From the NCBI RefSeq assembly GCF_007859755.1, contig NZ_SJPF01000002.1, positions 701,729-765,728 on the forward strand: a stretch of DNA of 64,000 nucleotides, read 5' to 3'. Position numbers and translations under genes: made by a program. Every line of letters begins with the position of its first letter. Positions within the stretch are counted from its first letter, which is position 1. Below the pieces are notes generated by a model. The model saw only the letters and a program-made list of their open reading frames with translations, ran no database searches and was not told the DNA's origin. Positions 1-64,000 of the stretch are shown here, one piece after another. This stretch comes from Blastopirellula retiformator. GTDB lineage: Bacteria; Planctomycetota; Planctomycetia; Pirellulales; Pirellulaceae.

Positions 1-29
1 TTTGAAAACGTACTCCACTTAGGAATCTC

Positions 30-854
30 ATGTGCATCCATCTGCGCCTGCTCGGTCTGATCGCGGCGATTTTGGCGACCTGCCATCTCGCCTCGCGGCA
101 TGCCATGGCGGACTTCGCCAATGCAATCGTCGACTACGATCCGGGTTACGCGGCGAGCAGCGGCTACACTTCGGCCGGAGGGACGCAAGCCCTCGGCGCG
201 CCAACTCGCGATACTGGTTTCGGCAGCCAAGTCGGCGTCTTCTACTCTCCGTACCAAAGCAGTGAGATCGCCCAGATCGGTCCTGGCGGTCATTTGACCG
301 TCAGTTTCGCAGACCCCGTGATCAACGATATCGCGAATCCCTTTGGGATTGACCTGCTAGTTTTCGGCAACGCCTTCTACTTAAATTCTGGCGGCGTCGC
401 CGGCGCCGTCGCCGCCGAGCCAGGCGTCATCTCGGTCAGCCAAGATAACGTGACGTACTACGAGATCTCGGGCGTTTTCGCCGACACCGCCTTTCCGACG
501 CTCGGCTACCAGGACACCGCGTATAGCGGCAGCGGCAATTCGGGCGGCACGATTCTGACCGACTTTACGAAACCGGTCGATCCGTCGTTTGACGCCACCG
601 GGCTGACCGAGGCCGCGATCAACGCCGCCTACAACGGCTCGGGCGGCGGAACCGGCGTCGATATTGGCAGCGTCGGGCTCGAATGGATTCAGTACGTTCG
701 CGTCAGCCTCGCCGGCGGCAGCGCGATTGAAATCGACGCGTTCGCTGATGTTGCGGCTGCGGCCGCCCCCGAGCCCAGCAGTTTGGCGCTATTAGGAATT
801 GCCGGCGTCAGCTTGGCGCTGCTCCGTCGTCGCCGCGGCGCGAGAGTCTCGTAG
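30..854 (+). CDS. Exported PEP-CTERM sorting-domain protein
   Basis: A 274-residue exported protein of unknown function. Residues 1-27 form a signal peptide (hydrophobic LLGLIAAILATC, likely cleavage after AMA). The middle is rich in Gly, Ser and Asp and looks like a beta-rich surface domain. The C-terminus has the full PEP-CTERM signal: a PEPSS motif, a hydrophobic helix (LALLGIAGVSLALL) and a basic RRRRG tail, the substrate signature for exosortase processing. In that family the protein is moved across the membrane, cut and released or anchored at the surface. No exosortase gene lies in the window. The gene converges on the signalling island and appears unrelated to it. The role of the folded domain is not recognised. 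Confidence 0.85.
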   Translation: MCIHLRLLGLIAAILATCHLASRHAMADFANAIVDYDPGYAASSGYTSAGGTQALGAPTRDTGFGSQVGVFYSPYQSSEIAQIGPGGHLTVSFADPVINDIANPFGIDLLVFGNAFYLNSGGVAGAVAAEPGVISVSQDNVTYYEISGVFADTAFPTLGYQDTAYSGSGNSGGTILTDFTKPVDPSFDATGLTEAAINAAYNGSGGGTGVDIGSVGLEWIQYVRVSLAGGSAIEIDAFADVAAAAAPEPSSLALLGIAGVSLALLRRRRGARVS

Positions 855-892
855 CTTTCCTAGCGCGTTTTTCTGATAGCTGTAGCGTTTCT

Positions 893-999
893 GGCGTTGG
901 TGAGGCAAGCTGCTCAAGGCGACCGAAGCAGGCGAATCCTCAAGATTCGTCGATGCAGGTCAACGCCGACCAGCGCGGCCACAACCAGCCAAAACGCTA
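893..999. repeat. Long-span inverted repeat after the PEP-CTERM gene
   Basis: TAGCGTTTCTGGC (893-905) faces GCCAAAACGCTA (988-999) with one mismatch/indel, giving a roughly 107-bp palindromic segment. It sits in the gap 855-1126 between two convergent genes. It may be a small palindromic repeat element or a transcript-end structure. No coding potential is seen. Confidence 0.45.
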
Positions 1000-1028
1000 A
1001 AGCTGGAAGAAAACCGCTCTAAAGGCGA

Positions 1029-1063
1029 CAATCCGACGACCGCACTAGGCGATCGTCGGATTG
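1029..1063. terminator. Hairpin in convergent gap, possible bidirectional terminator
   Basis: CAATCCGACGA (1029-1039) pairs perfectly with TCGTCGGATTG (1053-1063) around a 13-base loop. The hairpin lies between the ends of the plus-strand PEP-CTERM gene and the minus-strand receiver/kinase gene. There is no clear T-run on either side, so terminator activity is an inference from position and stem strength. Confidence 0.4.
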
Positions 1064-1099
1064 CGTTCCCCTCCCGAGATTTGTCCACGGCCCCGTTAG

Positions 1100-1126
1100 C
1101 TGCCTGTTGAGAAAATCGACGGACTG
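1100..1126 (-). repeat. Short copy of dispersed CAGTCCGT repeat (copy A)
   Basis: On the minus strand this 27-bp copy begins CAGTCCGTCGATTTTCTC and ends AACAGGCAG. It starts directly after the TAA stop of the receiver/kinase gene. The same 27-bp form recurs at 25084-25110, a related one at 50227-50253, and longer relatives at 21475-21623 and 42904-43018. Confidence 0.7.
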
Positions 1127-2932
1127 TTAGCTGAACTCTCTGGCCAGGCATTCTTCGAGCGTTGCGCGCAACTTGCCGATCTCCATCGGGATCGACGCCA
1201 ACGCGTCGATGTTTTCGTAGTCGGCGAGATCCGCCCCCTCAAGCGTCATTCGATCGGACATGGCGATGATCTTGGGAGGCTGCTCATTATCCGTTTGACT
1301 GACCAGTTGGGTGACGCGACCGGCGATCGAAAACACATCGTACGTCGGCAACTTGCAGTCGACCATCAGAATGTCGAACTCCTTCCGTCGCAGCATCGCC
1401 AGCACTTCGTTCCCATCCTTGGCGACGTCAGACGTATAGCCCAACTGATGCAGCTGCTCGGTCAGATAGAGTTGGAGCGGGCGATTGGGATGAGCGACCA
1501 AGACGTGCCGTTTCGTCGACGTCACTGGGGTATCTTCGCCGTTGCCAACCAGCTTCAGGAAATGGGGGCGTTTGATTTGGGGGCGCCGTGGCGGATTCAA
1601 CCGGCGATGCGAATCGTTCGGCAGGTCGTGTACCGGAATGTCGCACCAGAAGTGCGAGCCCTTCCAACGCACGCTCTCCACTCCCATTTCTCCTCCGAGC
1701 AATCGCACCAACTGAAAAGCGAGCGACAGCCCCAGGCTCGACTTCATGTGCGTTGGCAGACCGCTCAGCCTTCCTTGCGCGAATGCCGCCTGTAACTCTT
1801 CGAGCAATTCGGCGGGCACACCGACTCCGGTATCGAGAACGGAGATCCGGATCCGTCCACCGTTACAATCCCGCGCCATCGTCGTACCGCGAATGTCGAT
1901 ACGGCCCTGAGTCGTAAACTTGATCGCATTGGACAGCAGCTGCACCAAGATCTGCCGAACGATCTGTCCATCGCACTGAACGACTTGGGCGAATCGATCG
2001 TCCCAACTCCACTTCAGAGAAATATCCTTCGATCGCAACAACGAGTAGGCGGAGGCTCCAACCTCTTTGATCACGCCTGAGAGGTCGCAGGGAAATGGTT
2101 TCGCCTGGGTACTCCCCGTCTCGACTTGCGCGATCTGGATGATCTCGCCCACCATCCGTAGCAACGTCGTGCTGCTGGCGAGACTCGCATCGACCAGCGC
2201 GCGCTGCTGGTCAGTAAGCGCAGAGCGAACGAGATGATCATGAACCGCCAAGACGCTCTCAAGCGACGTTTTCAATTCCTGGCACGAAGCCAACAGGAAC
2301 TCGCTCTTGGCGCGACTCGACTGGGCCGACTCGATCGCCAACATGGCGACCACTTCCTTACTGACATGGTTGACGAGATGATTGAAATTCGTCGCTTCCT
2401 CTTGAATGCGAAGCTCATGCGCTTCTTTGAGCAGCTTATTCTCTTCGCGAAGTCGGCGAGCCAGCACTTCCATACTTTTCTGCTGGCCGCGCAGATGATC
2501 AACCAGCGCAAGATGTTGACGCACAAATCGTTCGTATTGCAGAGCGTGCTGAATCACCCGCAGGATCGACTTCCCTTGCACCTCCCGTTTAACGAAATAG
2601 CCGCAGACGCCGCGGCGCAGGATCTCCTGTTCGAGATCATCATCTTCCAGGCCGGTGACCACCAGCAGGATCGTCTGTTGGGTATGCTCGGCCAGGCATT
2701 CGACCGTGTCGACTCCGGAACTATCAGGCAACGTCAAATCGACCAACACCACGTCGTATTGCCGCTTCTTCAGCTGACTGCAGGCCTGACGAACCGTATC
2801 GACACGAGAGACGTCGAAATTGATCGATCCTCGATCGAGCTGTCGTTTTACGGCCGCAAAGTCGGCGTCGTCATCCTCAAGTAGAAGAAGACGAACGACT
2901 CGCTGGTCGATTGATGGGACTTCCTGATTCAT
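1127..2932 (-). CDS. REC - degenerate histidine kinase - REC protein
   Basis: A 601-residue signalling protein. An N-terminal receiver domain (about 10-130, acceptor Asp in VDLTLPDS) is followed by a coiled coil, a HisKA-like dimer helix, a HATPase_c domain (N box LLSNAIKF, G1 DTGVGVP) and a C-terminal receiver (VDCKLP). The H-box reads SEFLLASCQELKTSL where kinases have [15 protein letters not shown], so the phosphoacceptor His is Gln and autophosphorylation in cis is not expected. The start at 2932 was chosen because GGAG lies about 8 bases upstream and the receiver begins soon after. A longer frame to 3316 is Arg-rich and unlike protein. It may act as a phosphate sink or dimer partner of the neighbouring kinases (inference). 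Confidence 0.85.
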   Translation of the reverse strand: MNQEVPSIDQRVVRLLLLEDDDADFAAVKRQLDRGSINFDVSRVDTVRQACSQLKKRQYDVVLVDLTLPDSSGVDTVECLAEHTQQTILLVVTGLEDDDLEQEILRRGVCGYFVKREVQGKSILRVIQHALQYERFVRQHLALVDHLRGQQKSMEVLARRLREENKLLKEAHELRIQEEATNFNHLVNHVSKEVVAMLAIESAQSSRAKSEFLLASCQELKTSLESVLAVHDHLVRSALTDQQRALVDASLASSTTLLRMVGEIIQIAQVETGSTQAKPFPCDLSGVIKEVGASAYSLLRSKDISLKWSWDDRFAQVVQCDGQIVRQILVQLLSNAIKFTTQGRIDIRGTTMARDCNGGRIRISVLDTGVGVPAELLEELQAAFAQGRLSGLPTHMKSSLGLSLAFQLVRLLGGEMGVESVRWKGSHFWCDIPVHDLPNDSHRRLNPPRRPQIKRPHFLKLVGNGEDTPVTSTKRHVLVAHPNRPLQLYLTEQLHQLGYTSDVAKDGNEVLAMLRRKEFDILMVDCKLPTYDVFSIAGRVTQLVSQTDNEQPPKIIAMSDRMTLEGADLADYENIDALASIPMEIGKLRATLEECLAREFS

Positions 2933-3492
2933 GGCTGGCTCCATATTGAGCTCGAATGACCTCGACGCGACGTGAGCGAGCATGCGAGATGGCCTACCAG
3001 GCGGCAGGTTTGTAGAGAGCCCCACCCAATTTGGCAAGGGCATTCCTTGGAAATTCTCCAACAGAACAGTCGCCAAACGAGGTCGCGGACGATGGGCATC
3101 CTGCAGTGGTGTCGATGCATTAGCACGACGGCGGTTCTCGCAGTTGTCGCGAAAGCGTTGCTTCCGAGCGCGGCATGGACGTCTCGCACCTGGCACGAAA
3201 CCAGATTCAAGCGTCTGAGGATAAGTAATCTTGGAGGAAACTCGGCCTCCAACCGCGCAATCCATTGCCGCTGCGAGCGAATCGGCTGCCCGCGTGCCCT
3301 GAAAGAAAAATCGCAAGAAGAGCGTTAGTAAGGGATTACGTCATCTCATTTTCATACGATGACATGGTACGACCTAACATCATTCACCTATTAAGCGTCT
3401 CCATCCTGTTTGACGCCAACAACTTGCTGGCGAATTTTTGTTGTCACGATCGAAAGATCGCTTAAACTGAAACCAGCGAATTGAAAAATGCG
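2933..3492. other. Long intergenic leader upstream of the REC/pseudokinase gene
   Basis: About 560 bases without a convincing gene. Open frames here (for example 2972-3328 plus) have Arg/Cys/Ser-rich shadow composition. The stretch must hold the promoter of the minus-strand gene starting at 2932. No clear sigma-70 boxes or operators were identified by eye. Confidence 0.4.
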
Positions 3493-3525
3493 CGGGAGAA
3501 CCGAGTCCTAAGCTCGGTTCTCCCG
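3493..3525 (-). terminator. Terminator hairpin after first CsrA-REC gene, AGGA in loop
   Basis: A perfect 13-bp stem, CGGGAGAACCGAG on both arms, closes a 7-base loop. Read on the minus strand the loop is CTTAGGA and the stem is followed by CGCATTTTTC, as expected of an intrinsic terminator for the CsrA-REC gene ending at 3640. The loop places GGA in a hairpin, which is also the known recognition feature of CsrA proteins, so it could double as a binding site (inference). Confidence 0.75.
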
Positions 3526-3639
3526 GCGACTGGGTAGCCGCCGAAGCGTACTGTCCACGTTCCCTTGGACTTCTTCCCGCACTCCTTGCGGCGTACTTCA
3601 TCGGCTACATTGCTTCCTGCGATATCTTCGCCTCCTGCT

Positions 3640-4425
3640 TTAGAGCGCTTCCTGTTCGCTGTTTGAGTTGGATTTGCCGACGCCGATCGCTTCGATCGCG
3701 TTGATTAGCCCCTGCGGGTTGACTGGCTTGGGAAACCAACGATCGATTCCGCGAGCGCCGCTTTCGAGTCCATTTTCTTTGGGCGACGTTCCGCTGAGCG
3801 CGAAAATTTGCGTGGTTTGAATTCGCGAGTCGGACCGAATCTGACGCACGGTCGTCGGACCGTCGCAATCCGGCATCTTCATGTCGACCAAGATTACCTT
3901 CGGCGGAGTTGCCTCTTTGAGATAGTTGAGCACTTCCTGCCCGTTGGCGAAGGTACGGACGCCATAGCCGTGCAACCGCAGAAAGTCGGCGAGCATCTCA
4001 CGCTCGTTGGCGACATCTTCGACCAGCAGAATATTGCCGCTGGTGGGCGCACGTCTTGGGGACCGCTGAAAGACCTGATTCTCGTCAAGTCGCTTCAGCG
4101 AGTGTTGGATGCATTGAAACGCTTCTTCGGCCTCGTCGACATGTCCCGCCCGCTGCAGTTCTCGATACAGGTGCAGACCGATGCTGATCTCATGCAACTC
4201 GTTGCGGATACCATGGCGAATTTCGCGAGGCAGCCGAAGAAACTGGCGACGAATCAAAGAGGCTGTGGAGTCATCGCTTTCGATTTCATCGCGGACAATA
4301 GCAATGTCACGCGGGGCATCGACGCCAATCTTCACGTTCCCCGAATGAATTCGGATGAAGTGAATGGTGATGCCAACCTGAGGGAAAGAAATCTTTTCTT
4401 TCGAATGGCGTGTAACAACTAGCAC
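3640..4425 (-). CDS. CsrA RNA-binding domain fused to receiver domain (copy 1)
   Basis: A 261-residue fusion. Residues 1-50 are a CsrA domain: MLVVTRHSKEKI opening, GITI strand, and APRDIAIVRDEI, where R45 matches the RNA-contacting R44 of E. coli CsrA. Residues 57-120 are helical and contain RHGIRNELHEI (H71), which resembles a kinase H-box. Residues 131-250 are a receiver with acidic pair E136/D137, acceptor D181 in VDMKMP, ALSG and the conserved Lys in FPKPVNP. The GTG start at 4425 is fixed by AGGAAGGAG at 4431-4439 and by the canonical CsrA N-terminus. CsrA dimers bind GGA-containing leaders and control translation or mRNA decay. The receiver suggests phosphorylation control of that activity (inference). 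Copy 2 lies at 14940-15707. Confidence 0.93.
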   Translation of the reverse strand: MLVVTRHSKEKISFPQVGITIHFIRIHSGNVKIGVDAPRDIAIVRDEIESDDSTASLIRRQFLRLPREIRHGIRNELHEISIGLHLYRELQRAGHVDEAEEAFQCIQHSLKRLDENQVFQRSPRRAPTSGNILLVEDVANEREMLADFLRLHGYGVRTFANGQEVLNYLKEATPPKVILVDMKMPDCDGPTTVRQIRSDSRIQTTQIFALSGTSPKENGLESGARGIDRWFPKPVNPQGLINAIEAIGVGKSNSNSEQEAL

Positions 4426-4430
4426 AACGG

Positions 4431-4460
4431 ACTCCTTCCTGCAGTCACCGGAGCGTGACT
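4431..4460 (-). promoter_or_regulatory. Leader hairpin plus double-GGA ribosome binding site of CsrA-REC 1
   Basis: On the minus strand AGTCAC/GTGACT forms a 6-bp hairpin (4443-4460) just ahead of AGGAAGGAG (4431-4439), the ribosome binding site for the GTG start at 4425. Two GGA triplets overlap the binding site, the usual layout for CsrA repression, so autoregulation is plausible but unproven. Confidence 0.5.
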
Positions 4461-4513
4461 ACAAAACGAGGTATAGGAGGCCTAGGGCTCCCACCGTAGG
4501 AAATACCTGCCCC

Positions 4514-4550
4514 GAACCCTAATTGCGTACTGCAATTACCTATTGGGTTC
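4514..4550. promoter_or_regulatory. Imperfect palindrome upstream of CsrA-REC 1
   Basis: GAACCC (4514-4519) and GGGTTC (4545-4550) flank an inner perfect 7-bp stem TAATTGC/GCAATTA with a 5-base loop. It lies in the 298-base gap 4426-4723, about 90 bases upstream of the CsrA-REC 1 start and after the end of the CheB-CheR-kinase gene. It could be an operator or a transcript-end hairpin. No T-run follows. Confidence 0.4.
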
Positions 4551-4723
4551 GTTATTCCTCGCGTGAGCTATCCGTTGCGATCACGAGCGATCGGCTGCTC
4601 GCATGCCATGACCGTCAACGTACCAACCCCTGTTTATTTGGTCAATCTAAATCAGTCTCTTTTTTACAGATCTTGGGCGGGTTGCTGACCCTCACCCTGG
4701 CCGGATCGTTGTTGTGGGTGCCT

Positions 4724-7700
4724 TTAGCGGTGTCCCGCATCGCCCGGTCCTAGGAAGGGCGCAATCGCGCCGGCCAACTCCAGCGGATCGATTGGCTTTA
4801 CCAAGTGCATATCGAAACCGGCGGAGAGCGCCTTGCGACGATCTTGATCTTGCCCGTAGCCCGTTACCGCGACCAGCAGCACCTTCTTGGAGATGTTCGC
4901 TCGCACGCGCTGCGCCAGCTCATAGCCGTCAATGTCGGGCAACCCGATGTCGACGATCGCTACCTGTGGTTCGAATGCGTGGAATCGCTCCAAGCCGTCG
5001 ACGCCGTTGTTCGCCGTGTCGACCGTAAACCCCTTCAGCTCTAGCGAACGAGCCAACATCCGCCGAATGCTATCGCTATCCTCAATCAACAGCAGCCGGG
5101 TTCCCTTGAGAATCGTGAATCCGACCTTCGCAGCGTTTGACGGCGGCGCCGCCGTCAGTGGAAGCCGGATCGTAAACACGCTCCCCATCCCCTTACCGAA
5201 ACTGGTCACTTCGACCCCGCCGTTGTGGGCTTCTGCGATCATTCGCACCAGCGACAACCCCAGGCCCATGCCTCCCTGCGAGCGGTCGATCGTCTGTTCG
5301 GCTTGTACGAAGGGCTCGAAAATCTGGTCCGCAATTTCCACAGGAATGCCGTCTCCCGAGTCGCCGACGCGAATCACAACCTCGCCCCCTTCGCGGGTCA
5401 CGCTGTAGCGAATCGTACTTCCCTTCGGACTGTACTTGCTGGCGTTGACCAGTAGATTGACCTGCGCCTGTTGCAGTCTTCCGATGTCGCCATCCACGAA
5501 CAGCGGCACGTCAGGGGGTTCCAGATCGAGCTGTTGCTTGCAGGTCTCCAACTGATGGCCGACGCAATCCACCACGTCCATCACGATCTTCGAGATATCG
5601 ATGACCTCGGTGTGCAACACGAGCTTGTCGTTGGCAATCCGCGCGACGTCGAGCAGGTCGTCCAGCAACCGGGAAATGTGTTGCAGCTGATGTTCGACCA
5701 CTTCCCGCGCTTCGTCGCTGGTCGACTGATCGACTCCTTCCTCTTTCAGCAAACTGTTGGCGTTCAAAATGGCGGCGAACGGATTGCGCAGCTCGTGCGA
5801 CAACATCGCCAGAAATTGATCGCGCCGGCGAACCGCTTCCCGAATCTTCGATTCCGCCTTCTTCAGCTCCGAGATGTCGCGGGCGATCGCCGAAGCGCCG
5901 CTCACCATCTTTTTCGAGTCTCGAATCGGCGTGATGTGCAGCGACATGTCGAGCGCTTGCTGACCATGGCTAAGCCAGACGGTGCGATGATCGCTAACCG
6001 GCTTGCCTTCGGCCACTTCTCGCAAGAGCGACTGCATCGCCACTTCGCAGCTGTCGGGCATCAGCATCGAGAAAGGGCGTCCAATCGCTTCCTTCTCGGC
6101 ATATCCGAGCATCTCGCTCGCTCCGCGGTTCCAGGTCCGAATCGTCCCGTCGAGATCAAACCGGATAATCGCATCGGAAGACTGCTGCACGATTTCGGAT
6201 AGCTCGGTCAGGCGGGTCTCGGCGCTCTTCAGCGAAGTGATGTTGATCAACGTCATGACCAACCCTTCGACCGTCTTCCTCGAGAAGTAGGGAAGAATCC
6301 GCAACAGGTACCAGTCTTCGTCGGCGCCCCCGACTTCCAACTCCAGCGGCTCTTCCGACTGTAGCACTTGCTCCAACGTATCGAGCAGCGCCAGGTTTTT
6401 GACGTTGTGCGTGAAGCTGTCGATTCGACGGCCGATATCCTGCGGGATCAGGTTGAACGTCTTGGCGATGCCCGGCGTAAACTTCCGGATGCGAAACTCA
6501 CGATCGAGAAAGACAGTGTCGACCTCGGTACTGTTGAGCAGATTCTCCATATCGTCGGTCAATTCAGTCAGCTCAGCAATTTTGCGCTGATGCTCCATAT
6601 TGACCGTATAAAGCTCTTCGTTGACCGAGTTCAACTCTTCATTGGTGCTCTGCAACTCTTCGTTCGAAGCCAGCAGCTCTTCGTTGGAGGACTGCAACTC
6701 CTGGTTGGTCGACTCCAGTTCGGCGATGGTCGCCTGCAGGCTCTCTTTGGCGTACTGAAGCTCCGCCTCGAGAACTTCGACCTGCTCGGGCGAGATGCCT
6801 TCTTCCAGCTCGATAATCGAGTACGATCGCTCCTCGAAATCGCATTGCTGAGCGTCGAACACGATGAGAAACTCGTGCCGATTGGCGGTGCGATTGAAGA
6901 ACGGCTTGATGACCAACTTCAGATCTTCGTCCGGCATCGACGAGCACTTCAGTCCCGCGTGCACCACCGGCGACTGCTCTTTGACGCAGCGCTGCATCGC
7001 CGTCAGCAGCGCCATTTTTAGGTCGGGATGGACCAGCTCGACGACGTCGGTCGAGGGACGTCCATCCTTGTGAGTCAAGTACTTGCTGGCGCCCGAAAAA
7101 ACATGCAGCAGATCGCGGCTGTCGGTCACCAGAATGCTGGGCGGCATAAACTCTTCCAGCAACCGGTCGTACATCTCCAATTGGTGGGCGACGCCGCCGC
7201 GGTTGGTCTGCGGCAGCGCCCGGTTGCCGTATTGACCGACGCCCACTTTGACAGCGCCGCGGTCGCTGGCCGACAGCCGGACGTCGCGGCGTTTGCGATA
7301 GATATGCCAATGTTCGTCTTGCACGTCAAACTCGGGGCCCAGATCTCCCAGCGTTTCGCTCGGCCCCAACCACATGACGCCATTGACCTTGAGGGCAAAG
7401 TGAAACAGCGACAGCGCCTTCTTCTGCGCTTCGGGACGCAGATAAATCAACAGGTTACGGCAGCTGACGAAGTCCATGGCTGTGAACGGCGCGTCGCGAA
7501 TCACATTGTGCGGCGCAAAGACGATCATCTTCCGCAAATGGGGCGATACCTGATAACCATCGCGGCGTTTGACGAAATACTTGGCTACCCGCTCTGACGT
7601 GATGTCGCGCAGGTTGTCTTCGGTGTAAACGCCGCGGGCGGCGACTTCGAGCGAGCGATTATGGACGTCGGTCGCAAAAATTCGGACCGGGACGAAGCTG

Positions 7701-8719
7701 GGGTGCCTTTCCAGTTCCTCGCTGATCAGCATCGCCAACGAGTACGCCTCTTCGCCGGTTCCGGTCCCTGCGATCCAAAATCGCAGTTCTTGCTGGGGCG
7801 TGGCGTTTTGGACCAGTTCTTGGATGACCGATCGATGAATCAGGTCGAACCCTTCGGGGTCGCGAAAAAACCGCGTCACGCCGATCAGCAGATCGCGATA
7901 GAGCTTGTCCAGTTCATCTTCGTCGGTATTCAGCCGGTCTGCATAAGCCGCTAGATCGTAAACCTGATTCAGCATTAGACGACGTTCGATTCGCCGCGAA
8001 ATCGTCCCCGATTTATAGTGCGAGAAATCGATGCCAAATTTGTTTCGCAGCAGGCGAATGATCGCTATGTAGCTCGGATCGACGCCATTTTGGGCCGCCG
8101 GCTCGTCCGAGTTCGCTACCGGCAGTTGCTGTGGTCGCGTCGTCAATTGATGAATTTGCTCGACGATCTGCTCTGGCGGATAGATGCCGTCGACGACGCC
8201 GGTATTGACCGCGGCGTTCGGCATGCCGTCAAATTTCGCGGTCTGGGCATCTTGCACTAACACGTATCCGCCGGCCGCATGGATTTCGCAAATGCCGCGT
8301 GAGCCGTCTGATCCCGTACCGGAAAGGATGACTCCAATCGCTTTGCCACGACACTCTTGCGCTAGTGAGCGAAAAAACTGATCGATCGGCAGCGATAGTC
8401 CGTTTTCGCGAGTGCGGTCCGCAATCAACAACTTGCCGTCCGCGACGATCATTTCTTTGCCAGGCGGGATAAGATAGATGTGTCCCGGCAAGACGCGCAG
8501 TTCGTTCGTCGCTAGACATACCGGCAACGAAGTGAATCGCCCTAGCAGATGACCCATCATGCTTGGTTGTTCCGCAGGAAGATGCTGAACAACTACGTAA
8601 GAGAATTTTGAGTCGACCGGCACCTGGCGAAAAAACCGTTCCAGGGCTTCCAGCCCGCCTGCCGATGCGCCAACTCCGACGATCATCGTCTCTTCACAAA
8701 CCGTCTCGATTTGATCCAC
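4724..8719 (-). CDS. CheB-CheR-PAS-histidine kinase-receiver hybrid
   Basis: A 1331-residue multidomain protein. CheB methylesterase domain (about 10-195) has the nucleophile motif GASAGG (S19), the His in VVQHLP and the Asp in SGTGSDGS. CheR methyltransferase (about 210-480) has the SAM loop [11 protein letters not shown] and [10 protein letters not shown] coiled coil of repeated NEEL heptads (about 650-725) leads into two PAS domains, HisKA with intact SHELRNP, HATPase_c ([23 protein letters not shown]) and a C-terminal receiver ([16 protein letters not shown]). The GTG start at 8719 is supported by AGGAAG five bases upstream. CheB/CheR fusions to kinases occur away from chemotaxis operons; here no MCP, CheA or CheW is present, so the methylation substrate is unknown. 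It is one of three related genes in the island. Confidence 0.92.
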
Positions 8720-8780
8720 GTCTTCCTGCCCCCAGAGACGCCTACATTTATTGCAGTTTCGCGATCGATTTTACTTGCAC

Positions 8781-8815
8781 TGTATTGTCGTGCCCCCCCC
8801 TTTTTTTGCAATACA
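8781..8815. promoter_or_regulatory. C8T7 homopolymer tract inside a 7-bp inverted repeat
   Basis: TGTATTG (8781-8787) and CAATACA (8809-8815) flank a run of eight C and seven T (8793-8807). The tract is 74-88 bases upstream of the GTG start of the CheB-CheR-kinase gene, in its 181-base upstream gap. Runs of this kind vary in length by slippage, so it may tune or switch expression (inference). Confidence 0.5.
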
Positions 8816-8900
8816 AAGACCTCCAATTCTCACACCGCCACATTAGAAATGCGGTTAACCCCATTTCGACTAGACGATGAAGGGTCTTGTCTTGCGACGT

Positions 8901-11462
8901 TCAAAGCTCTGGATCCTCAAGTCGGCGATGGATCGCCAGAATCGAGGTCGCATCAATGAGCGTCAGGACGACGCCAGCCAAGCCCCGAATTCCTTGATAG
9001 GGCAGAACGCGCATTAAGTAGCTCCCTTTTGTGCGCGATTCGACAGCTCGTTCGATCGGCTGTTGCGTTTCTAAGACCTGCCGCACGTCTTCGATCGGCT
9101 CGACATCGACCAGGTTATGGGCGATATGACTGATCGGGCGTCCAATGTCCTGATCGAGAATGTGGAACACCTCTTTCGCCTCGGCCGTAAACTTGCGGAT
9201 CTTCAAGTCGTTATCCAGGAATACCGTCCCAATCCTCGTGCTCTTGAGCAAGTGATCCATATCTTCGGTCAGCTGCGACAGCTCGGTGATCTTCTTCTGA
9301 TGCTCCGAATTGACGGTGAACAGCTCTTCGTTCACGCCATGCAGTTCTTCGTTGGTGCTTTGCAGCTCTTCGTTTGACGCGACCAGCTCTTCGTTGGCCG
9401 ATTGCAGTTCCTCGTTGCTCGTCTCCAGCTCTTCGACGGTCGCCTGCAAGGTTTCCTTCGTATAGTCGAGTTCACGCTCCAGCGAGACGATCCGCTGCGC
9501 CGATTGGTCGGCCGAATCAAAAGGAACGGCGACCGTCTCATCGATCACCGGGAGGTCTTGCATTAGCTCCAGCGTGACGAGAAACATTTTCTCCGCACTT
9601 TTGTTGTAAGGTTCGGCAACCAGCCGATAGAGTCGCTCTCCGGTCGTCGTATTGACTCGAACCCCTTCAAACATGATGGTCGTGCCGGTCGTTGAGGCCT
9701 TATGCAGCGCGGCGTTCATCGCCGTCCGCAAGTCCCCTTCAACCATCCGTAAGACGTCCAGAGTCGCCTTCCCTTCGGGCTGCACCAACAGTCGCCGCGA
9801 GTCGCCAAACGAATGGACCAGTTCCAGGTGCTGATTGATCAACAGACTGGGCGGGACATATTTGGCGAGCAGGTGGTCGTAGACTTCGGGAACGAGCCAC
9901 GACTTGTCCGTTCTCGTCTGCGTCGCCACATACGAGGGGCGGTTGAACACGACGCGATTGAGCGCCGGTTGCGGTGGGATTGGCCCCGTTTCCGTCAGGC
10001 GCACGTTTCGCAGCTTGCGATAAACCCGCCACTGACGATCCACTGGCTCAAACTCTTTGTCCAGATCGCCAATGCTCTCGCTCGGTCCCAAAAACAAGAT
10101 GCCGCCCACGCTGAGCCCGAAGTGGAACAGCGAGAGGACGCGCTTTTGCACTTCCTGGTTGAAGTAGATCAGCACGTTGCGGCAGCTAATCAGATCGATT
10201 CGGGTAAAGGGAGGATCCTTGGTGATGTCATGCGGCGCGAAAATCACCTTTTGCCGCAGCTCCGCCGAAATATGGTACAGATCGCCGATTCGCGTAAAGT
10301 ACTTGTCGCGGAACTCGATCGGCATTCGCGAAACGCTGGCCGAAGAATAGACGCCGGAACTGGCCGTCTCCATTGAAGTCTGGTGAACATCCGAGGCGAA
10401 TAGTTTGAGATCGACGTCGACCCCTTGTCGTTCGATACACTCGGTCGCCAACATCGCCAACGAATAGGCCTCTTCACCGGTCGCGCAGCCGGGTACCCAA
10501 ATCCGCAGTTCGCCGGTATCGGCGGCTCGCTCAACCAGTCGCGGAAAGATGTTATTACGCAACAGCTGAAACGCGTCGAGATCGCGAAAGAATTGGGTCA
10601 CTTCGACCAATAGATCGCGATACAGCACGTCCAGCTCGCGCGAGTCTCCCTCCACCAACTGCGAATATTCGGCCAGCGACGAGCAGCGCGACAACTTCAC
10701 CCGCCGCTCAATTCGACGGACGATCGTTGTCGGCTTGTACATGCTGAAGTCGATCCCGTATTGATTCCGAAACAGCCGGAAGATCGTCGCCAGTTCGCCC
10801 GACTCGGACAGCTCCTCATCTTGCCCCGCTTGATCGACGAACGACGAGGGACTTTGGATATACTCCAAAATCCGACTCGCGATACTATCGGGCGGGCAAA
10901 CGACGTCAGCCAATCCGGTGCCTAGCGCACTGCGCGGCATCCCGTCAAACCCGGCCGACTGGATCGATTGCACGACGACCAGCCCGCCGGCCTCATGCAC
11001 GTCCTGAATCCCCCGCGAACCGTCGCTGCCGGTCCCCGACAGGACCACGGCGATCGCACGCTCTTTGGCGTCTTTGGCCAGCGAACGAAAGAAGATGTCG
11101 ATCGGCAGGTTCAAACTTCCCAGGTTTTGATCGATTAGCTGAAGCTTCCCTGCGGCGAGTTCCATGTTCTTCTTCGGCGGAATCAAGTAGATCGCATTGG
11201 CCTCGATCTCCATGCCGTCTTCAACTCGGTGGATCGGAATCTTGGTGCGGCGGGCCAGCAGCTCGTCCATCAGACTCTTGAAGTCGGGCGATAGATGTTG
11301 GACGACGACGAACGCCATGTTGCTGTCGACCGGCATGTTGTCAAACAGCCGCTCCAGCGCCTCTAGCCCGCCGGCCGATGCGCCGACGCCGACGACATAA
11401 AAGGATTTCTTGTCGCGTTGGAGAAGTTCTCCCGGCGAACTCGATGCGTCTTGCTCATTCAT
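8901..11462 (-). CDS. CheB-CheR-PAS protein without kinase
   Basis: An 853-residue protein with CheB (about 22-205; GASAGG with S29, [15 protein letters not shown]), CheR (about 235-500; [20 protein letters not shown]), a NEEL-rich coiled coil (about 660-730) and a terminal PAS domain. It stops soon after the PAS and has no HisKA or HATPase. ATG at 11462 has AAAAGG as its ribosome binding site, which lies inside the last codons of the upstream gene. The stop of that gene is only six bases away, so the two are almost certainly co-transcribed. The sequence is closest to the 1094-residue neighbour, which suggests tandem duplication followed by loss or gain of the kinase module. Confidence 0.9.
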
Positions 11463-11468
11463 GATGAC

Positions 11469-14400
11469 TTACCTTTTGGCCCGCACCAGGCCAGTCTTAT
11501 CCTCTCGGGGAAATTGCAAGAAAAAGGTGCTGCCGCGTCCCGGGGTCGATTCGACCCACATCCAACCGCGGTGCCGGTCCATGATGCGTCGACAAAGGGC
11601 GAGCCCTAAGCCGATTCCATCGCAATCCTCTTTCATCCCCAGTCGCTGAAAGATGATGAAAATGCGTTCGTAGTTTCGCTGCTCGATCCCAATTCCGTTG
11701 TCGTGCACCGAAATCAACCAGCCGCCGTCGCGAGTTCTCGCCCCAACATGAATTTTGGCGGGGCGATCGTCCCGAAATTTGATCGCGTTGTGGATCAGCT
11801 CTTGCAGGCAGATAACCAGTTGAGCTTCGTCGCCTTCGATCCGCGGCAACGGTTCGTACGTCACGGTGGTTTCGGTCGCTTGGATTTCCGCGTTCAATTC
11901 GATCAGCGCCGTCTCGATCACTTTGTCGAGCGAAACGCTCTCTAAGTTGGCGCCGCGCGTGTTGACCCGCGAATAGGCGAGCAGCGACAGGATCATCCGG
12001 TCCATTCGAACCGACGAGTTGCGTATGCCCTCCAAGTGCTCCTTGGCGTCTCCCACGTTCGTCGCCGATTCGTCGATGCGGCTGATGAACTCCTGAATAT
12101 GGCGCAAGGGAGTCTGCAGGTCGTGCGACACGGCGTAGGCGAACTCTTGCAACTCCTTCTGACTGATAACCAAATCCTCTTCCGCCTGCTCGGCCAGCGA
12201 TGCGGCGACCTTGACGGCGGTAATGTCGTCAAACGTCAGCACCAGGCCGTCCGAGGCGCCCGACTCGTCAAAGTAGGGCCGCACCCGTTTTAGATAGGAT
12301 CGTCCCTCTCGGCTGCGCACTTCTTTCTCGAGCGTGTCGCCCGACTCCAGCACAGCGCGGAGGTCGTTGATCAGGTCGAAGTTTTCCAGGTTGTAGCTGA
12401 TGTGTTGAATCGGCCGTCCGACGTCGTGTTCGACAACGTGAAATGCGGAAGCGATCGACGGGGTAAATTTGCGGATGCGCAATTCGTTGTCGAGAAAAAT
12501 AGTGCCGATATCGCTGCTGGTGAGCAAGTTGTCCAGGTCGTTCGTCAGCGCCGTCAACTCGTCGATTTTCCGTTGATACTCAGAGTTGACCGTATACAAC
12601 TCTTCGTTGACGCTATGCAACTCTTCGTTGGTGCTCTGCAGTTCCTCGTTCGATGCGATCAACTCTTCGTTGGTCGACTGCAACTCTTCGTTGCTGGTCT
12701 CCAATTCCTCAACCGTGGTTTGCAGCGACTCGCGGGTATGATCGAGTTCCTGCTCCAACTCGTCGATCCGACCGCTGCGCTGCTGGTCAAACTCAATCGT
12801 TTGCGTCGTCTCGACAGGCGCCTGCGCCACTTCCTGCTGCTCTTCCAAACAGATCAAGAACAACTTGCGACTACCCTTTAAATAGGGCTCGACCCGCACA
12901 TTCAGACGGCGGTCGCCGATCGCCGTCTTCGCGATGACGCTGCGAAAGGTGACCGTCTCGTCCTGTTGATTGGCGCGATGCAGCGCCGCGGTGACGGCTG
13001 TTTGCAGATCGCCTTCGACCATCCGAGACACATCCAAAGTGGTTCGTCCCGGCGGCTGGACCAACATCTTGCGAGCCTCGCCAAAGGTGTGAATCAACTC
13101 AAAGAACTCATTCACAAGCAAACTGGGCGGCACATACTTGGCCAACAGGTCTTCATAGGCGCCCGGCAGGAACCAGGAGTCCTCCGGTTTCGATCCGCCA
13201 TTGCCGCCAATCTGCGTCCGCCCTTGCGAGATGGCGGCCGGCGGGGGAGCGATCGGCATTCGCGCCGACTCGGGTAGCCGCACGTCGCGCAGTTTCCGAT
13301 AAATTCGCCAGTGCTGGTCGATGGTCTCAAATTCTTTCGCCAGGTTGCCGATCGTTTCGCTCGGTCCCAGCATCAACGTTCCACCGACACGCATACCGAA
13401 GTGGAACATGGCCAAAATTCGCTTTTGAATTTCGGGTTCCAGATAGATCAACACATTGCGACAACTGATCAAGTTAATGCGGGTAAAGGGTGGGTCGCGG
13501 GTCAGATCATGCCGGGCAAAGACGACCATCCGCCGAATTTCGGGCTTGATATGGTAGAAGTCGCCGTGCAGCGAAAAGTACTTGTCGCGATAGCGCGCCG
13601 GCATATTCTCAACTGATTTCGGAGCGTAGACCCCAGCGCTGGCGATCTCCATCGATTTTTGATGAACGTCGCTGGCGAAAATCTTGACGCTCAACGATCG
13701 CTGCATTCTCTCGGCGGCTTCATGCACCAGCATCGCGATCGAATACGCTTCTTCGCCGGTAGCGCAGCCCGAAACCCACCCCCGGATCTCATCATCCGCG
13801 GCACATTCGGCGACAATTTTCGGAATGACGTCCGTCTCCAACCGGCGGAACGCCTCGGGATCGCGAAAGAAGGAGGTCACTTCGACCAATAAGTCTCGAT
13901 ACAGCAAGTCGAGCTCGTCGGTGTTGTTGTCCAATTTGTTGACGTAGTCGCCCAGGTCGGCGACCTGCGAAAGTTGCATCCGTCGCTCGATGCGCCGCTG
14001 AATCGTCGCCGCCTTGTAGTGCGTAAAATCGATCCCAAACCGCTGACGAAACAGGCGAAAAAGCGCCGGAAGAGCACCTTCGTCCGAGTAGCCCGCGTCT
14101 TCGACCTGACCCCGCTGAAAATCGCCCGGCTTGCCGATAAACTCCAAAATCTTGCCCGGCATCGATTGCGGTCGGCATACCAGGTCGGCGAATCCGGTCG
14201 CAGCCGATGCCCGGGGCATGCCGTCAAATCCAGCCGACTCTGAATCTTGAATGACGACCAAGCCGCCGCTTTGATGGATGTCACGAATCCCCCGCGATCC
14301 GTCCGATCCGGTACCGGAAAGGACGACGCCGATGGCATGTTTCCCCTGGTCTTTCGCCAGCGAACGAAAAAAGACGTCGATCGGCAGTTTAAAGCCGGAG

Positions 14401-14753
14401 TCCCGATCGTGTTGGGTAAGGCGGAGAACGCCGCCTTCGATCGTGATATCGTGTTTCGGTTGCAACAGATAGATCGCATTCGGCTCGACACGCATCCCAT
14501 CTTCCACGCGATGGATCGCAATTTGCGTGTGCCGAGCCAAGAGCTGATCCATCAGGCTCTTGAAATCGGGGGACAGATGCTGCACGACCACGAACGCCAT
14601 GCCGCTATTCTTCGGCATATGATCGAAGAACAGTTCTAGCGACTCCAGCCCACCGGCTGAAGCGCCAATGCCTACCACATAAAACGGAGCTTCAGCGGGC
14701 GTTTCGTCCGCGCCGGCCTCGTCCGCAGGCGACGTGGCGTCTGGTGTGGTCAT
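11469..14753 (-). CDS. CheB-CheR-PAS-histidine kinase
   Basis: A 1094-residue protein: CheB (about 24-210; GASAGG with S32, [15 protein letters not shown]), CheR (about 225-505; [20 protein letters not shown]), long NEEL coiled coil (about 660-745), PAS, then HisKA with [10 protein letters not shown] and HATPase_c ([24 protein letters not shown]), a phytochrome-kinase-like ending. It lacks the receiver seen in the 1331-residue paralogue. The start at 14753 (MTTPDATS) was chosen because the CheB domain follows at once. The longer frame to 14843 adds sequence with no match to the family. Its ribosome binding site is weak (GGGG about 10 bases upstream). It is first in a two-gene unit with the kinase-less paralogue. 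Confidence 0.9.
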
Positions 14754-14939
14754 CCAATTCTGCCCCAAAAGCGACAATTTTTTTCTGCCGTATTGTAGCA
14801 ATTGGATTTCCGGTTGCCATTCAGTTCTCCACAATCCCCTCATAGGGAAGCAAATAGAGAGCCGTACTACGCCGCATTTTTCCTATCAATCGCCGCCGTG
14901 CTCGCTGTGGCGATCCAGGCTCCTGTCGGTGACGGAATT

Positions 14940-15707
14940 TCAGTTCAGTACGCTTTCGCGATGGCAGCCCGAACCTTCGATGATTTCTTCAACGAGGTTG
15001 CTAGGATTGATCGGCTTTTGAAACCAGCGATCGCAGCCCTGCGGCCCCAGTTCGACGCCATATTCGGTCGGATGAATCCCGCTGACGGCGAATACCTTGA
15101 GATGCTCGTACTTGGCGTTCCGGCGAATCTCGCGAACGGTCCATCCGCCGTTGAACTTCGGCATGTTCATGTCGAGCAAGATCACGTCGGGCATCGTGTT
15201 TTGCGCCAAGTAGCGGATCGCATCGGCGCCATTATTGACGGTCGCCACCTCGAACTGTTTGAGACTCAAAAAGCTGGCCAACAAGCGGGCCTCGTTCACG
15301 TTGTCATCGACGACTAGCGCCCGGCGGATCACCGCGCCGGAAGCATCTTGCTCTGGCGGCGACCATTGCTTGACTTGGCGATCAAGCGCGTCCAGATCAC
15401 GAATGATTCGCGTTAATAGGGCCAGAACATGCCCGGAGTCGGTAATTTCCGCCGCCTTTTGCACCTGTTCCAGCGATTGAATCGCCCGGTGCAGATGATC
15501 GGATATCGGGCTGAGGCCGAGCTTGTCGCGATTGACGGCCAGACCGCTGAACTCGCTCGGCGGAAGTTCTTTGCGGCGAACATGCACTTCGGGAGGAGCG
15601 TCGATGCCAAGCCGAACCTTCGACTTGGAAAGCTGCAGAACCTTGATGGTGATTCCGAGGTTTGAGAACTCAATCGATTCGGACGAATTGCGAGACAGAA
15701 CGAGCAT
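14940..15707 (-). CDS. CsrA RNA-binding domain fused to receiver domain (copy 2)
   Basis: A 255-residue paralogue of the protein at 3640-4425. CsrA domain at residues 1-50 (MLVLSRNSSESI, GITI, VRLGIDAPPEVHVRRKEL, with R45 in the RNA-contact position), helical linker about 58-118 with histidines near residue 71 (SDHLHRAI), and a receiver at about 128-245 (VVDDN acidic pair, acceptor D179 in LLDMNMPKF, AVSG, conserved Lys in FQKPINP). The ATG at 15707 follows AAGGAAA and gives the canonical CsrA N-terminus; an in-frame TTG at 15725 is less likely. The leader contains an AGGA-loop hairpin 27 bases upstream. Two fusions in one kinase-rich cluster argue that they are the output end of the cluster (inference). 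Confidence 0.93.
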   Translation of the reverse strand: MLVLSRNSSESIEFSNLGITIKVLQLSKSKVRLGIDAPPEVHVRRKELPPSEFSGLAVNRDKLGLSPISDHLHRAIQSLEQVQKAAEITDSGHVLALLTRIIRDLDALDRQVKQWSPPEQDASGAVIRRALVVDDNVNEARLLASFLSLKQFEVATVNNGADAIRYLAQNTMPDVILLDMNMPKFNGGWTVREIRRNAKYEHLKVFAVSGIHPTEYGVELGPQGCDRWFQKPINPSNLVEEIIEGSGCHRESVLN

Positions 15708-15733
15708 ACAGGGTTTCCTTTCCAAGAGAACTT

Positions 15734-15755
15734 TTCAGGCAACTTCCTACCTGAA
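15734..15755 (-). promoter_or_regulatory. Leader hairpin with AGGA loop upstream of CsrA-REC 2
   Basis: TTCAGG and CCTGAA pair to close a 10-base loop that reads TAGGAAGTTG on the minus strand. The hairpin is 27 bases upstream of the ATG, and a second GGA lies in the AAGGAAA ribosome binding site. A loop GGA followed by a GGA at the ribosome binding site is the arrangement known from CsrA-repressed leaders. Confidence 0.55.
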
Positions 15756-16017
15756 CTGCTAGTATCCGACTAATGATTGGACGTCGTGAATAGCACCTCA
15801 CCGACATGTAGAGCAGACGACGGTCTGCATAGCCGAGGGCCATCGTGACAAGAGCGTGACGTCCAGTCGGACTGGTATGGAAACCTGCCGGGAATCACTT
15901 CCCCGCGTCTCGTCGGAAAAGAGTTCTAACGGGACTGACGAAATTCGACAACATCAAACAAGTGCGATCTGTATGGAAAACTTGCAATTATTTTCCAATC
16001 GGTCTCATAGGCGCCTA
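15756..16017. other. Promoter region between single receiver and CsrA-REC 2
   Basis: About 260 bases with no gene. It holds the promoter of the CsrA-REC 2 gene and the end of the receiver gene. Two small palindromes are visible, GCAGAC-GACG-GTCTGC (about 15811-15826) and CCAGTCGGACTGG (about 15864-15876). Nothing else is recognised. Confidence 0.35.
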
Positions 16018-16443
16018 TTAGCGATCCGATGGCGAGTCTTGTAAGCTCCACTCAACATCGAGCTTGCTCAGTTGATCGGCGAACTGTCGTCCCTTGCACA
16101 GATAGCCGGAAATATGCGGCTTACATGCGTCGAGTGCGCCCGGATCATACCAGGAACTTGCCAATACGAAGATCCGATGAGATTGGAGCTGCGGATCGTC
16201 TCGGACCACTTCCAGAAACTCTTGTCCCGACATCCGCGGCATGTTTAAGTCGAGCAGTATGCAGTAGACCGAATCATGCTCCGGCGCCGCTGCGGTTGCC
16301 CGTAAGACTTCCAAACCTTCTTCTCCATCGCGAACTCGCACGACCCGATTGGCGATTCGCTGACGCGTAATCGCTCGCCGCATCGAATCGGCGTCGATGT
16401 CGTCATCATCGATGATCAGGATCGTCATCTCGCTCGCAACCAT
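16018..16443 (-). CDS. Single-domain response regulator (Rcp1-like)
   Basis: A 141-residue stand-alone receiver. It has the acidic cluster IIDDDDIDAD near the N-terminus, acceptor Asp in LLDLNMPRMSG, the Ser of VLASSW and the conserved Lys in LCKGRQF. The insertion pattern around EHDSVYCILLDLNMP is typical of receivers paired with phytochrome-type kinases. It lies 31 bases after the large CHASE hybrid kinase in the direction of transcription, so it is probably co-expressed and could shuttle phosphate between that kinase and the CsrA-REC protein just downstream (inference). ATG at 16443 is preceded by GGAAGT; Met6 is an alternative start. Confidence 0.85.
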   Translation of the reverse strand: MVASEMTILIIDDDDIDADSMRRAITRQRIANRVVRVRDGEEGLEVLRATAAAPEHDSVYCILLDLNMPRMSGQEFLEVVRDDPQLQSHRIFVLASSWYDPGALDACKPHISGYLCKGRQFADQLSKLDVEWSLQDSPSDR

Positions 16444-16474
16444 ACTTCCGTTCCCTCGCTGAAATCGAGCGTCG

Positions 16475-19400
16475 TCAATTGGTTTGGCAATAGCGGTGGA
16501 GATAGGGCAGCAGGCCCGAGACCATCGCGGCTAACTTCGCCGCTTGCTGGTCGGCCGAATCGAAATCGCCGCGGGTTCCCCGCTGCTCCAGATCTAACGC
16601 TATTGTAGCCGCTTCCATTTGGTGAAAAAAGCGAAGGCCGCTTTTTAATTTGTGGGCCGAGACGGTCAGCCGATGGTCGTCCTGCTCTGCAATCGCCTGC
16701 TGGACGCTGCGAATACTCTCCTCCATTTCCTCAGCATAGGTCGCGACAATTTCGACCAGCACGGGACGATTGTCCCCCAAGCGCGATAAGATTTTCCGCC
16801 AAGGCACCGGCGAGTCTTCGCTGACCACCGCCGGCGTCTCCGGCGACCGCTCGCTTTGGGCCTCTACCGCGACCGCCTCTGGGCCGGCAATTCGCATCGC
16901 GCTGTCGATCGCCGCGAACAGCGAGTCCGGCAAAAGCGGCTTCGATACGTACGCATCCATCCCAGCCGACAGACAACGCTCGCGATCGGTCTTCAGCGCG
17001 TGGGCGGTCGTCGCGACGATCGGCACATGGCCGCCCGTTTTTTGTTCGTACTCGCGGATCAGATAGGCGGCGGTCAGGCCATCCATCTCCGGCATCTGCA
17101 CATCCATCAGGATCACGTCAAACTGACCGTCTTTGACCGCCTGTAGCGCCTCAACGCCGTTCTCCGCAATGGAGATCTGATGGTTTCGACGCCTTAGAAT
17201 TGCGGTCGCCACTTGCTGATTGGCGCGGCTATCTTCGCACAACAAGATCCGCATTCCCGCTGTGGCCGATTCGGCCGGCGGCGGAAGCGTCGACGCCGCC
17301 TGGTCGATGTTCCCACTCAAGCCAAGCCCCTCGACCATCGCCTCCAACAATTCGGACGGTTTCACTGGTTTACAAATCTTCGACGCGACTGGAACTCGAG
17401 CGGCGTTACCGAGGCTTTCAATTCGTCCAGCGGAGACCAGGATCACCACCGGTAGGCCATATCGCTCGGGGGCGCCGTTAACAGTCTGGATCAACTCCAG
17501 ACCATCAAAGTTCGGCATCTTCAGGTCAGTAACCAACAGATCAACTTGCCTTTGAGCCTGCTTTTCGGCCTGCAAGATGCGCAGCGCCGCTTCACCCGAT
17601 TGGGCCTGCAGCGTCTCGATTTGGTGTGACTCCGCCACGTCGCACAGCGTCAATAGATCGAGTTCGTTGTCGTCGACGATTAGCGCTCGCCGACCTCGCA
17701 GGCCTTCCACAATCGTCCACCACGGCTCCGAGATCTCTCCCTCACTGCGACGGAGGCGCACCGTAAACCAAAACGTACTGCCGACGCCCAACTCGCTCTC
17801 GACGCCGATTTCTCCTCCCAGTTGATGCACCAGCCGGGACGAAATCGTCAGTCCCAACCCGGTGCCGCCATACCGCCGCGTGGTTGAAGTATCCGCTTGT
17901 TCAAACACGTTGAAAATCGACGCTTGCTTTTCCGCCGGGATGCCGATGCCGGAATCTTTGACCGAGAATTTCAGCAGGATTTCCTGCGGGTCGAGATCCT
18001 CCTGCTCGACGGCGGCGACGCGAACATCGACCGTTCCCTGAGTCGTAAACTTGATCGCATTGCCGGTCAGATTGATCAATACCTGCCCCAGTCGGCGGGC
18101 ATCTCCCCGGAGTTCGCCGGGAACGTTGCGGGCGACGTGATAGCTCAGCTCGACGGGTTGATCCAGCGTTTTTGCGGCCATCGGCTTGAGAAGCTTCGCG
18201 ACCAACTCGTGCGGTTGAAACGGCGCCTCCTCCAGATCGGACTTCCCCGCTTCGATCTTCGAGAAGTCGAGAATATCGTTGATGATTTGCAACAACGTAC
18301 TGGAAGATTCGGCGACGGTGTTCAAATATTCGCGTTGTTCGCTCGACAGGTCGGTTCGCAAAACGGAGTCGGTCAAACCGATGATTGCATTCATGGGAGT
18401 CCGAATCTCGTGACTCATGTTGGCCAGAAACTCGCTCTTCGCCAGATTCGCTTTTTCCGCAATCCGTCGCGCCTCGCGGGCCTCCTCTTCGCTTTGCCGA
18501 ACTTCGACCATCAGATTGTGCGACAGGGCCATGCTTCTTCCCATCGACCACATGACGCCGACCAACAGCAGCGACAATATCGAGCCGGCAACCCCAATCA
18601 TCGCCGGCATGGTGCGGTCGATGCGACTCTCAAACACCGGTGAACTAACGGTCGTCACCGCCCACTTGCGCCCGCCAGCGTCAATTACGGTTCGCTCCAC
18701 AAACTTGCGAAAGCCTTGCCCCTGCAGTTCGGCCTCGACCTGGTCAGGGGTGCGATCGCCGTACAGTTTGATTCCCGCTTCATTTTCTTCGATGTCGAAG
18801 ATCATGATCTCGACGTTCCCTTGAGTCCGACTATCGATGCCCGCGAGCGCTTTGTTCAAAATGATCGGCGCGTACAATACGCCGCGCAGCCGCGCCAATC
18901 GTTCCGCCTCAGAGTCAGGCGTTTCCAGAGAATCATAGAGTGGCAAGTAGTAAAGAAAGCCGCTCGTCTTGGCGTTGTCTTGCAGCAGTTCGATCCGCCC
19001 GGTGATCGTTGGTTTCCCGGTCAACGCCGCCTGCTCGATGGCGGTTCGTCGGGTCGACTCCGAACCGATATCGAAACCCCAGGCCTGCCGATTTCGGTCA
19101 AGTGGGAAAATGTAGCGAATAATGAATAAGTCCGCGGCGTCTCCCTTGGTCAGCACCTCGAAATCGGGGCCGTCGTCGTCTCGCACCTCCTGCACGAAGT
19201 TCTTCAACTCGGATCGTTCGACGCGTTGAATCAAGCCCAGGCCGATCGCCCCCGGAAACTCGGTAGCCAAATCGCGCGACTTGACCATCGTAGCGAACTC
19301 ATTCCGAGACACCTCTTCGCGCGACAAATACAAGCCGCGCAAACTTCGCAGGCCGTATACGACGCGATTGACGTTGCGCTCGATATCCTCCACAACCAAG

Positions 19401-20239
19401 TCGGTGAAGTACGAGAACTCCGCCTGTCTCGAATCGCGAATCGTCTTTTGAGCGTCACTCACCAGGTTGCCGGTAACCAGCAGACCGACGACCAGCGTAC
19501 CGATGATAATGCCGGCGACCGGACGAGAACGGCGCAGTTCGGCCAGCGCCAGCTGGCGATCAGCGTCGGTCCGAATAAACCGCAAGCCGCGCCATACCAA
19601 AAAGAACCCGGCCGCGATCAGCGCTAGCAACATCGCCGTATGAATAGCCGTCGTCGAAAAGATGCTGGCGTCGCGGACGTTGGTACGCAGCAGGAACAAG
19701 AAGATGCTGATCAAACCCATTACGCCGGCCAGTGATGCGATCGTCTTGCGAACCCACGACGGCACGAACCCAGAGATCAACTGGCTGATCGCTAACAGCG
19801 CCAAGCCAATGGCGGTGCCAGTCGACATCCGTCCCGGTGGATTTCCCTGATCGACCGAACGGGCATCGGCGCTGACCAGCGTATCAATGCCCAAGTCGAT
19901 CTGCAGGCCGTCTTCGACCAGGCTCAGACTCGCCAACAACAAGACGAACGCGGCCAAGCCAATCGCCGACCAATTCACCTGGTCGCCAATCGCGTTCATC
20001 CGCGCTCTTAACAGGCCGATCGCCGCCAAGACGGCCAGCCCGAGGGCCGTGTTGAACTTCATCGTCGGCAGACCGTCGATCAGCGAACGGAGCGTGATCC
20101 AACCTGCCGGCCAAGCCAACATCACCATCAACGTCGTCGCCAGCGACAAGCCGAGAAGAATTCGCCCCAAGATCAACAACCAGGCGGCGGAAACCACCTG
20201 CATTTCACGTGAGCTCGCTGACAATGCGTTCCTAGTCAT
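16475..20239 (-). CDS. Membrane CHASE hybrid histidine kinase with two receivers and Hpt
   Basis: A 1254-residue hybrid kinase. The N-terminus has about seven hydrophobic segments (within 15-262), followed by an extracytoplasmic CHASE domain (about 285-500; [13 protein letters not shown] and YLPLYDS are family-like) and another membrane segment near 570. Cytoplasmic parts follow in order: HisKA with [12 protein letters not shown], HATPase_c ([24 protein letters not shown]), receiver 1 ([11 protein letters not shown]), receiver 2 ([17 protein letters not shown]) and a C-terminal Hpt whose phosphorylatable His is in SAHKLKSG. All phosphotransfer residues are present, making it the complete relay of the island and the likely sensor input. 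CHASE domains usually sense small extracellular molecules; the ligand here is unknown. Confidence 0.92.
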
Positions 20240-20325
20240 GTCGAACAGTTCCCGACGGGCGTATTGGAGCGGCGCCGTTGCTCTTTGGGCCTGCGAGCGC
20301 TGGGCGAAACAAGATAGCGGTACGG

Positions 20326-21414
20326 TCAGTTGCGGATTTGCTCGCCTTCAGCATCGGGAATCGTGAACGAGATGGTCGTACCTTCGCCAACTTCCGATTC
20401 GGCCCAAATGCGACCTTCATGCTTTTGCACAATGCGTTTGCAGATCGCCAGGCCGATCCCCGATCCTTCAAATTCTTTTTGGGTATGGAGACGCTGGAAG
20501 GGAGCGAAGATCGATTCGCAGTTCTTGGGCTCGATGCCGATCCCATTATCGGCGACCGAAATCCGCCAGCCGGTCGCTTCTCGCGTCGCCGAAATCCGTA
20601 CATGCGGCTTGGCGTTACGGCAGAACTTGATCGCGTTGGAGATCAGGTTTTGGAACAACAGGCCCAGGGCGACTAGATCGCCACAAACCGCGGGCAAGGG
20701 GCAATCGCACTCGACGATCGCCCCCGATTCTTCAATTGGCACCACCAGGTTTTGCAGGGCGACCTCTTTGGCCACTTCCAGCGAGGCAATTTCCTGGGGA
20801 CGGCGAAGATCGCCATGCAGCGCGAAATCGATCAAGCTCTTGACCAACGCTTGCAGTCGCTCGGCGTTCACGCCGATCATCTGGACGTAGCTCGCCGACT
20901 CTTCGTTGATTTTGCCTTCCAGATCTTCGTGCAGGAAATCGGCAAGCTGGGTGATCCGCCGCAAGGGCGCTTGCAGATCATGAGCCGCCATCCGCGCGAA
21001 ATTGGTCAGTTCCCGCTGGCGCTGGGCCAATTCTCGCACCAGACTGACTTTCTCGATCGCGTTGGAAAGCGCGCGGCGAACCGTATCGGGCGTTAGCGTA
21101 TCTTTGACCAGATAGTCTTGTGCTCCCAGCTTCAAGCTTTCGACGGCGACGTTTTCGTTCCCCTGGCCAGAAATGGCGATGATCGGCACGTCGCTGCCCG
21201 ACTCGCGAATCTTGGTCAGCACCTCCCAGTCGTGCGCGTCCTCAAGCCGGTAATCAAGAAAAACGGCGTCAAACTGGCTCTCTTCGAGTTGGTGCAGCCC
21301 CTCTGTGCCGCTCAGCGAGTGAGCCACATCAAACCGCTGCGGCCAGGCCTGGCTCAGCATCGCTTGCAACAATCGGGTGTCGGCCAGGCTGTCGTCAATG
21401 ATGAGCAAGTGCAT
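20326..21414 (-). CDS. Receiver-histidine kinase
   Basis: A 362-residue soluble protein: receiver (1-125; LLIIDDS, acceptor in VFLDYRLED, conserved Lys in LVKDTL), then HisKA (about 135-200) with intact [12 protein letters not shown], and HATPase_c (about 245-355; [25 protein letters not shown]). The receiver-first layout fits a kinase controlled by an upstream phosphodonor. It is the first gene of the leftward block that continues into the CHASE hybrid kinase 86 bases on. ATG at 21414 begins directly at the receiver. The 686-base gap on its other side separates it from the divergent REC-kinase at 22101. Confidence 0.9.
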
Positions 21415-21474
21415 GTTGCATCGCCAATAGTAGGGAACAAACCTATGAATCTATTTCCGGTGGTCTCGCGCTAA

Positions 21475-21623
21475 CAGTCCGTTGATTTTCTCGACGGACT
21501 GCTGGATCGCAGGGATGCGCTCGCAAAATAGCGACGGAAGTCGTTATTTTGCGAGCCGCGAAGAGCTATGCTCTGAGCCTGGCGAGGTTGGAAAATGCCA
21601 CGAGGGCATTTTTCAGCAGGCAG
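21475..21623 (+). repeat. Long copy of dispersed CAGTCCGT repeat (copy B)
   Basis: A 149-bp element starting CAGTCCGTTGATTTTCTC, with CAGTCCGT and ACGGACTG forming a hairpin at its left end, and ending CAGCAGGCAG. It shares the core GAGCTATGCTCTGAGCCTGG and the mini-hairpin AATGCCACGAGGGCATT with the reverse-oriented copy at 42904-43018. It also carries an extra palindrome, CGCAAAATAGCGAC facing GTCGTTATTTTGCG. It sits in the divergent promoter gap between two kinase genes. Confidence 0.75.
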
Positions 21624-22077
21624 CAAAGCATCATATCCGGCCGACATCCTTTCCGGAAATGAGCGATGTGCCGTTTCGACCTCGCGCGGCGGGACGCCGC
21701 AACGCCGCTACGATGCGGAGAGTGCCACAACCAGTCGCTACGTTCGGACGCGGAAATCGCTCGCCGGTCGTTGAACGACCAGCAGCAGAATCTCGTGATT
21801 CCGCCTTTTGCGGCTCTAGTGATTCTCGGATCGGTAATCGTCATCGAATCATCGATCTTACTCCCCCAATGGGCATCTGATCGACACCGATCTGCGTAAA
21901 TCCGCAATCTAGCTGTGGGAACTTGCGACCGGGGCGTGGCGGTGTAGGTTCTTTTTGCCAAGTCGATGCGACTGCCCCATCTCGTACCTGGCGTTACTTC
22001 GTACGTCACACATTAGCCAGGAACAGGCTTGGCTGGGGTAGTCGCCGCCTAGGGCTCTGATGATCCCCTACGCGAAA
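21624..22077. other. Remainder of divergent gap before the REC-kinase gene
   Basis: About 450 bases without a supported gene. An open frame on the minus strand (21566-22009) runs into the repeat element and has Arg-rich shadow composition. Promoters for both flanking kinase genes must lie in the gap; none is clear by eye. Confidence 0.35.
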
Positions 22078-22100
22078 ACCTTAGGAAAAAGGTAAGGGAT
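22078..22100 (+). promoter_or_regulatory. Leader hairpin with AGGAAA loop and GGA ribosome binding site
   Basis: ACCTT (22078-22082) and AAGGT (22089-22093) close a six-base loop AGGAAA. The ribosome binding site AAGGGA follows directly and ends two bases from the ATG at 22101. A GGA in a hexaloop next to a second GGA at the binding site matches the known pattern of CsrA targets. Confidence 0.5.
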
Positions 22101-23705
22101 ATGGTATCGAGCCAAACGACCGTGAAAGTACTGCTGTTGGAAGACGATCTGGCCGACCAGCAAATCATCGTTCGTAACCTAAGAGACAACCGGTTCGACT
22201 ATCAAGTCACTTGCGTATCGAGACTGGCCGACGCGATTGAGCAGATTCGCCAAAGCGATTTTGACGTCGTCGTTTCCGACATGGACGTTCCGGATAGTTC
22301 CGGGTTCGAGACCATTCAGACGCTCCACGTCCACTGCGGCGAGACCCCACTGATCGCCCTGACCGCGAAGGAATATGCCGAACTGGCCGAGAAGATCTTG
22401 CTGGCCGGTGCGCAAGACTACCTGGAAAAGGGGGAAGTCCAGGGCAACTCGCTTAGCCGGGCCATCCTGCATGCGATACGGCGCCAGGAAACCCTGAACC
22501 AGAATCGACGGTTGGCTCGACGTTTAAAAGGCCAGCGGGCGAAACTTCGGGATCAAGCCAGACAACTGCAGCGCAAGAACCGCCGACTTCGCAAGCTCTA
22601 TCGCACCGCGCGAGAGTTTGTCGACAACGTCTCGCACGATTTGCGGACGCCGCTTACCGTCATCAAAGACTACGTGTCGATCCTTCGCGACGGCATGGCC
22701 GGAGAAGTGAACGACGAACAAATGCGTCTGCTGGGCAAAGTGGCGATTCGCGCGGATGACCTCAACAATATTGTCGACGATATCCTGGACGCCAGTAAGC
22801 TGGAGGCTGGAGTGCTGGGGGCATGGCGACGAAGCGTCTCCATTCCGCAGCTCATTTCCCACGCCTCGAGTTTGCTGCGCGAACGCGCTGCGATTCATGA
22901 CGTCCAGCTCGTCATCGAGTGCCCCGACGATCTGCCGGAAGCCTACTGCGACAGCGAGAAAGCGGTTCGGGTGATCGTCAACCTGGCGATCAACGCTCTC
23001 AAATACTCGCAGCCGGGTCAGACCGTCGTATTGTGGGCCAGCCACAACCCCGTCGATGGTGAGATCCGCATCGGCGTCACCGACCACGGACCAGGCATCG
23101 ATGAAGAATCGCTCCAGCAGATTTTCCAGCGGTTCGAGCAGTTGAAAGATGACGTCGCAACCACCGTAAAGGGGCACGGGCTTGGCCTCAATATCGCCCA
23201 ACGGTTGACCCGCATCAACCTTGGCGACCTGGATGTCGCCAGCGAGGTAGGAACAGGAAGCGTCTTTTCCTTCACGATCCCTGTTGCGGAACCTGGCGAG
23301 ATCTTCTGGCGTTGGATGGAACTGAGGGGCAGCTCAGACACTCCGCTCGTCGCCATGAAGATCTCGCTGGGTGACGACGCCGAAGCGGCCCACGCGGAAG
23401 ACTTCGACCGTTTCGCCAACTACTTGCTCCGCCGGCAAGACATTCTCTTTCGCCTGGCGCCGCGAGAGTGGCTGTTGATGTTACCGATGGCCGAATTGGA
23501 TCTCCCTCACTGGGAGGCGCAGGCCGACCTCAATTTCTCTCGCTTCGTTCGGAATCGCCCCCAAGGGCCGATCCCGGGCTTTTGTCGCAGCGTCTTCAAG
23601 ACCTGGCTCGCAGACGCCGACAAGGAATCGATTTTGACCGATTTCGACGCGCTGATCGCGCAACAGTCAACGCGACCAGTGGCCGACTACCTGGCGGCGT
23701 ACTAG
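22101..23705 (+). CDS. Receiver-histidine kinase with degenerate GGDEF-like tail
   Basis: A 534-residue protein: receiver (about 8-130; LLLEDDLAD, acceptor in VSDMDVPDSSG, conserved Lys in LEKGEVQG), basic coiled coil (130-170), HisKA with DNVSHDLRTPL, and HATPase_c (LAINALKYS, DHGPGID, GHGLGLNIA). Residues about 405-534 follow the GGDEF fold pattern (PLVAMKISL, later RRQDILFRLAPREWLLMLP), but the signature GGDEF is APREW, so cyclase activity is not expected. The receiver is most like that of the pseudokinase at 1127-2932 (shared ...DSSGxDT/FET... layout and KGEVQG/KREVQG). It heads a rightward unit with two receiver genes. Confidence 0.88.
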   Translation: MVSSQTTVKVLLLEDDLADQQIIVRNLRDNRFDYQVTCVSRLADAIEQIRQSDFDVVVSDMDVPDSSGFETIQTLHVHCGETPLIALTAKEYAELAEKILLAGAQDYLEKGEVQGNSLSRAILHAIRRQETLNQNRRLARRLKGQRAKLRDQARQLQRKNRRLRKLYRTAREFVDNVSHDLRTPLTVIKDYVSILRDGMAGEVNDEQMRLLGKVAIRADDLNNIVDDILDASKLEAGVLGAWRRSVSIPQLISHASSLLRERAAIHDVQLVIECPDDLPEAYCDSEKAVRVIVNLAINALKYSQPGQTVVLWASHNPVDGEIRIGVTDHGPGIDEESLQQIFQRFEQLKDDVATTVKGHGLGLNIAQRLTRINLGDLDVASEVGTGSVFSFTIPVAEPGEIFWRWMELRGSSDTPLVAMKISLGDDAEAAHAEDFDRFANYLLRRQDILFRLAPREWLLMLPMAELDLPHWEAQADLNFSRFVRNRPQGPIPGFCRSVFKTWLADADKESILTDFDALIAQQSTRPVADYLAAY

Positions 23706-23744
23706 CTGAGCAAACCAAGAAATCCTTTGTAGAGGCGCAATGTG

Positions 23745-24125
23745 ATGAATGAGTCACAACAGATTCTGATCATCGAGGACGAACACGACATCTGCGAAGG
23801 CGTTTCGTATCGGCTCCGTGCCGCCGGATTCTCTCCGCTGTCGGCCGGCGACTCGACCAGCGGCGTCGAGATCGCACGTCGTAATCGCCCCGATCTCATC
23901 CTGCTCGATGTGCAGTTGCCGGATAAGGATGGCATCACCACGCTACGGGAACTTCGGGACGACGAAATGACGAGTCAGATTCCGGTCATCATGCTTTCGG
24001 CGAGCCTGACGGAAGAAGTTCGGGCGCTCGACGCCGGGGCTCGCTTTTTCCTCCAGAAGCCGTACGAAGGGAAGTGCCTTCTTTCCGCCGTCCATGCCGT
24101 GCTGTCGCCCGTCTGCATGGCCTAA
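23745..24125 (+). CDS. Single-domain response regulator
   Basis: A 126-residue stand-alone receiver with IIEDEHD acidic pair, acceptor Asp in LLDVQLPDKDG, MLSAS and the conserved Lys in LQKPYEG. It has no output domain. AGAGG at 23731-23735 serves as ribosome binding site; an in-frame GTG three bases earlier (23742) is equally possible. It lies 39 bases after the REC-kinase stop and 41 bases before the REC-REC gene, forming a probable three-gene operon. Confidence 0.85.
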   Translation: MNESQQILIIEDEHDICEGVSYRLRAAGFSPLSAGDSTSGVEIARRNRPDLILLDVQLPDKDGITTLRELRDDEMTSQIPVIMLSASLTEEVRALDAGARFFLQKPYEGKCLLSAVHAVLSPVCMA

Positions 24126-24166
24126 CCACCCGCTGCCCTCCTTCCTGGCCGCCCAGAGAAAGAACG

Positions 24167-25060
24167 ATGAAAAAGACGATTCTCATTGCCGATGATCATC
24201 CTGATATTGTTGAGATATTACAGCGGCGCTGCCAACGTTTGGGTTTGAACGTGATTACCGCGTCGTCGGCGATCGAAGTGGTCCGCGCGGCTAGCACGCA
24301 TCTGCCCGACGCGATCATGATCGACGTCAACATGCCGGACGGCGATGGGCTCTCGGTCTGCGAGATGATCGCGCGCCACGAACGCTTTCAATCGATTCCA
24401 GTGATCGTGCTGACCGGCGAGTCTTCGACCGAGATCATGCGCCGCTGCCATCAGATGTGCGCCTACTACATTCCGAAATCGCCCGACGTTTGGATGCATG
24501 TCGAACCAGTCTTGTGCGAACTGCTATCGCCGGAGGCGGATGCCCCTACGCCGCTTCAGCCAGCTGGCCAACACGAATCGCCGCCCGACGCCATCACGAT
24601 GCTCGACCGCTTGTTTGCGGTTTTGGGAACCGAAGCGCTCGACAGCCCCATCGTCGACCTGAACGCCAATGAAGCGAACGAGAAAGTCCCCTGGGTCTTA
24701 ACGATCGAAGACGACGAAGACGTTGCGATTGCGCTCCGCATGCGACTGAAGGAGCTGGGCATCCTGTCGATGCATGCGATGGAAGGAACGTCCGGTTATC
24801 GCAATGCGTTCATGTCGGCGCCCAGCGCGATCTTGCTCGACTACGAATTGCCGGAAGGAGACGGGGCCTACGTGCTGCGGCGGCTTAAAGAAACGCCTTC
24901 CACCGCCCACATTCCGGTCATTGTCCTGACCGGACGCAAAGAGGGCTACATCCGCCGGCAAATGCTCACCATGGGCGCCAACGCCTTCTTTACGAAACCG
25001 TTCCACTGGAAGCAGATTCAAGAGGCGCTCGAAAACCTGGCGCCTGAGCTTGCAAGTTAA
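24167..25060 (+). CDS. Tandem receiver (REC-REC) protein
   Basis: A 297-residue protein made of two receivers joined by a linker of about 65 residues rich in Pro, Ala and acidic residues. Receiver 1 (3-120): IADDHPD, acceptor in MIDVNMPDGDG, Lys in YIPKSPD. Receiver 2 (about 180-295): IEDDED, acceptor in LLDYELPEGDG, VLTGR, Lys in TKPFHW. Both keep the catalytic residues. There is no effector domain, so it is probably a phosphate shuttle or a scaffold in the relay (inference). The start at 24167 (MKKTILIADD) was chosen over an upstream in-frame codon inside the preceding gene because the receiver begins there. Confidence 0.87.
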   Translation: MKKTILIADDHPDIVEILQRRCQRLGLNVITASSAIEVVRAASTHLPDAIMIDVNMPDGDGLSVCEMIARHERFQSIPVIVLTGESSTEIMRRCHQMCAYYIPKSPDVWMHVEPVLCELLSPEADAPTPLQPAGQHESPPDAITMLDRLFAVLGTEALDSPIVDLNANEANEKVPWVLTIEDDEDVAIALRMRLKELGILSMHAMEGTSGYRNAFMSAPSAILLDYELPEGDGAYVLRRLKETPSTAHIPVIVLTGRKEGYIRRQMLTMGANAFFTKPFHWKQIQEALENLAPELAS

Positions 25061-25083
25061 TTGCGTTCTCTCCGCAACTCTAG

Positions 25084-25110
25084 CAGTCCGTTGATTTTCT
25101 CAACAGGCAG
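25084..25110 (+). repeat. Short copy of dispersed CAGTCCGT repeat (copy C)
   Basis: A 27-bp copy, CAGTCCGTTGATTTTCTC joined to AACAGGCAG, starting 24 bases after the stop of the REC-REC gene. It has the same structure as copy A, in which the left end of the long element is joined directly to its right end. Confidence 0.7.
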
Positions 25111-25224
25111 CTGGCAATCGCCGGCCTGGCTGCGTACCGCGCTGTTGCACGCCACCGAATCGGCGCCGGACGCCGTCGCCGATCAGCCAGTTCACCTGTC
25201 GCTCTAAAACCACGATTCACCACC

Positions 25225-25495
25225 ATGCTCCAGCAAACCATCATCGATACAGCCGCTGGTCGCGGGATTGGCTTGGTTGTGCAGCGGCGCTGGCTCGATC
25301 AGGCGCGAAAATCATTCTCAACGATCGCCCCGGCATTGCGGATCTTCCGGGTGCGGTCGCCAACTTGCGCAACAGCGGCTGCGATGCGGCCGGTATCGAA
25401 GCCGACGTTTTTACCCGCACCGGGTGCGAATCGCTGCTCGCCGGCGCACTAGAAATCTCTCCCCCGATCACCGGGCTCGTCACCTGTCCTGCACT
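25225..25495 (+). pseudogene. Decayed fragment of a short-chain dehydrogenase (SDR)
   Basis: Two frames together read as the first third of an SDR Rossmann fold. The first gives TAAGRGIGL, matching the nucleotide-binding GxxxGIG loop. After a frame change near 25300-25320 a second gives SGAKIILNDR (second strand), DAAGIEADVFTR (third strand) and ITGLVTCPALQ (fourth strand). The catalytic Tyr-Lys part is missing and the frame runs into the convergent oxidoreductase gene. The start ATG at 25225 and family identity are inferred from motifs. It is a remnant rather than an active enzyme. Confidence 0.6.
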
Positions 25496-27112
25496 TCAAA
25501 AGGTCGCCTCGGTACTGACGTTAAACCCGGCCGATTTCTCGGCCTGGCTTCCGCCAGAGAAGTTAGCGCAAGCCAGCACCTGCCCTTCGGCGGCAAGCGA
25601 CGCTTGCAGCGAGTCGATGTCGACGTCTCGCAGTGCGACGCCCGCTTCGATCGCCTTGTGAGCGGCCAATCCCGCGGCGTGCCCCAGCGCCATCCAGGTC
25701 GGCTCCATTCGGATCGAGGAGTACGCGACATGGGTCGCCGACACCGCAACCGACACGATCAGCCCTTCAATCGTTTGCGGTATCATCACCCGATACGGGA
25801 TCGGATAGGGCCGGGTGATGTGGGCCAACATGCCGAGATAGCCCTCCAGCACCACGCCACAGTCGGACGGTCGCTTTTGAACCGGAAAACTATCGATCGG
25901 AAACTCTCCCACCGCGATCGTATCTTCGTAGTCGCCTGCGGCCGGCGCGTCTCCCGTGAAGGTGACGTCATGCTCGGTCAAGGTCGCCAGACCGACCAAA
26001 CGGCGACCTTCGCGAACATACAACTGCCACGGGAAGTTGCCGTTATCGGTAAACTCATCCGCCGGCAGATGGTACTTGCCCGCCATTTCGCGATGCTCGG
26101 CCGGCACGGCGTCGTCCTGTTGCAAAAACCACAACAGCCCCAGCGTCAACTGCCGATGGCGATCGGCGATTTCGTCGCGGCGACGCCAATTGGCTTCGAT
26201 ATAGCCGACGTTTTCTTCGGCAAACGGAAAGGCGAGCGGACGGGGATTGATGTTGGCGTCGACCTTGCCATTCGGCAGATCGGTGACCGACAGCGCCCGC
26301 ACCAGCGTATCGAAATGTTCGGGGTAGTAACCCCAGCCATCTTTGAGCACCTTGGGAGCGCTCAGTCGACCCGACTCCAGGTCATCGAGATATCCCAGAT
26401 AGTTCGTTCGGTCATACCCTGCCGGCGGCTGGGTCAGCGGTGCGCTGTTGCCCGGGTCGCTCGACAAGCACAACCGATAGGTGTAGGCGGGCAGACGATC
26501 GTCTCCCTGACCGGTACTGCCGGGCAAGATTTCGCCGTTTCGATAGTCAAAGAAGATCTCGCCGGCATGCGACTCTCCATATTCTTCCCGCGATTCGCGT
26601 CCCAGTCGGAACTCGGCGCCAGCCGCGGCCAGCAGGTCTCCTTCGTAGGTCGCATCAACAAACGCACTGGCCGACGCCAGGATCCGTTCGCCGGTAATCC
26701 GGTTTTGCAGTTCGACGGCGGTAACCCGATTTTGCTGAACAGCCGCGCCTTCCAACTGATGATCGAGCAACAGCTCAATCGTCGGCAGTTCGGCCAGCAT
26801 CTCCAGAAACGCCGCTTCGGCGACCGACGGCTCGAAGTAATACCCCTCGCGGCAAAGTGCGAACGCCTCGCTCTCGGCGCCCAGCGACGCGACATACGTT
26901 TCGCGGATCCGCGCAATGAACTCGAGAAATAGTCCGCCGATCGCCTCGGGGTGTTCGATGTCGCTCTTGCCGAGTCCACTGGTCGACATGCCGCCAATGT
27001 GCGACTGCCGTTCGACCAATGCGACCGTTCGCCCTTGTCGCGCCGCGGCGATCGCCGCCGCAATGCCGCCGGGCGTTCCGCCAATCACGACCAGATCCCA
27101 ACTATTCGCCAT
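25496..27112 (-). CDS. FAD-dependent oxidoreductase, secondary-metabolism/sugar cluster type
   Basis: A 538-residue FAD_oxidored-family protein. The N-terminus has the dinucleotide motif VVIGGTPGGIAAAIAAARQG followed by ALVERQSHIGGMSTSGLG, typical of this family. A second conserved region AFVDATYEGDLLAAAGA and the C-terminal IPYRVMIPQTIEGLIVSVAVS plus GHAAGLAAHKAI complete the fold. No signal peptide is seen, so it is probably cytoplasmic. Substrate is not known. The ATG at 27112 has AGAGGA 11 bases upstream; an upstream in-frame TTG (27142) is less likely. It lies 34 bases after the symporter gene and is probably part of the LacI-controlled unit running from 30354 to 25496. Confidence 0.85.
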   Translation of the reverse strand: MANSWDLVVIGGTPGGIAAAIAAARQGRTVALVERQSHIGGMSTSGLGKSDIEHPEAIGGLFLEFIARIRETYVASLGAESEAFALCREGYYFEPSVAEAAFLEMLAELPTIELLLDHQLEGAAVQQNRVTAVELQNRITGERILASASAFVDATYEGDLLAAAGAEFRLGRESREEYGESHAGEIFFDYRNGEILPGSTGQGDDRLPAYTYRLCLSSDPGNSAPLTQPPAGYDRTNYLGYLDDLESGRLSAPKVLKDGWGYYPEHFDTLVRALSVTDLPNGKVDANINPRPLAFPFAEENVGYIEANWRRRDEIADRHRQLTLGLLWFLQQDDAVPAEHREMAGKYHLPADEFTDNGNFPWQLYVREGRRLVGLATLTEHDVTFTGDAPAAGDYEDTIAVGEFPIDSFPVQKRPSDCGVVLEGYLGMLAHITRPYPIPYRVMIPQTIEGLIVSVAVSATHVAYSSIRMEPTWMALGHAAGLAAHKAIEAGVALRDVDIDSLQASLAAEGQVLACANFSGGSQAEKSAGFNVSTEATF

Positions 27113-27146
27113 TTCGCTCAAAGTCCTCTTCCTCAATTCCAAATAA

Positions 27147-28712
27147 TCAATCGACGCTCGGAGTCAGCGGAGCCGCCCGGTCTTGGCTCTCCTTCCGATC
27201 TCCTAGCGTCCAGACCGTCAGCCCCGTCAGGTCAAGCCGAGACGAACCAACGACAAAACTCAACAAATAGGCGGTCACCGCAAAAAACAAGTTCACCAGC
27301 GCGCCGACCCAATAACTATGTACGCCCAACGTCCACGCCTGGGGCAGCCAACCCAACAGCCCCAGGCCTAGATAAGCGTTAAAGACGACCGCCAGGCACA
27401 TCGCGATCGTCGCCGAAACGCCGTCGATCCGCCGCGTAAAGAACCCCATCATGAACAGCCCCATCAGACACCCGCCAAACAGGCTGGTCACGATCAGGCT
27501 GATATCGTTCATGCTTTCCTTTTCCATCCGGCTGAAGGCGATTCCGCCGCTGATCACCAGCACCGTCACCACCGCCGCGATAACGCGAGCCGTTCGCAAA
27601 TAGAAACGATCGCTGTAGACGTCTCCCAGATTGGGCCGCAACAGATCGACCACCACCACGGTCGAAATGGAGTTAATGCCGGAATCGAGCGAACTCATCG
27701 CGGCCGCGACCACCGCCGCCAAGATCAAGCCCGCCAGTCCCGCCGGAATCCGCGTCAAAATAAAGTAGGGAAAGACCTGATCGGTCTCCAGTCCCGCAAG
27801 TGCAGGCTCGGGATAGGTCTGAAAGTAGACGTACAGCGCCGTTCCGATAAAGAAAAACATGGTCCACATCGGCAGCGCAATCGCCGAGTAGATGATCGTC
27901 GCCTTCCGCGCTTCGTAGGTCGACTTGGCGGCGACGTACCGCTGGACGATATTCTGATCGCCCGAGTAGATCGCCAGCCAGTTGATGATTCCCAAAATGG
28001 CGACCGTCCAGAAGGTTCGCTCACTCAAGTTCCACTCAAAGCTACCGAGACTGAACTTCCCCTCGGCGACGCCAACCTCCAAGACCTGCGTCATTCCGCC
28101 TGGCAGCTCCCAAGCGATGTAGAGAAAGCAGAGCAGTCCGCCCCCAAGCAAGACGATCGCCTGCACGACGTCAGTCCAAACGACCGCTTCGATCCCGCCA
28201 GCAATCGTATAGAACGCGATAAACAGCCCAGCGCCGATTACCACCACTTCAATCGACAGCCCCGTCATAAACTGCACCGGAATCGAAACTAGAAACAAGA
28301 TCTGCGCCATCCGGATCAGTTGCAGCACGATAAAGCTGAGCGTTCCGTAAATCCGCGGGGCCATGCCAAACCGCATCCCCAGGTACTCAAATGCCGAGGT
28401 CAACTTTCCGCGGCGAAAGAATGGAATGAAGACCAGCACCGCCATCACTGCGATCAGCGGCAGCGCTAAATTGACCGCCAATTGTCTCCAGTCAAGCACA
28501 TAGGCGGCGGCCGGAAGCGCCAGGAACGTCGCCGAACTGACGATCGTCCCCAGCATCGACAGCCCGATCACCCAGCCGGGGAACGCACGATTGCCGACAA
28601 AGTACTCTTCGGTCGTTTCATTCCGCCGCGAGAAGTAGATCCCAATGCCGAACATCGCCGCCAAATAGACAAGAATGGCGGCGACATCGAGCGGGCGAAG
28701 CGTAAGGTCCAT
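27147..28712 (-). CDS. Sodium:solute symporter (SSS family)
   Basis: A 521-residue integral membrane protein with about 13 hydrophobic helices. Family marks include the first helices VAAILVYLAAMFGIGIYFSRR, EEYFVGNRAFPGWVIGLSML, the IAGGIEAVVWTDVVQ segment and AAAMSSLDSGINSISTV, which belongs to the sodium-site helix. SSS proteins import sugars, sialic acid or other small solutes with sodium. Next to a sialidase-like protein, uptake of a sugar released outside is a reasonable inference. ATG at 28712 begins directly before helix 1; the frame open to 28808 would overlap the upstream gene and adds no family sequence. Confidence 0.9.
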   Translation of the reverse strand: MDLTLRPLDVAAILVYLAAMFGIGIYFSRRNETTEEYFVGNRAFPGWVIGLSMLGTIVSSATFLALPAAAYVLDWRQLAVNLALPLIAVMAVLVFIPFFRRGKLTSAFEYLGMRFGMAPRIYGTLSFIVLQLIRMAQILFLVSIPVQFMTGLSIEVVVIGAGLFIAFYTIAGGIEAVVWTDVVQAIVLLGGGLLCFLYIAWELPGGMTQVLEVGVAEGKFSLGSFEWNLSERTFWTVAILGIINWLAIYSGDQNIVQRYVAAKSTYEARKATIIYSAIALPMWTMFFFIGTALYVYFQTYPEPALAGLETDQVFPYFILTRIPAGLAGLILAAVVAAAMSSLDSGINSISTVVVVDLLRPNLGDVYSDRFYLRTARVIAAVVTVLVISGGIAFSRMEKESMNDISLIVTSLFGGCLMGLFMMGFFTRRIDGVSATIAMCLAVVFNAYLGLGLLGWLPQAWTLGVHSYWVGALVNLFFAVTAYLLSFVVGSSRLDLTGLTVWTLGDRKESQDRAAPLTPSVD

Positions 28713-28761
28713 GAAATTCTCAGGTGCAACATCAACAGCAGGAAGGACGACCGACAAAACC

Positions 28762-30354
28762 TCAACGGGGCGAAATCGCAATCGCATCGACCACGATATA
28801 TTGGCCAACGCGATCGGCCGCCACCTCGACGAACGATTCGCCGGGCTTCAGGGTAAACGTACCGAGACTGTTCCACGTTCCCCCCTCGCGGCGCTGATTC
28901 ACCTCGATCGTCTTTCGCCCCTTGGCATGCGAGACGGTAAACGGAACCTGATCGGAGCGATGACCTCGGCTGTTCCAGATCGCGAAAACCTCGTATTCGC
29001 CCGCCTGCTCTGGATTGAGTGCAAATCGGACCGATCCGGTCGCGGTCGGCTCTAGATAAAGATAGTCCTCGCCGTAGCGATCTTCGTCGCGACTGCTCGC
29101 TTGCCAATCTCCTTCGATCGTGACCAGATCGATTTGGTGGTTGTCGATGATCAGGTCTTTGTCGGTCGGCTTAAACGCCGGCGGTTTCGCCAGCGGCTTG
29201 TTGGGCATGGGAAGCGAATCGATATCTTCCAGGCGAATCTTCAGCACTTCAACCGTTCGCTTGCCGCCGGCGAAGGCGACCAGAACATGCCCATCCTGCT
29301 CAATCACGTGGGGATAATCAACGTGTCGCCGACCAACCAGGTAGCCCATCTTGGTGAAGACGACTCCATCATCGCTGATCGACAGCGCGAGCGGATCGCG
29401 GCGTTTTGGATGCGGGTTCGAGACCAACACATACCGACCGTCGGCCAGTCGCACGCCGCTAAACTTCGAGCGTGCGTCAGGAAAATCGGTCTGCAGCGGG
29501 CGACTCCAGGTCCGGCCGTTGTCGCTTGAGAAGGAGCGATACAAATAGCCGCGTTGCCAGTTGTCTCGAAACAGGGCCGTCAGTCGACCATCCGGCAGCA
29601 CCCACCAATAGGGCTCCTCAGCGGCCAGCTCCTGGCTCGATCCCAAAACGGGAAACGACTCCCACTTGTCGATCGCGTCGACGCCGCCGGTCAGAAACTC
29701 GACCCCATGCCGCGAGTAGTCATACGTTCTTCGCGACATCATCCATTCGCCGGTCGGAATCTTCTTGGGCGGAAAGTTGTTGATTGCGTTTTTGTGGACG
29801 AGCGCGTGATCGATCCACTGTTGCTGCGGCTCATCCCAACGAAACGCCCGCAGTTCTAAACTCTTGCCAAAAAAGCCGGCCCCTTCGTCGAGCGAGCAGA
29901 GGGCCAGCAGTTGACCATCGCGCTGCCAGAACCCACGCGAAATCCAACGAAAGCCTTCCGCGCTGCGGGTGTTGTACAGCGGCGAATCTTCGCCCGAGTT
30001 GGGCGGAACCGGCGTCATATACTGCGGCTCGCTCCACATCAGGCCATCTTTGCTGGTCGCATACGCGACGCGCTGGCCGACGCGATCTTCGACCTCGGGG
30101 CCATCGCTCCACATCGCCCAATAGCGACCGTCGAAGTACGTCAAGTAGTTGTGTTGATTCACGCCATGCTTGGCGCGGACATCGCTGACCACCGCATGCT
30201 GAGATGGAATCTTCGGCAGCCGGTCGAAGTCGATATCATGCGGATTCTCCGGCACCCAATCTCCCTGCAACATCACGGTCGACTCTTCCCCCCAAGCCGG
30301 CGCCGCAGCGGACATCAACAAAGCGAACAAAACCAGGGACGACAATCGAATCAT
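28762..30354 (-). CDS. Secreted exo-sialidase-like (BNR) protein with golvesin-type C-terminal domain
   Basis: A 530-residue exported protein. Signal peptide 1-22 (LVLFALLMSAAAPAWG). The central part (about 40-370) is a sialidase-like beta-propeller with Asp-box motifs SSDNGRTW and TSKDGLMW. Residues about 410-530 resemble the golvesin/xanthan-lyase C-terminal carbohydrate-binding module (RREGGTWNSLGTFTLKPG and VVDAIAI). The family cleaves or binds terminal sugars in the periplasm or outside; the catalytic Arg triad could not be assigned by eye, so enzymatic specificity is open. It is the first structural gene after the LacI regulator (54-base gap) and precedes the symporter. Confidence 0.8.
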   Translation of the reverse strand: MIRLSSLVLFALLMSAAAPAWGEESTVMLQGDWVPENPHDIDFDRLPKIPSQHAVVSDVRAKHGVNQHNYLTYFDGRYWAMWSDGPEVEDRVGQRVAYATSKDGLMWSEPQYMTPVPPNSGEDSPLYNTRSAEGFRWISRGFWQRDGQLLALCSLDEGAGFFGKSLELRAFRWDEPQQQWIDHALVHKNAINNFPPKKIPTGEWMMSRRTYDYSRHGVEFLTGGVDAIDKWESFPVLGSSQELAAEEPYWWVLPDGRLTALFRDNWQRGYLYRSFSSDNGRTWSRPLQTDFPDARSKFSGVRLADGRYVLVSNPHPKRRDPLALSISDDGVVFTKMGYLVGRRHVDYPHVIEQDGHVLVAFAGGKRTVEVLKIRLEDIDSLPMPNKPLAKPPAFKPTDKDLIIDNHQIDLVTIEGDWQASSRDEDRYGEDYLYLEPTATGSVRFALNPEQAGEYEVFAIWNSRGHRSDQVPFTVSHAKGRKTIEVNQRREGGTWNSLGTFTLKPGESFVEVAADRVGQYIVVDAIAISPR

Positions 30355-30407
30355 GAGCGGAGAACTCCAAGGGTGGGAAACAGGACGGCGGGACGCAGCG
30401 AAACGAC

Positions 30408-31442
30408 TTACTCACTCTCTGGCAGAGCGTCCCCTTCGATCAGAATCGGTTCGACGATCAACTCCATACGGCGATCCGTGTCGTCGGGCCGACGCATGCT
30501 CCAGAGCAATTGCTCTACAGCGCGACGCCCGGTCAATTCCGGCGCCAGATCGATCGTCGCCGGCCGCGGATGCAACCCGGCCAGGTAAGGCTCTTCGTTG
30601 TTACAAGAGACGACGTTGATCTCCCGACCAATTTCGATTTTGGCCCGGTGAAGTTGCCGGTAAATCGCCGCAGTAATTTGATCATCCGGCGCGAACAGAC
30701 CAATTGGGCGACGCGGATCACGCAACATTCCTTCGACGAGCGGCGCCACGGCCGCCTCGAGTTGGCGACTGGACATCTGCTCGAACGGAGGATCTTGATC
30801 GCTCTCGTATCGCTCGATTTCGACGCCTTGCAAGTGAGCGGCGTAACCAAAACCGTCACCCCGAGCGGCGAAGCCGGGGTGGTCGCTCTTGACCGTCAGA
30901 AAGCAAAGACGATCCAGGTCTCGTTGAAGTAGATATTCGCCTGCCAGGCGTCCGATAGCGGCGTTGCCTTGCGAAACGGCGCCATCCGAACTGCTGACGT
31001 GCGACGATAACCAGACCGCGGGAATGCCGGTCAGCTTCTCCATCAACTTCTTGGAAGCGCGATGTCCCCACAAAAGGACGCCGTCCAGTTGCCGTCGCTC
31101 CAGCGCCGGCGCCGACGCTTGCTTGCTGCTGACGTCCGCCAGAATCATGTTCATGCCGGCGGCCGAAAGCGCCTGCTCGACGCCGCGCAGCTTCGCCATC
31201 GCCAACGTTGGGTGACGCTGCGAACTGCCGTCGAGCATCAACACCGCGACGTTCTTGACCCGCAGTTGGCCCCCGCCTTCGCGGCGGGCCTTGCGGGGGC
31301 GCGGCTCGTAACCGAGACGCTTGATGATCTCGTTTACAATCTGGACCGTCTCCGGCGACACCCCGGCGTGATTGTTGATCACGCGTGAGACAGTCGCTTG
31401 CGAGACGCCGGCGATCTCGGCAATTTCTACGGTGCTGGTCAT
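30408..31442 (-). CDS. LacI-family transcriptional regulator
   Basis: A 344-residue repressor-type protein. The helix-turn-helix is at residues 5-25 (VEIAEIAGVSQATVSRVIN), the hinge region around 45-60 and a periplasmic-binding-like effector domain from about 62 (NVAVLMLDGS) to the end. It lies upstream of the sialidase, symporter and oxidoreductase on the same strand and is the obvious local regulator of their expression in response to a sugar or derivative (inference). ATG at 31442 fits the family start. The ORF ends only 54 bases before the sialidase start. Confidence 0.92.
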   Translation of the reverse strand: MTSTVEIAEIAGVSQATVSRVINNHAGVSPETVQIVNEIIKRLGYEPRPRKARREGGGQLRVKNVAVLMLDGSSQRHPTLAMAKLRGVEQALSAAGMNMILADVSSKQASAPALERRQLDGVLLWGHRASKKLMEKLTGIPAVWLSSHVSSSDGAVSQGNAAIGRLAGEYLLQRDLDRLCFLTVKSDHPGFAARGDGFGYAAHLQGVEIERYESDQDPPFEQMSSRQLEAAVAPLVEGMLRDPRRPIGLFAPDDQITAAIYRQLHRAKIEIGREINVVSCNNEEPYLAGLHPRPATIDLAPELTGRRAVEQLLWSMRRPDDTDRRMELIVEPILIEGDALPESE

Positions 31443-31449
31443 ACGCTTT

Positions 31450-31860
31450 CTACTTTGCCTGGCGTTTGCGATCGGTCAATTCGATGTTCAACGTCGTATC
31501 TTCTTCGGGCAATTCAAACGCCTCCTGGTAACTTTCGCCCAGCGACTTACCATACGGCGCGAAGTCGGGATTGGGATCCACTCCGTCGAACGCTTCGACA
31601 ATCACCAGATGGGGCCCGCCCACCATGGGCTGACCGTTGTTGCGGGTATCAAACTGACCATCTTTGATCGCGGCGCTGCCATAGGCGCCGGAGTTTCCCT
31701 TCGAACCGTCAGGCTGAAAAATGATCGATCCGATCGGCACTGGTTTTCCCTGGTGCGTGACGGTTCCCTGAATGCGAAAGGCGTCGGCCGCATCGCCGCC
31801 GCTGCATCCCAGCAACATCGCCGACAGCAGCAACATCGGTAGCGCGGTTCTACGTTTCAC
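31450..31860 (-). CDS. Small lipoprotein with carboxypeptidase-regulatory-like fold
   Basis: A 136-residue protein: lipoprotein signal with lipobox-like SAMLLGC followed by SGGDA, then a compact beta domain (GTVTHQGKPVPIGSIIFQPDG, a family-typical opening). The GTG start at 31860 was preferred because AAGGAAG lies nine bases upstream; an ATG at 31884 has no ribosome binding site. It follows the DUF1559 gene by 28 bases, a pairing very common in planctomycetes, where the lipoprotein's role is not established. Confidence 0.82.
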   Translation of the reverse strand: MKRRTALPMLLLSAMLLGCSGGDAADAFRIQGTVTHQGKPVPIGSIIFQPDGSKGNSGAYGSAAIKDGQFDTRNNGQPMVGGPHLVIVEAFDGVDPNPDFAPYGKSLGESYQEAFELPEEDTTLNIELTDRKRQAK

Positions 31861-31888
31861 CTGGCTATCTTCCTTTTCACGCATGGGA

Positions 31889-32812
31889 CTACGGCATCTC
31901 GACCACTTCGCCGCCGGCGCGACTGGCCAACGCCAAATAGGTTTCCATCTCGATCGTTGCGGGAAAAAACTTCACCGCTCCATCGGCCGTGGCGAAGTTG
32001 GCGCCGCCAGGATGTTGACTGCCGTAACCGCCATTGTTGGCGACCATCGTAAAGCTCGGAGTCTTGATCCCAATGTTGATCGGATAGCGATGATTCTTGG
32101 TCGTCGCCATGTACAAGCCGTTTGACGTCCAGTGCAAACCACGATTCCAGGCCCGATAGAACGGGTACTTATTCCATGAGAGTTCGCCAACCAGGATCGT
32201 GTTCGAGCTGCCGTCGGTCACGTCGCGCAGGCCCAGATTGCTGCGCAGTTTGAACACCCCTTCATCGGCCACTTCGCCAAACGAGGAGACGTTCTCTCGC
32301 GACGTGTCGCGGGCATAGTTGGCGTTGGTCGTCGCGTTAAGCCCGATCGGCCCGCTATTGCCAAAGTAGTGCGTCGTCGGGCAGGGCTGCTCCGAAGCCA
32401 ACGTCGTAATCACCGTCGAGCCGCTGGGACAATGGAGCGCATCCATCGACGACTCGCTGCAAAGCGGCAGATTGTCGCGCCACGTGCCGGTGAAGTTGTA
32501 CTGGTCGTAGATCGCCGACTGTTCGTAAAACGGCGCCAGGCGAATCCACATTCCATGCGACTTGCCCCCGTCGATGCCCGACGGCGGAAACGATCCGAAA
32601 GTATCGTGGTAGTTGTGCAGCGCTAGAGCCAGCTGCTTCAGGTTGTTGGTGCAGCTCATTCGCCGCGCAGCGTCGCGGGCCTGTTGAACAGCCGGCAGCA
32701 ACAGCGCAATCAGCACGCCAATGATCGCGATCACGACCAGCAGTTCGACCAACGTAAAACCGCGCCAGCGGCGGCGGGCGGCGTTGGTGGAAGTCGGAGC
32801 CAGAGAAGTCAT
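31889..32812 (-). CDS. DUF1559 protein with prepilin-type N-terminus
   Basis: A 307-residue protein of the DUF1559 (SBP_bac_10) family. The N-terminus has the type IV prepilin signal GFTLVELLVVIAIIGVLIAL followed by LLPAVQQARDAARR and SCTNNLKQLALALHNYHD, the family signature. The C-terminus has HPGGANFATADGAVKFF, also a hallmark. The protein should be cleaved before the Phe by a prepilin peptidase and anchored or assembled in the envelope. Families of dozens of such paralogues are known in planctomycete genomes; function is not established. Confidence 0.93.
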   Translation of the reverse strand: MTSLAPTSTNAARRRWRGFTLVELLVVIAIIGVLIALLLPAVQQARDAARRMSCTNNLKQLALALHNYHDTFGSFPPSGIDGGKSHGMWIRLAPFYEQSAIYDQYNFTGTWRDNLPLCSESSMDALHCPSGSTVITTLASEQPCPTTHYFGNSGPIGLNATTNANYARDTSRENVSSFGEVADEGVFKLRSNLGLRDVTDGSSNTILVGELSWNKYPFYRAWNRGLHWTSNGLYMATTKNHRYPINIGIKTPSFTMVANNGGYGSQHPGGANFATADGAVKFFPATIEMETYLALASRAGGEVVEMP

Positions 32813-32930
32813 CGACCGGTACCTCCCGTGATTTTCTCAAAAGGAGCAGGATGGAAGCGTTTGCGGAGTTCATCCGCCGCTTTGGGGAGCTCCAACCTAC
32901 CAGCCCCGCTGCCCCAGCAAGACAAATATC

Positions 32931-32944
32931 CGTGAATATTCACG
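32931..32944. promoter_or_regulatory. Perfect palindrome CGTGAATATTCACG, candidate operator
   Basis: A 14-bp perfect palindrome upstream of the DUF1559 gene (119 bases from its start). A second site with the same GTGAATATTCAC core lies 165 bases away at 33096-33109. Both are in the divergent promoter gap. Confidence 0.55.
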
Positions 32945-33095
32945 ACTTTCGCCAGATTCGTCTCCCAAGAGTGAAATCAAGCCCGCATTAAAACCACTTA
33001 AACAATGGCCTTTTTCCGCAATGAATCCGCGATATTCAACGATTGACGCGAAATGCCTATATTTCCGGCGCCAATGGACGCTGATTCGCCTCCCT

Positions 33096-33109
33096 GGTGA
33101 ATATTCACC
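33096..33109. promoter_or_regulatory. Perfect palindrome GGTGAATATTCACC, candidate operator
   Basis: Second copy of the GTGAATATTCAC core; with one flanking base on each side it is a 16-bp perfect palindrome. It lies about 350 bases upstream of the DUF1501 start. The pair suggests binding of one dimeric regulator at two sites. Confidence 0.55.
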
Positions 33110-33459
33110 AGCTAACTCGCCACAGGTTGGCTCGTCGAGTCCTGCTAATCCGCTTGGTCGACCTCCAGAAACCGATCGGGCGAGGTATTGGAAAGTATGG
33201 AAGCCGGGCGATCTGGGGCGAGACTTCGTGGACAACAACAGACCTGATCCAGCCCCATGGGCGTCCTACTTCTGTTGCATTAGAACGTGCAATCACGGAT
33301 ACTGAAGCGACGCAGTTGGCCCCCGCAATCAGCACAAATCCTTCCTCACCAAACGCCGCTGCGTCCCTTCCCTCCCTGTTCGTCCTCGCAACTCGAGAAG
33401 CCGCTTGCGACGAACCTCACGCCTACCTTCTTCCGACTCCTTCCAGCGGCCATCCAATC
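33110..33459. other. Upstream region of the DUF1501 operon
   Basis: About 350 bases in which the DUF1501 reading frame happens to stay open but the sequence does not resemble protein of the family. It is best read as leader and promoter of the operon beginning at 33460. No clear promoter boxes or terminator seen. Confidence 0.4.
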
Positions 33460-34872
33460 ATGTCGAAATCGACCAGCAATTCTGTGCGCGGTTGTCCAGG
33501 TTTTCGCCAAGCGACGCGGTTCAGTCGGCGACAGATGCTGCAAGCCGGCGCCTTGAGCGCCCTCGGATTGGGCCTGGGCGACTTTCATAGCCAACTGGCG
33601 GCCGCTGCAGCCAATGGCGGTCCGGCGCCCAAGGCGAAGGCCTGCATCTTCCTCTTCATGTGGGGCGGGCCCAGCCAGCTGGAGACGTTCGACCTGAAGC
33701 CGGACGCCCCCGCCGAAGTCCGCGGCGACTTCAAACCGATCTCCACCAAAGTCCCCGGCACGCAGATCTGCGAACATTTCAGCCGCATTGCCCAGTGGAC
33801 CGACAAGCTGGCGATCATCCGTTCGCTGACCCACAACGATCCAGCTCACCTCTCCAGCGGACACGCCACGCTGACTGGGCAACTGGCGCCGGTCGTCAAG
33901 AGCGACGCCGATCCACCCAGCTCGAAAGACTCACCCCATCTCGGCTCGCTGATCTCTAAGTTTCGTCCCGGCGACGCGGGGCTTCCTTCGTTTGTGGCGA
34001 TGCCCTGGAAAGCGCTTCACCCGGCCGCGCCCGGCGGCGAAGCTCCTGGGCAACATGGCGGTTGGCTCGGTTCGGCGTATGACGGGATGTTGCTGACCGG
34101 CGACCTGAACGATCCGAAGTGGCGACCGCAAGGACTTGGTTTGCCGGCCGACCTCGGACTCGACCGCCTCGAGTCGCGCGTTGCGCTGCTCAAGAAGCTC
34201 GACGCCCAACGGGCCGACCTACATCAGTCGCTCGCTGGCGCCGCCTTCAACAATCATCAGTCGCGGGCCATCGAAATGGTCGGTTCGGCCAAGGTCCGCA
34301 GCGCCTTCGATCTGACCCAAGAGACCGACGCAACGCGTGAACGTTACGGACGCAACATCCATGGCCAGTCGGTCTTGATGGCGCGCCGCCTGGTCGAACA
34401 TGGCGTGCCGTTGGTCTCGGTCAACTGGCACAACGACGGCAAGAACTTTTGGGATACCCACGGCGACAACTTCAATCGAATGAAGAACGATCTGATGCCG
34501 CCGGCCGACATGGCGCTTGCCGCGCTGCTGCAGGACCTGGAAGACCGCGGCATGCTGGATGAGACGATCGTCGCGTGGGTGGGCGAATTTGGTCGCAAGC
34601 CGCGGATCTCCCAAAACAACGCCGGCCGCGAACATTGGCCCTTCTGCTACAGCGGGTTGCTGGCCGGCGGCGGCATCCAGGGTGGCGCCGTCTATGGCGA
34701 AAGCGACAAGCACGCCGCCTATCCCGTTTCCGATCCCGTAACGCCGCAAGACTTCGCCACGACGATCCTGCACGCGATGGGAGTCGATACCTCCGCGACG
34801 CTGCTCGACCGCGAGAATCGACCGCACCACGTATGCTCGGGCCGAGTGCTGCAAGATTTGCTGATCGGCTAG
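33460..34872 (+). CDS. DUF1501 (sulfatase-like fold) exported protein
   Basis: A 470-residue DUF1501 protein. The N-terminus carries a twin-arginine signal (FSRRQMLQAGALSALGLGL) after about 20 residues. Family marks follow: KACIFLFMWGGPSQLETFDLKPDAP, IIRSLTHNDPAHLSSGH, VSVNWHNDG, TIVAWVGEFGRKPRI and GREHWPFCYSGLLAGGGI, with His and Asp residues spaced as in alkaline-phosphatase/sulfatase-like folds. Substrate is unknown. The ATG at 33460 gives a normal family N-terminus; the frame open back to 33097 is non-coding. It leads an operon with the DUF1549/1553 and PSCyt1-WD40 genes, the standard planctomycete grouping. Confidence 0.92.
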   Translation: MSKSTSNSVRGCPGFRQATRFSRRQMLQAGALSALGLGLGDFHSQLAAAAANGGPAPKAKACIFLFMWGGPSQLETFDLKPDAPAEVRGDFKPISTKVPGTQICEHFSRIAQWTDKLAIIRSLTHNDPAHLSSGHATLTGQLAPVVKSDADPPSSKDSPHLGSLISKFRPGDAGLPSFVAMPWKALHPAAPGGEAPGQHGGWLGSAYDGMLLTGDLNDPKWRPQGLGLPADLGLDRLESRVALLKKLDAQRADLHQSLAGAAFNNHQSRAIEMVGSAKVRSAFDLTQETDATRERYGRNIHGQSVLMARRLVEHGVPLVSVNWHNDGKNFWDTHGDNFNRMKNDLMPPADMALAALLQDLEDRGMLDETIVAWVGEFGRKPRISQNNAGREHWPFCYSGLLAGGGIQGGAVYGESDKHAAYPVSDPVTPQDFATTILHAMGVDTSATLLDRENRPHHVCSGRVLQDLLIG

Positions 34873-34932
34873 ACGCCTACGTTGCGTCCTCCACGCAGCG
34901 CCCTCCCTTCCCTCCTGCCCCCACAACCAACC

Positions 34933-37900
34933 ATGCGAATCCCGTCGAGTTCGATCTGGCTTGTTGGCGTCCTACTTGCAGTTTGGCCAGCGCTGGCCGC
35001 AGGGCAAAGCTTCGATTCGCTGCAACCGTGGACTTGCCCGCCTGGGCAGACGACGCAGATCAAGATCACCGGCAAAGATCTCAAGGCGCCGCTGCGTCTG
35101 GCGTTTGGTCGCCCCGGCGTCACAGCCAAGGTGGAACAGCTCGAGCCAACCGCTGCAGTCGTCGCCGTCACGATTCCGGCCAATCAGCCCCTTGGCCCGC
35201 TGCCCGTTTGGCTGGCCGGTCCCGGCGGCGCCGCGCATGGGCGGACGATCCTGATCGACGACCTGCCGGCAGTGTCCGATAACGGCGGCAATCACTCGCG
35301 AGATACCGCGCAAGAGATCCCCACCCTGGCGTCAATCGAAGGCAAGTGCGACGCCGCGGTCAGCGACTTCTATCGCTTTCCTGCAGCCGAAGGGCAACAG
35401 CTCTCGTTCGAGATCCATACGCAAGCGCTCCATTCCGCGATGGATCCAGTCGTGCGTCTGCTGCATGCCAACGGCGACGTCTTGCTGCAAGCCGACGATA
35501 CGCAGGTCGGACCTGATACTCGCTTCGCCCACACATTCTCGGCCGCCGGAGAGTACTGGATCGAAGTCCAAGACAGCGGCAACGCCGCCGCCGGCGCCCT
35601 CTATCAACTGCGGATCGGCGATTTCCCCGTCGTCAACCAAAGCTGGCCGCTGGCGGTGCAACAAGATCACCCGACCAGCGTCACGTTCGTTGGCGCCACT
35701 GCCGATCAAGCGAACTCACCCGAAGTAACCGCCGCGACGACCTCACCAGCAACGATCAACGTCGCTACCAAGTCCCCCTCCGGAAAATCGTCGACCTGGG
35801 TTCCGTTACACACGAGCCGCTATCCGCAAGTGGTCGAATCGCCAGATGCTGGTTCGCTGACAGCGCCGGTCGGCATCACCGGCCGCTTGGCGGAGGCGAA
35901 AGAGGTCGACGCCTTCGTTGTGCAGGGCGTGAAGGGACAGACCGTACGAATTGCCGCCAAGACGCGCAGCTTGAATAGCCCAACCCTGCTGACCATGAAG
36001 CTGCTGGCGACCGACGGCAAGGTCATCGCCCAAACCAAGGTCACCGACGCGGACGAGTGGAGCATGGACGCCACCTTCCCGGCCGATGGCCCGTATCGCC
36101 TAGAAGTAGCTGATCTGCTGAAACGAGGCGGCGACCCGTTCACGTATCACATCGAGATCGCCCCGGTCGGCACGTTTGCGATCGTCCTGGCTGGCGACGC
36201 CAAGACTCGCGAGCACTTCCCGGTCGCGGTCAAAAATGGCGCCTGCGCGTTTCAATTAGGCGTCGCGCGGTTTGGCTATGACGGGCCAATCGACCTGTCG
36301 CTGGTCAGTGGCGGCGAAGGGTTTCGCTTGCTCAATCCTCGCATTCCAGCGGGCGCCAACGACTTTCGCGTGCATGTCGCCATCGACGACGCCTGGCGCG
36401 CCGATCGGCTGGAAGTGCTGAAGTTGCAAGCGACCGCCGCCGACGATCCCAACAATCGCCGCCTGGTTAACAGTCACGCGATTCACCGGGCGAGGGAGCC
36501 GTTTGTGCTCGCACCGAATGCCGATCAGGATGGCGCGATTCTATTGGTCGCGATTGGGCAACTGCCGCCGATCTTCTCGCTCTCGCCCACGGCGCCCGTT
36601 CAACTAGCTCGCCCGGTCCCAACCCACACTGCGACGCTTCCGCTGAAGCGGATTCATGACCAGTTCAAGTCCGGCGTCGAGATCCTAACCAACACGCTCT
36701 CTACCGGCTGGAGCGGAACCGCCAAAGCGGACGGCGACAACTACATGCTGACCGTGACGCGTGGCGCTGAAACGGCCCCGCATCCGGAACAGCTGACCGT
36801 TACCGCGTTCGGCGAGATCCACGGCCAAGGCTATTTGGAGCAGGTCCAGATCCCGATCCAATGGTTCGATCCGGTGCAAGTCGCCCTTACGTTCGCAGAG
36901 CCGATCATCCGCGGCGGCCCAGCCCGCGTTGTCGCAACGGCGACGCGCGCCGGCAACGAACCGCAGCCGATTACGCTTCGCCTAGTTGACTTGCCATCTG
37001 GCGTCACCGCGCCGGAGTCGATCACCATCGCCGCCAATCAAACGGTGGTCGAGTTCGACCTGCAGTTTGCCGCCGCCGCGTCCCTGCAGACGCCGCCGAT
37101 CTCGCTTGTCGCAGCCAGCAAGTATCACGGCCAAGACTTTGAGGTTCGCTCGAAGCACGCCGTTCCGACGATGATCGAGGGCCCACAGCGGTTGACTCTC
37201 TACCCAACCTCGATTTTGCTGAATGATCCGCTCGGGCGACAGCGAGTGGTGGTCAGCGGCGCCGACAAGCAAGGTTCTGCCCGCGATTGGACGCGATTTG
37301 CCCGCATCGTCTCGTCGCGTCCCGAGGTTGCCGAGATTCGCAATGGCGTGATCTATCCGATCGCCGACGGCGAAGCGGAGATCGCCGTGCAAGTTGGCGG
37401 CGTGCGGCAGACGATCCCAGTGCAGGTCGCCAATCGCGGGACGACGCGACCGATTGAATTTGAATCGGAAGTGCTGGTCGCGCTTTCCAAGCAAGGTTGT
37501 AATCAAGGCGCCTGCCATGGTTCGCCCAGCGGCAAAGGAGGCTTTCGCCTTTCGCTGCGAGCCTTCGACATGCAGCTGGACGAATTAACGCTGATCCGCG
37601 AAGAGTCAGGACGGCGCATCAACCTGATCGAACCGGATAAGAGTCTGCTGCTACTGAAGCCGCTGATGAGCGTCGCCCATGGCGGCGGCAAGCAGATCCA
37701 CCAGCAGGACGAGGCGTACACGATCCTGCGCGACTGGATCGCCGCCGGCGCCAAGGCTGATCCGGCCGATATGCCGCGAATCGAGCGTCTGGAGGTCTTT
37801 CCGGCCGAGAAGCAGATACGCCTGGTGGTCGACGGGCCGCAGCAATTGGCGGCGACGGCCCACTTCAGCGATGGCCGCTCGCGCGACGTTACCCATCTGG

Positions 37901-39543
37901 TCGCCTACGAAAGTTCAAATAAGTCGGTCGCCACGGTCGACGCTCATGGCTTGGTAACGCCGCACGAGCGCGGCGAGGTGGTCGTGCTGGTCCGTTTCCT
38001 CGAGCATATCGAGCCGGTCTCGCTAATGTTCGTCGAAAACCAGCCGGGCTACGCCTGGACTTCGCCCACGCCCCACAACTACGTTGACCAACTGGTAAAC
38101 GACAAGCTGCAGCAACTGCAATACTTGCCGTCGGAGACCTGCAGCGATTCGGTCTTCGTGCGGCGGGTCTATCTTGATCTGCTCGGCATCTTGCCAACGG
38201 TCGACGAGACGAACGCCTTCCTGGCCGATACTTCGGCGAATAAGCGCACCGCGCTGATCGACGCATTGCTCGAGCGGGACGAATACGCCAAGTTTTGGGC
38301 GCTTAAATGGGGCGACCTGCTGAAGATGACCAGCAAGGACGTCGGCGATGCTGGCGTCTACAAGTACCATCGCTGGGTCGAAGACGCCCTGAAAAACAAC
38401 ATGCCGTACGATCAGTTCGCTACGCAGCTGATCACCGGATCGGGCAGCACGCTGGCCAACCCGCCGGCCAACTTCTATCGCACCTCATCCGACCTCAACC
38501 AATGCGTTGAGACGATCTCGCAGGTGTTCTTGGGTGCTCGGCTGCAGTGCGCCAAGTGTCACAACCATCCGTTCGAGCGCTGGACGCAAGACAACTACTA
38601 TGGCCTGGGCGCCTTCTTCAATCGAGTGCAGCATCGCAAGACCGAACGGCCCGGCGAGATGTTCATCTACACTTCCGACGCCGGCGAAGTGACGCAGCCG
38701 CGAACTGGCCAGGTGATGACTCCTTGGCTGCCGCAAGTGGGCGACGTCGAGCGACAGAATGACGTTGACCAGCGGGTTCCCTTCGCCGAGTGGCTGGTCA
38801 ATCCCGCCAACCCCTACTTTGCTCGGATCGAAGCGAATCGGATCTGGAGCCAGCTGTTTGCCCGCGGTATCGTCGAGCCGATCGACGACTTCCGCGACTC
38901 GAACCCGCCGGCCAACGCCCCGCTGCTCGAAGCCTTGGCGAAGGAGTTGGTCGAAACCGGCTATGACCGCAAGCAGCTGCTACGGACGATCCTATCGAGC
39001 CGAACCTATCAGGCCAGCTACAAGACCAACCCGCTGAACGCCGACGAGACGATCTACTTCTCGCACCAACAACCGCGGATGCTGAGCGCCGAACAATTGC
39101 TCGACGCGATCAATCAAACGCTCGGCCTGCAGCAGAACTTCGGCTCCACCGCCAAGGGGACGCTGGCGACGCAGTTGCCGGCGCCCGACGTCGCGCAGGT
39201 CGATTTCCTGAAGGTCTTTGGTCAGCCAGAGCGAAGTACCGTTTGTGCGTGTGAGCGTTCCGACGATACGAATTTGAGTATGGCGATCGAACTGTTCAAT
39301 GGTCCGCTAATACATGAGAAGCTCAAGAGCGGCGGCAATCGCTTTCGCAAGGCGCTGGCCGAAGGAAAGAGCGTACCGCAGGTGGTCGAAGAGCTTTACC
39401 TGGCCGCCGTCTGTCGCCCTCCGACCGACTTGGAATTGAAAACGGCCGCTCAGCATTGCAGCCAGAGCCCCGATCCAGCGTCGGGTCTTGAGGACGTTTG
39501 CTGGGCGCTGCTGAACACCGAGGAATTCCTGCTGCAGCACTAA
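34933..39543 (+). CDS. DUF1549/DUF1553 (PSCyt2-PSD1) exported multidomain protein
   Basis: A 1536-residue exported protein. Signal peptide 1-24 (IWLVGVLLAVWPALAAG). Two pre-peptidase C-terminal-like beta domains (about 110-235 and 300-410) precede further beta domains, a cytochrome-like segment with GCNQGACHGS (CX4CH, near 860), a BIG2-type Ig domain (about 960-1050), DUF1549 (about 1060-1260, DLLGILPTVDE and a CAKCHNHPFE motif) and DUF1553 (about 1290-1530, FAEWLVNPANPYFARIEANRIW). These domains are diagnostic for planctomycetes and related phyla; heme binding at the Cys-His motifs is assumed from the family name, not proven. The ATG at 34933 starts the signal peptide. It follows DUF1501 by 60 bases. 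Confidence 0.9.
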   Translation: MRIPSSSIWLVGVLLAVWPALAAGQSFDSLQPWTCPPGQTTQIKITGKDLKAPLRLAFGRPGVTAKVEQLEPTAAVVAVTIPANQPLGPLPVWLAGPGGAAHGRTILIDDLPAVSDNGGNHSRDTAQEIPTLASIEGKCDAAVSDFYRFPAAEGQQLSFEIHTQALHSAMDPVVRLLHANGDVLLQADDTQVGPDTRFAHTFSAAGEYWIEVQDSGNAAAGALYQLRIGDFPVVNQSWPLAVQQDHPTSVTFVGATADQANSPEVTAATTSPATINVATKSPSGKSSTWVPLHTSRYPQVVESPDAGSLTAPVGITGRLAEAKEVDAFVVQGVKGQTVRIAAKTRSLNSPTLLTMKLLATDGKVIAQTKVTDADEWSMDATFPADGPYRLEVADLLKRGGDPFTYHIEIAPVGTFAIVLAGDAKTREHFPVAVKNGACAFQLGVARFGYDGPIDLSLVSGGEGFRLLNPRIPAGANDFRVHVAIDDAWRADRLEVLKLQATAADDPNNRRLVNSHAIHRAREPFVLAPNADQDGAILLVAIGQLPPIFSLSPTAPVQLARPVPTHTATLPLKRIHDQFKSGVEILTNTLSTGWSGTAKADGDNYMLTVTRGAETAPHPEQLTVTAFGEIHGQGYLEQVQIPIQWFDPVQVALTFAEPIIRGGPARVVATATRAGNEPQPITLRLVDLPSGVTAPESITIAANQTVVEFDLQFAAAASLQTPPISLVAASKYHGQDFEVRSKHAVPTMIEGPQRLTLYPTSILLNDPLGRQRVVVSGADKQGSARDWTRFARIVSSRPEVAEIRNGVIYPIADGEAEIAVQVGGVRQTIPVQVANRGTTRPIEFESEVLVALSKQGCNQGACHGSPSGKGGFRLSLRAFDMQLDELTLIREESGRRINLIEPDKSLLLLKPLMSVAHGGGKQIHQQDEAYTILRDWIAAGAKADPADMPRIERLEVFPAEKQIRLVVDGPQQLAATAHFSDGRSRDVTHLVAYESSNKSVATVDAHGLVTPHERGEVVVLVRFLEHIEPVSLMFVENQPGYAWTSPTPHNYVDQLVNDKLQQLQYLPSETCSDSVFVRRVYLDLLGILPTVDETNAFLADTSANKRTALIDALLERDEYAKFWALKWGDLLKMTSKDVGDAGVYKYHRWVEDALKNNMPYDQFATQLITGSGSTLANPPANFYRTSSDLNQCVETISQVFLGARLQCAKCHNHPFERWTQDNYYGLGAFFNRVQHRKTERPGEMFIYTSDAGEVTQPRTGQVMTPWLPQVGDVERQNDVDQRVPFAEWLVNPANPYFARIEANRIWSQLFARGIVEPIDDFRDSNPPANAPLLEALAKELVETGYDRKQLLRTILSSRTYQASYKTNPLNADETIYFSHQQPRMLSAEQLLDAINQTLGLQQNFGSTAKGTLATQLPAPDVAQVDFLKVFGQPERSTVCACERSDDTNLSMAIELFNGPLIHEKLKSGGNRFRKALAEGKSVPQVVEELYLAAVCRPPTDLELKTAAQHCSQSPDPASGLEDVCWALLNTEEFLLQH

Positions 39544-39589
39544 TCCCAATCGGCGTTTCGTTCGCCTATCCCCTCAGGCTATTGTCATC

Positions 39590-40936
39590 ATGCGTTCGTT
39601 ACTTTCCGTTTCGCTCGTCTCGCTGTTGTCGGCGGCGGCCTCGGCTGTCGCCGAAGAGGCGCCGGTTAGTTTCCGGCGCGACGTCGCCCCGATCTTGCTG
39701 GATCGCTGTCAGGCGTGTCACGGAGCGAAGAAGGCCGAGGGCGGATATCGCGTCGATACCTTCGTGCAATTGCAAAAAGCGGGCGACTCGGGCGAACCGC
39801 CGATCGGCGCCAGCGCTGCCGAGCCGAGCGAACTGCTGCGACGGATTACCTGCACCGATGAGTTTGAACGCATGCCGGTCGATAGCGATCCACTGTCGGC
39901 CGCGCAAATCGCCCTGTTCACAAAATGGATCGCCGCCGGGGCGAAGTTCGATGGCGCCGATCCGGCGCAGCCGCTTCGCCTGGTCATTCCTCCCCCCACC
40001 TATGCCGCAGCCCCAGCGTCGTACCCGCGAGCCGTGCCAATCACCGCCGTTACCTTTTCGCCCGATGGCAAGCAGTTGGTCGTCGGCGGCTATCATGAGC
40101 TGACGATCTGGGATGTCGCCAGCGGCAAGCTGGCGCGGCGGATCGGTAATCTCGGCGAACGAACCTACGCGCTCCGCTTCTCGCCCGACGGACAAATGCT
40201 GGCGGTCGGCTGCGGCCAGCCTGGCGCTAGCGGCGAAGTGCGACTCGTGCGCTTTGCTTCGGGCGGAGTCACCGGCGTCGTTTGTCGCTCGGACGATGTG
40301 GTGCTCGATTTGGCGTTTCGTCCCGGCTCGACTCAGTTGGCGGCGGCGATGACCGACAGTTCGATCCGCGTCGTCGATACGGCGTCGCTGAGCGAAGTGC
40401 GCACGATTGCCGGTCATGCCGATTGGGTCACCGCGATCGCCTATAGCGATGACGGCACGCAGCTGGCGTCGGCCAGTCTCGACCAATCGGCCAAGGTGTT
40501 CGACGCCGAAACGGGGGCCGTGCTGGCCAGCTATCCTGGTCACGCCGCTGCGGTCCGCGGCGTCTGCATCTTGCCTGACAATCAGCAGGTGGTTTCGGTT
40601 GGCGACGACCAGAAGGTCCACCGCTGGCAAATCGCCGACGCTAAGAAGGTCGCCGAGATTGGCATTGGGGCGGAAGGTCGAGCCTTGTTGCGAACCGGCG
40701 ACGACCTGTTCGTCCCCGCCGCCGACAAGCGGACGCGGCGGATCGACCTGAAGGAAAACAAGGTCGCGCAGCAGTTTGAAGGTCATGGCGATTGGGTGCT
40801 CAGCGCCGCAATTTTTGGCGCAAAACAGGAAGCGGGCGACGCTCGGGTGCTGGCGACCGGCGACTTTGCAGGCGAAGTTCGTCTGTGGAAACTGGCCGAC
40901 GGATCGCTGCAGCAGTCGTGGCTGGCGAAGCCGTAA
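39590..40936 (+). CDS. PSCyt1 cytochrome domain fused to WD40 repeats
   Basis: A 448-residue exported protein. Signal peptide 1-21, then a PSCyt1 domain (about 25-115) with heme motif CQACH at 40-44 and ILLDRCQACHGAKK context, then a WD40 beta-propeller (about 145-448) with repeats such as ITAVTFSPDGKQLVVGG, ALRFSPDGQMLAVG and VTAIAYSDDGTQLASAS. This fusion is common in planctomycetes. It lies 46 bases after the DUF1549/1553 gene and completes a three-gene operon. Function is not established; an envelope redox or scaffold role is inferred from the domains. Confidence 0.9.
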   Translation: MRSLLSVSLVSLLSAAASAVAEEAPVSFRRDVAPILLDRCQACHGAKKAEGGYRVDTFVQLQKAGDSGEPPIGASAAEPSELLRRITCTDEFERMPVDSDPLSAAQIALFTKWIAAGAKFDGADPAQPLRLVIPPPTYAAAPASYPRAVPITAVTFSPDGKQLVVGGYHELTIWDVASGKLARRIGNLGERTYALRFSPDGQMLAVGCGQPGASGEVRLVRFASGGVTGVVCRSDDVVLDLAFRPGSTQLAAAMTDSSIRVVDTASLSEVRTIAGHADWVTAIAYSDDGTQLASASLDQSAKVFDAETGAVLASYPGHAAAVRGVCILPDNQQVVSVGDDQKVHRWQIADAKKVAEIGIGAEGRALLRTGDDLFVPAADKRTRRIDLKENKVAQQFEGHGDWVLSAAIFGAKQEAGDARVLATGDFAGEVRLWKLADGSLQQSWLAKP

Positions 40937-41121
40937 GTCGCCGCTATCTCACAATTCGCCTCCGCGTCGACGGAATGCGGGAAGTCGACGCGTTGTGGAT
41001 TGAGGCGACTTCGCTACAATTTGGGGATTCCCACGGGAAATCTCTTCCAAAGATCCCAGCCCCAATTGGCCCTTGGCGGCCTTCGGCCCGACGCTTATCG
41101 ATCCGCGACCGAGGGAAAACG

Positions 41122-41544
41122 ATGAAACCCTGGCAACATTTGTTTCAAACCGCCATGGCGGACGGCGAAACCTACTTCAACGCCGGCGAGTATCACCGTG
41201 CACGGCTGTTGTTTCAGGAAGCGTATGAACGGATCCCCGAGCCGCAGCGCAACTACGCCGAATCGACGCAAGCCCTCAGCGGCCTGGCCGACTGCTTTTA
41301 CTATCTCGAAAACTACGAGAAGGCGAAAGGCCTGCTCGATGACGTCCTCTTCTGCCCTGGCGGCGCGGCGAGTCCGACCGTTCGCCTGCGACGTGGCCAG
41401 ATTTTCTTCAAGACCGGCGACGTCGAAAAGGCAAAGATGGAATTAACCGCGGCCTACCTGAACGGCGGCATGGCGGTCTTCCACAACGAGGAAGAGTGCA
41501 TGCGGTTGATTGCCAACGTGATCGAAGGGTACGAGCGCCGTTAG
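41122..41544 (+). CDS. Small tetratricopeptide-repeat protein
   Basis: A 140-residue protein made mostly of TPR-like helix pairs (AMADGETYFNAGEYHRARLL, LSGLADCFYYLENYEKAKGL, RRGQIFFKTGDVEKAKMEL). TPR proteins mediate protein contacts. No signal peptide, so it is probably cytoplasmic. The ATG at 41122 follows GAGGGAAAAC; the frame open further upstream to 40792 overlaps the WD40 gene and is a shadow. Its TAG stop overlaps the stop of the convergent DUF1552 gene by three bases. Confidence 0.85.
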   Translation: MKPWQHLFQTAMADGETYFNAGEYHRARLLFQEAYERIPEPQRNYAESTQALSGLADCFYYLENYEKAKGLLDDVLFCPGGAASPTVRLRRGQIFFKTGDVEKAKMELTAAYLNGGMAVFHNEEECMRLIANVIEGYERR

Positions 41545-42866
41545 GTCAACATCGTCCCGGTCGAGTCGCTAAAGCTGTCGGTCTCGACCCCCATTTTCTG
41601 AATCATCGTCAGCAACAGATTGCTGAGCGGCGGATGGTTGTCTTTGTCGTGGGCGACGTGCCCGCTGTGCTTGAGGCCAAGTCGGTGTCCGCCGGCCACG
41701 AGCAAGGGCAGGTTCTTGGGCGAGTGCTCGCCACCTTCGCCCGAGTTCATGCCGCTGCCGTACATGACCATCGTGTGGTCGAGCATGTTGCCGTCCCCAT
41801 CTTCGGTCTGCTTCAGGAAGTCGAGGAACCGGGCCAACCGCGACAAATGAAAACGGTCGATCACGCCCAACTTCTTCAACATCCCCGCGTCGCCCCCATG
41901 GTGCGAAAGCTCGTGATGGTTTTCCCCGCCGCCCCCCAAGCCGCCGGCTTCGCGCGACCATTCGTAGCTGATAACCCGCGTCGTGTCGGTCAAAAACGCC
42001 AGGTACGACAGCTCCATCATCACGTCGATCCACATCGGCCGATCATGGGCGTCGTGCGACTTGCTGCTTAGCTGCAGGAACTTGGCGTCGATCTCCGGCT
42101 TCGGCACGTCGATCCAGTTCTCGAGCCGTTCGACGCGCTGCTCCGTTTCGCGCACGCTGCCAAGGTATTGATCGAGTTTCCGCTGATCCTTCTTGCCCAA
42201 CTTCTTGTGCAGCGCCTTCGCCTCGGCGAGCACGCTGTCGAGGATCGACTTTTGTTCGGCGTAGCGTTTGAGCGTCGCCGCCCGGTCTCCGGCGCTCTCC
42301 GGAACAAACAACCGCTCGAACAATCGCTTCGGCGAGTTCTCCGCCGGCACCGGCGTTCCGCGGCGATTGAACGACAGCGTATGCGAATGGCCGGCCGAAC
42401 CAGTTCCGCTGCTATCGGACAACTGCAGCGAGCCGAAGCGAGTCTCTTTGCTGTGATGCTCCGCCGCGATCTGATCGGCCGAAACCCAGTTGGTGTAATC
42501 GCTGCCCGGGGTCGCGCTCAAGTCGGCGCCGGTCAGCCACGTATCGGCGCCGCTGTGACCCCCTTGCGAGTTGGGATGTCCCATGCCGGTTAGAACCGTG
42601 AAGTCGTTCCTATGGTCGGCCAGCGTTTGCAGCGTCGGCGACAACTGGTAGTCGGCCCCGGCGGTCTCGGGCATCCATTCCAGAATGTTGACGCCGTTGG
42701 GGACATAGCAGCAGATCATCCGCGGTTGCGTCGCCAATGATTTGGCCAGCGGCTTGAATTGCGAAGGAGCGGCGGCGGCTCGCGGCATCATCGCGTCCAG
42801 CAGCGGCAAGCTTAAGCTTACGCCCAGTCCACGCAACACCATCCGTCGTGAAATGGTCTTTGACAT
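41541..42866 (-). CDS. DUF1552 exported protein
   Basis: A 441-residue DUF1552 protein. The N-terminus MSKTISRRMVLRGLGVSLSL is a twin-arginine signal ending near PRAAAA. Family features include RMICCYVPNGVNILEWMP, GMGHPNSQGGHSGADTWLTG, VISYEWSREAGG and MVMYGSGMNSGEGGEHSPKNLPLLVAGG. The start at 42866 was chosen for the signal peptide and AGGATA ten bases upstream; 22 extra residues in the frame to 42932 lack these. DUF1552 genes usually sit next to DUF1587/1592 cytochrome genes, as here (43032-45587). A long repeat copy lies between the two genes. Confidence 0.9.
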   Translation of the reverse strand: MSKTISRRMVLRGLGVSLSLPLLDAMMPRAAAAPSQFKPLAKSLATQPRMICCYVPNGVNILEWMPETAGADYQLSPTLQTLADHRNDFTVLTGMGHPNSQGGHSGADTWLTGADLSATPGSDYTNWVSADQIAAEHHSKETRFGSLQLSDSSGTGSAGHSHTLSFNRRGTPVPAENSPKRLFERLFVPESAGDRAATLKRYAEQKSILDSVLAEAKALHKKLGKKDQRKLDQYLGSVRETEQRVERLENWIDVPKPEIDAKFLQLSSKSHDAHDRPMWIDVMMELSYLAFLTDTTRVISYEWSREAGGLGGGGENHHELSHHGGDAGMLKKLGVIDRFHLSRLARFLDFLKQTEDGDGNMLDHTMVMYGSGMNSGEGGEHSPKNLPLLVAGGHRLGLKHSGHVAHDKDNHPPLSNLLLTMIQKMGVETDSFSDSTGTMLT

Positions 42867-42903
42867 TCTGGTTATCCTTTCGCTTGTCGGCAATGGTCGA
42901 TAA

Positions 42904-43018
42904 CTGCCTGTTGAAAAATGCCATCGTGGCATTTTTCAACCTCGCCAGGCTCAGAGCATAGCTCTTCGCGGCTCGCATCCGTGCGACCACGCAGTCCGTC
43001 GAGAAAATCAACGTACTG
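42904..43018 (-). repeat. Long copy of dispersed CAGTCCGT repeat (copy D)
   Basis: A 115-bp element in reverse orientation to copy B. It shares the end sequences, the GAGCTATGCTCTGAGCCTGG core and the AATGCCA-TGGCATT mini-hairpin, but lacks copy B's extra 32-base palindrome. It occupies most of the 165-base gap between two co-directional genes. A reading frame that starts in it (43011 leftward) is a by-product. Confidence 0.75.
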
Positions 43019-43031
43019 ATAACTGCGTTTG

Positions 43032-45587
43032 CTATTTCGTTTGGAAGGTGGGGGACTGCACGACCGCGTGAATCAGCGACCGCAACGTCTTGTCGTTCGA
43101 CTTCATGGCCGCGACCGCTTCGTCAATTTGCGGGCGATCGACAATACTCATTTCGCGCCCCAGCGCGTAGGTGAACATCTTCTCGGCCAGGCAGCGGAGG
43201 AACAGGTCCTGTTTCTCCATCAGCGCCGCCTGGAGCGACTCGATCCCATCGATCTCGGTTCCATCGGGCAACGTCGCCGAGGCGTCGATCCGCGGATCGT
43301 TCGAGCCGACGCGGCCTTGATAGCCATGCCCTTCCTGCTCGCGCCAGTCGCCGGAGCCGTCAAAGTTTTCCAGAGCGAAGCCGAGCGGATCAATCTTGTT
43401 GTGACAGCGAGCGCACTGCGCCAGCTCTCGATGAATTTCGAGCCGCTGCCGCACCGTCGCCTTATCGATGCCCGGCGCCTTGGGCGCGATCTCGCCGACG
43501 TTGGCGACCGGCAGCCCCGGATCAGTCCCCAGGATGTTCTTCAAAACCCAGACGCCCCGTTTGACCGGCGAAGTCCGCGTGCCGTTCGACGTGATCGACA
43601 ACATCGACGCTTGCGTGAGCACGCCGCCGCGATGCACATCGGCCGGCAGCTCGACTCGTCGCAGCTCGTCTCCTTCGACTCCCTTGATCCCATAGAAGCG
43701 GGCGAGCCGCTCGTTGACCACGACAAAGTCGGAGTCAATAAAGTTCGTCACGCTCAAGTCGTTCTGCAAGATCTCGCGGAAGAACCCAAGCGTCTCGGCG
43801 ACGATTGACGTTTCCAAGTGGCGATCGTAGCGGCGGAACAGATCGGGCGATGGCGGATTGGCGCCCACTTCCCGCAGGCCCAGCCATTGGCCGGCGAAAT
43901 TCTCGACCAGCGCTTCCGACTTTGGATCGGCCAGCATCCGGTCGATCTGACGATCGAGCTCGGCCGGGTCGCGTAACTTGCCGGCAGTCGCTGCCCGAAA
44001 CAGTTCGTCATCCGGCATGCTGCTCCACAGGAAGTACGACAGCCGCGACGCCAATTGATAGTCGTCGAGCGGCGACGCTTTGTCGTCACGCAACGTCGGT
44101 TCGGCCAGGTACAGGAAGTGAGACGAGATCATGATCGCCGTCAACGGCGCTCGAATCGCCGTATCGATCGACTTAGAATCGGCGTAGGCCGCGTCAAACA
44201 ACGCCAGCTTCTGCTCGACCTCGCTCTGGTCGGCTGGGCGGCGGTAAGCTCGCTGGAGGAATTTCCTGATCACGCCGCGGGCGTACTCGCGCGGATCGCT
44301 CTCCTGCAGCGGCGAATCGGGAAGTAGACGAACATGGGTTGCCGGCGGCCACTCGGGATGGACCGGGCCTTCCAGTTCCATCCAATCGATCGCCGCTTCG
44401 GGTCGGGCGAACTCGTCATGCCCTTGCATCCAGAAGTTTTCGAGTTCACGAGGAATGTCGTAGGCGTAATCGATCGTCAAGCCCGCCTTCTCGGTCGAGA
44501 ATTCGGTCTCGATCTCGATCGTCTGCATTTCGGGCAGGTCGGCGTCGACGTCAAACTCGGCGATCACCTTTGGCTGGCCTCCCAAGTGCTGCGTCACTTT
44601 CAGCCGCGGCCGACCATAGTCGTAGTCGGGGTAGGTTTGAAAGTGCTCGACGCCCCGTTCAAATTCTTGCCGCTTCCACTTCTCTTGGCTGGGGTTCTTT
44701 TTGATTCCCTCGTCCAGGCGATTCTGTAGAAAGCCGGTCGCCGACTTCACCACTTCTGCGCGACTAGGCACGCGGCCGCCAACCCGGATTCGCACGATGT
44801 ACTTGCCCGGGTTCTTCACCGCGAAGTCGCGGACGTTGATATTGCGATCCCACGAGTGATGGTGCATCACGATGGTTTCGCCTTCATCCCGGTTCTTGCC
44901 GCTGTTGATGATCAACCGCTGCTTGTCGTACTCGACCCGATTGCGGTCGGAGTGCCCCGACTCGGGCTGGAACCGCCAGCGAATCGCCGGCGGCTGGTCC
45001 CCTTCGACCAGCGCCTCGTCCAAGATCTCTTGCGCGGCGTCGTAGTACTGCTCCATGTGCAGAGGCGAGATGGTGAGCGCCCCGCCGTTATTGTCGAAAC
45101 CGCCGGTCGGCGGATCTTGCGGAAAGTGGGAAGTATCGTAATCGACGCCGACCAGATCGCGGATCGTGTTGTGATACTCATCCCGATTCATTCGCCGCAG
45201 GATGATGACTGAGTCCCGTTTGATCTGCTCGGCCCGGATCATCTCGGCCGTAACCCAGTCAACCAACTGGGCGACCTCTTCCGTCTTCGGTTGCGGCTCG
45301 TCCTCCGGCGGCATCGAGTGGCTGTTGAGCACGTTGACCACTTCCCGCCACTTGCCATTGGTGGTGAGGTCGTCAAATGCGGCCGAGAGCTGCGTGTCGA
45401 CGCGAAACTCTCCCTGGTCGTCATCGGGTCCATGACAACGAAGGCAATGCCGCTTCAGAAAACCGGCGGCGTTCTGGCGAAACGCGGATTCGTCGGGCTG
45501 AAACGTCGCTGGCGATTCGGCGTAGGCTGTCGAAACCCATAGGGTCAGACAGCCGGCGACAAAGCACAAGAGAAAACGGAACTGCAT
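43032..45587 (-). CDS. DUF1587/1595/1592/1588/1585 cytochrome-type exported protein
   Basis: An 851-residue exported protein. Signal peptide 1-24 (LLCFVAGCLTLWVSTAYA). PSCyt1-type N-terminal domain with CLRCHGPDD, then DUF1587 (about 125-195; ILRRMNRDEYHNTIRDLVG), a beta domain, DUF1595 (about 430-490), DUF1592 (about 490-620; SHFLYLAEP, ASRLSYFLWSSMPD), DUF1588 (about 625-735; TSIVAETLGFFREIL, second heme-like motif CARCHNKIDPLG after it) and DUF1585 (about 765-851). This is the standard planctomycete architecture. The start is ATG 45587; a GTG directly before (45590) is possible. It is likely co-transcribed with DUF1552. Confidence 0.92.
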   Translation of the reverse strand: MQFRFLLCFVAGCLTLWVSTAYAESPATFQPDESAFRQNAAGFLKRHCLRCHGPDDDQGEFRVDTQLSAAFDDLTTNGKWREVVNVLNSHSMPPEDEPQPKTEEVAQLVDWVTAEMIRAEQIKRDSVIILRRMNRDEYHNTIRDLVGVDYDTSHFPQDPPTGGFDNNGGALTISPLHMEQYYDAAQEILDEALVEGDQPPAIRWRFQPESGHSDRNRVEYDKQRLIINSGKNRDEGETIVMHHHSWDRNINVRDFAVKNPGKYIVRIRVGGRVPSRAEVVKSATGFLQNRLDEGIKKNPSQEKWKRQEFERGVEHFQTYPDYDYGRPRLKVTQHLGGQPKVIAEFDVDADLPEMQTIEIETEFSTEKAGLTIDYAYDIPRELENFWMQGHDEFARPEAAIDWMELEGPVHPEWPPATHVRLLPDSPLQESDPREYARGVIRKFLQRAYRRPADQSEVEQKLALFDAAYADSKSIDTAIRAPLTAIMISSHFLYLAEPTLRDDKASPLDDYQLASRLSYFLWSSMPDDELFRAATAGKLRDPAELDRQIDRMLADPKSEALVENFAGQWLGLREVGANPPSPDLFRRYDRHLETSIVAETLGFFREILQNDLSVTNFIDSDFVVVNERLARFYGIKGVEGDELRRVELPADVHRGGVLTQASMLSITSNGTRTSPVKRGVWVLKNILGTDPGLPVANVGEIAPKAPGIDKATVRQRLEIHRELAQCARCHNKIDPLGFALENFDGSGDWREQEGHGYQGRVGSNDPRIDASATLPDGTEIDGIESLQAALMEKQDLFLRCLAEKMFTYALGREMSIVDRPQIDEAVAAMKSNDKTLRSLIHAVVQSPTFQTK

Positions 45588-45753
45588 CACAACTGCCGAA
45601 AGATGGGGGACCTGGAAGGAGGAACGCCTGCCAGCGAAATGAGACCTTTAGTTTAAACCTATGACCAAAAAAGGCCAAAGGTTTCGCCGTAACGCGCGGA
45701 ACTTTGGCGAACGCCCAAGTGCCACCGGCCAGATGCATCATTGCCACCCCGAT

Positions 45754-46005
45754 TTACGGAAGGCTGCGGCGACTTCGCCACTTTTCAAAGAAGTAACGCA
45801 TATCGCTTTGCGCGCAGTTGTCTCCCAGCGACTCGGACTGCATAAGGTCCGTTAGCTGCGGCAATTCTGCGTTAGAAATGCTCTGTCGTTTCAACAGCGA
45901 CTTCCAAAGACGAATCGCTTGCAGATTCGCCTTGTACACCGGACAGTCCTCGCCCAATCGCGCGAAATAGCGCTCCACCTTGTCGGTGTATTGCCGATAG
46001 TCCAC
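45754..46005 (-). CDS. Small hypothetical protein
   Basis: An 83-residue protein of unknown function. Composition is protein-like, with amphipathic helices (TDKVERYFARLG, AIRLWKSLLKRQ) and no signal peptide. The predicted start is GTG at 46005 without an obvious ribosome binding site, so the true start may differ. It lies 24 bases after the GDSL esterase gene on the same strand and could be co-transcribed. Confidence 0.5.
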   Translation of the reverse strand: MDYRQYTDKVERYFARLGEDCPVYKANLQAIRLWKSLLKRQSISNAELPQLTDLMQSESLGDNCAQSDMRYFFEKWRSRRSLP

Positions 46006-46029
46006 GTTGTCGCTGGGAAATCTGCAAAG

Positions 46030-46722
46030 TTACTTCAGGTGACCAGCCAACTGCGGAACGACCACCTTTAACTCGGTCGCTACCAACTCGGCAGTCGCAG
46101 CCGTTCCCGCTGGGCTGAAGTGGGTTGTGTCGGTTTCGCTAAAGTCGTAGGCCGAAGTCTTCTCTGGACCAAGCTTGTTGTGATGGGCGACGCTGATCGT
46201 GTAGAGATCGAGAAACGGGACCTCTTCCGCTTTGGCGACTTCGCCGGCCGTCAGGGCGTACTCATACAGCGGCGCCTTCAGCAGGTCGCCGGCAGGCCGC
46301 GGCAAGATCTTGCCGTCGGGGCCAAAGTTCCGCCGCGTTACCGAACTGACGATCACCGGCCCAGCGCCGGCCGCTTTGATCCGATCGACGTACGACTTCA
46401 GCTTTTCGGCGTACGCTTGCGTACCATATCGCTTTTGATCGTTGTGGCCAAACTGCACCAGCACGTAGTCTGGCTTTTGTTTCAGCAATTCATCCAGCTT
46501 GTGGGAAAGCGAATCGAGCGTCGCCCCGTTCTTGGCGTAGTTAAGCACCTCGGTGTCGCTGCTGACCAACTTGCTGAAGCCTGGGCCCCAGCCGTAGGTC
46601 GTCGCGACGGTCGAGTCACCAATCAGGCCGATGGTTACTTCTTTTTGATCGGCGGCCGTCGCCACGGCGCTGACGGCGACGGACAAGAGCAACGCAACAA
46701 GCGTGTTCGCTTTCAACGACAT
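46030..46722 (-). CDS. SGNH/GDSL hydrolase, rhamnogalacturonan acetylesterase type
   Basis: A 230-residue exported esterase. Signal peptide 1-24 (ALLLSVAVSAVATAAD). SGNH blocks: GDST with nucleophile S37, the Gly block in AKNGATLDS, GHND with oxyanion Asn, and the DTTHFS Asp-His pair near the C-terminus. This set is typical of rhamnogalacturonan acetylesterases, which remove acetyl groups from pectin-type polysaccharides outside the cytoplasm. Neighbours do not include other pectin genes. ATG at 46722 gives the signal peptide. Confidence 0.9.
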   Translation of the reverse strand: MSLKANTLVALLLSVAVSAVATAADQKEVTIGLIGDSTVATTYGWGPGFSKLVSSDTEVLNYAKNGATLDSLSHKLDELLKQKPDYVLVQFGHNDQKRYGTQAYAEKLKSYVDRIKAAGAGPVIVSSVTRRNFGPDGKILPRPAGDLLKAPLYEYALTAGEVAKAEEVPFLDLYTISVAHHNKLGPEKTSAYDFSETDTTHFSPAGTAATAELVATELKVVVPQLAGHLK

Positions 46723-46787
46723 GCGGGGAACTCCAAGACGAAAACGACGGGGTAATGCTTCTAGGATAGTCGAATCGGGACGCTAGG

Positions 46788-47258
46788 CTACGGTTCGATC
46801 GGCGGTAGGCTCTCCATCCTTGCTCCCATAAAGTCGATCTTGACGCCTGCAATCTCAAGTACGGCGATCCCCTTTTGGTTAATCACCAGCAACACAATCA
46901 AAGAAATGCAGGGAATCATCAGGGCAATACAGCTCAGGGCGATCACCGCTGGATGCATCCGTAACGCAATCCCCAACTTGCAGAAGCTGAACAGCTGCAG
47001 CACGGTCAGCGGCAAATAGATCAGTCCTCGCAAAAATGGAGGCAAGTTCGAGTCTCCGGCAAGAATCATTGCGACGAGAAAAATGAAGTTGAACAACAGT
47101 GAATAAATCACCCACTTCTGCCCACTCGCAATCTCATGCAGTTGTGAACTGCTAAGTACGGGCTCGGACGAGACAAGAAACGACAGCCCGCACTGGGGAC
47201 AGGCGTCCAAGTTGCCGTCAACTTCGCTCTGACATCCGGCACACGTAATCATCGCCAT
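46788..47258 (-). CDS. Zinc-ribbon membrane protein
   Basis: A 156-residue protein with an N-terminal zinc ribbon (CAGC at 6-9, CPQC about 12 residues later) followed by four hydrophobic helices (VIYSLLFNFIFLVAMIL, LRGLIYLPLTVLQLFSF, AVIALSCIALMIPC and SLIVLLVIN). It is likely an inner-membrane protein with a cytoplasmic metal-binding tip. Function unknown. The ATG at 47258 follows AGGAATAG; the long frame extending to 47792 overlaps the next gene and is Arg-rich shadow sequence. Confidence 0.8.
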   Translation of the reverse strand: MAMITCAGCQSEVDGNLDACPQCGLSFLVSSEPVLSSSQLHEIASGQKWVIYSLLFNFIFLVAMILAGDSNLPPFLRGLIYLPLTVLQLFSFCKLGIALRMHPAVIALSCIALMIPCISLIVLLVINQKGIAVLEIAGVKIDFMGARMESLPPIEP

Positions 47259-47284
47259 GCATCTATTCCTAGTAGTTCGTTCAA

Positions 47285-47962
47285 CTATTCCTTCTTCGCC
47301 GCCGCCCAGATCGCCAGGTTGCGAAACTGCGCGCCATCCTTCCGCGCGACCATCCCAACGCGCCCCTTGCGATCGGCGAACCGCTCGTGCTGGGCTTCCA
47401 GCGTGATGTCGTCGACCTTGGCGATCCACTGATCGCCGCAAACCTCCAGCGTGATCGTGTGCCAGGCGTTGGGATCGATGTCGGCCTTCACGCGGATCAG
47501 CTCTTCGCGGCGGGTCTCTTTGGCGATGCCGCTCATCTCTTGAATCCAGATCGCCGTCGGAGTGATTACCACGCGGCCGAGGTGATGGTTCGGTTGATTC
47601 GTATCGCGGCAGACGAAACCGACCTGCGGCGACTCGCCCAGGCGAAACTCGCCGGTCAACACCAGGTCGCCCAAGTCGGTCACCACTTCGCTGACCGCCT
47701 CGTGCCCGTTGGGGCGTTTGGCGGTCGGGCGTTCCGACTTCTCGTAGGCGGCGCCATCGTCGATCGTCCACTCGCCAATCCCGGCCCGCCAAAGATTGGC
47801 GCCCGGCTTTCCCTTGGCGCCAAAGGCGGACGGCTGATCAAATTTTTCGGCCGAGATCAACTTCGTCGGTCGCACCAAACGGGTCTGCGGCGGGGCCGGC
47901 TCTTCCGCTTGCACGAAGTTGAAACAGGAGACCACTACAAACAGCGCGGCGAGGCGTTTCAT
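47285..47962 (-). CDS. Exported concanavalin-like (DUF1080-type) domain protein
   Basis: A 225-residue exported protein. Signal peptide 1-19 (LAALFVVVSCFNFVQA). The rest resembles a LamG/DUF1080-type jelly roll: GEWTIDDGAAY, LTGEFRLGESPQVGFVCRD, NAWHTITLEVCGDQWIAKVDD and RKGRVGMVARKDGAQFRNLAIW. DUF1080 proteins are abundant in planctomycetes and related groups and some cleave 3-keto-sugars; catalytic residues could not be assigned here. It ends 27 bases before the zinc-ribbon gene in the direction of transcription. Confidence 0.78.
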   Translation of the reverse strand: MKRLAALFVVVSCFNFVQAEEPAPPQTRLVRPTKLISAEKFDQPSAFGAKGKPGANLWRAGIGEWTIDDGAAYEKSERPTAKRPNGHEAVSEVVTDLGDLVLTGEFRLGESPQVGFVCRDTNQPNHHLGRVVITPTAIWIQEMSGIAKETRREELIRVKADIDPNAWHTITLEVCGDQWIAKVDDITLEAQHERFADRKGRVGMVARKDGAQFRNLAIWAAAKKE

Positions 47963-48171
47963 CGGGGGAAACTCGCAGGGAGTGAAGAAGTGCGTAGCTT
48001 GGGGAAACTTGGATAATAGACCGCCGCCGATGGGATGTCAAAGCGGCTACCGAAAGGACTATTCAGTTTGGATGAAGTCGGCAATTTTCCTCTTTTCAGT
48101 TTCGCCAAGAGTCGCATAATCACGACTTCTTTGCCGCTCACTCCATCATCCCTTGCCGATTTTCCGCCACG
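47963..48171. promoter_or_regulatory. Divergent promoter gap
   Basis: About 210 bases between divergent genes (minus 47962, plus 48172). Must contain both promoters. No operator or hairpin of note was recognised. Confidence 0.35.
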
Positions 48172-48459
48172 ATGACCTGCGAACATCTCCGTCCTTTGGA
48201 ACAAGCGATCCTGGCCAGCGAAATTCGGGAGACCTACCGCGGCGCCGCCAGGTCTGACAACTGCCGCGAGTGGGTCTACTTCGATTGCTTTCTTGACCTG
48301 CTGGCGATTCGGGAAGTAGTGGAGCTGGACGACTGCGTCGTCGAACATGCCCACCGCGGCACGCACGACGGCCAAGAGCGCGGATTCGTCTGCAACCAGT
48401 GTAACGACGCCATCATGGGCCGCTACGCACCCCAGCCCGGCGTCGTTACCTATCCATAG
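48172..48459 (+). CDS. Conserved hypothetical protein with C-terminal CxxC
   Basis: A 95-residue protein. Residues around NCREWVYFDCFLDLLAIRE and HAHRGTHDGQERGFVCNQC are distinctive and match, from memory, a small family present in planctomycetes and some other bacteria. A His/Cys cluster (HAHRGTHDGQE, CNQC) suggests metal binding. The opposite strand has an overlapping frame (47959-48480) but its composition is less protein-like. ATG at 48172 is used. Function unknown. Confidence 0.7.
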   Translation: MTCEHLRPLEQAILASEIRETYRGAARSDNCREWVYFDCFLDLLAIREVVELDDCVVEHAHRGTHDGQERGFVCNQCNDAIMGRYAPQPGVVTYP

Positions 48460-48476
48460 GCAACAATTTTCTCCTA

Positions 48477-48653
48477 TCACGCCGCCGAGTGCTGATCGGT
48501 GCGATCGAGCACAATCTCGGTCGCCAGCGGTAGCGATCGTTTTTCGAACTCGACGACAAAGCCCCGCGCCTCTTCGAGCGACGCCGCCCGATAGATGGCG
48601 ACCGGCATTTCTGAAGCGTACCGGGTATAGGTCACAACAAGATACGTATCCAT
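48477..48653 (-). CDS. Small hypothetical protein (58 aa)
   Basis: A 58-residue protein (MDTYLVVTYTRY start) with a compact alpha/beta pattern (YLVVTYTRYASEMPVAIYRA, LEEARGFVVEFEKR). A strong ribosome binding site, GGAGGAAG, lies three to ten bases upstream of ATG 48653, which is the main evidence that it is real. It follows the 70-residue Cys-rich gene by 19 bases. Function unknown. Confidence 0.7.
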   Translation of the reverse strand: MDTYLVVTYTRYASEMPVAIYRAASLEEARGFVVEFEKRSLPLATEIVLDRTDQHSAA

Positions 48654-48672
48654 TTTCTTCCTCCCCGGTGGA

Positions 48673-48885
48673 TTAGCGATAGTTCGGTTCCGAGTCGGTC
48701 GCGGCGGCGCAGCACGTATCCGCTTCCGGCTGCTGGGCGTAATCATCTTGGGGGCGATCGATGGCGAATGGGCAAACGCGCATCGTCGCACAAGCGCCGC
48801 AATGGCGCAGTTGGCAAGGAAGTCGGACAAGCGCCATCGCGCTGCTGCGCGATGGCGACGGGGGAAGTGTGTGGGTGGACGACAT
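48673..48885 (-). CDS. Small Cys-rich hypothetical protein (70 aa)
   Basis: A 70-residue protein with a cluster of cysteines (LPCQLRHCGACATMRVCPF and later DTCC), suggestive of metal or disulfide chemistry. ATG 48885 is preceded by AAGGTAGG. The N-terminal part is Ser/Pro-rich and less convincing; a 10-bp perfect inverted repeat (CGCCATCGCG at 48832 facing 48848-48857) lies within the coding region. Probably co-transcribed with the 58-residue gene. Function unknown. Confidence 0.5.
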   Translation of the reverse strand: MSSTHTLPPSPSRSSAMALVRLPCQLRHCGACATMRVCPFAIDRPQDDYAQQPEADTCCAAATDSEPNYR

Positions 48886-49188
48886 AGATACCTACCTTCG
48901 GCGCAAGGAAGTCGGGTCAATGGAGATTGGGACAGTTGCAGCGGCCCAAGAAATTGAGCAAAAGAGGCGACGTCAACGGCTGTCGCGGCCGGCAGCGACC
49001 CAGCGCTGTCTCGGTAAGAATCCCTCGAATGACGAACTATAGAATAGTGAACATTAGTGCGCCATGCAAGCACTATTTTGAGCCTTGTTTTCCCGAGGTT
49101 TTTGCACATTCTGGCCGGTGGAAAAACAGTCACTAGAAAACCGCGGAAAGCGCCAAAACAGCTCCATTTGGGCGCCCGAAAATGCGCC
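48886..49188. other. Intergenic stretch without recognised features
   Basis: About 300 bases upstream of the small Cys-rich gene and downstream of the gene ending near 49189-49298. The sequence is lower in GC than its neighbours toward 49030-49110. No hairpin terminator, repeat or convincing gene seen. Confidence 0.35.
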
Positions 49189-49311
49189 CTAATTCTCCTT
49201 CATTGCAGACGGTTCCGCCTCCGTTTCGGCCGCCCAGTCCTCGGGCGTTTGCAAGTAGATTTCATGGATGCTGGGAGGCACGTCTTCGGCGGCGATCTCA
49301 GGCAAATCGGC
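49189..49311 (-). other. Frame-shifted C-terminal coding remnant
   Basis: A different minus-strand frame here encodes a protein-like stretch (RIIADLPEIAAEDVPPSIHE, YLQTPEDWAAETEAEPSAMK) that begins where the membrane protein gene at 49298-49720 ends. The two would make one longer protein after a one-base shift near 49300-49315. It is either a frameshift mutation, a sequencing error or a coincidental overlap. Confidence 0.5.
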
Positions 49312-49720
49312 GATTATACGCATACATTTCGCCCAGCGCACCAACCAAGGTAAACCGCTCGCAGTCAGTTGGAACGGGGAAGCGATCGCGTTCCTGCGGA
49401 ACGGTCGGGGCGAACCCACGCATCGAGTAAAGACGCATGCGGAGCGTCACCCACGGATTGGGAGAACCCGACGTCCCAATCGATTCGATCCAGTACATCG
49501 TGTTCGGTTCCTCCTGCAGATAGACGATTCGCTCGGTAGCGGTCGTCTGTACGCCAATCACGAAGACCTGGCTCGGAGGGTAAATGGTCGCCATTCGATA
49601 TCCGGCCAGTGCGCCTACCGCGAGCAACCCGGCGGTCAAGCAGATCGACATCACAACGACCCTACGAGTGATGCGACGGTGTTTTGCCTGGTTGGCGTCG
49701 TGATCGGAATCTTTCGTCAT
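49298..49720 (-). CDS. Membrane-anchored hypothetical protein, possibly C-terminally truncated
   Basis: A 140-residue protein with a basic N-terminus (AKHRRITRRVVV), one membrane helix (VMSICLTAGLLAVGALAGY) and a probable external beta domain (FVIGVQTTATERIVYLQEEP, WVTLRMRLYSMRG). The frame ends at TGA 49298, but a plausible continuation lies in another frame down to 49189. The start ATG at 49720 has no strong ribosome binding site. Divergent from the small membrane protein at 49822. Function unknown. Confidence 0.6.
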   Translation of the reverse strand: MTKDSDHDANQAKHRRITRRVVVMSICLTAGLLAVGALAGYRMATIYPPSQVFVIGVQTTATERIVYLQEEPNTMYWIESIGTSGSPNPWVTLRMRLYSMRGFAPTVPQERDRFPVPTDCERFTLVGALGEMYAYNRRFA

Positions 49721-49821
49721 GTTACGGCTTGTCACTTTCCTGTCCTCGCGGGATTGGAAATCCATATTAGCAGGGGCTTGCGCCCGTCCCCTACAGCCCA
49801 CCTTGAGGTCCCGCCAACCCT

Positions 49822-50091
49822 ATGAAGATTTCCCGTTTCGCCATCTTCGCCGTGGGAAATATCATCGTCATCGGCATGGTCGCAGCGCTCGCCTATCAAC
49901 ATGGTTATACCGCCTGCTACCAAGAGTTGAACCATCACAATCGCACCGACGTCGGCTACCTGATGAAGCCGGGCGACTACACGATGGTTATCCGAGACCC
50001 CGAAAAACAAAACGTGCTGCTCGAATGCCAGCTGATCGCGTCCGAGCGCGGAGTGCAACGGCTGAAGGCGCTGGCGGCGAAGAACGATTAA
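49822..50091 (+). CDS. Small membrane-anchored hypothetical protein (89 aa)
   Basis: An 89-residue protein with one N-terminal membrane helix or signal anchor (FAIFAVGNIIVIGMVAALAY) and a soluble tail (LMKPGDYTMVIRDPEKQNVL). Similar in layout to the divergent gene at 49298-49720. ATG at 49822. A palindromic-repeat fragment follows four bases after the stop. Function unknown. Confidence 0.6.
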   Translation: MKISRFAIFAVGNIIVIGMVAALAYQHGYTACYQELNHHNRTDVGYLMKPGDYTMVIRDPEKQNVLLECQLIASERGVQRLKALAAKND

Positions 50092-50094
50092 ACA

Positions 50095-50120
50095 CCAGCC
50101 CGCAGCGCGAGGGAATGCGG
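50095..50120. repeat. Half copy of CTAGCCCG...GGGAATGCG repeat
   Basis: CAGCCCGCAGCGCGAGGGAATGCGG-type sequence related to the two arms of the palindromic element at 60714-60848 and the single arm at 63441-63472. It lies directly after the stop at 50091. Confidence 0.6.
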
Positions 50121-50226
50121 CATCTATTACGTCAAGGTAGGCGGCGCCCAAACCTCCTCAACTCGGCGACAGATCGTAACTCCTTCTTCATCGAACCGTC
50201 CGCCCCTTCCCGATCCGCTCGCCTAT

Positions 50227-50253
50227 CAGTCCGTTGATTTTCTCGACGGACTG
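50227..50253 (+). repeat. Short copy of dispersed CAGTCCGT repeat (copy E)
   Basis: A 27-bp palindrome with perfect arms CAGTCCGT and ACGGACTG, identical to the left end of copy B. It lies 13 bases after the end of the last gene of the phage-like operon in its reading direction and might act as a transcript-end hairpin there. Confidence 0.65.
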
Positions 50254-50265
50254 CTAGTGTTTCGT

Positions 50266-51411
50266 CTACCGCACTTCGCTTGCCCAACAATTTAAGTATC
50301 GTATCTCCAGCACTCCGGTCGCTGCGTTCACCACATGCAACCGATCGCCTTGTTCGATGCTTACAATCGTTGTGCCGGAGACGGTGGTGAAGTACGAATC
50401 AATCTCTTCAAACTGGGCCCAGTTTTCGGGACGCACATAAATCCCTTCCTGCCAGTCGAGCCGAAAGATGCCGCTCTCGTCGGCGGCCAGGTCGGTCTCG
50501 CGATTTTTCGCAAAGTCAAAGCCACTCCGTTCGACCAGCAAGCCGAGCGTCATTCCCCGCACGTCGACGCCGGCCTGAACCGCTTTGATCGAGGCGGTAA
50601 AGCCGATCTGGTAGACGCCGCCAGCGCGACACTCTAGCTGCATCGCTCCCTTGTCAGCGGCGGCGATCGGCGTTTCAGTATCGCCGGGCTTTGCCGCAGG
50701 TAGCGCCGGCGTACCCCATTTCACTTTCGCCAAGTCGGGCAATCCGCTCGGCGCGATGGTCTCGTCGTAGGCGCGATAGGCGAAGTGCCCGCTGCTCGAC
50801 AGCAGCGGCTGAGTCGCGCCGCCGGCCAGCGACGCCCGGTTTGTCTCCAAGATCAACCCGGCGCCCGCATATGGATAGACCAACTGCCGCCGCAGTTCTT
50901 CCGTCTTGAAATAGCAGGGGGTCGACGCATAGGCGGGCGTAACCCAACCCACCCGAAACTTCTGCTGCGGATTGGAAGGATCGCGGTATTCAATCGGCGG
51001 ACAACCGGCGAACCCCAGAAAGCGATAGGCCGAACCGCCGGCGCCCAGCGCAAAGCTGCCATCGGTCGGTCCCAGCAAGACCTCAGGCCGCACCTGTTGG
51101 CGATGATCGATCTCGCCGCCATCGTCTTGGCGGACCAGCGCTTGCAGCACGCCTGCTTGCACGCAAGTCCCGCGTTTGCGAGCCGGGACCGCTTGCGGAC
51201 CATTCACGAACAATAGAGCCGCGTCTTGCATCTCGGCATGGGCGGCGTCGACCGGCGCCAGACTGAGCGCGGCGTCATCGTCCCGCTTTTCGACCGCGCT
51301 CATCTTGAAACTCGAGCGGGGATCGATCGTCGCCGGGGCCATCACGCCAAACGGCGGAATCTCGCGCCATCCGCGATTGACGAACGGCAGCCAACGCAAT
51401 GCTGATTTCAT
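50266..51411 (-). CDS. Last gene of phage-like operon, hypothetical structural protein
   Basis: A 381-residue protein without recognised domains. It opens with MKSALRWLPFVNRGWREIPP, contains regions such as FLGFAGCPPIEYRDP and GWVTPAYAST, and ends in a beta-rich segment. Start at 51411 overlaps the stop of the preceding gene as ATGA, indicating translational coupling and a shared role. By position it would be a distal tail, baseplate or fibre-type component (inference). The frame open further to 51606 is shadow. Confidence 0.65.
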   Translation of the reverse strand: MKSALRWLPFVNRGWREIPPFGVMAPATIDPRSSFKMSAVEKRDDDAALSLAPVDAAHAEMQDAALLFVNGPQAVPARKRGTCVQAGVLQALVRQDDGGEIDHRQQVRPEVLLGPTDGSFALGAGGSAYRFLGFAGCPPIEYRDPSNPQQKFRVGWVTPAYASTPCYFKTEELRRQLVYPYAGAGLILETNRASLAGGATQPLLSSSGHFAYRAYDETIAPSGLPDLAKVKWGTPALPAAKPGDTETPIAAADKGAMQLECRAGGVYQIGFTASIKAVQAGVDVRGMTLGLLVERSGFDFAKNRETDLAADESGIFRLDWQEGIYVRPENWAQFEEIDSYFTTVSGTTIVSIEQGDRLHVVNAATGVLEIRYLNCWASEVR

Positions 51412-53051
51412 CGATTGTCTCCTTGTTGTTCGCGGCGACGTTCGGTGCGGGCCACTTCGACCATCCGCTCCAGCAGCCGCCGTTCGCGATAGCTCATCTC
51501 GATCAGTTCGTCTTCTCGATTGCGACTGGCGACCGTCGTGCCGCGACCGCTGCCGCCAATCGCCCAGGTCACCTGGCGAATCGCTCCATCCGGCTGAATC
51601 GGCCAAAAGCCGTCGTACGTCAACGTGCCCGGCTGCGACGCTTTCAACTCTTGGGCGGCGGCGGCCAGATAGTACTCCGCATGGCGCTGCACCTGGTCGT
51701 CATTGGCGATCACCTGGCTCGTCTTGTGATTGACGTAGACCTCGCGGCCGATGTCGTTGCGCAAGATGATCTGTTCCGCCTGACGGCGAGCGCGCTTCTG
51801 CGGCGCATATTCAAACCGGACGACGCCGCGGGTTTGCTTGGCGCGGCGGCGGCACGCGATCCGCAGTTTCAATCGGGCCGGCGACACTTCGTAGTCGTCC
51901 TCGCGCTGACGAAACAAGTAGACCGGCTCGGCGAAGATCACCAGGCCCCGCTCTCGATCAATGCTGAAAGATCGCGTGTAGAGATCCTCCGGCACGTCGT
52001 TGAGATTCGGATCGGGATCTTGGCGCTGGCGAACCTGCGGAAAGGTTGACGCTCCCTTTTCAAACAGCCCGTACACCCACGCGGGTCGACGCCGCAGCGT
52101 CTCGTCCGGCAATCGATCGGCTTCGACCTGGTAAGGCAATAGCGGCAACACTTCGTCGATCCGCTCGATCCTGTTCTCCTGAATGGCCGGATCACCAGGG
52201 AGCGTCAGCTTGGGTTGAATCTGGTAGTACTTCCAGACGCAGCTTTTCGCCAGTTCCCGCTGGTTGGCGACGACGTTGCCCAGATCGTCGACCGGCTCTG
52301 TTTGCCAACCCTTTTCCGGCGCATAGCTGACGTCATCCAGCGGCACGATCTCGCCGTTGGGTTCGACAGCGACCGGCGCGAGATCAAAGTCGGCCTGGTA
52401 CAGCGTCGGCGCCGCGACAAACTTGAAGCCGGTCGGCGCTTCCGGCGGATCGTAGACCGCTTCGCCGGCGATCGCGGCCGGGCTTAGCGAAAGGTTCGCC
52501 CCTTGTCCGGCCGGCTCGACCGCCACGCGGCCGCCAATCTTCAGCACCACGCGACAACCGCACGCATCGGCCAAATCGGCCAGCGCGAGCGCCGGAACCT
52601 TGTAGTCCCAATTCACATAGGGCCGCAGCCGATCGGGCATTGCCGAGACTTCCCCCTTCTCTCCCAGCGCGTCAAGACAAAGCTGCGCCAGCTCTCGCGG
52701 CGTCTTCTCGGTCTCGGGCACAATGATTTTCCCGTCCGGCGAACGGACGTTGTACTCGCCCGAGATCGCGCCGAACCGCCACGCCCAGCGTTGGTCGAGA
52801 ATCTCAAACCGCAAACGCGCTCGCCCGGCGTAGTCGGTTTCGGCAGTTACCGCCTCGACGCGGCAGTTCGGCATTTCGATTCGCGTTCCGGCATATCGAA
52901 ACGTCGCCGTTCCCACCGCCGCCGGCTCGGCCGCGCCCGGCAACGTGCGTAGCGTGATGCGGCCTGGGCTGACGCCATGGGCGAGCGTGTAGCGCACTTC
53001 GACAAAGTCAGACACGCCGGGAAAAGAAAAACTCGCTTCCGGAATCGTCAT
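51408..53051 (-). CDS. Hypothetical tail-hub/baseplate-like protein
   Basis: A 547-residue protein with beta-rich N-terminal half (VEVRYTLAHGVSPGRITLRT, VRSPDGKIIVPETEKTPREL, LAQLCLDALGE) and a C-terminal helical, Arg-rich end (ERRLLERMVEVARTERRREQ). The layout is reminiscent of phage tail-hub proteins, but no family was firmly recognised. It overlaps both neighbours by four bases (ATGA on each side), so three proteins are translationally coupled. No signal peptide. Confidence 0.65.
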   Translation of the reverse strand: MTIPEASFSFPGVSDFVEVRYTLAHGVSPGRITLRTLPGAAEPAAVGTATFRYAGTRIEMPNCRVEAVTAETDYAGRARLRFEILDQRWAWRFGAISGEYNVRSPDGKIIVPETEKTPRELAQLCLDALGEKGEVSAMPDRLRPYVNWDYKVPALALADLADACGCRVVLKIGGRVAVEPAGQGANLSLSPAAIAGEAVYDPPEAPTGFKFVAAPTLYQADFDLAPVAVEPNGEIVPLDDVSYAPEKGWQTEPVDDLGNVVANQRELAKSCVWKYYQIQPKLTLPGDPAIQENRIERIDEVLPLLPYQVEADRLPDETLRRRPAWVYGLFEKGASTFPQVRQRQDPDPNLNDVPEDLYTRSFSIDRERGLVIFAEPVYLFRQREDDYEVSPARLKLRIACRRRAKQTRGVVRFEYAPQKRARRQAEQIILRNDIGREVYVNHKTSQVIANDDQVQRHAEYYLAAAAQELKASQPGTLTYDGFWPIQPDGAIRQVTWAIGGSGRGTTVASRNREDELIEMSYRERRLLERMVEVARTERRREQQGDNR

Positions 53052-53764
53052 GTTCGCATTCCTATTCCAAGGTTCCCTCGCAGTCCCAACCGTCGTCGAC
53101 CAGCTGCCTGATCGCCCCCTTGGCCGCCGCCAGGCGAGTAAGGCGCTGGGTCGTCTTCGTCAAACGTCGCGCCGCGTTGCAACGTGCCGGTCGCCCCGCC
53201 GAGGGGCGAAACCGCGTCAGCGACCAGCGGCCAATATCCGATCAGCCCGTCGGCGATGCTGGCGGGCGCCGTTTTCAAGGTGACGATTTCCTCCGGCGAC
53301 AAGACGCGACCGTAAACTTGCACATGGGCGATCTTCCCTGGCCAATATCCGCCCAAGCCAGGCACAGCCCCCACGCAAAAGCTGACGCTGCCGTTCAGGT
53401 TGTTGCCGTTGGGGGTGGGACAGTTCGCCCGGGCCGCTTCGACGCCGTCGGCGTAAACGCGCACCGCATCGGTCCCCAGACTTCGGTCGATCGACGCCGC
53501 CATCTGCGTCCACGCGCCGATTGGCGGCGCGTAGTTCGCGTTCGGCGGATAGACGCCGCTGATATTCAGACGCCAGCCGGACGACGCCATCCCAAAGATG
53601 TACCCATTGCTCCAATCGCTCCACTTTGCGACCACGTGCCGCGTACTTCCGGCGACGGAAATCAACGGATTCACATGCGCGACTATCGTTCGATCCTCGG
53701 TGAACATGTCGAGCACGTCGCCGAACGTGACGTAGTCCGACGTGCCATTCAATACGAGCGCCAT
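53048..53764 (-). CDS. LamG/concanavalin-like domain protein
   Basis: A 238-residue protein. Most of it (about 1-195) follows the LamG pattern: LVLNGTSDYVTFGDVLDMF, TRHVVAKW, WTQMAASIDRS, VRVYADGVEAARAN, GKIAHVQVYGRVLSPEEI, the last being diagnostic. The C-terminal tail is Gly/Arg-rich. LamG domains bind sugars or proteins, so an adhesion or receptor-binding role at the particle tip is plausible (inference). The gene lies 14 bases after the 959-residue gene and overlaps the next one. Confidence 0.8.
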   Translation of the reverse strand: MALVLNGTSDYVTFGDVLDMFTEDRTIVAHVNPLISVAGSTRHVVAKWSDWSNGYIFGMASSGWRLNISGVYPPNANYAPPIGAWTQMAASIDRSLGTDAVRVYADGVEAARANCPTPNGNNLNGSVSFCVGAVPGLGGYWPGKIAHVQVYGRVLSPEEIVTLKTAPASIADGLIGYWPLVADAVSPLGGATGTLQRGATFDEDDPAPYSPGGGQGGDQAAGRRRLGLRGNLGIGMRT

Positions 53765-53778
53765 TTACCCACCTGCGA

Positions 53779-56658
53779 CTACTTGTAATAGATCTTCAGC
53801 AACACGTCCGCGGTCGTCTCGGTGACCAGCCGCAGCGCCGTCGCCGCGGCGCCGATCACCGGAAAATATTCGGACGCGTCGCTGGCGACCGCTTGGCCGT
53901 CGTCGTCGTTGGCCGCGTCGTGTACGACGATGTCGGCCGAGGGCGCCACGACGTCGATCTGAATGATCTCCGCTTCGGTCTTGCCGCTCGGATGCGCGTA
54001 GCTTTCGGTCGTTAGCTTCGCGGCGATCGATTCCAACTCGTCATCGACCGCGACCGAAACCATCTGCATCGCCGCCGCGTAAAGCGTGACGCTCACTGCT
54101 TCCTCTCCTTCTGCGGGCAGCCCCCGCGAAATGATGATGTTGCTTCCCAGATCGGCAAACCGGGACGTCCCCTGAAATTGGAGTGACAGATAGCCGTCGA
54201 CGTTGACCACCTCGGCCGCATCGATCACGCTGGCTGCATCGCCGTAGACCGAAATCACGCTCGAGACGGTCTTGGGGCGCAGATCGCCGTCAAAGATCAA
54301 CCGCCCATCTCCGCTAACGACGGCGCCAGTCGCCAGCGTTCCGGTCGACCAATAGTAGAAGTCGCCTCCTTCGAGGATGAGCGACTCAACGCCATCTTCC
54401 CCTCGCAGTTGGACCTCGCCGGCGGTCGATCGGATCGACGCGATGTCGGTACCGCTACGGCCAGCGATGATCAGTTCGCCCCCGTTCTTCACGATGTCGC
54501 CAACCGTCACGTCGTCTCCCAGATAGACGAGCGCATCAGCCTGGCGGCTGCTGAGAAAGCTGACGTCCAGCGTCGCCAAGACTGCCGACTGATCTCCGCC
54601 GATCGCCACGCCGACCGTTCCCTTGTAAACGGTCAGCCCGTTCTGCTCGTGCGTGCCAATCCACTCGACGGCATACCCCGCAGTTGACGCAGGCGAACCG
54701 GCGTTGAACACGGTCACCGTCGCCTGCTCCGTTCCATTGTCGAGCCGGATCTGCGGCGATCCGCTTCCCTCCCCTTCTCCCAGCCGCACCGTCGTCGCGC
54801 CAATCGCCAGATGGGTCGGCAGGTACTCATGGAAGCCGGCGCTATGCATGTCGGCCAGACCGATCGAGCCGGTGAAGCTGGCCCGCACATCCAAGCTGCT
54901 AAGCGTTACGCTCGCCTGATCCAGTCCATACAGTAGGCTCGACGCCGAGTTCTCAATCCGCACATCGGCGCCATGGACCGGCACGGCGTTCTGGTCCCAA
55001 TTCGCCGGATCGCTCCAGTGGTGTGGTCCGGTCGCCGCGATCGTCGTGGTAATCGTCAACGTTTGCGAATCGTCGCCGGTCAGGTTGTCGCCGTCTCCCA
55101 GAAGCGTCGCCACATTGGTCGCGCTGAGGCTGCCGGCAAACTCGACGATCCACGGGCCGCCGGACGCGCCGGTCACCGTGACGGCATCGATGTTGGAAAG
55201 ATCTTCCAGGGCCGTCTCGACCGCCGACGACGACGCGGCGAACGAGATCGCCGCCGTCGTCTGTCCCGCATAGGTCAGCGTGAACGTACCGCCGGTGACG
55301 CCAGGCGAAAGGCTGACCGTTTGCTTCTCGTTGATCGGGGCGGCGGCCAGCTGGGTCTTCTCGACGACGCCGGCGCCCCCGGTCAGATTGCCGCCATCAC
55401 CGCTGATCAGCGGAACGTCCTGGGCGGCGAGGTCGCCGGCAAACTCGATCGTCCAGTTCGGCGCGCTGCCGCCGACCGAAACGTCGCCATCGCCGATGTT
55501 GGAGAGCGCTGCGAGCGCCGCTTCCACCGTCGCCGCCGCCGCGTTGTAGGGAAGCGCCGCGGTCGTTTGTCCGCTGTAGGTCAGCGTAAACGTTCCTCCA
55601 CTCGGCGATCCGGTCAAGCTGACCAGCTGACGCTCTCCCGTCCCGGCGCCATCGCCGTTCTGCAGCGTCGTCACCCCGCTGCCAACGCCGTAGCCGGTAT
55701 CCTCCAGGAAGGCGATGCTCCAATTGGTACCTCCGAGCGAGCCGGTAAACTCGACGTCGTAGACTCGCTCACGCAGCGCCGAGGAGACGAGCGCAACGTT
55801 AACGTTCGCTTCGTTCACCGACGCATGCTCTTGCATCGCCGTTTTGAATTTGGCGGCCGTATCAAGTTCGCTGAAGTCCTTCCAACGAAACAGATAGTTG
55901 TTCGCAACCCCAAAGGAGCAGGCGTATTCCAGCGGCGTGCCCGATGGCGTTGCCGCACTCTTGCTCACCGTAACGCGGACGATTTCGTTGGTACCGGCCT
56001 GGCCTTTGACCGTCTCGACGACGCTGACCGTCCCGGCGGTCAGACTCGACGCGTCCAGAGAAATCAGCGATACGTCGCTGTTGGCGTACGCCTGTTTGAA
56101 CTCGACGCTCCACGGTCCGCCGCTCGAGCCGTTTACCTCGACATCGCCGCTGTCGATGTCGGTCAGCGCTTCGAGCGCTGACTGCACCGTTGCGGCGGCG
56201 GCGTTGTAGGCGATGGCGCTGGTTGTATCGCCGTCCAGCGTCAAGGTAAACGTACCGCCGGTCACGCCGTCCGGCAGCGTGACCTGCTGTTTTTCATTCG
56301 CGCCGCCGTACGCGCTGGTCGTCGTCGCGACCGTCACTTCGCCGAGCGAACCGTTCGACGCGTCGGCGGTCACCACAAACGGGCGACCGTCGGCGGCGCC
56401 GGTCAGCTTCAAGTACGGAGGGGACGCGTCGCTCACCACTTCGGCGGTGATATCGGCCAGCTCCGGCACGCCCGACGCTTCGATCGCGGCGACCAATCCT
56501 TCGTAGATCGGCACGACCGAACCGCTGAGCGCCGTAAAGCGAACCTCCTTGCGGTTGATCGACAACGTGCAAACGTCGCCCGCTTCGACGAACTCGGCGG
56601 TGACCTGAACCACTTGCGCGCGGGCCTGCGCGTCACCTCGCCATACAAATAGCGCCAT
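53779..56658 (-). CDS. Large beta-rich structural protein with three internal repeats
   Basis: A 959-residue protein with no signal peptide. Three homologous repeats of about 75-90 residues start at GGTFTLTLDGDTT (about 135), GGTFTLTYSGQTT (about 355) and GGTFTLTYAGQTT (about 455); each contains an AxVxxALxxLSNID helix and WxVEFAG strand. The rest is Gly/Thr/Ala-rich beta sequence with a parallel-beta-helix look (VTVGDIVKNGGELIIAGR, VVSGDGRLIFDGD). It is the largest protein of the phage-like operon and is most like a fibre or adhesin of a virion or tail. It is not coiled-coil and therefore not a tape measure. Confidence 0.75.
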   Translation of the reverse strand: MALFVWRGDAQARAQVVQVTAEFVEAGDVCTLSINRKEVRFTALSGSVVPIYEGLVAAIEASGVPELADITAEVVSDASPPYLKLTGAADGRPFVVTADASNGSLGEVTVATTTSAYGGANEKQQVTLPDGVTGGTFTLTLDGDTTSAIAYNAAAATVQSALEALTDIDSGDVEVNGSSGGPWSVEFKQAYANSDVSLISLDASSLTAGTVSVVETVKGQAGTNEIVRVTVSKSAATPSGTPLEYACSFGVANNYLFRWKDFSELDTAAKFKTAMQEHASVNEANVNVALVSSALRERVYDVEFTGSLGGTNWSIAFLEDTGYGVGSGVTTLQNGDGAGTGERQLVSLTGSPSGGTFTLTYSGQTTAALPYNAAAATVEAALAALSNIGDGDVSVGGSAPNWTIEFAGDLAAQDVPLISGDGGNLTGGAGVVEKTQLAAAPINEKQTVSLSPGVTGGTFTLTYAGQTTAAISFAASSSAVETALEDLSNIDAVTVTGASGGPWIVEFAGSLSATNVATLLGDGDNLTGDDSQTLTITTTIAATGPHHWSDPANWDQNAVPVHGADVRIENSASSLLYGLDQASVTLSSLDVRASFTGSIGLADMHSAGFHEYLPTHLAIGATTVRLGEGEGSGSPQIRLDNGTEQATVTVFNAGSPASTAGYAVEWIGTHEQNGLTVYKGTVGVAIGGDQSAVLATLDVSFLSSRQADALVYLGDDVTVGDIVKNGGELIIAGRSGTDIASIRSTAGEVQLRGEDGVESLILEGGDFYYWSTGTLATGAVVSGDGRLIFDGDLRPKTVSSVISVYGDAASVIDAAEVVNVDGYLSLQFQGTSRFADLGSNIIISRGLPAEGEEAVSVTLYAAAMQMVSVAVDDELESIAAKLTTESYAHPSGKTEAEIIQIDVVAPSADIVVHDAANDDDGQAVASDASEYFPVIGAAATALRLVTETTADVLLKIYYK

Positions 56659-56678
56659 CTTGTTCTAGCTCCGTTGCG

Positions 56679-57401
56679 TTACGCAAAATGAGGACGTCCA
56701 GCCAACGGACGATCCGCCTGATAGCGAACCTCCCAGCTGAGCGAGAAATCAGTAAAGTGGCCGCTTGAGCGCCGCTTGCCGCCGCCATAGGTCAGCCGCG
56801 GCGCTTCGACCGCATATTGCTGCGGAAAGAGAAAGCCGGGGAACGTCGGATACTGCCGGTATCCAACCGCCGAGCCGCTTTGCACGGCGTGATAGATGGT
56901 CTGCCGCCGCGTCATCTGGGGGCGAGGAGGACCGAGCTTCGTTTCGGTCCAATCAATCCGCCGATCGCCGCCCGAAAGCGCCAACGTTTCGCGAAAGTTG
57001 AGCAGCGCCGTCTGCGCGTCTTCGATCGGAATCTCCGCTTCCAGCGTCACCGCAAAGGTCCGCTTGGTCGCATACTCGGCGCCGCCGCCATTGGGAAAGT
57101 CAGGCCCACTTACCACCCGCACGCCGCCAATCGCCTTGCTACCGGGCAATACATGCTGGCTGGGCGTGACCCCGTCCGACAGGAGCAGCGTCGCGTCGAA
57201 CCCGCGCTGTCGATACGCCGCTTTGAGCGCAGCAATCTTGGCGTCAATGTCATCTTGCCCGCTGCCGGTGACGATCCCTTGAATCTGCCACGTATGCAGC
57301 TGAGCAAGCGGAATGCCCCCTTCGCTGAGGACTGGACGCTGTGTGATGGCGAGCTGTGGGCCGCCGATCTCGTGCGTGTAGTTGCCGATCTTTAAATACA
57401 T
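56679..57401 (-). CDS. Phage-like structural protein
   Basis: A 240-residue protein (MYLKIGNYTHEIGG start) without recognised domain. It contains YATKRTFAVTLEAEIPIEDA and a C-terminal region rich in aromatic and Arg residues. The small size, operon place and style are those of a tail component near the tip. It lies 20 bases before the 959-residue gene, in the direction of transcription. Function not known. Confidence 0.7.
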   Translation of the reverse strand: MYLKIGNYTHEIGGPQLAITQRPVLSEGGIPLAQLHTWQIQGIVTGSGQDDIDAKIAALKAAYRQRGFDATLLLSDGVTPSQHVLPGSKAIGGVRVVSGPDFPNGGGAEYATKRTFAVTLEAEIPIEDAQTALLNFRETLALSGGDRRIDWTETKLGPPRPQMTRRQTIYHAVQSGSAVGYRQYPTFPGFLFPQQYAVEAPRLTYGGGKRRSSGHFTDFSLSWEVRYQADRPLAGRPHFA

Positions 57402-57469
57402 TGCTTGGGTGTTCTTTCGTTGGTATTCTGTTTCAAAAAGAGAAATGAAGGATCAACAGGGATCGAAAC

Positions 57470-57844
57470 GTGAAAATTTCGGACGAGAACAGTAATTTCG
57501 CCCTCTTTTGTTATGGGTTGTTTTTGTGGGCGATCTTCGGCGGCGCGCTCTTCAATTACGGTCTGCAATCAGGGTAATTTTCCATTTCGGTAGCCGTCTT
57601 TGTCATAACGATCCTACTGCTTTTTATTCTGTTGAGATGGCTTAATCGATGGGCCGCTCGAATCTTGGCCTGCATCTTGTTGGCGTTGTCCATACTTGTG
57701 ATTTGCAGGGCCGAGACAGACAACGTTAAGCTCCTCGCTGCGATTGCCACGGTGGTCTTTCTGGCTGCATTGAATGCTTTGAATGGAGTCACCTACAGAG
57801 ACCTTCCTTGGTACCGTGGTGGGCCTTGGCACGAAGATCTTTAG
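57470..57844 (+). pseudogene. Membrane-protein gene broken by one in-frame stop, opposite strand
   Basis: Read from GTG 57470, 35 residues (FALFCYGLFLWAIFGGALF) are followed by TAA at 57575-57577, and the same frame then continues for 88 codons to TAG 57844 with three more membrane helices (SISVAVFVITILLLFILL, ILACILLALSILVI, LLAAIATVVFLAALNAL). Together they form a small four-helix membrane protein. It stands alone on the plus strand inside a minus-strand operon and is less GC-rich than its neighbours, suggesting a late insertion. Whether the stop is decay or a real boundary between two proteins is open. Confidence 0.6.
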
Positions 57845-57903
57845 CGTTGACGCACCAACGCCAATGCTTGTTTATCCGATCTCCGAAGACGACGACGCCG
57901 ACC

Positions 57904-58464
57904 TCAGCGAGACCTGCTCGCGACAAAATCGGCCAGGCGTTTATTCAATCGCCATAGGATTACCTGTTCGCGTTCGGCCAGTTGCGTGTTGATCTGCTCC
58001 GCGATTCGCTCGACCAATTGGTCGACGTCTTCTTCCACTTTGACGATGTACTCCCGCTGCGCTTTCACTTCGACCTGTAGCGGGCGTTGATTGGTCGTTG
58101 CGGTCGAGTCTTCGACGGTTGGCGATGAGGTTTGGGCTGTCGGCGTGGGGCGCGACGTCTCCGCCGCAGCAAAGTTACGCTTGGCGGCGCTAGTCACAGC
58201 TGGCTGTGTGGCCGCCGTTTGCTTCGCGTCCCGGCGCGGCAGTTCCGGCGGCTGGTTGAAAGTCCGGCGCTGTTGCCGCTCGGTCTCGACAACCGACTCG
58301 CTCTCGATCCGCCTTCGCCGTTCCGTTTCTAACCGCATCACTTCGGTCGCGTCACGCTCCCCTCCGGCGATCGTTTCGCGGATCTCTTTTTGAACGTGAT
58401 CCAATGGATCCACGCCCAGCTGCAGGGTGTAACGTAAGACTCGTTCTTCTTCCGGATTTGTCAT
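57904..58464 (-). CDS. Hypothetical phage-like protein with coiled coil
   Basis: A 186-residue protein with a charged helical N-terminus (EEERVLRYTLQLGVDP, ERRRRIESESVVETERQ), a low-complexity Thr/Ala/Pro middle (TAATQPAVTSAAK) and a helical C-terminus (DQLVERIAEQINTQLAEREQ). It could be a scaffold or linker in the particle; far too short for a tape-measure protein. Start ATG 58464. Confidence 0.65.
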   Translation of the reverse strand: MTNPEEERVLRYTLQLGVDPLDHVQKEIRETIAGGERDATEVMRLETERRRRIESESVVETERQQRRTFNQPPELPRRDAKQTAATQPAVTSAAKRNFAAAETSRPTPTAQTSSPTVEDSTATTNQRPLQVEVKAQREYIVKVEEDVDQLVERIAEQINTQLAEREQVILWRLNKRLADFVASRSR

Positions 58465-58498
58465 CGTGCTTCCCTATGGGGCGCCCCTGAAACTCCTA

Positions 58499-58605
58499 TG
58501 GCGCCATGCTCTTATCGCGTCTTTGCGAGGAAAGCATGTCTTGGTCCTTCCAACCGCAACAAAGACATGCTCTTCCGTCGAAGACGCCGTAAGAGCATGG
58601 CGCCA
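58499..58605. repeat. 107-bp nested perfect hairpin
   Basis: Three perfectly paired arm segments are nested: TGGCGCCATGCTCTTA (58499-58514) with 58590-58605, CGTCTT (58518-58523) with 58581-58586, and AGCATGTCTT (58533-58542) with 58562-58571, around a 19-base loop. It fills the gap between two minus-strand structural genes. It may be a mobile palindromic element, an RNA structure setting relative expression, or both. Confidence 0.75.
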
Positions 58606-58622
58606 ACTTTCAAGAGCGTCGT

Positions 58623-58976
58623 TCATGTTCTTTGATATCGCCGCACCACATCATCGATTGCCGCCAGGTTGCGGCGGATGATCGAATCTCTGGCCATTGC
58701 CGGCGATACGCAGCGTCCATACGTGGCGCGAACTTCACGCCATAGTCGATACGCCTTCCAGTTCTTCGCCGACAGCTCCCACTGCGGCGCTTCGGCGGGC
58801 GAGCCTTTCGCACAACTGCCGCATTGCAGCGGCATGCCAGGCAGGCGTCGCTGCGGCGTTTCTTGTCGCTCGGGACCTTGCCGCACCGTCACGCGGCGGC
58901 CAGTCTGCAGGTCGTACACGAACTGCTGACAGTCTTCACAGTTGATCAATGCGGCGCCGGGATGCGTTTGCAGCAA
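58623..58976 (-). CDS. Cys-rich phage-like protein, overlapping-frame partner of the gene upstream
   Basis: A protein of about 117 residues whose reading frame is real to the eye: two CxxC motifs (NCEDC and QCGSC, zinc-binding layout) and a helical C-terminus (WKAYRLWREVRATYG, RRNLAAIDDVVRRYQRT). No ATG with a ribosome binding site is available. A TTG at 58976 is used here. The frame is open upstream and is the -1 frame relative to the gene at 58991-59323, so it may instead be made as a frameshift extension, as in the tail-assembly chaperones of many tailed phages (inference). Confidence 0.6.
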   Translation of the reverse strand: MLQTHPGAALINCEDCQQFVYDLQTGRRVTVRQGPERQETPQRRLPGMPLQCGSCAKGSPAEAPQWELSAKNWKAYRLWREVRATYGRCVSPAMARDSIIRRNLAAIDDVVRRYQRT

Positions 58977-58990
58977 CGCGACGCCGCGCG

Positions 58991-59323
58991 TCAGTTTCTT
59001 AGGTCGCTCGCTTCCTGCTCGCTGGCCAGGTCGCCCATCACGATATGCAGCAGCTTTTCCAGCAGCTGCGGCCGCAAGCGCTCGACCTGGGCGGCTTCGA
59101 TACTGCGGGCAAGCGACCACTCGTGCAGATGCCGCGTCACAAAGGTGACAATCGCGGTGGTCGGCGATACGTCGGGCCGTTTCGCCAGTTCGTAGTAGGC
59201 CTCTTTGTCGGCATGAATCATCGGGCGATAGACGAAGTCGAGCGCTCCATGCAGGCCCGTCTGCGCCGCAATGTGCCCGGTCTCGAAATAGCCGTCGTCG
59301 ATGAAGTAGTTGGTGTCGGACAT
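58991..59323 (-). CDS. Phage-like tail-assembly-chaperone-position protein
   Basis: A 110-residue, mainly helical protein (DTNYFIDDGYFETGHIA start, LLEKLLHIVMGDLASEQEA end). ATG 59323 has AGGAGAACCGC as ribosome binding site. It directly follows the tail-tube-like gene (13-base gap), the place where tailed phages encode their tail-assembly chaperone. The next coding stretch begins at its stop in the -1 frame. The chaperone assignment rests on position and size only. Confidence 0.7.
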   Translation of the reverse strand: MSDTNYFIDDGYFETGHIAAQTGLHGALDFVYRPMIHADKEAYYELAKRPDVSPTTAIVTFVTRHLHEWSLARSIEAAQVERLRPQLLEKLLHIVMGDLASEQEASDLRN

Positions 59324-59335
59324 GCGGTTCTCCTG

Positions 59336-60244
59336 TTAGGAAGCGTCGGTACAAACGACCGCCAGCTGCGGTCGATCGTTGGCCAAGTCGGCGAAAGCCT
59401 CCAGCTGATGCGTCGGCCGAGTCGGTCCTTTGCCCCGAATCGTTAGCGGCGTTTTCGGCTGTTGCACCAGCCCAAAGCTGAAGGTGAGCGTGTCGACGCC
59501 GTTGGCGTAGGCGACCTCGGCCGTGACGCCACGAGCCGCCATCTCGATCAGGTTGGTCAGCACGTCGTCGTCCAGTTCGCTGTCAAAGCGAAGCGTCACC
59601 CGACGCGGCCCTTCCGGCAGACTGGTGCGGGTTTGACTGTTGTTGAAGCGATCGAGCTCTAGGGCGTTGTCGATCGTGATCACTAGGTTGTCGACTTCGA
59701 TCGTGGTCTCGTCGATCGTGACGCTCGCTTGATGATGGACGAATGGGTTCTTGGCCGAGAGCGTGCCGGCGATGCTGGGGAAGGTTCCGGCCGCTGCGGC
59801 GGCGTCGGCCAGTTTGCCTTGCAGATCGAGTTCGAGCTCTAGCAGTTCTCCCTTGCGGCTGCGGAACGTCGCCTGATCGACCTTGAGCCCGCGGTAGGTG
59901 TTGACGATGATCTTGCGATCGATGGTGGCCACCAGCTCTGGCAAGCTCTCGGCTAGTGGGAACGCGTCTTCGACTTCGGTCCCGCCCAGGATGTACGGCA
60001 ACAGAAACGAAAGATCATCGGGCCGCGGTCGCAGCGAGATCGTTCCTCCCACGGCGTACGTTCCCACTTGGGCCGAGTCGCCAATCGACGCCCGGGCGCC
60101 AATCATTCCGTCCGCGCGAACGATCGTCGACTGCTTGTCGAGTTCGACGCCAAAGTGCTCGAGCTGACGCGTGGCGAGGTTGGTGGCATGCTGCGGGCCC
60201 AAGCCCAACTGCGTTTGAAAACCAGAAACGTGCGTAATCGACAT
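59336..60244 (-). CDS. Phage tail-tube-like protein
   Basis: A 302-residue beta-rich protein resembling the Phage_tube family: GTYAVGGTISLRPRPDDLSF, LPYILGG, LELELDLQGK, and VTIDETTIEVDNLVITIDN followed by LRFDSE. Tail-tube proteins polymerise into the central channel of long-tailed phages and related nanotubes. ATG 60244 lies three bases after the previous stop. If correct, the operon builds a tail even though no tape-measure gene is in the window. Confidence 0.72.
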   Translation of the reverse strand: MSITHVSGFQTQLGLGPQHATNLATRQLEHFGVELDKQSTIVRADGMIGARASIGDSAQVGTYAVGGTISLRPRPDDLSFLLPYILGGTEVEDAFPLAESLPELVATIDRKIIVNTYRGLKVDQATFRSRKGELLELELDLQGKLADAAAAAGTFPSIAGTLSAKNPFVHHQASVTIDETTIEVDNLVITIDNALELDRFNNSQTRTSLPEGPRRVTLRFDSELDDDVLTNLIEMAARGVTAEVAYANGVDTLTFSFGLVQQPKTPLTIRGKGPTRPTHQLEAFADLANDRPQLAVVCTDAS

Positions 60245-60247
60245 GAT

Positions 60248-60691
60248 CTACCCCTCGTAGGCGAAACAACGAATGATGAGCGCGCTGGCGTCGTACTGTT
60301 TGGCGAAGGCGGCGGGAAGCGCGACTTTCCCCGGTTCGCACCGGGTGCGAACCACCCCGCCGGCCGTGATCGGCGATTTGTCATGAAAAGCGCGGCGAAT
60401 CGCTTCTCGCCAGATGAGCAACGTCCCCAGCGCCTGCTTGCCGAGCGTCTGATTGCTCGCCGCCACCAGGCAAACTTCAAACCCATACCCGATTTCGCTT
60501 CGCGCGTTCGAGCCTTCGCTCGCTAGCGTTTCGGTCACCGGACAGACGAAGATGCCGCTGGTCATCTCGCCACTGCTGGGGTTAAACGGCCATTGCTGCT
60601 GACGAACGTTTTCGCCAGAGACGCCCTCAAGCTCTAGATCCAAGATCTGGGCGTATACGGCGTCCCAAATGGTTTCAAAAGCGCTGGGCAT
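60248..60691 (-). CDS. Phage-like tail-completion or neck protein
   Basis: A 147-residue protein (MPSAFETIWDAVYAQI start), with a middle such as GIFVCPVTETLASEG and GYGFEVCLVAASNQTL. Position directly before the tail-tube-like gene and size match tail-terminator or completion proteins. The start 60691 was chosen because GGAGAACC lies four bases upstream; the eight extra residues in the frame to 60715 are not needed. Family not firmly recognised. Confidence 0.68.
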   Translation of the reverse strand: MPSAFETIWDAVYAQILDLELEGVSGENVRQQQWPFNPSSGEMTSGIFVCPVTETLASEGSNARSEIGYGFEVCLVAASNQTLGKQALGTLLIWREAIRRAFHDKSPITAGGVVRTRCEPGKVALPAAFAKQYDASALIIRCFAYEG

Positions 60692-60713
60692 AAGGTTCTC
60701 CGTAGGATCCAAC

Positions 60714-60848
60714 ACTAGCCCGCTGCGCCAGCGAGGGAATGCGTTCGGAAATGTGTAATGACTAAGCCCTAATGTCTAAGACGAAACTTCAGGATATGAA
60801 TCATTCGTTCCTTGCAACCGCATTCCCTCGCTGGCGCTGCGGGCTAGT
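60714..60848. repeat. Palindromic element with 30-bp arms
   Basis: ACTAGCCCGCTGCGCCAGCG... (60714-60743) pairs with 60819-60848 with a single mismatch over 30 bases; the spacer is 75 bases. It fills the gap between two structural genes. Related single arms are at 50095-50120 and 63441-63472. Confidence 0.75.
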
Positions 60849-60861
60849 ATCTGGATTTCAC

Positions 60862-61191
60862 TCAGGTCACGTGGCGGATGCACAAGCATCGCCATTGCGT
60901 TTTCCACTGGGCGCCGGCGACCGCTTGAATGGTCCACCTGGCGCCGCCGCTTTGCGTGATCACGCCGCCGCCGATTGGCTTCTTGCCTTCCAGCGTCGCG
61001 TCCCAGACCACGAACGTGGCGTAGTCGTTTTGCAGGGCGGCCCGGCCATCGACGTTGGCGAGCGCCGTTTGGTCAGGCTCGATCAGGCGAGCCTTCACGC
61101 CGGTCGTTTCTCCGGTGGCGTCGGCATAGGCGACTTCCTCGATGTCGCCGAACGCTCGCCAGTTGTCTTTCAGGGCGTCGTAGTAGCTCAT
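60862..61191 (-). CDS. Phage-like head-tail connector type protein
   Basis: A 109-residue protein (MSYYDALKDNWRAFGDIEE start) of probable beta character in its second half (ATFVVWDATLEGKKP, ARWTIQAVAGAQW). Start ATG 61191 overlaps the upstream stop (ATGA), so it is coupled to the 80-residue gene. Size and place match small head-closure proteins. Family not identified. Confidence 0.68.
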   Translation of the reverse strand: MSYYDALKDNWRAFGDIEEVAYADATGETTGVKARLIEPDQTALANVDGRAALQNDYATFVVWDATLEGKKPIGGGVITQSGGARWTIQAVAGAQWKTQWRCLCIRHVT

Positions 61192-61430
61192 GCCAAGCGT
61201 CCTTGTCGTTTGACCGTCCACGGGCCGTGAAAGAGTGCAAGCGACCTTTCGATTTGCTCCAGCTCTTCGTACAGGCTTTTTCGATACGCAACCTGCCGCA
61301 CATGATCGCCACCGCCGGAAGTATCGGGTCCGCCGCCGATCTCCCCTTCGGTAAGGGCGGCGATCTGCAGCAGGATCGCGTCGCGGCGGGTCTGGAGCGC
61401 TTCGAGTTGTTGCAATTTGGTAAGGGTCAT
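61188..61430 (-). CDS. Small helical phage-like protein
   Basis: An 80-residue protein with two helices (TLTKLQQLEALQTRRDAILL and YRKSLYEELEQIERSL), joined by a Gly-rich loop (GEIGGGPDTSGGGDH). AGGAACC lies upstream of ATG 61430. The shape is like gpW-type joining proteins of phage heads, but no family match is claimed. Coupled to the next gene by four-base overlap. Confidence 0.68.
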   Translation of the reverse strand: MTLTKLQQLEALQTRRDAILLQIAALTEGEIGGGPDTSGGGDHVRQVAYRKSLYEELEQIERSLALFHGPWTVKRQGRLA

Positions 61431-61458
61431 GTCGGTTCCTGCTGAACAAGAAGAAAAA

Positions 61459-61546
<88 letters not shown>

Positions 61547-61552
61547 CGATCT

Positions 61553-61954
61553 CTACGTGGAAATAACCTTGGCGTACGGGTTGTACGCTTGGGTGCTTTC
61601 GATCTTCAGTTGGGCGAAGGCGATGCTGATCGCTTCCGCTTCGTCGATGGCGGTGATCGGGCTGACGACTCGCGGTCCGCCGTTGCCGCTCCGCAGGGTC
61701 ACCTCGTAGTCGCGAACGATCGCGTGCTTTCCTTGCGAGCGAAGCCAAGCACGGACATTTCGCACGTCGGCCGGCACCTCACGCTGGTGGATTCGACCGC
61801 TGGCCGACTTCGTTTGGGCGGCGCCTTGTTGCGACTGCTCTAGCAAGACCAGCTCTTCGTCCAGCAATTGCCGCTCAGCGGTCAACTCGGCCCGCAGCTG
61901 AGCGAGTTCGGCCCGCTCGGCCGCCAATTCGTCTTTGGAATTCTGTTGCGTCAT
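61553..61954 (-). CDS. Hypothetical phage-like protein with N-terminal coiled coil
   Basis: A 133-residue protein. Residues 8-45 are a strongly charged coiled coil (DELAAERAELAQLRAELTAE). The C-terminal half is a small alpha/beta domain (VRAWLRSQGKHAIVRDYEVT, AEAISIAFAQLKIEST). It follows the putative capsid gene and might be a scaffold or decoration component (inference). ATG 61954. Confidence 0.65.
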   Translation of the reverse strand: MTQQNSKDELAAERAELAQLRAELTAERQLLDEELVLLEQSQQGAAQTKSASGRIHQREVPADVRNVRAWLRSQGKHAIVRDYEVTLRSGNGGPRVVSPITAIDEAEAISIAFAQLKIESTQAYNPYAKVIST

Positions 61955-61988
61955 AGGGTTCTCGGTTGGAGAAGGGATGTCTTACCGT

Positions 61989-62088
61989 GTGCCACTGCTG
62001 GCTTGCCCAGCAGTGAATCGATTTTCTCGTATCGTTTGGTGAGAAGCTCGAAAGCGAGGCCCACTGCTGGACAAGCCGGCAGTGGCGC
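61989..62088. repeat. GTGCCACTGCTGG palindromic repeat, copy 2
   Basis: GTGCCACTGCTGGCTTG (from 61989) faces CCACTGCTGGACAAGCC (from 62061) as an inverted repeat with about 24 of 27 bases matching. It lies in the gap between the capsid-like gene and the next structural gene. Confidence 0.7.
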
Positions 62089-62109
62089 CCGAGCCGCTTT
62101 CAATCGACG

Positions 62110-63336
62110 CTAGCTGGTCGACTTCACCACCTTGCGAGGTTCTTTGACCGCCATCACGCCTCGTTCGCTGATCTTGAACTGAACGGCGATGTCGCGGGTC
62201 ATTTCGAGATGGCTGCCGGTCGGGGCTTCGACCGCTTCCGGCGCCCAGTTCTCGACGTAGGCGAAGGCGCCTTGGAAGTCGCCATAGAACCAACTCGACG
62301 GCGATCCAGTTCGCGACTGCACGTATTCGTTGCTCCGAATCTCGTAGTCGCGCGGCAGCCGGTTCCCCTGCACGATCGTTTCGCGATCGCCGCTGGTCTC
62401 GCGAACCTCGGTCGCATTGAGGATCGCCTTCGCCTTCCACTCGAGCGACTTCGGGCAGACCAGCTGCGTTTTGCCAAGCACGATCGGCTCGCCATCTTGC
62501 GGGTCGGTCATCGCCTGGAACTTGTCGTGCACCGCGACCAGCGACTCGTAGTCGGAGAGCGCGTTCGACGCGACCAGGTTGTCGAAGTCATGGTCGCCGG
62601 CGGCCGAGCCATAGGTGTCGATCACCGGGCGATTCTTGCGGCGGTACGAGTTGACGATTCCCAAACAGGTGTCGAGGATTCGCTTCTCGCGATTGACCGC
62701 CAAGATCATCGCCGCTTCGCCGGCGCGACGCAGCACCATGCCGGTCGTGTCGAAGAAGATCGCCTCGCGGGTGATCGGCACGATGAAGCCGTACTTCTTC
62801 GTCTCCGGCGACATCACCCAATCTTCGGCCAGGCTGACCGTCGGATAGTCGTGCCCTTCCTTCACCTCTTGAGCATGATCGCCAAGCATCGTCATCCCGG
62901 CGAACTTTTCCCATTGGTGGGTCGACGGAATCAACTCGACCAGCGACATGCCGATCAGCTCCGGCTTGTTGAACTCCTCCATCATCCGGGTATAGAAGAC
63001 CTGGCCAATCAAGTTGGCGAACGCCGCGCTGCGGACGCCCGACTCGTAGATACGATGGCCGGTGACGCGGCCATCCTTCGTATCGCGCCAGCTGTTGACC
63101 ATTTCGCGGCCGCAGCGTTTGCCCATGCGGTCGGTGACCGTCGCTTCAAAGATGCTGCGGATGCTGATCTCGTCGGCGCGCAATTGGCCCGAACGAAGCG
63201 CCCCCTTCAGCGCGTCCATCGCCGGGTTGGGGACTTCGTCGTAACTGATCGACTCATGAACGCCCATCCGCCGACAAACGGCTTTCCGCTGACGTTCGCC
63301 AACTTCAAAATCATGGGCCAGTTCGAGATAGTTCAT
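62110..63336 (-). CDS. Putative phage major capsid protein (HK97-fold type)
   Basis: A 408-residue protein. Helical N-terminus, then a pattern seen in major capsid proteins: FANLIGQVFYTRMMEEFNKP, LVELIPSTHQWEKFAGMTML, WVMSPETKKYGFIVPITREA, RAGEAAMILAVNREKRILDT and late KTQLVCPKSLEWKAKAIL. Acidic and charged stretches are regular. It precedes small connector-like proteins and a tail-tube-like protein, the normal order in tailed phages. ATG 63336 has GGAG about 11 bases upstream. The HK97 fold is inferred from sequence pattern and position; no portal, protease or terminase gene is in the window. Confidence 0.72.
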   Translation of the reverse strand: MNYLELAHDFEVGERQRKAVCRRMGVHESISYDEVPNPAMDALKGALRSGQLRADEISIRSIFEATVTDRMGKRCGREMVNSWRDTKDGRVTGHRIYESGVRSAAFANLIGQVFYTRMMEEFNKPELIGMSLVELIPSTHQWEKFAGMTMLGDHAQEVKEGHDYPTVSLAEDWVMSPETKKYGFIVPITREAIFFDTTGMVLRRAGEAAMILAVNREKRILDTCLGIVNSYRRKNRPVIDTYGSAAGDHDFDNLVASNALSDYESLVAVHDKFQAMTDPQDGEPIVLGKTQLVCPKSLEWKAKAILNATEVRETSGDRETIVQGNRLPRDYEIRSNEYVQSRTGSPSSWFYGDFQGAFAYVENWAPEAVEAPTGSHLEMTRDIAVQFKISERGVMAVKEPRKVVKSTS

Positions 63337-63380
63337 GGAATACTCCGGGGGAGGTTTTTAGGTGTAGTTCGTTCTCTTGG

Positions 63381-63412
63381 GCGCCACTGCTGGCTGGTCC
63401 AGCATTGGCACA
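63381..63412. repeat. GTGCCACTGCTGG palindromic repeat, copy 3
   Basis: GCGCCACTGCTGG and CCAGCATTGGCACAC form a compact imperfect hairpin related to copies 1 and 2. It lies in the gap upstream of the capsid-like gene. Confidence 0.6.
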
Positions 63413-63440
63413 CAGCTTCTTGGCGTGAACAGACTGGTGG

Positions 63441-63472
63441 CCGCATTCCCTCGGCTCGCGCCTCGGGTTAGT
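63441..63472. repeat. Single arm of CTAGCCCG...GGGAATGCG repeat
   Basis: CCGCATTCCCTCGGCTCGCG... followed by CTCGGGTTAGT matches one arm of the palindromic element at 60714-60848 in reverse orientation. It lies seven bases before the end of the next gene. Confidence 0.58.
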
Positions 63473-63478
63473 TTGGGA

Positions 63479-64000
63479 CTACGTCGTGACGCCGAAGGCG
63501 ATGGCGTCGAGGTAGAAGACTTCTTCCGCCGCACTGCCGGTTTGACCGCCGCAGAGGACGTTCATCTCGGTCGCGCCGCTCAACGGGACTTCGTGCGTGA
63601 TCGGTTCGTTCAGGTTCGACGTCGCCTTGGTGCAGACGTGACCGTCGATCAGAAAGACGAACCGCCCGTAGGCGCCGCCGGGCAGGACCTCGAACTGGAT
63701 CTCGAAGTCGGCCATTTCGCTCGACGCGGCCGTAATGCCGGTGTCGTCGACGTACTGCGTGCTGCCGGCCGAGCTGACGCACTTCCAGGTCGTTTCGCCA
63801 TCGACCTTGTAGATCATGGCGCCACAAAAGTTGCCGGCCGGTCCGCCGCCGTTTGCCGCCAAGATGGCGCCGACGGCGGCGTTGTTCATGCAGCCGATCG
63901 CGACGGCGCTCGCGACATTGGCGCCTGCTTCGCTGTAGCGAAATTTCGACTTCAAGACGAAGGAGCGATCCATCTTGATCACCTCGCCTTTGGTCGCCAG
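63479..64000 (-). CDS. Structural protein of phage-like operon, 5' end outside window
   Basis: The visible 173 codons encode a beta-rich protein (FEIQFEVLPGGAYGRFVFLID, EEVFYLDAIAFG) with a Gly/Ala-rich part (AAVGAILAANGGGPAGNFCG). The frame stays open to the window edge, with plausible coding LATKGEVIKMDRS before the first Met, so the gene probably continues beyond 64000. A GTG at 63982 is a possible but unneeded start. A jelly-roll or decoration role upstream of the capsid gene is a guess. Confidence 0.65.
   Translation of the reverse strand: MATKGEVIKMDRSFVLKSKFRYSEAGANVASAVAIGCMNNAAVGAILAANGGGPAGNFCGAMIYKVDGETTWKCVSSAGSTQYVDDTGITAASSEMADFEIQFEVLPGGAYGRFVFLIDGHVCTKATSNLNEPITHEVPLSGATEMNVLCGGQTGSAAEEVFYLDAIAFGVTT

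Follow-up and report, generated by a model that had tools for sequence, protein, structure and literature searches.

CsrA-receiver fusion proteins with a kinase-like hairpin in a planctomycete phosphorelay cluster: putative response regulators with RNA-binding output

Introduction

Can the RNA-binding protein CsrA be placed under the direct control of histidine kinases? This question is raised by two genes, here termed A and B, in a DNA stretch of 64,000 nucleotides from Blastopirellula retiformator (the whole stretch is called the window in the following). A preliminary description held that each gene encodes a CsrA domain, a helical middle, and a receiver, that CsrA is otherwise without covalent signal input, and that the two genes are paralogues within one phosphorelay cluster. 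Known CsrAs are intertwined dimers. In these dimers, RNA is bound by strands 1 and 5 of opposite chains, as described in passages of PMC7652899. The statement on covalent input is too broad: a paper from 2007, in a passage citing Galperin 2006, already counts CsrA with ANTAR as RNA-binding outputs of response regulators (PMC2222644). By that passage, the CsrA-receiver architecture is a known class, and the question is what the two proteins do with it.

Results

Domains and functional residues of A and B

Gene A lies at 3640..4425 on the minus strand and encodes 261 amino acids from a GTG start. Its CsrA domain covers residues 1-49 (4279..4425, minus strand). It is followed by a two-helix hairpin (residues 67-114; 4084..4227, minus strand) with His71 and Asn75, the His71 codon being located at about 4213-4215 of the minus strand, and by a receiver with the acceptor D181 (residues 132-245; 3691..4032, minus strand). 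Gene B, also on the minus strand (14940..15707), encodes 255 amino acids starting with the methionine of MLVLSR. Here, CsrA domain and receiver flank a middle that lacks the histidine. Both domains exceed the Pfam cut-offs in both proteins, with 49.0 bits (A) and 52.9 bits (B) for CsrA (cut-off 27) and 67.7 bits (A) and 68.0 bits (B) for Response_reg (cut-off 30.2). The plus-strand reading at these coordinates is interrupted by stops, and chance open reading frames are ruled out by 156 homologues (see below). A and B are real genes with the two domains that had been described.

The NCBIfam equivalog cut-offs for CsrA (70.1 and 73 bits) were missed by both proteins, which reached 35.6-43.6 bits. 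Judged by these scores, each contains a domain of the CsrA type and is not a canonical CsrA. In E. coli CsrA, R6 contacts the RNA. By alignment, R6 and R44 of E. coli CsrA correspond to R6 and R45 in both A and B, so the RNA-contact arginines are intact, as had been claimed. The RNA-contact role of R44 is described in passages of PMC7366521 and PMC7652899. At position 4, A has Val, and 54 of 59 members have Leu.

In the receiver of A, the acidic pair E136/D137, the acceptor D181, S211, and K233 are all present. B retains the D-D-K set, and its Ser is present in the alignment. The catalytic receiver residues are complete in both proteins, which agrees with the preliminary description. Pfam found neither HATPase_c nor Hpt in A or B.

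Gene cluster and genome

A and B belong to nine genes on the same (minus) strand, running from 21414 down to 1127, and Pfam confirms their placement among genes for histidine kinases, receivers, and CheB-CheR proteins. The series starts with a REC-HisKA-HATPase protein (20326..21414; 362 aa). It is followed by a CHASE-HisKA-HATPase-REC-REC-Hpt kinase (16475..20239; 1254 aa), whose own Hpt domain scores 28.3 bits (cut-off 24.6), and by a stand-alone receiver (16018..16443; 141 aa). Then comes B with its neighbour kinase, a CheB-CheR-PAS-HisKA-HATPase protein without receiver (11469..14843; 1124 aa). A CheB-CheR-PAS protein without kinase domain (8901..11462; 853 aa) precedes the neighbour kinase of A, which is a CheB-CheR-PAS-HisKA-HATPase-REC protein (4724..8719; 1331 aa). 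Next to A, the series ends with a REC-HK-REC gene (1127..3316) of at most 729 aa, the true start of which may be internal. In its product, two receiver stretches and HATPase_c are above the cut-off, and HisKA with 20 bits is below (cut-off 26.9).

In the genome (6.2 Mb in 10 contigs), 13 CsrA stretches are above the cut-off. CsrA-receiver genes account for three of these, namely A, B, and a gene at G000:C1:1245238-1246005, from which a divergent HK-REC gene is separated by 189 bp. Around the eight plain csrA loci of this genome, a search over 1.5 kb gave no match to kinase, receiver, CheB, or CheR at E<=1e-3. CheB matches number six in this genome, and three of these lie between A and B. A canonical csrA adjoining fliW is present elsewhere. 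Hence, the fusions would be an additional control route and not a replacement.

Sampling and distribution of the family

The 156 members were drawn from 161 stretches (the window, L041-L085, and L171-L285). Counted were open reading frames below 700 aa, non-identical over the first 150 residues, in which a match to the A2 profile starts at position 5 or earlier and scores above 60. Partial matches were excluded, e.g., L084, which spans query residues 38-249 only. The set is not a census, as many matches, mostly from close relatives (e.g., genera g59, g343, and g11), were not fetched. Among the 156, three lack the hairpin and one lacks the receiver.

Profile matches at E<=1e-30 occur in at least 102 of 241 genomes of the same planctomycete family, two of which (G501 and G610) were counted by a match short of the CsrA part. 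The order sample gave at least 61 of 346 genomes and the phylum sample at least 16 of 392; the three samples overlap, and all tallies are lower bounds with 6-10 candidates scored per genome. In the contig scan, 15 of the best 80 loci listed (L071-L085) had E<1e-30. Among these matches, 14 of the 15 come from records with planctomycete names in their titles, Isosphaera and Thermoguttaceae being planctomycetes, and the record of L072 says just "bacterium." In the remaining 65 of the best 80, the alignment is mostly over the receiver region. Among the matches listed, Bythopirellula polymerisocia Pla144 (L075) carries a family member, and the match in Rhodopirellula rubra covers query residues 38-249 only.

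The middle part and its histidine

With an alignment of 27 sequences, AlphaFold predicts two helices in the middle of A (residues 67-93 and 96-114). The hairpin alone, with 34 aligned sequences, is modelled confidently (mean pLDDT 95.8). The single-chain model of A has a pTM of 0.57 and gives no reliable domain arrangement; its weak spots are the first ten residues (mean pLDDT 63) and residues 41-50 (mean pLDDT 59). The helices of the preliminary description are thus recovered in A. Beyond that description, the middle seems to be more than a neutral part, as this region is DHp-like and contains a conserved box histidine in A and none in B.

The box H-x-[LIF]-R-N-x-L-N is located in the first helix of the hairpin. 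In an HMM-HMM comparison, 91 non-redundant His-bearing hairpins matched 62 kinase DHp segments from the same loci, chosen by a pattern requiring D/E at +1 and P at +5, with 96.7% (E 3.5e-10). This match aligns the box His with the phospho-acceptor His of the kinases. All 121 non-redundant hairpins, with or without His, matched the kinase DHp with 94.0%, and 80.3% was reached when His was masked in both sets. The controls (reversed and coiled-coil) stayed below 1%. The 30 His-less hairpins alone gave no match to the kinase DHp (0.3%).

HisKA is the commonest Pfam family among 34 hairpins (16 at E<=10, best E 2.2e-5). SPOB_a matched four of the 34 weakly (E<=10, best 0.0064), and TPR families gave weak matches to some hairpins, at most six of 34 for any one family. 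The hairpin of A alone scores 13.2 bits against HisKA (E 0.097), which is below the cut-off of 26.9. At full length, HisKA was found in only four of 27 members and not in A. Hpt is absent from the 25 Pfam families found for 27 relatives and from the best 25 of 37 families found for the 34 hairpins. A sequence search of the PDB with the hairpin profile gave 23 matches at E<=10, the majority to TPR proteins and designed helical proteins, and no histidine kinase or Spo0B. Similarly, a fold search with the hairpin gave no match at E<=0.001 and no histidine kinase or Spo0B among the best 50 listed, which were headed by CsoR and Rop hairpins. With the whole model of A, receivers made up 49 of the best 50 listed.

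Judged mainly by the profile comparison, the middle of A looks like a DHp-like hairpin homologous to the kinase DHp, without the ATPase domain. The same homology led us to reject a simple linker. An Hpt domain was rejected for want of any Pfam Hpt match. A TPR repeat was rejected because the TPR matches are weak, HisKA is commoner, and the H-x-x-R-N box is, to our knowledge, not a TPR feature.

The residues around the histidine are conserved to different degrees. R6 is found in 156 and R45 in 155 of the 156 members, the acceptor Asp (D181 in A) in 153, and the Lys (K233 in A) in 146. The box His is present in 122 members. Of these, 111 have Asn at +4 and 43 an acid at +1, and N or T at +4 occurs in five of 31 His-less members. 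The kinase DHps of the same loci have the +1 acid in 140 of 140 aligned cases (152 kinase ORFs searched), a count made without the +1 pattern, yet with the profile from the 62 pattern-picked DHps, so that some bias remains. In A, Gly occupies +1 to His71. In B, the position of the box His is taken by Ser, followed by Pro. With neither an ATPase domain nor a +1 acid, A is, by its sequence features, not a histidine kinase. In HisKA kinases, kinase activity depends on the +1 acid and phosphatase activity on the +4 Asn/Thr, neither residue being needed for the other activity, according to passages of PMC3510030. Hence, the kept Asn and the mostly lost acid point to a hairpin fit for phosphotransfer or dephosphorylation without autokinase activity.

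Partner kinases and clades

For 60 of the 156 members, a CheB-CheR gene is found at a distance of no more than 600 bp, and another histidine kinase gene adjoins 31 further members. For the remaining 65, neither is found within 600 bp. CheB is rare, with 1-7 matches per genome in 20 genomes. The linkage of 91 of 156 members to a CheB-CheR or kinase gene within 600 bp supports a kinase input.

Two clades stand out in the tree. The His occurs in 16 members of the A clade (17 in total, SH-aLRT 99), and the B clade (16 members, SH-aLRT 96) is entirely without it. In 12 genomes, including that of the window, one contig carries genes of both clades, and the His is present in all 12 A proteins and in none of the 12 B proteins. 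As a correction to the claim of two paralogues, the genes belong to separate clades that occur together near the same kinds of kinases in these 12 genomes.

The order B, CheB-CheR-HK, (CheB-CheR), CheB-CheR-HK-REC, A is repeated in seven genomes (G390, G472, G473, G527, G618, G619, and G703). In G618, G619, and G703, the middle CheB-CheR gene is missing, and extra HK or REC genes are present. G039 retains part of this order, and G614, G616, and G625 have it rearranged, with B proteins of 186-190 aa that have no hairpin. A single contig of G546 also encodes two fusions; these both have the His and fall outside the A and B clades. Receiver genes are also found near His-less B members.

Status of the histidine

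The His is kept in 73 of 74 members beside a receiver-bearing kinase and absent in nine of 12 beside a receiver-less kinase (Fisher p 4.6e-9, uncorrected for kinship). Of the members with a substituted or absent Asp or Lys in the receiver, ten of ten lack the His. Both associations would be expected from a His -> Asp -> His -> Asp relay. On the tree, the association with the partner gave four supported-branch contrasts (mean 1.5 for, 0.0 against, and 2.4 uninformative), and the sign test is not significant after this kinship correction (median p 1, 0.5-1). The reverse test gave three contrasts with 1.9 in favour. For receiver decay and the His, 4.3 of five contrasts were in favour (median p 0.125, 0.06-0.25). 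The informative contrasts mostly agree, and no test reaches 0.05, a level for which the sign test requires six or more informative contrasts. Hence, the relay is the leading but unproven model.

Three members keep the His beside a receiver-less kinase (L259, L201, and L204), and each has a receiver gene or a receiver-bearing kinase nearby. As this was noticed afterwards, the count of nine in 12 was left as it is.

L264 is the sole fusion beside a receiver-bearing kinase without the His, and this copy looks decayed. It was considered as a natural experiment, with the CheB-CheR genes gone and the His replaced, and dropped because decay affects all three domains. Of six partner-kinase C-termini judged by eye, that of the L264 partner is the one that resembles Hpt.

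Discussion

We regard kinase-controlled RNA binding by the fusions as probable. For the narrower statement that A and B function as response regulators and, as end-points of a phosphorelay, directly control RNA binding as their output, the balance tips slightly in favour. The CsrA dimer of a fusion would display GGA-binding surfaces, the adjoining CheB-CheR kinases would supply phosphate to the receiver, and the phosphorylated receiver would alter the contact of the dimer with RNA. Three elements of this picture are inferred: the pairing of the fusions with the kinases next to them, the sequence of phosphotransfer steps, and the consequence for RNA. A DHp hairpin normally forms a dimeric four-helix bundle. 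Thus, the dimer elements of CsrA and DHp could fit into one homodimer with the receivers at the outer end, and the RNA faces could be exposed or covered upon phosphorylation.

The hairpin of A would most likely be a phosphotransfer module, which would unite relay steps three and four and the RNA output in one chain. The phosphate would pass from the kinase His to the Asp of the kinase receiver, then to His71 of A, and finally to D181 of its own receiver. We give His71 as the relay residue a little less than an even chance. As B lacks the His and its neighbour kinase lacks a receiver, the receiver of B would be loaded directly by a kinase, or the phosphate would come from the Hpt domain of the 1254-aa kinase, which is encoded two genes upstream. 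The full proposal is tentative, and we would sooner bet against it than on it: one RNA-binding protein would have the complete second half of a four-step phosphorelay (His, then Asp) built in, phosphate flow and not sponge RNAs would set the CsrA control, and the A/B pair, one relay-competent and one direct, would share the CheB-CheR kinases and might form mixed dimers that integrate two inputs.

The fusions might also be plain response regulators, in which phosphate reaches the receiver straight from the neighbour kinase and the hairpin is no more than an inherited dimerisation scaffold. The His is indeed absent in B and in the whole B clade (16 of 16), and in three genomes, the B-clade proteins of 186-190 aa show that the hairpin is dispensable there. 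However, a His in 122 of 156 members and a +4 Asn in 111 of these 122 exceed what a scaffold needs, and both residues tend to co-occur, with N or T at +4 in only five of 31 His-less members. We consider this explanation unlikely, although it deserves to be kept in mind. A rather unlikely alternative is a built-in phosphatase, i.e., the hairpin with its HisKA phosphatase residue would reset either the fusion's own receiver or the kinase receiver. The kept +4 Asn and the mostly lost +1 acid are the kinase-minus, phosphatase-plus pattern described in passages of PMC3510030. The same passages report a half-life of the phosphorylated regulator of 53.5 min alone, 0.7 min with wild-type CrdS, and 2.6 min with CrdS H371A, which thus retains much phosphatase activity. 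The need for the His varies, as PleC H610A loses both activities (PMC3510030, in the passages concerned). Given CrdS H371A, phosphatase activity alone leaves the strict conservation of the His unexplained.

Finally, the fusions could act mainly as dominant modulators that form mixed assemblies, either with chains of canonical CsrA or of A and B with each other, and titrate these chains or RNA, the receiver setting stability or localisation. Partners would be available, as the genome has the 13 CsrA stretches above the cut-off, including the canonical csrA beside fliW. The intact RNA-contact arginines of the fusions speak against this idea, which we regard as improbable. A single histidine separates the relay, phosphatase, and scaffold models.

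If kinase-controlled RNA binding by the fusions is correct, CsrA would have a direct covalent switch, and a phosphorelay would end in RNA binding. The antagonists of CsrA described in passages of PMC7652899 are small RNAs and the proteins FliW and CesT. Among the papers listed from the open-licence literature, titles and the starts of abstracts gave no study of a CsrA-receiver protein, and none of the listed titles on CsrA and planctomycetes is about such fusion proteins. Within the limits of these searches, the fusions are new in their DHp-like middle and its residue pattern, in their coupling to CheB-CheR sensor kinases, and in their occurrence as an A/B pair.

Compared with the CsrA/RsmA family, the fusions have the same Pfam CsrA domain and both RNA-contact arginines but differ by the C-terminal DHp-like and receiver domains and by scores below the NCBIfam equivalog cut-offs. 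The hairpin recalls Spo0B, a DHp phosphotransferase without kinase activity. Like the His-bearing fusions, phosphotransferases of this type lack an ATPase domain and carry a box His on a two-helix hairpin. The fusions differ in that they unite this hairpin, in a single polypeptide, with an RNA-binding domain and with the receiver presumed to accept the phosphate. The ANTAR and CsrA classes of response regulators likewise fuse a receiver to an RNA-binding domain, as listed in the passage of PMC2222644. In the fusions, the output is N-terminal, with the DHp-like domain in between. In the BarA-UvrY/Csr cascade, a two-component signal also reaches CsrA activity. There, according to passages of PMC7652899, the regulator drives the transcription of sponge RNAs, whereas in the fusions, receiver and CsrA share one protein.

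Fusion relatives with altered or missing domains

The receiver Asp or Lys is changed or missing in members L067, L263, L262, L260, L284, L265, L285 and L066 (named by the DNA stretches that carry them), while their CsrA arginines are intact. Signal input seems to have been lost earlier than RNA-binding output in these proteins. Among the 156 non-identical homologues of the fusion family, only L085:8001-8711 lacks the strand-5 arginine; the aligned residue is Asp. The A-clade copy at L264:6491-7354 carries unusual changes in every domain and looks like a gene in decay. Within the fetched stretch, no CheB-CheR gene was found around it.

Whole domains are missing in other relatives. Three B-clade proteins of 186-190 aa (L232:13454-14014, L235:14148-14720 and L238:4752-5312) have no hairpin, and CsrA is fused straight to the receiver. 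The 154-aa protein at L069:9865-10329 consists of CsrA and a hairpin-like region without a receiver.

Other genes in the window

Between the two CheB-CheR kinases, window positions 8901-11462 encode a CheB-CheR-PAS protein without a kinase domain. The ORF at 30-854 encodes a protein of secreted appearance, with a C-terminal motif which we take to be a PEP-CTERM-like tail.

Further CsrA genes in the genome

In the same genome (G000), a 133-aa ORF at L010:1489-1890 (G000:C1:449459-449806) contains two CsrA domains in tandem and is possibly a CsrA dimer in a single chain. An ORF upstream resembles, by its motif, the C-terminus of a tyrosine recombinase, and the tandem gene may therefore lie within a mobile element.

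This genome also has a canonical csrA with an adjoining fliW gene (G000:C3:895634-895789 and 896087-896422; stretches L002 and L286). Thus, FliW control may exist alongside the receiver fusions.
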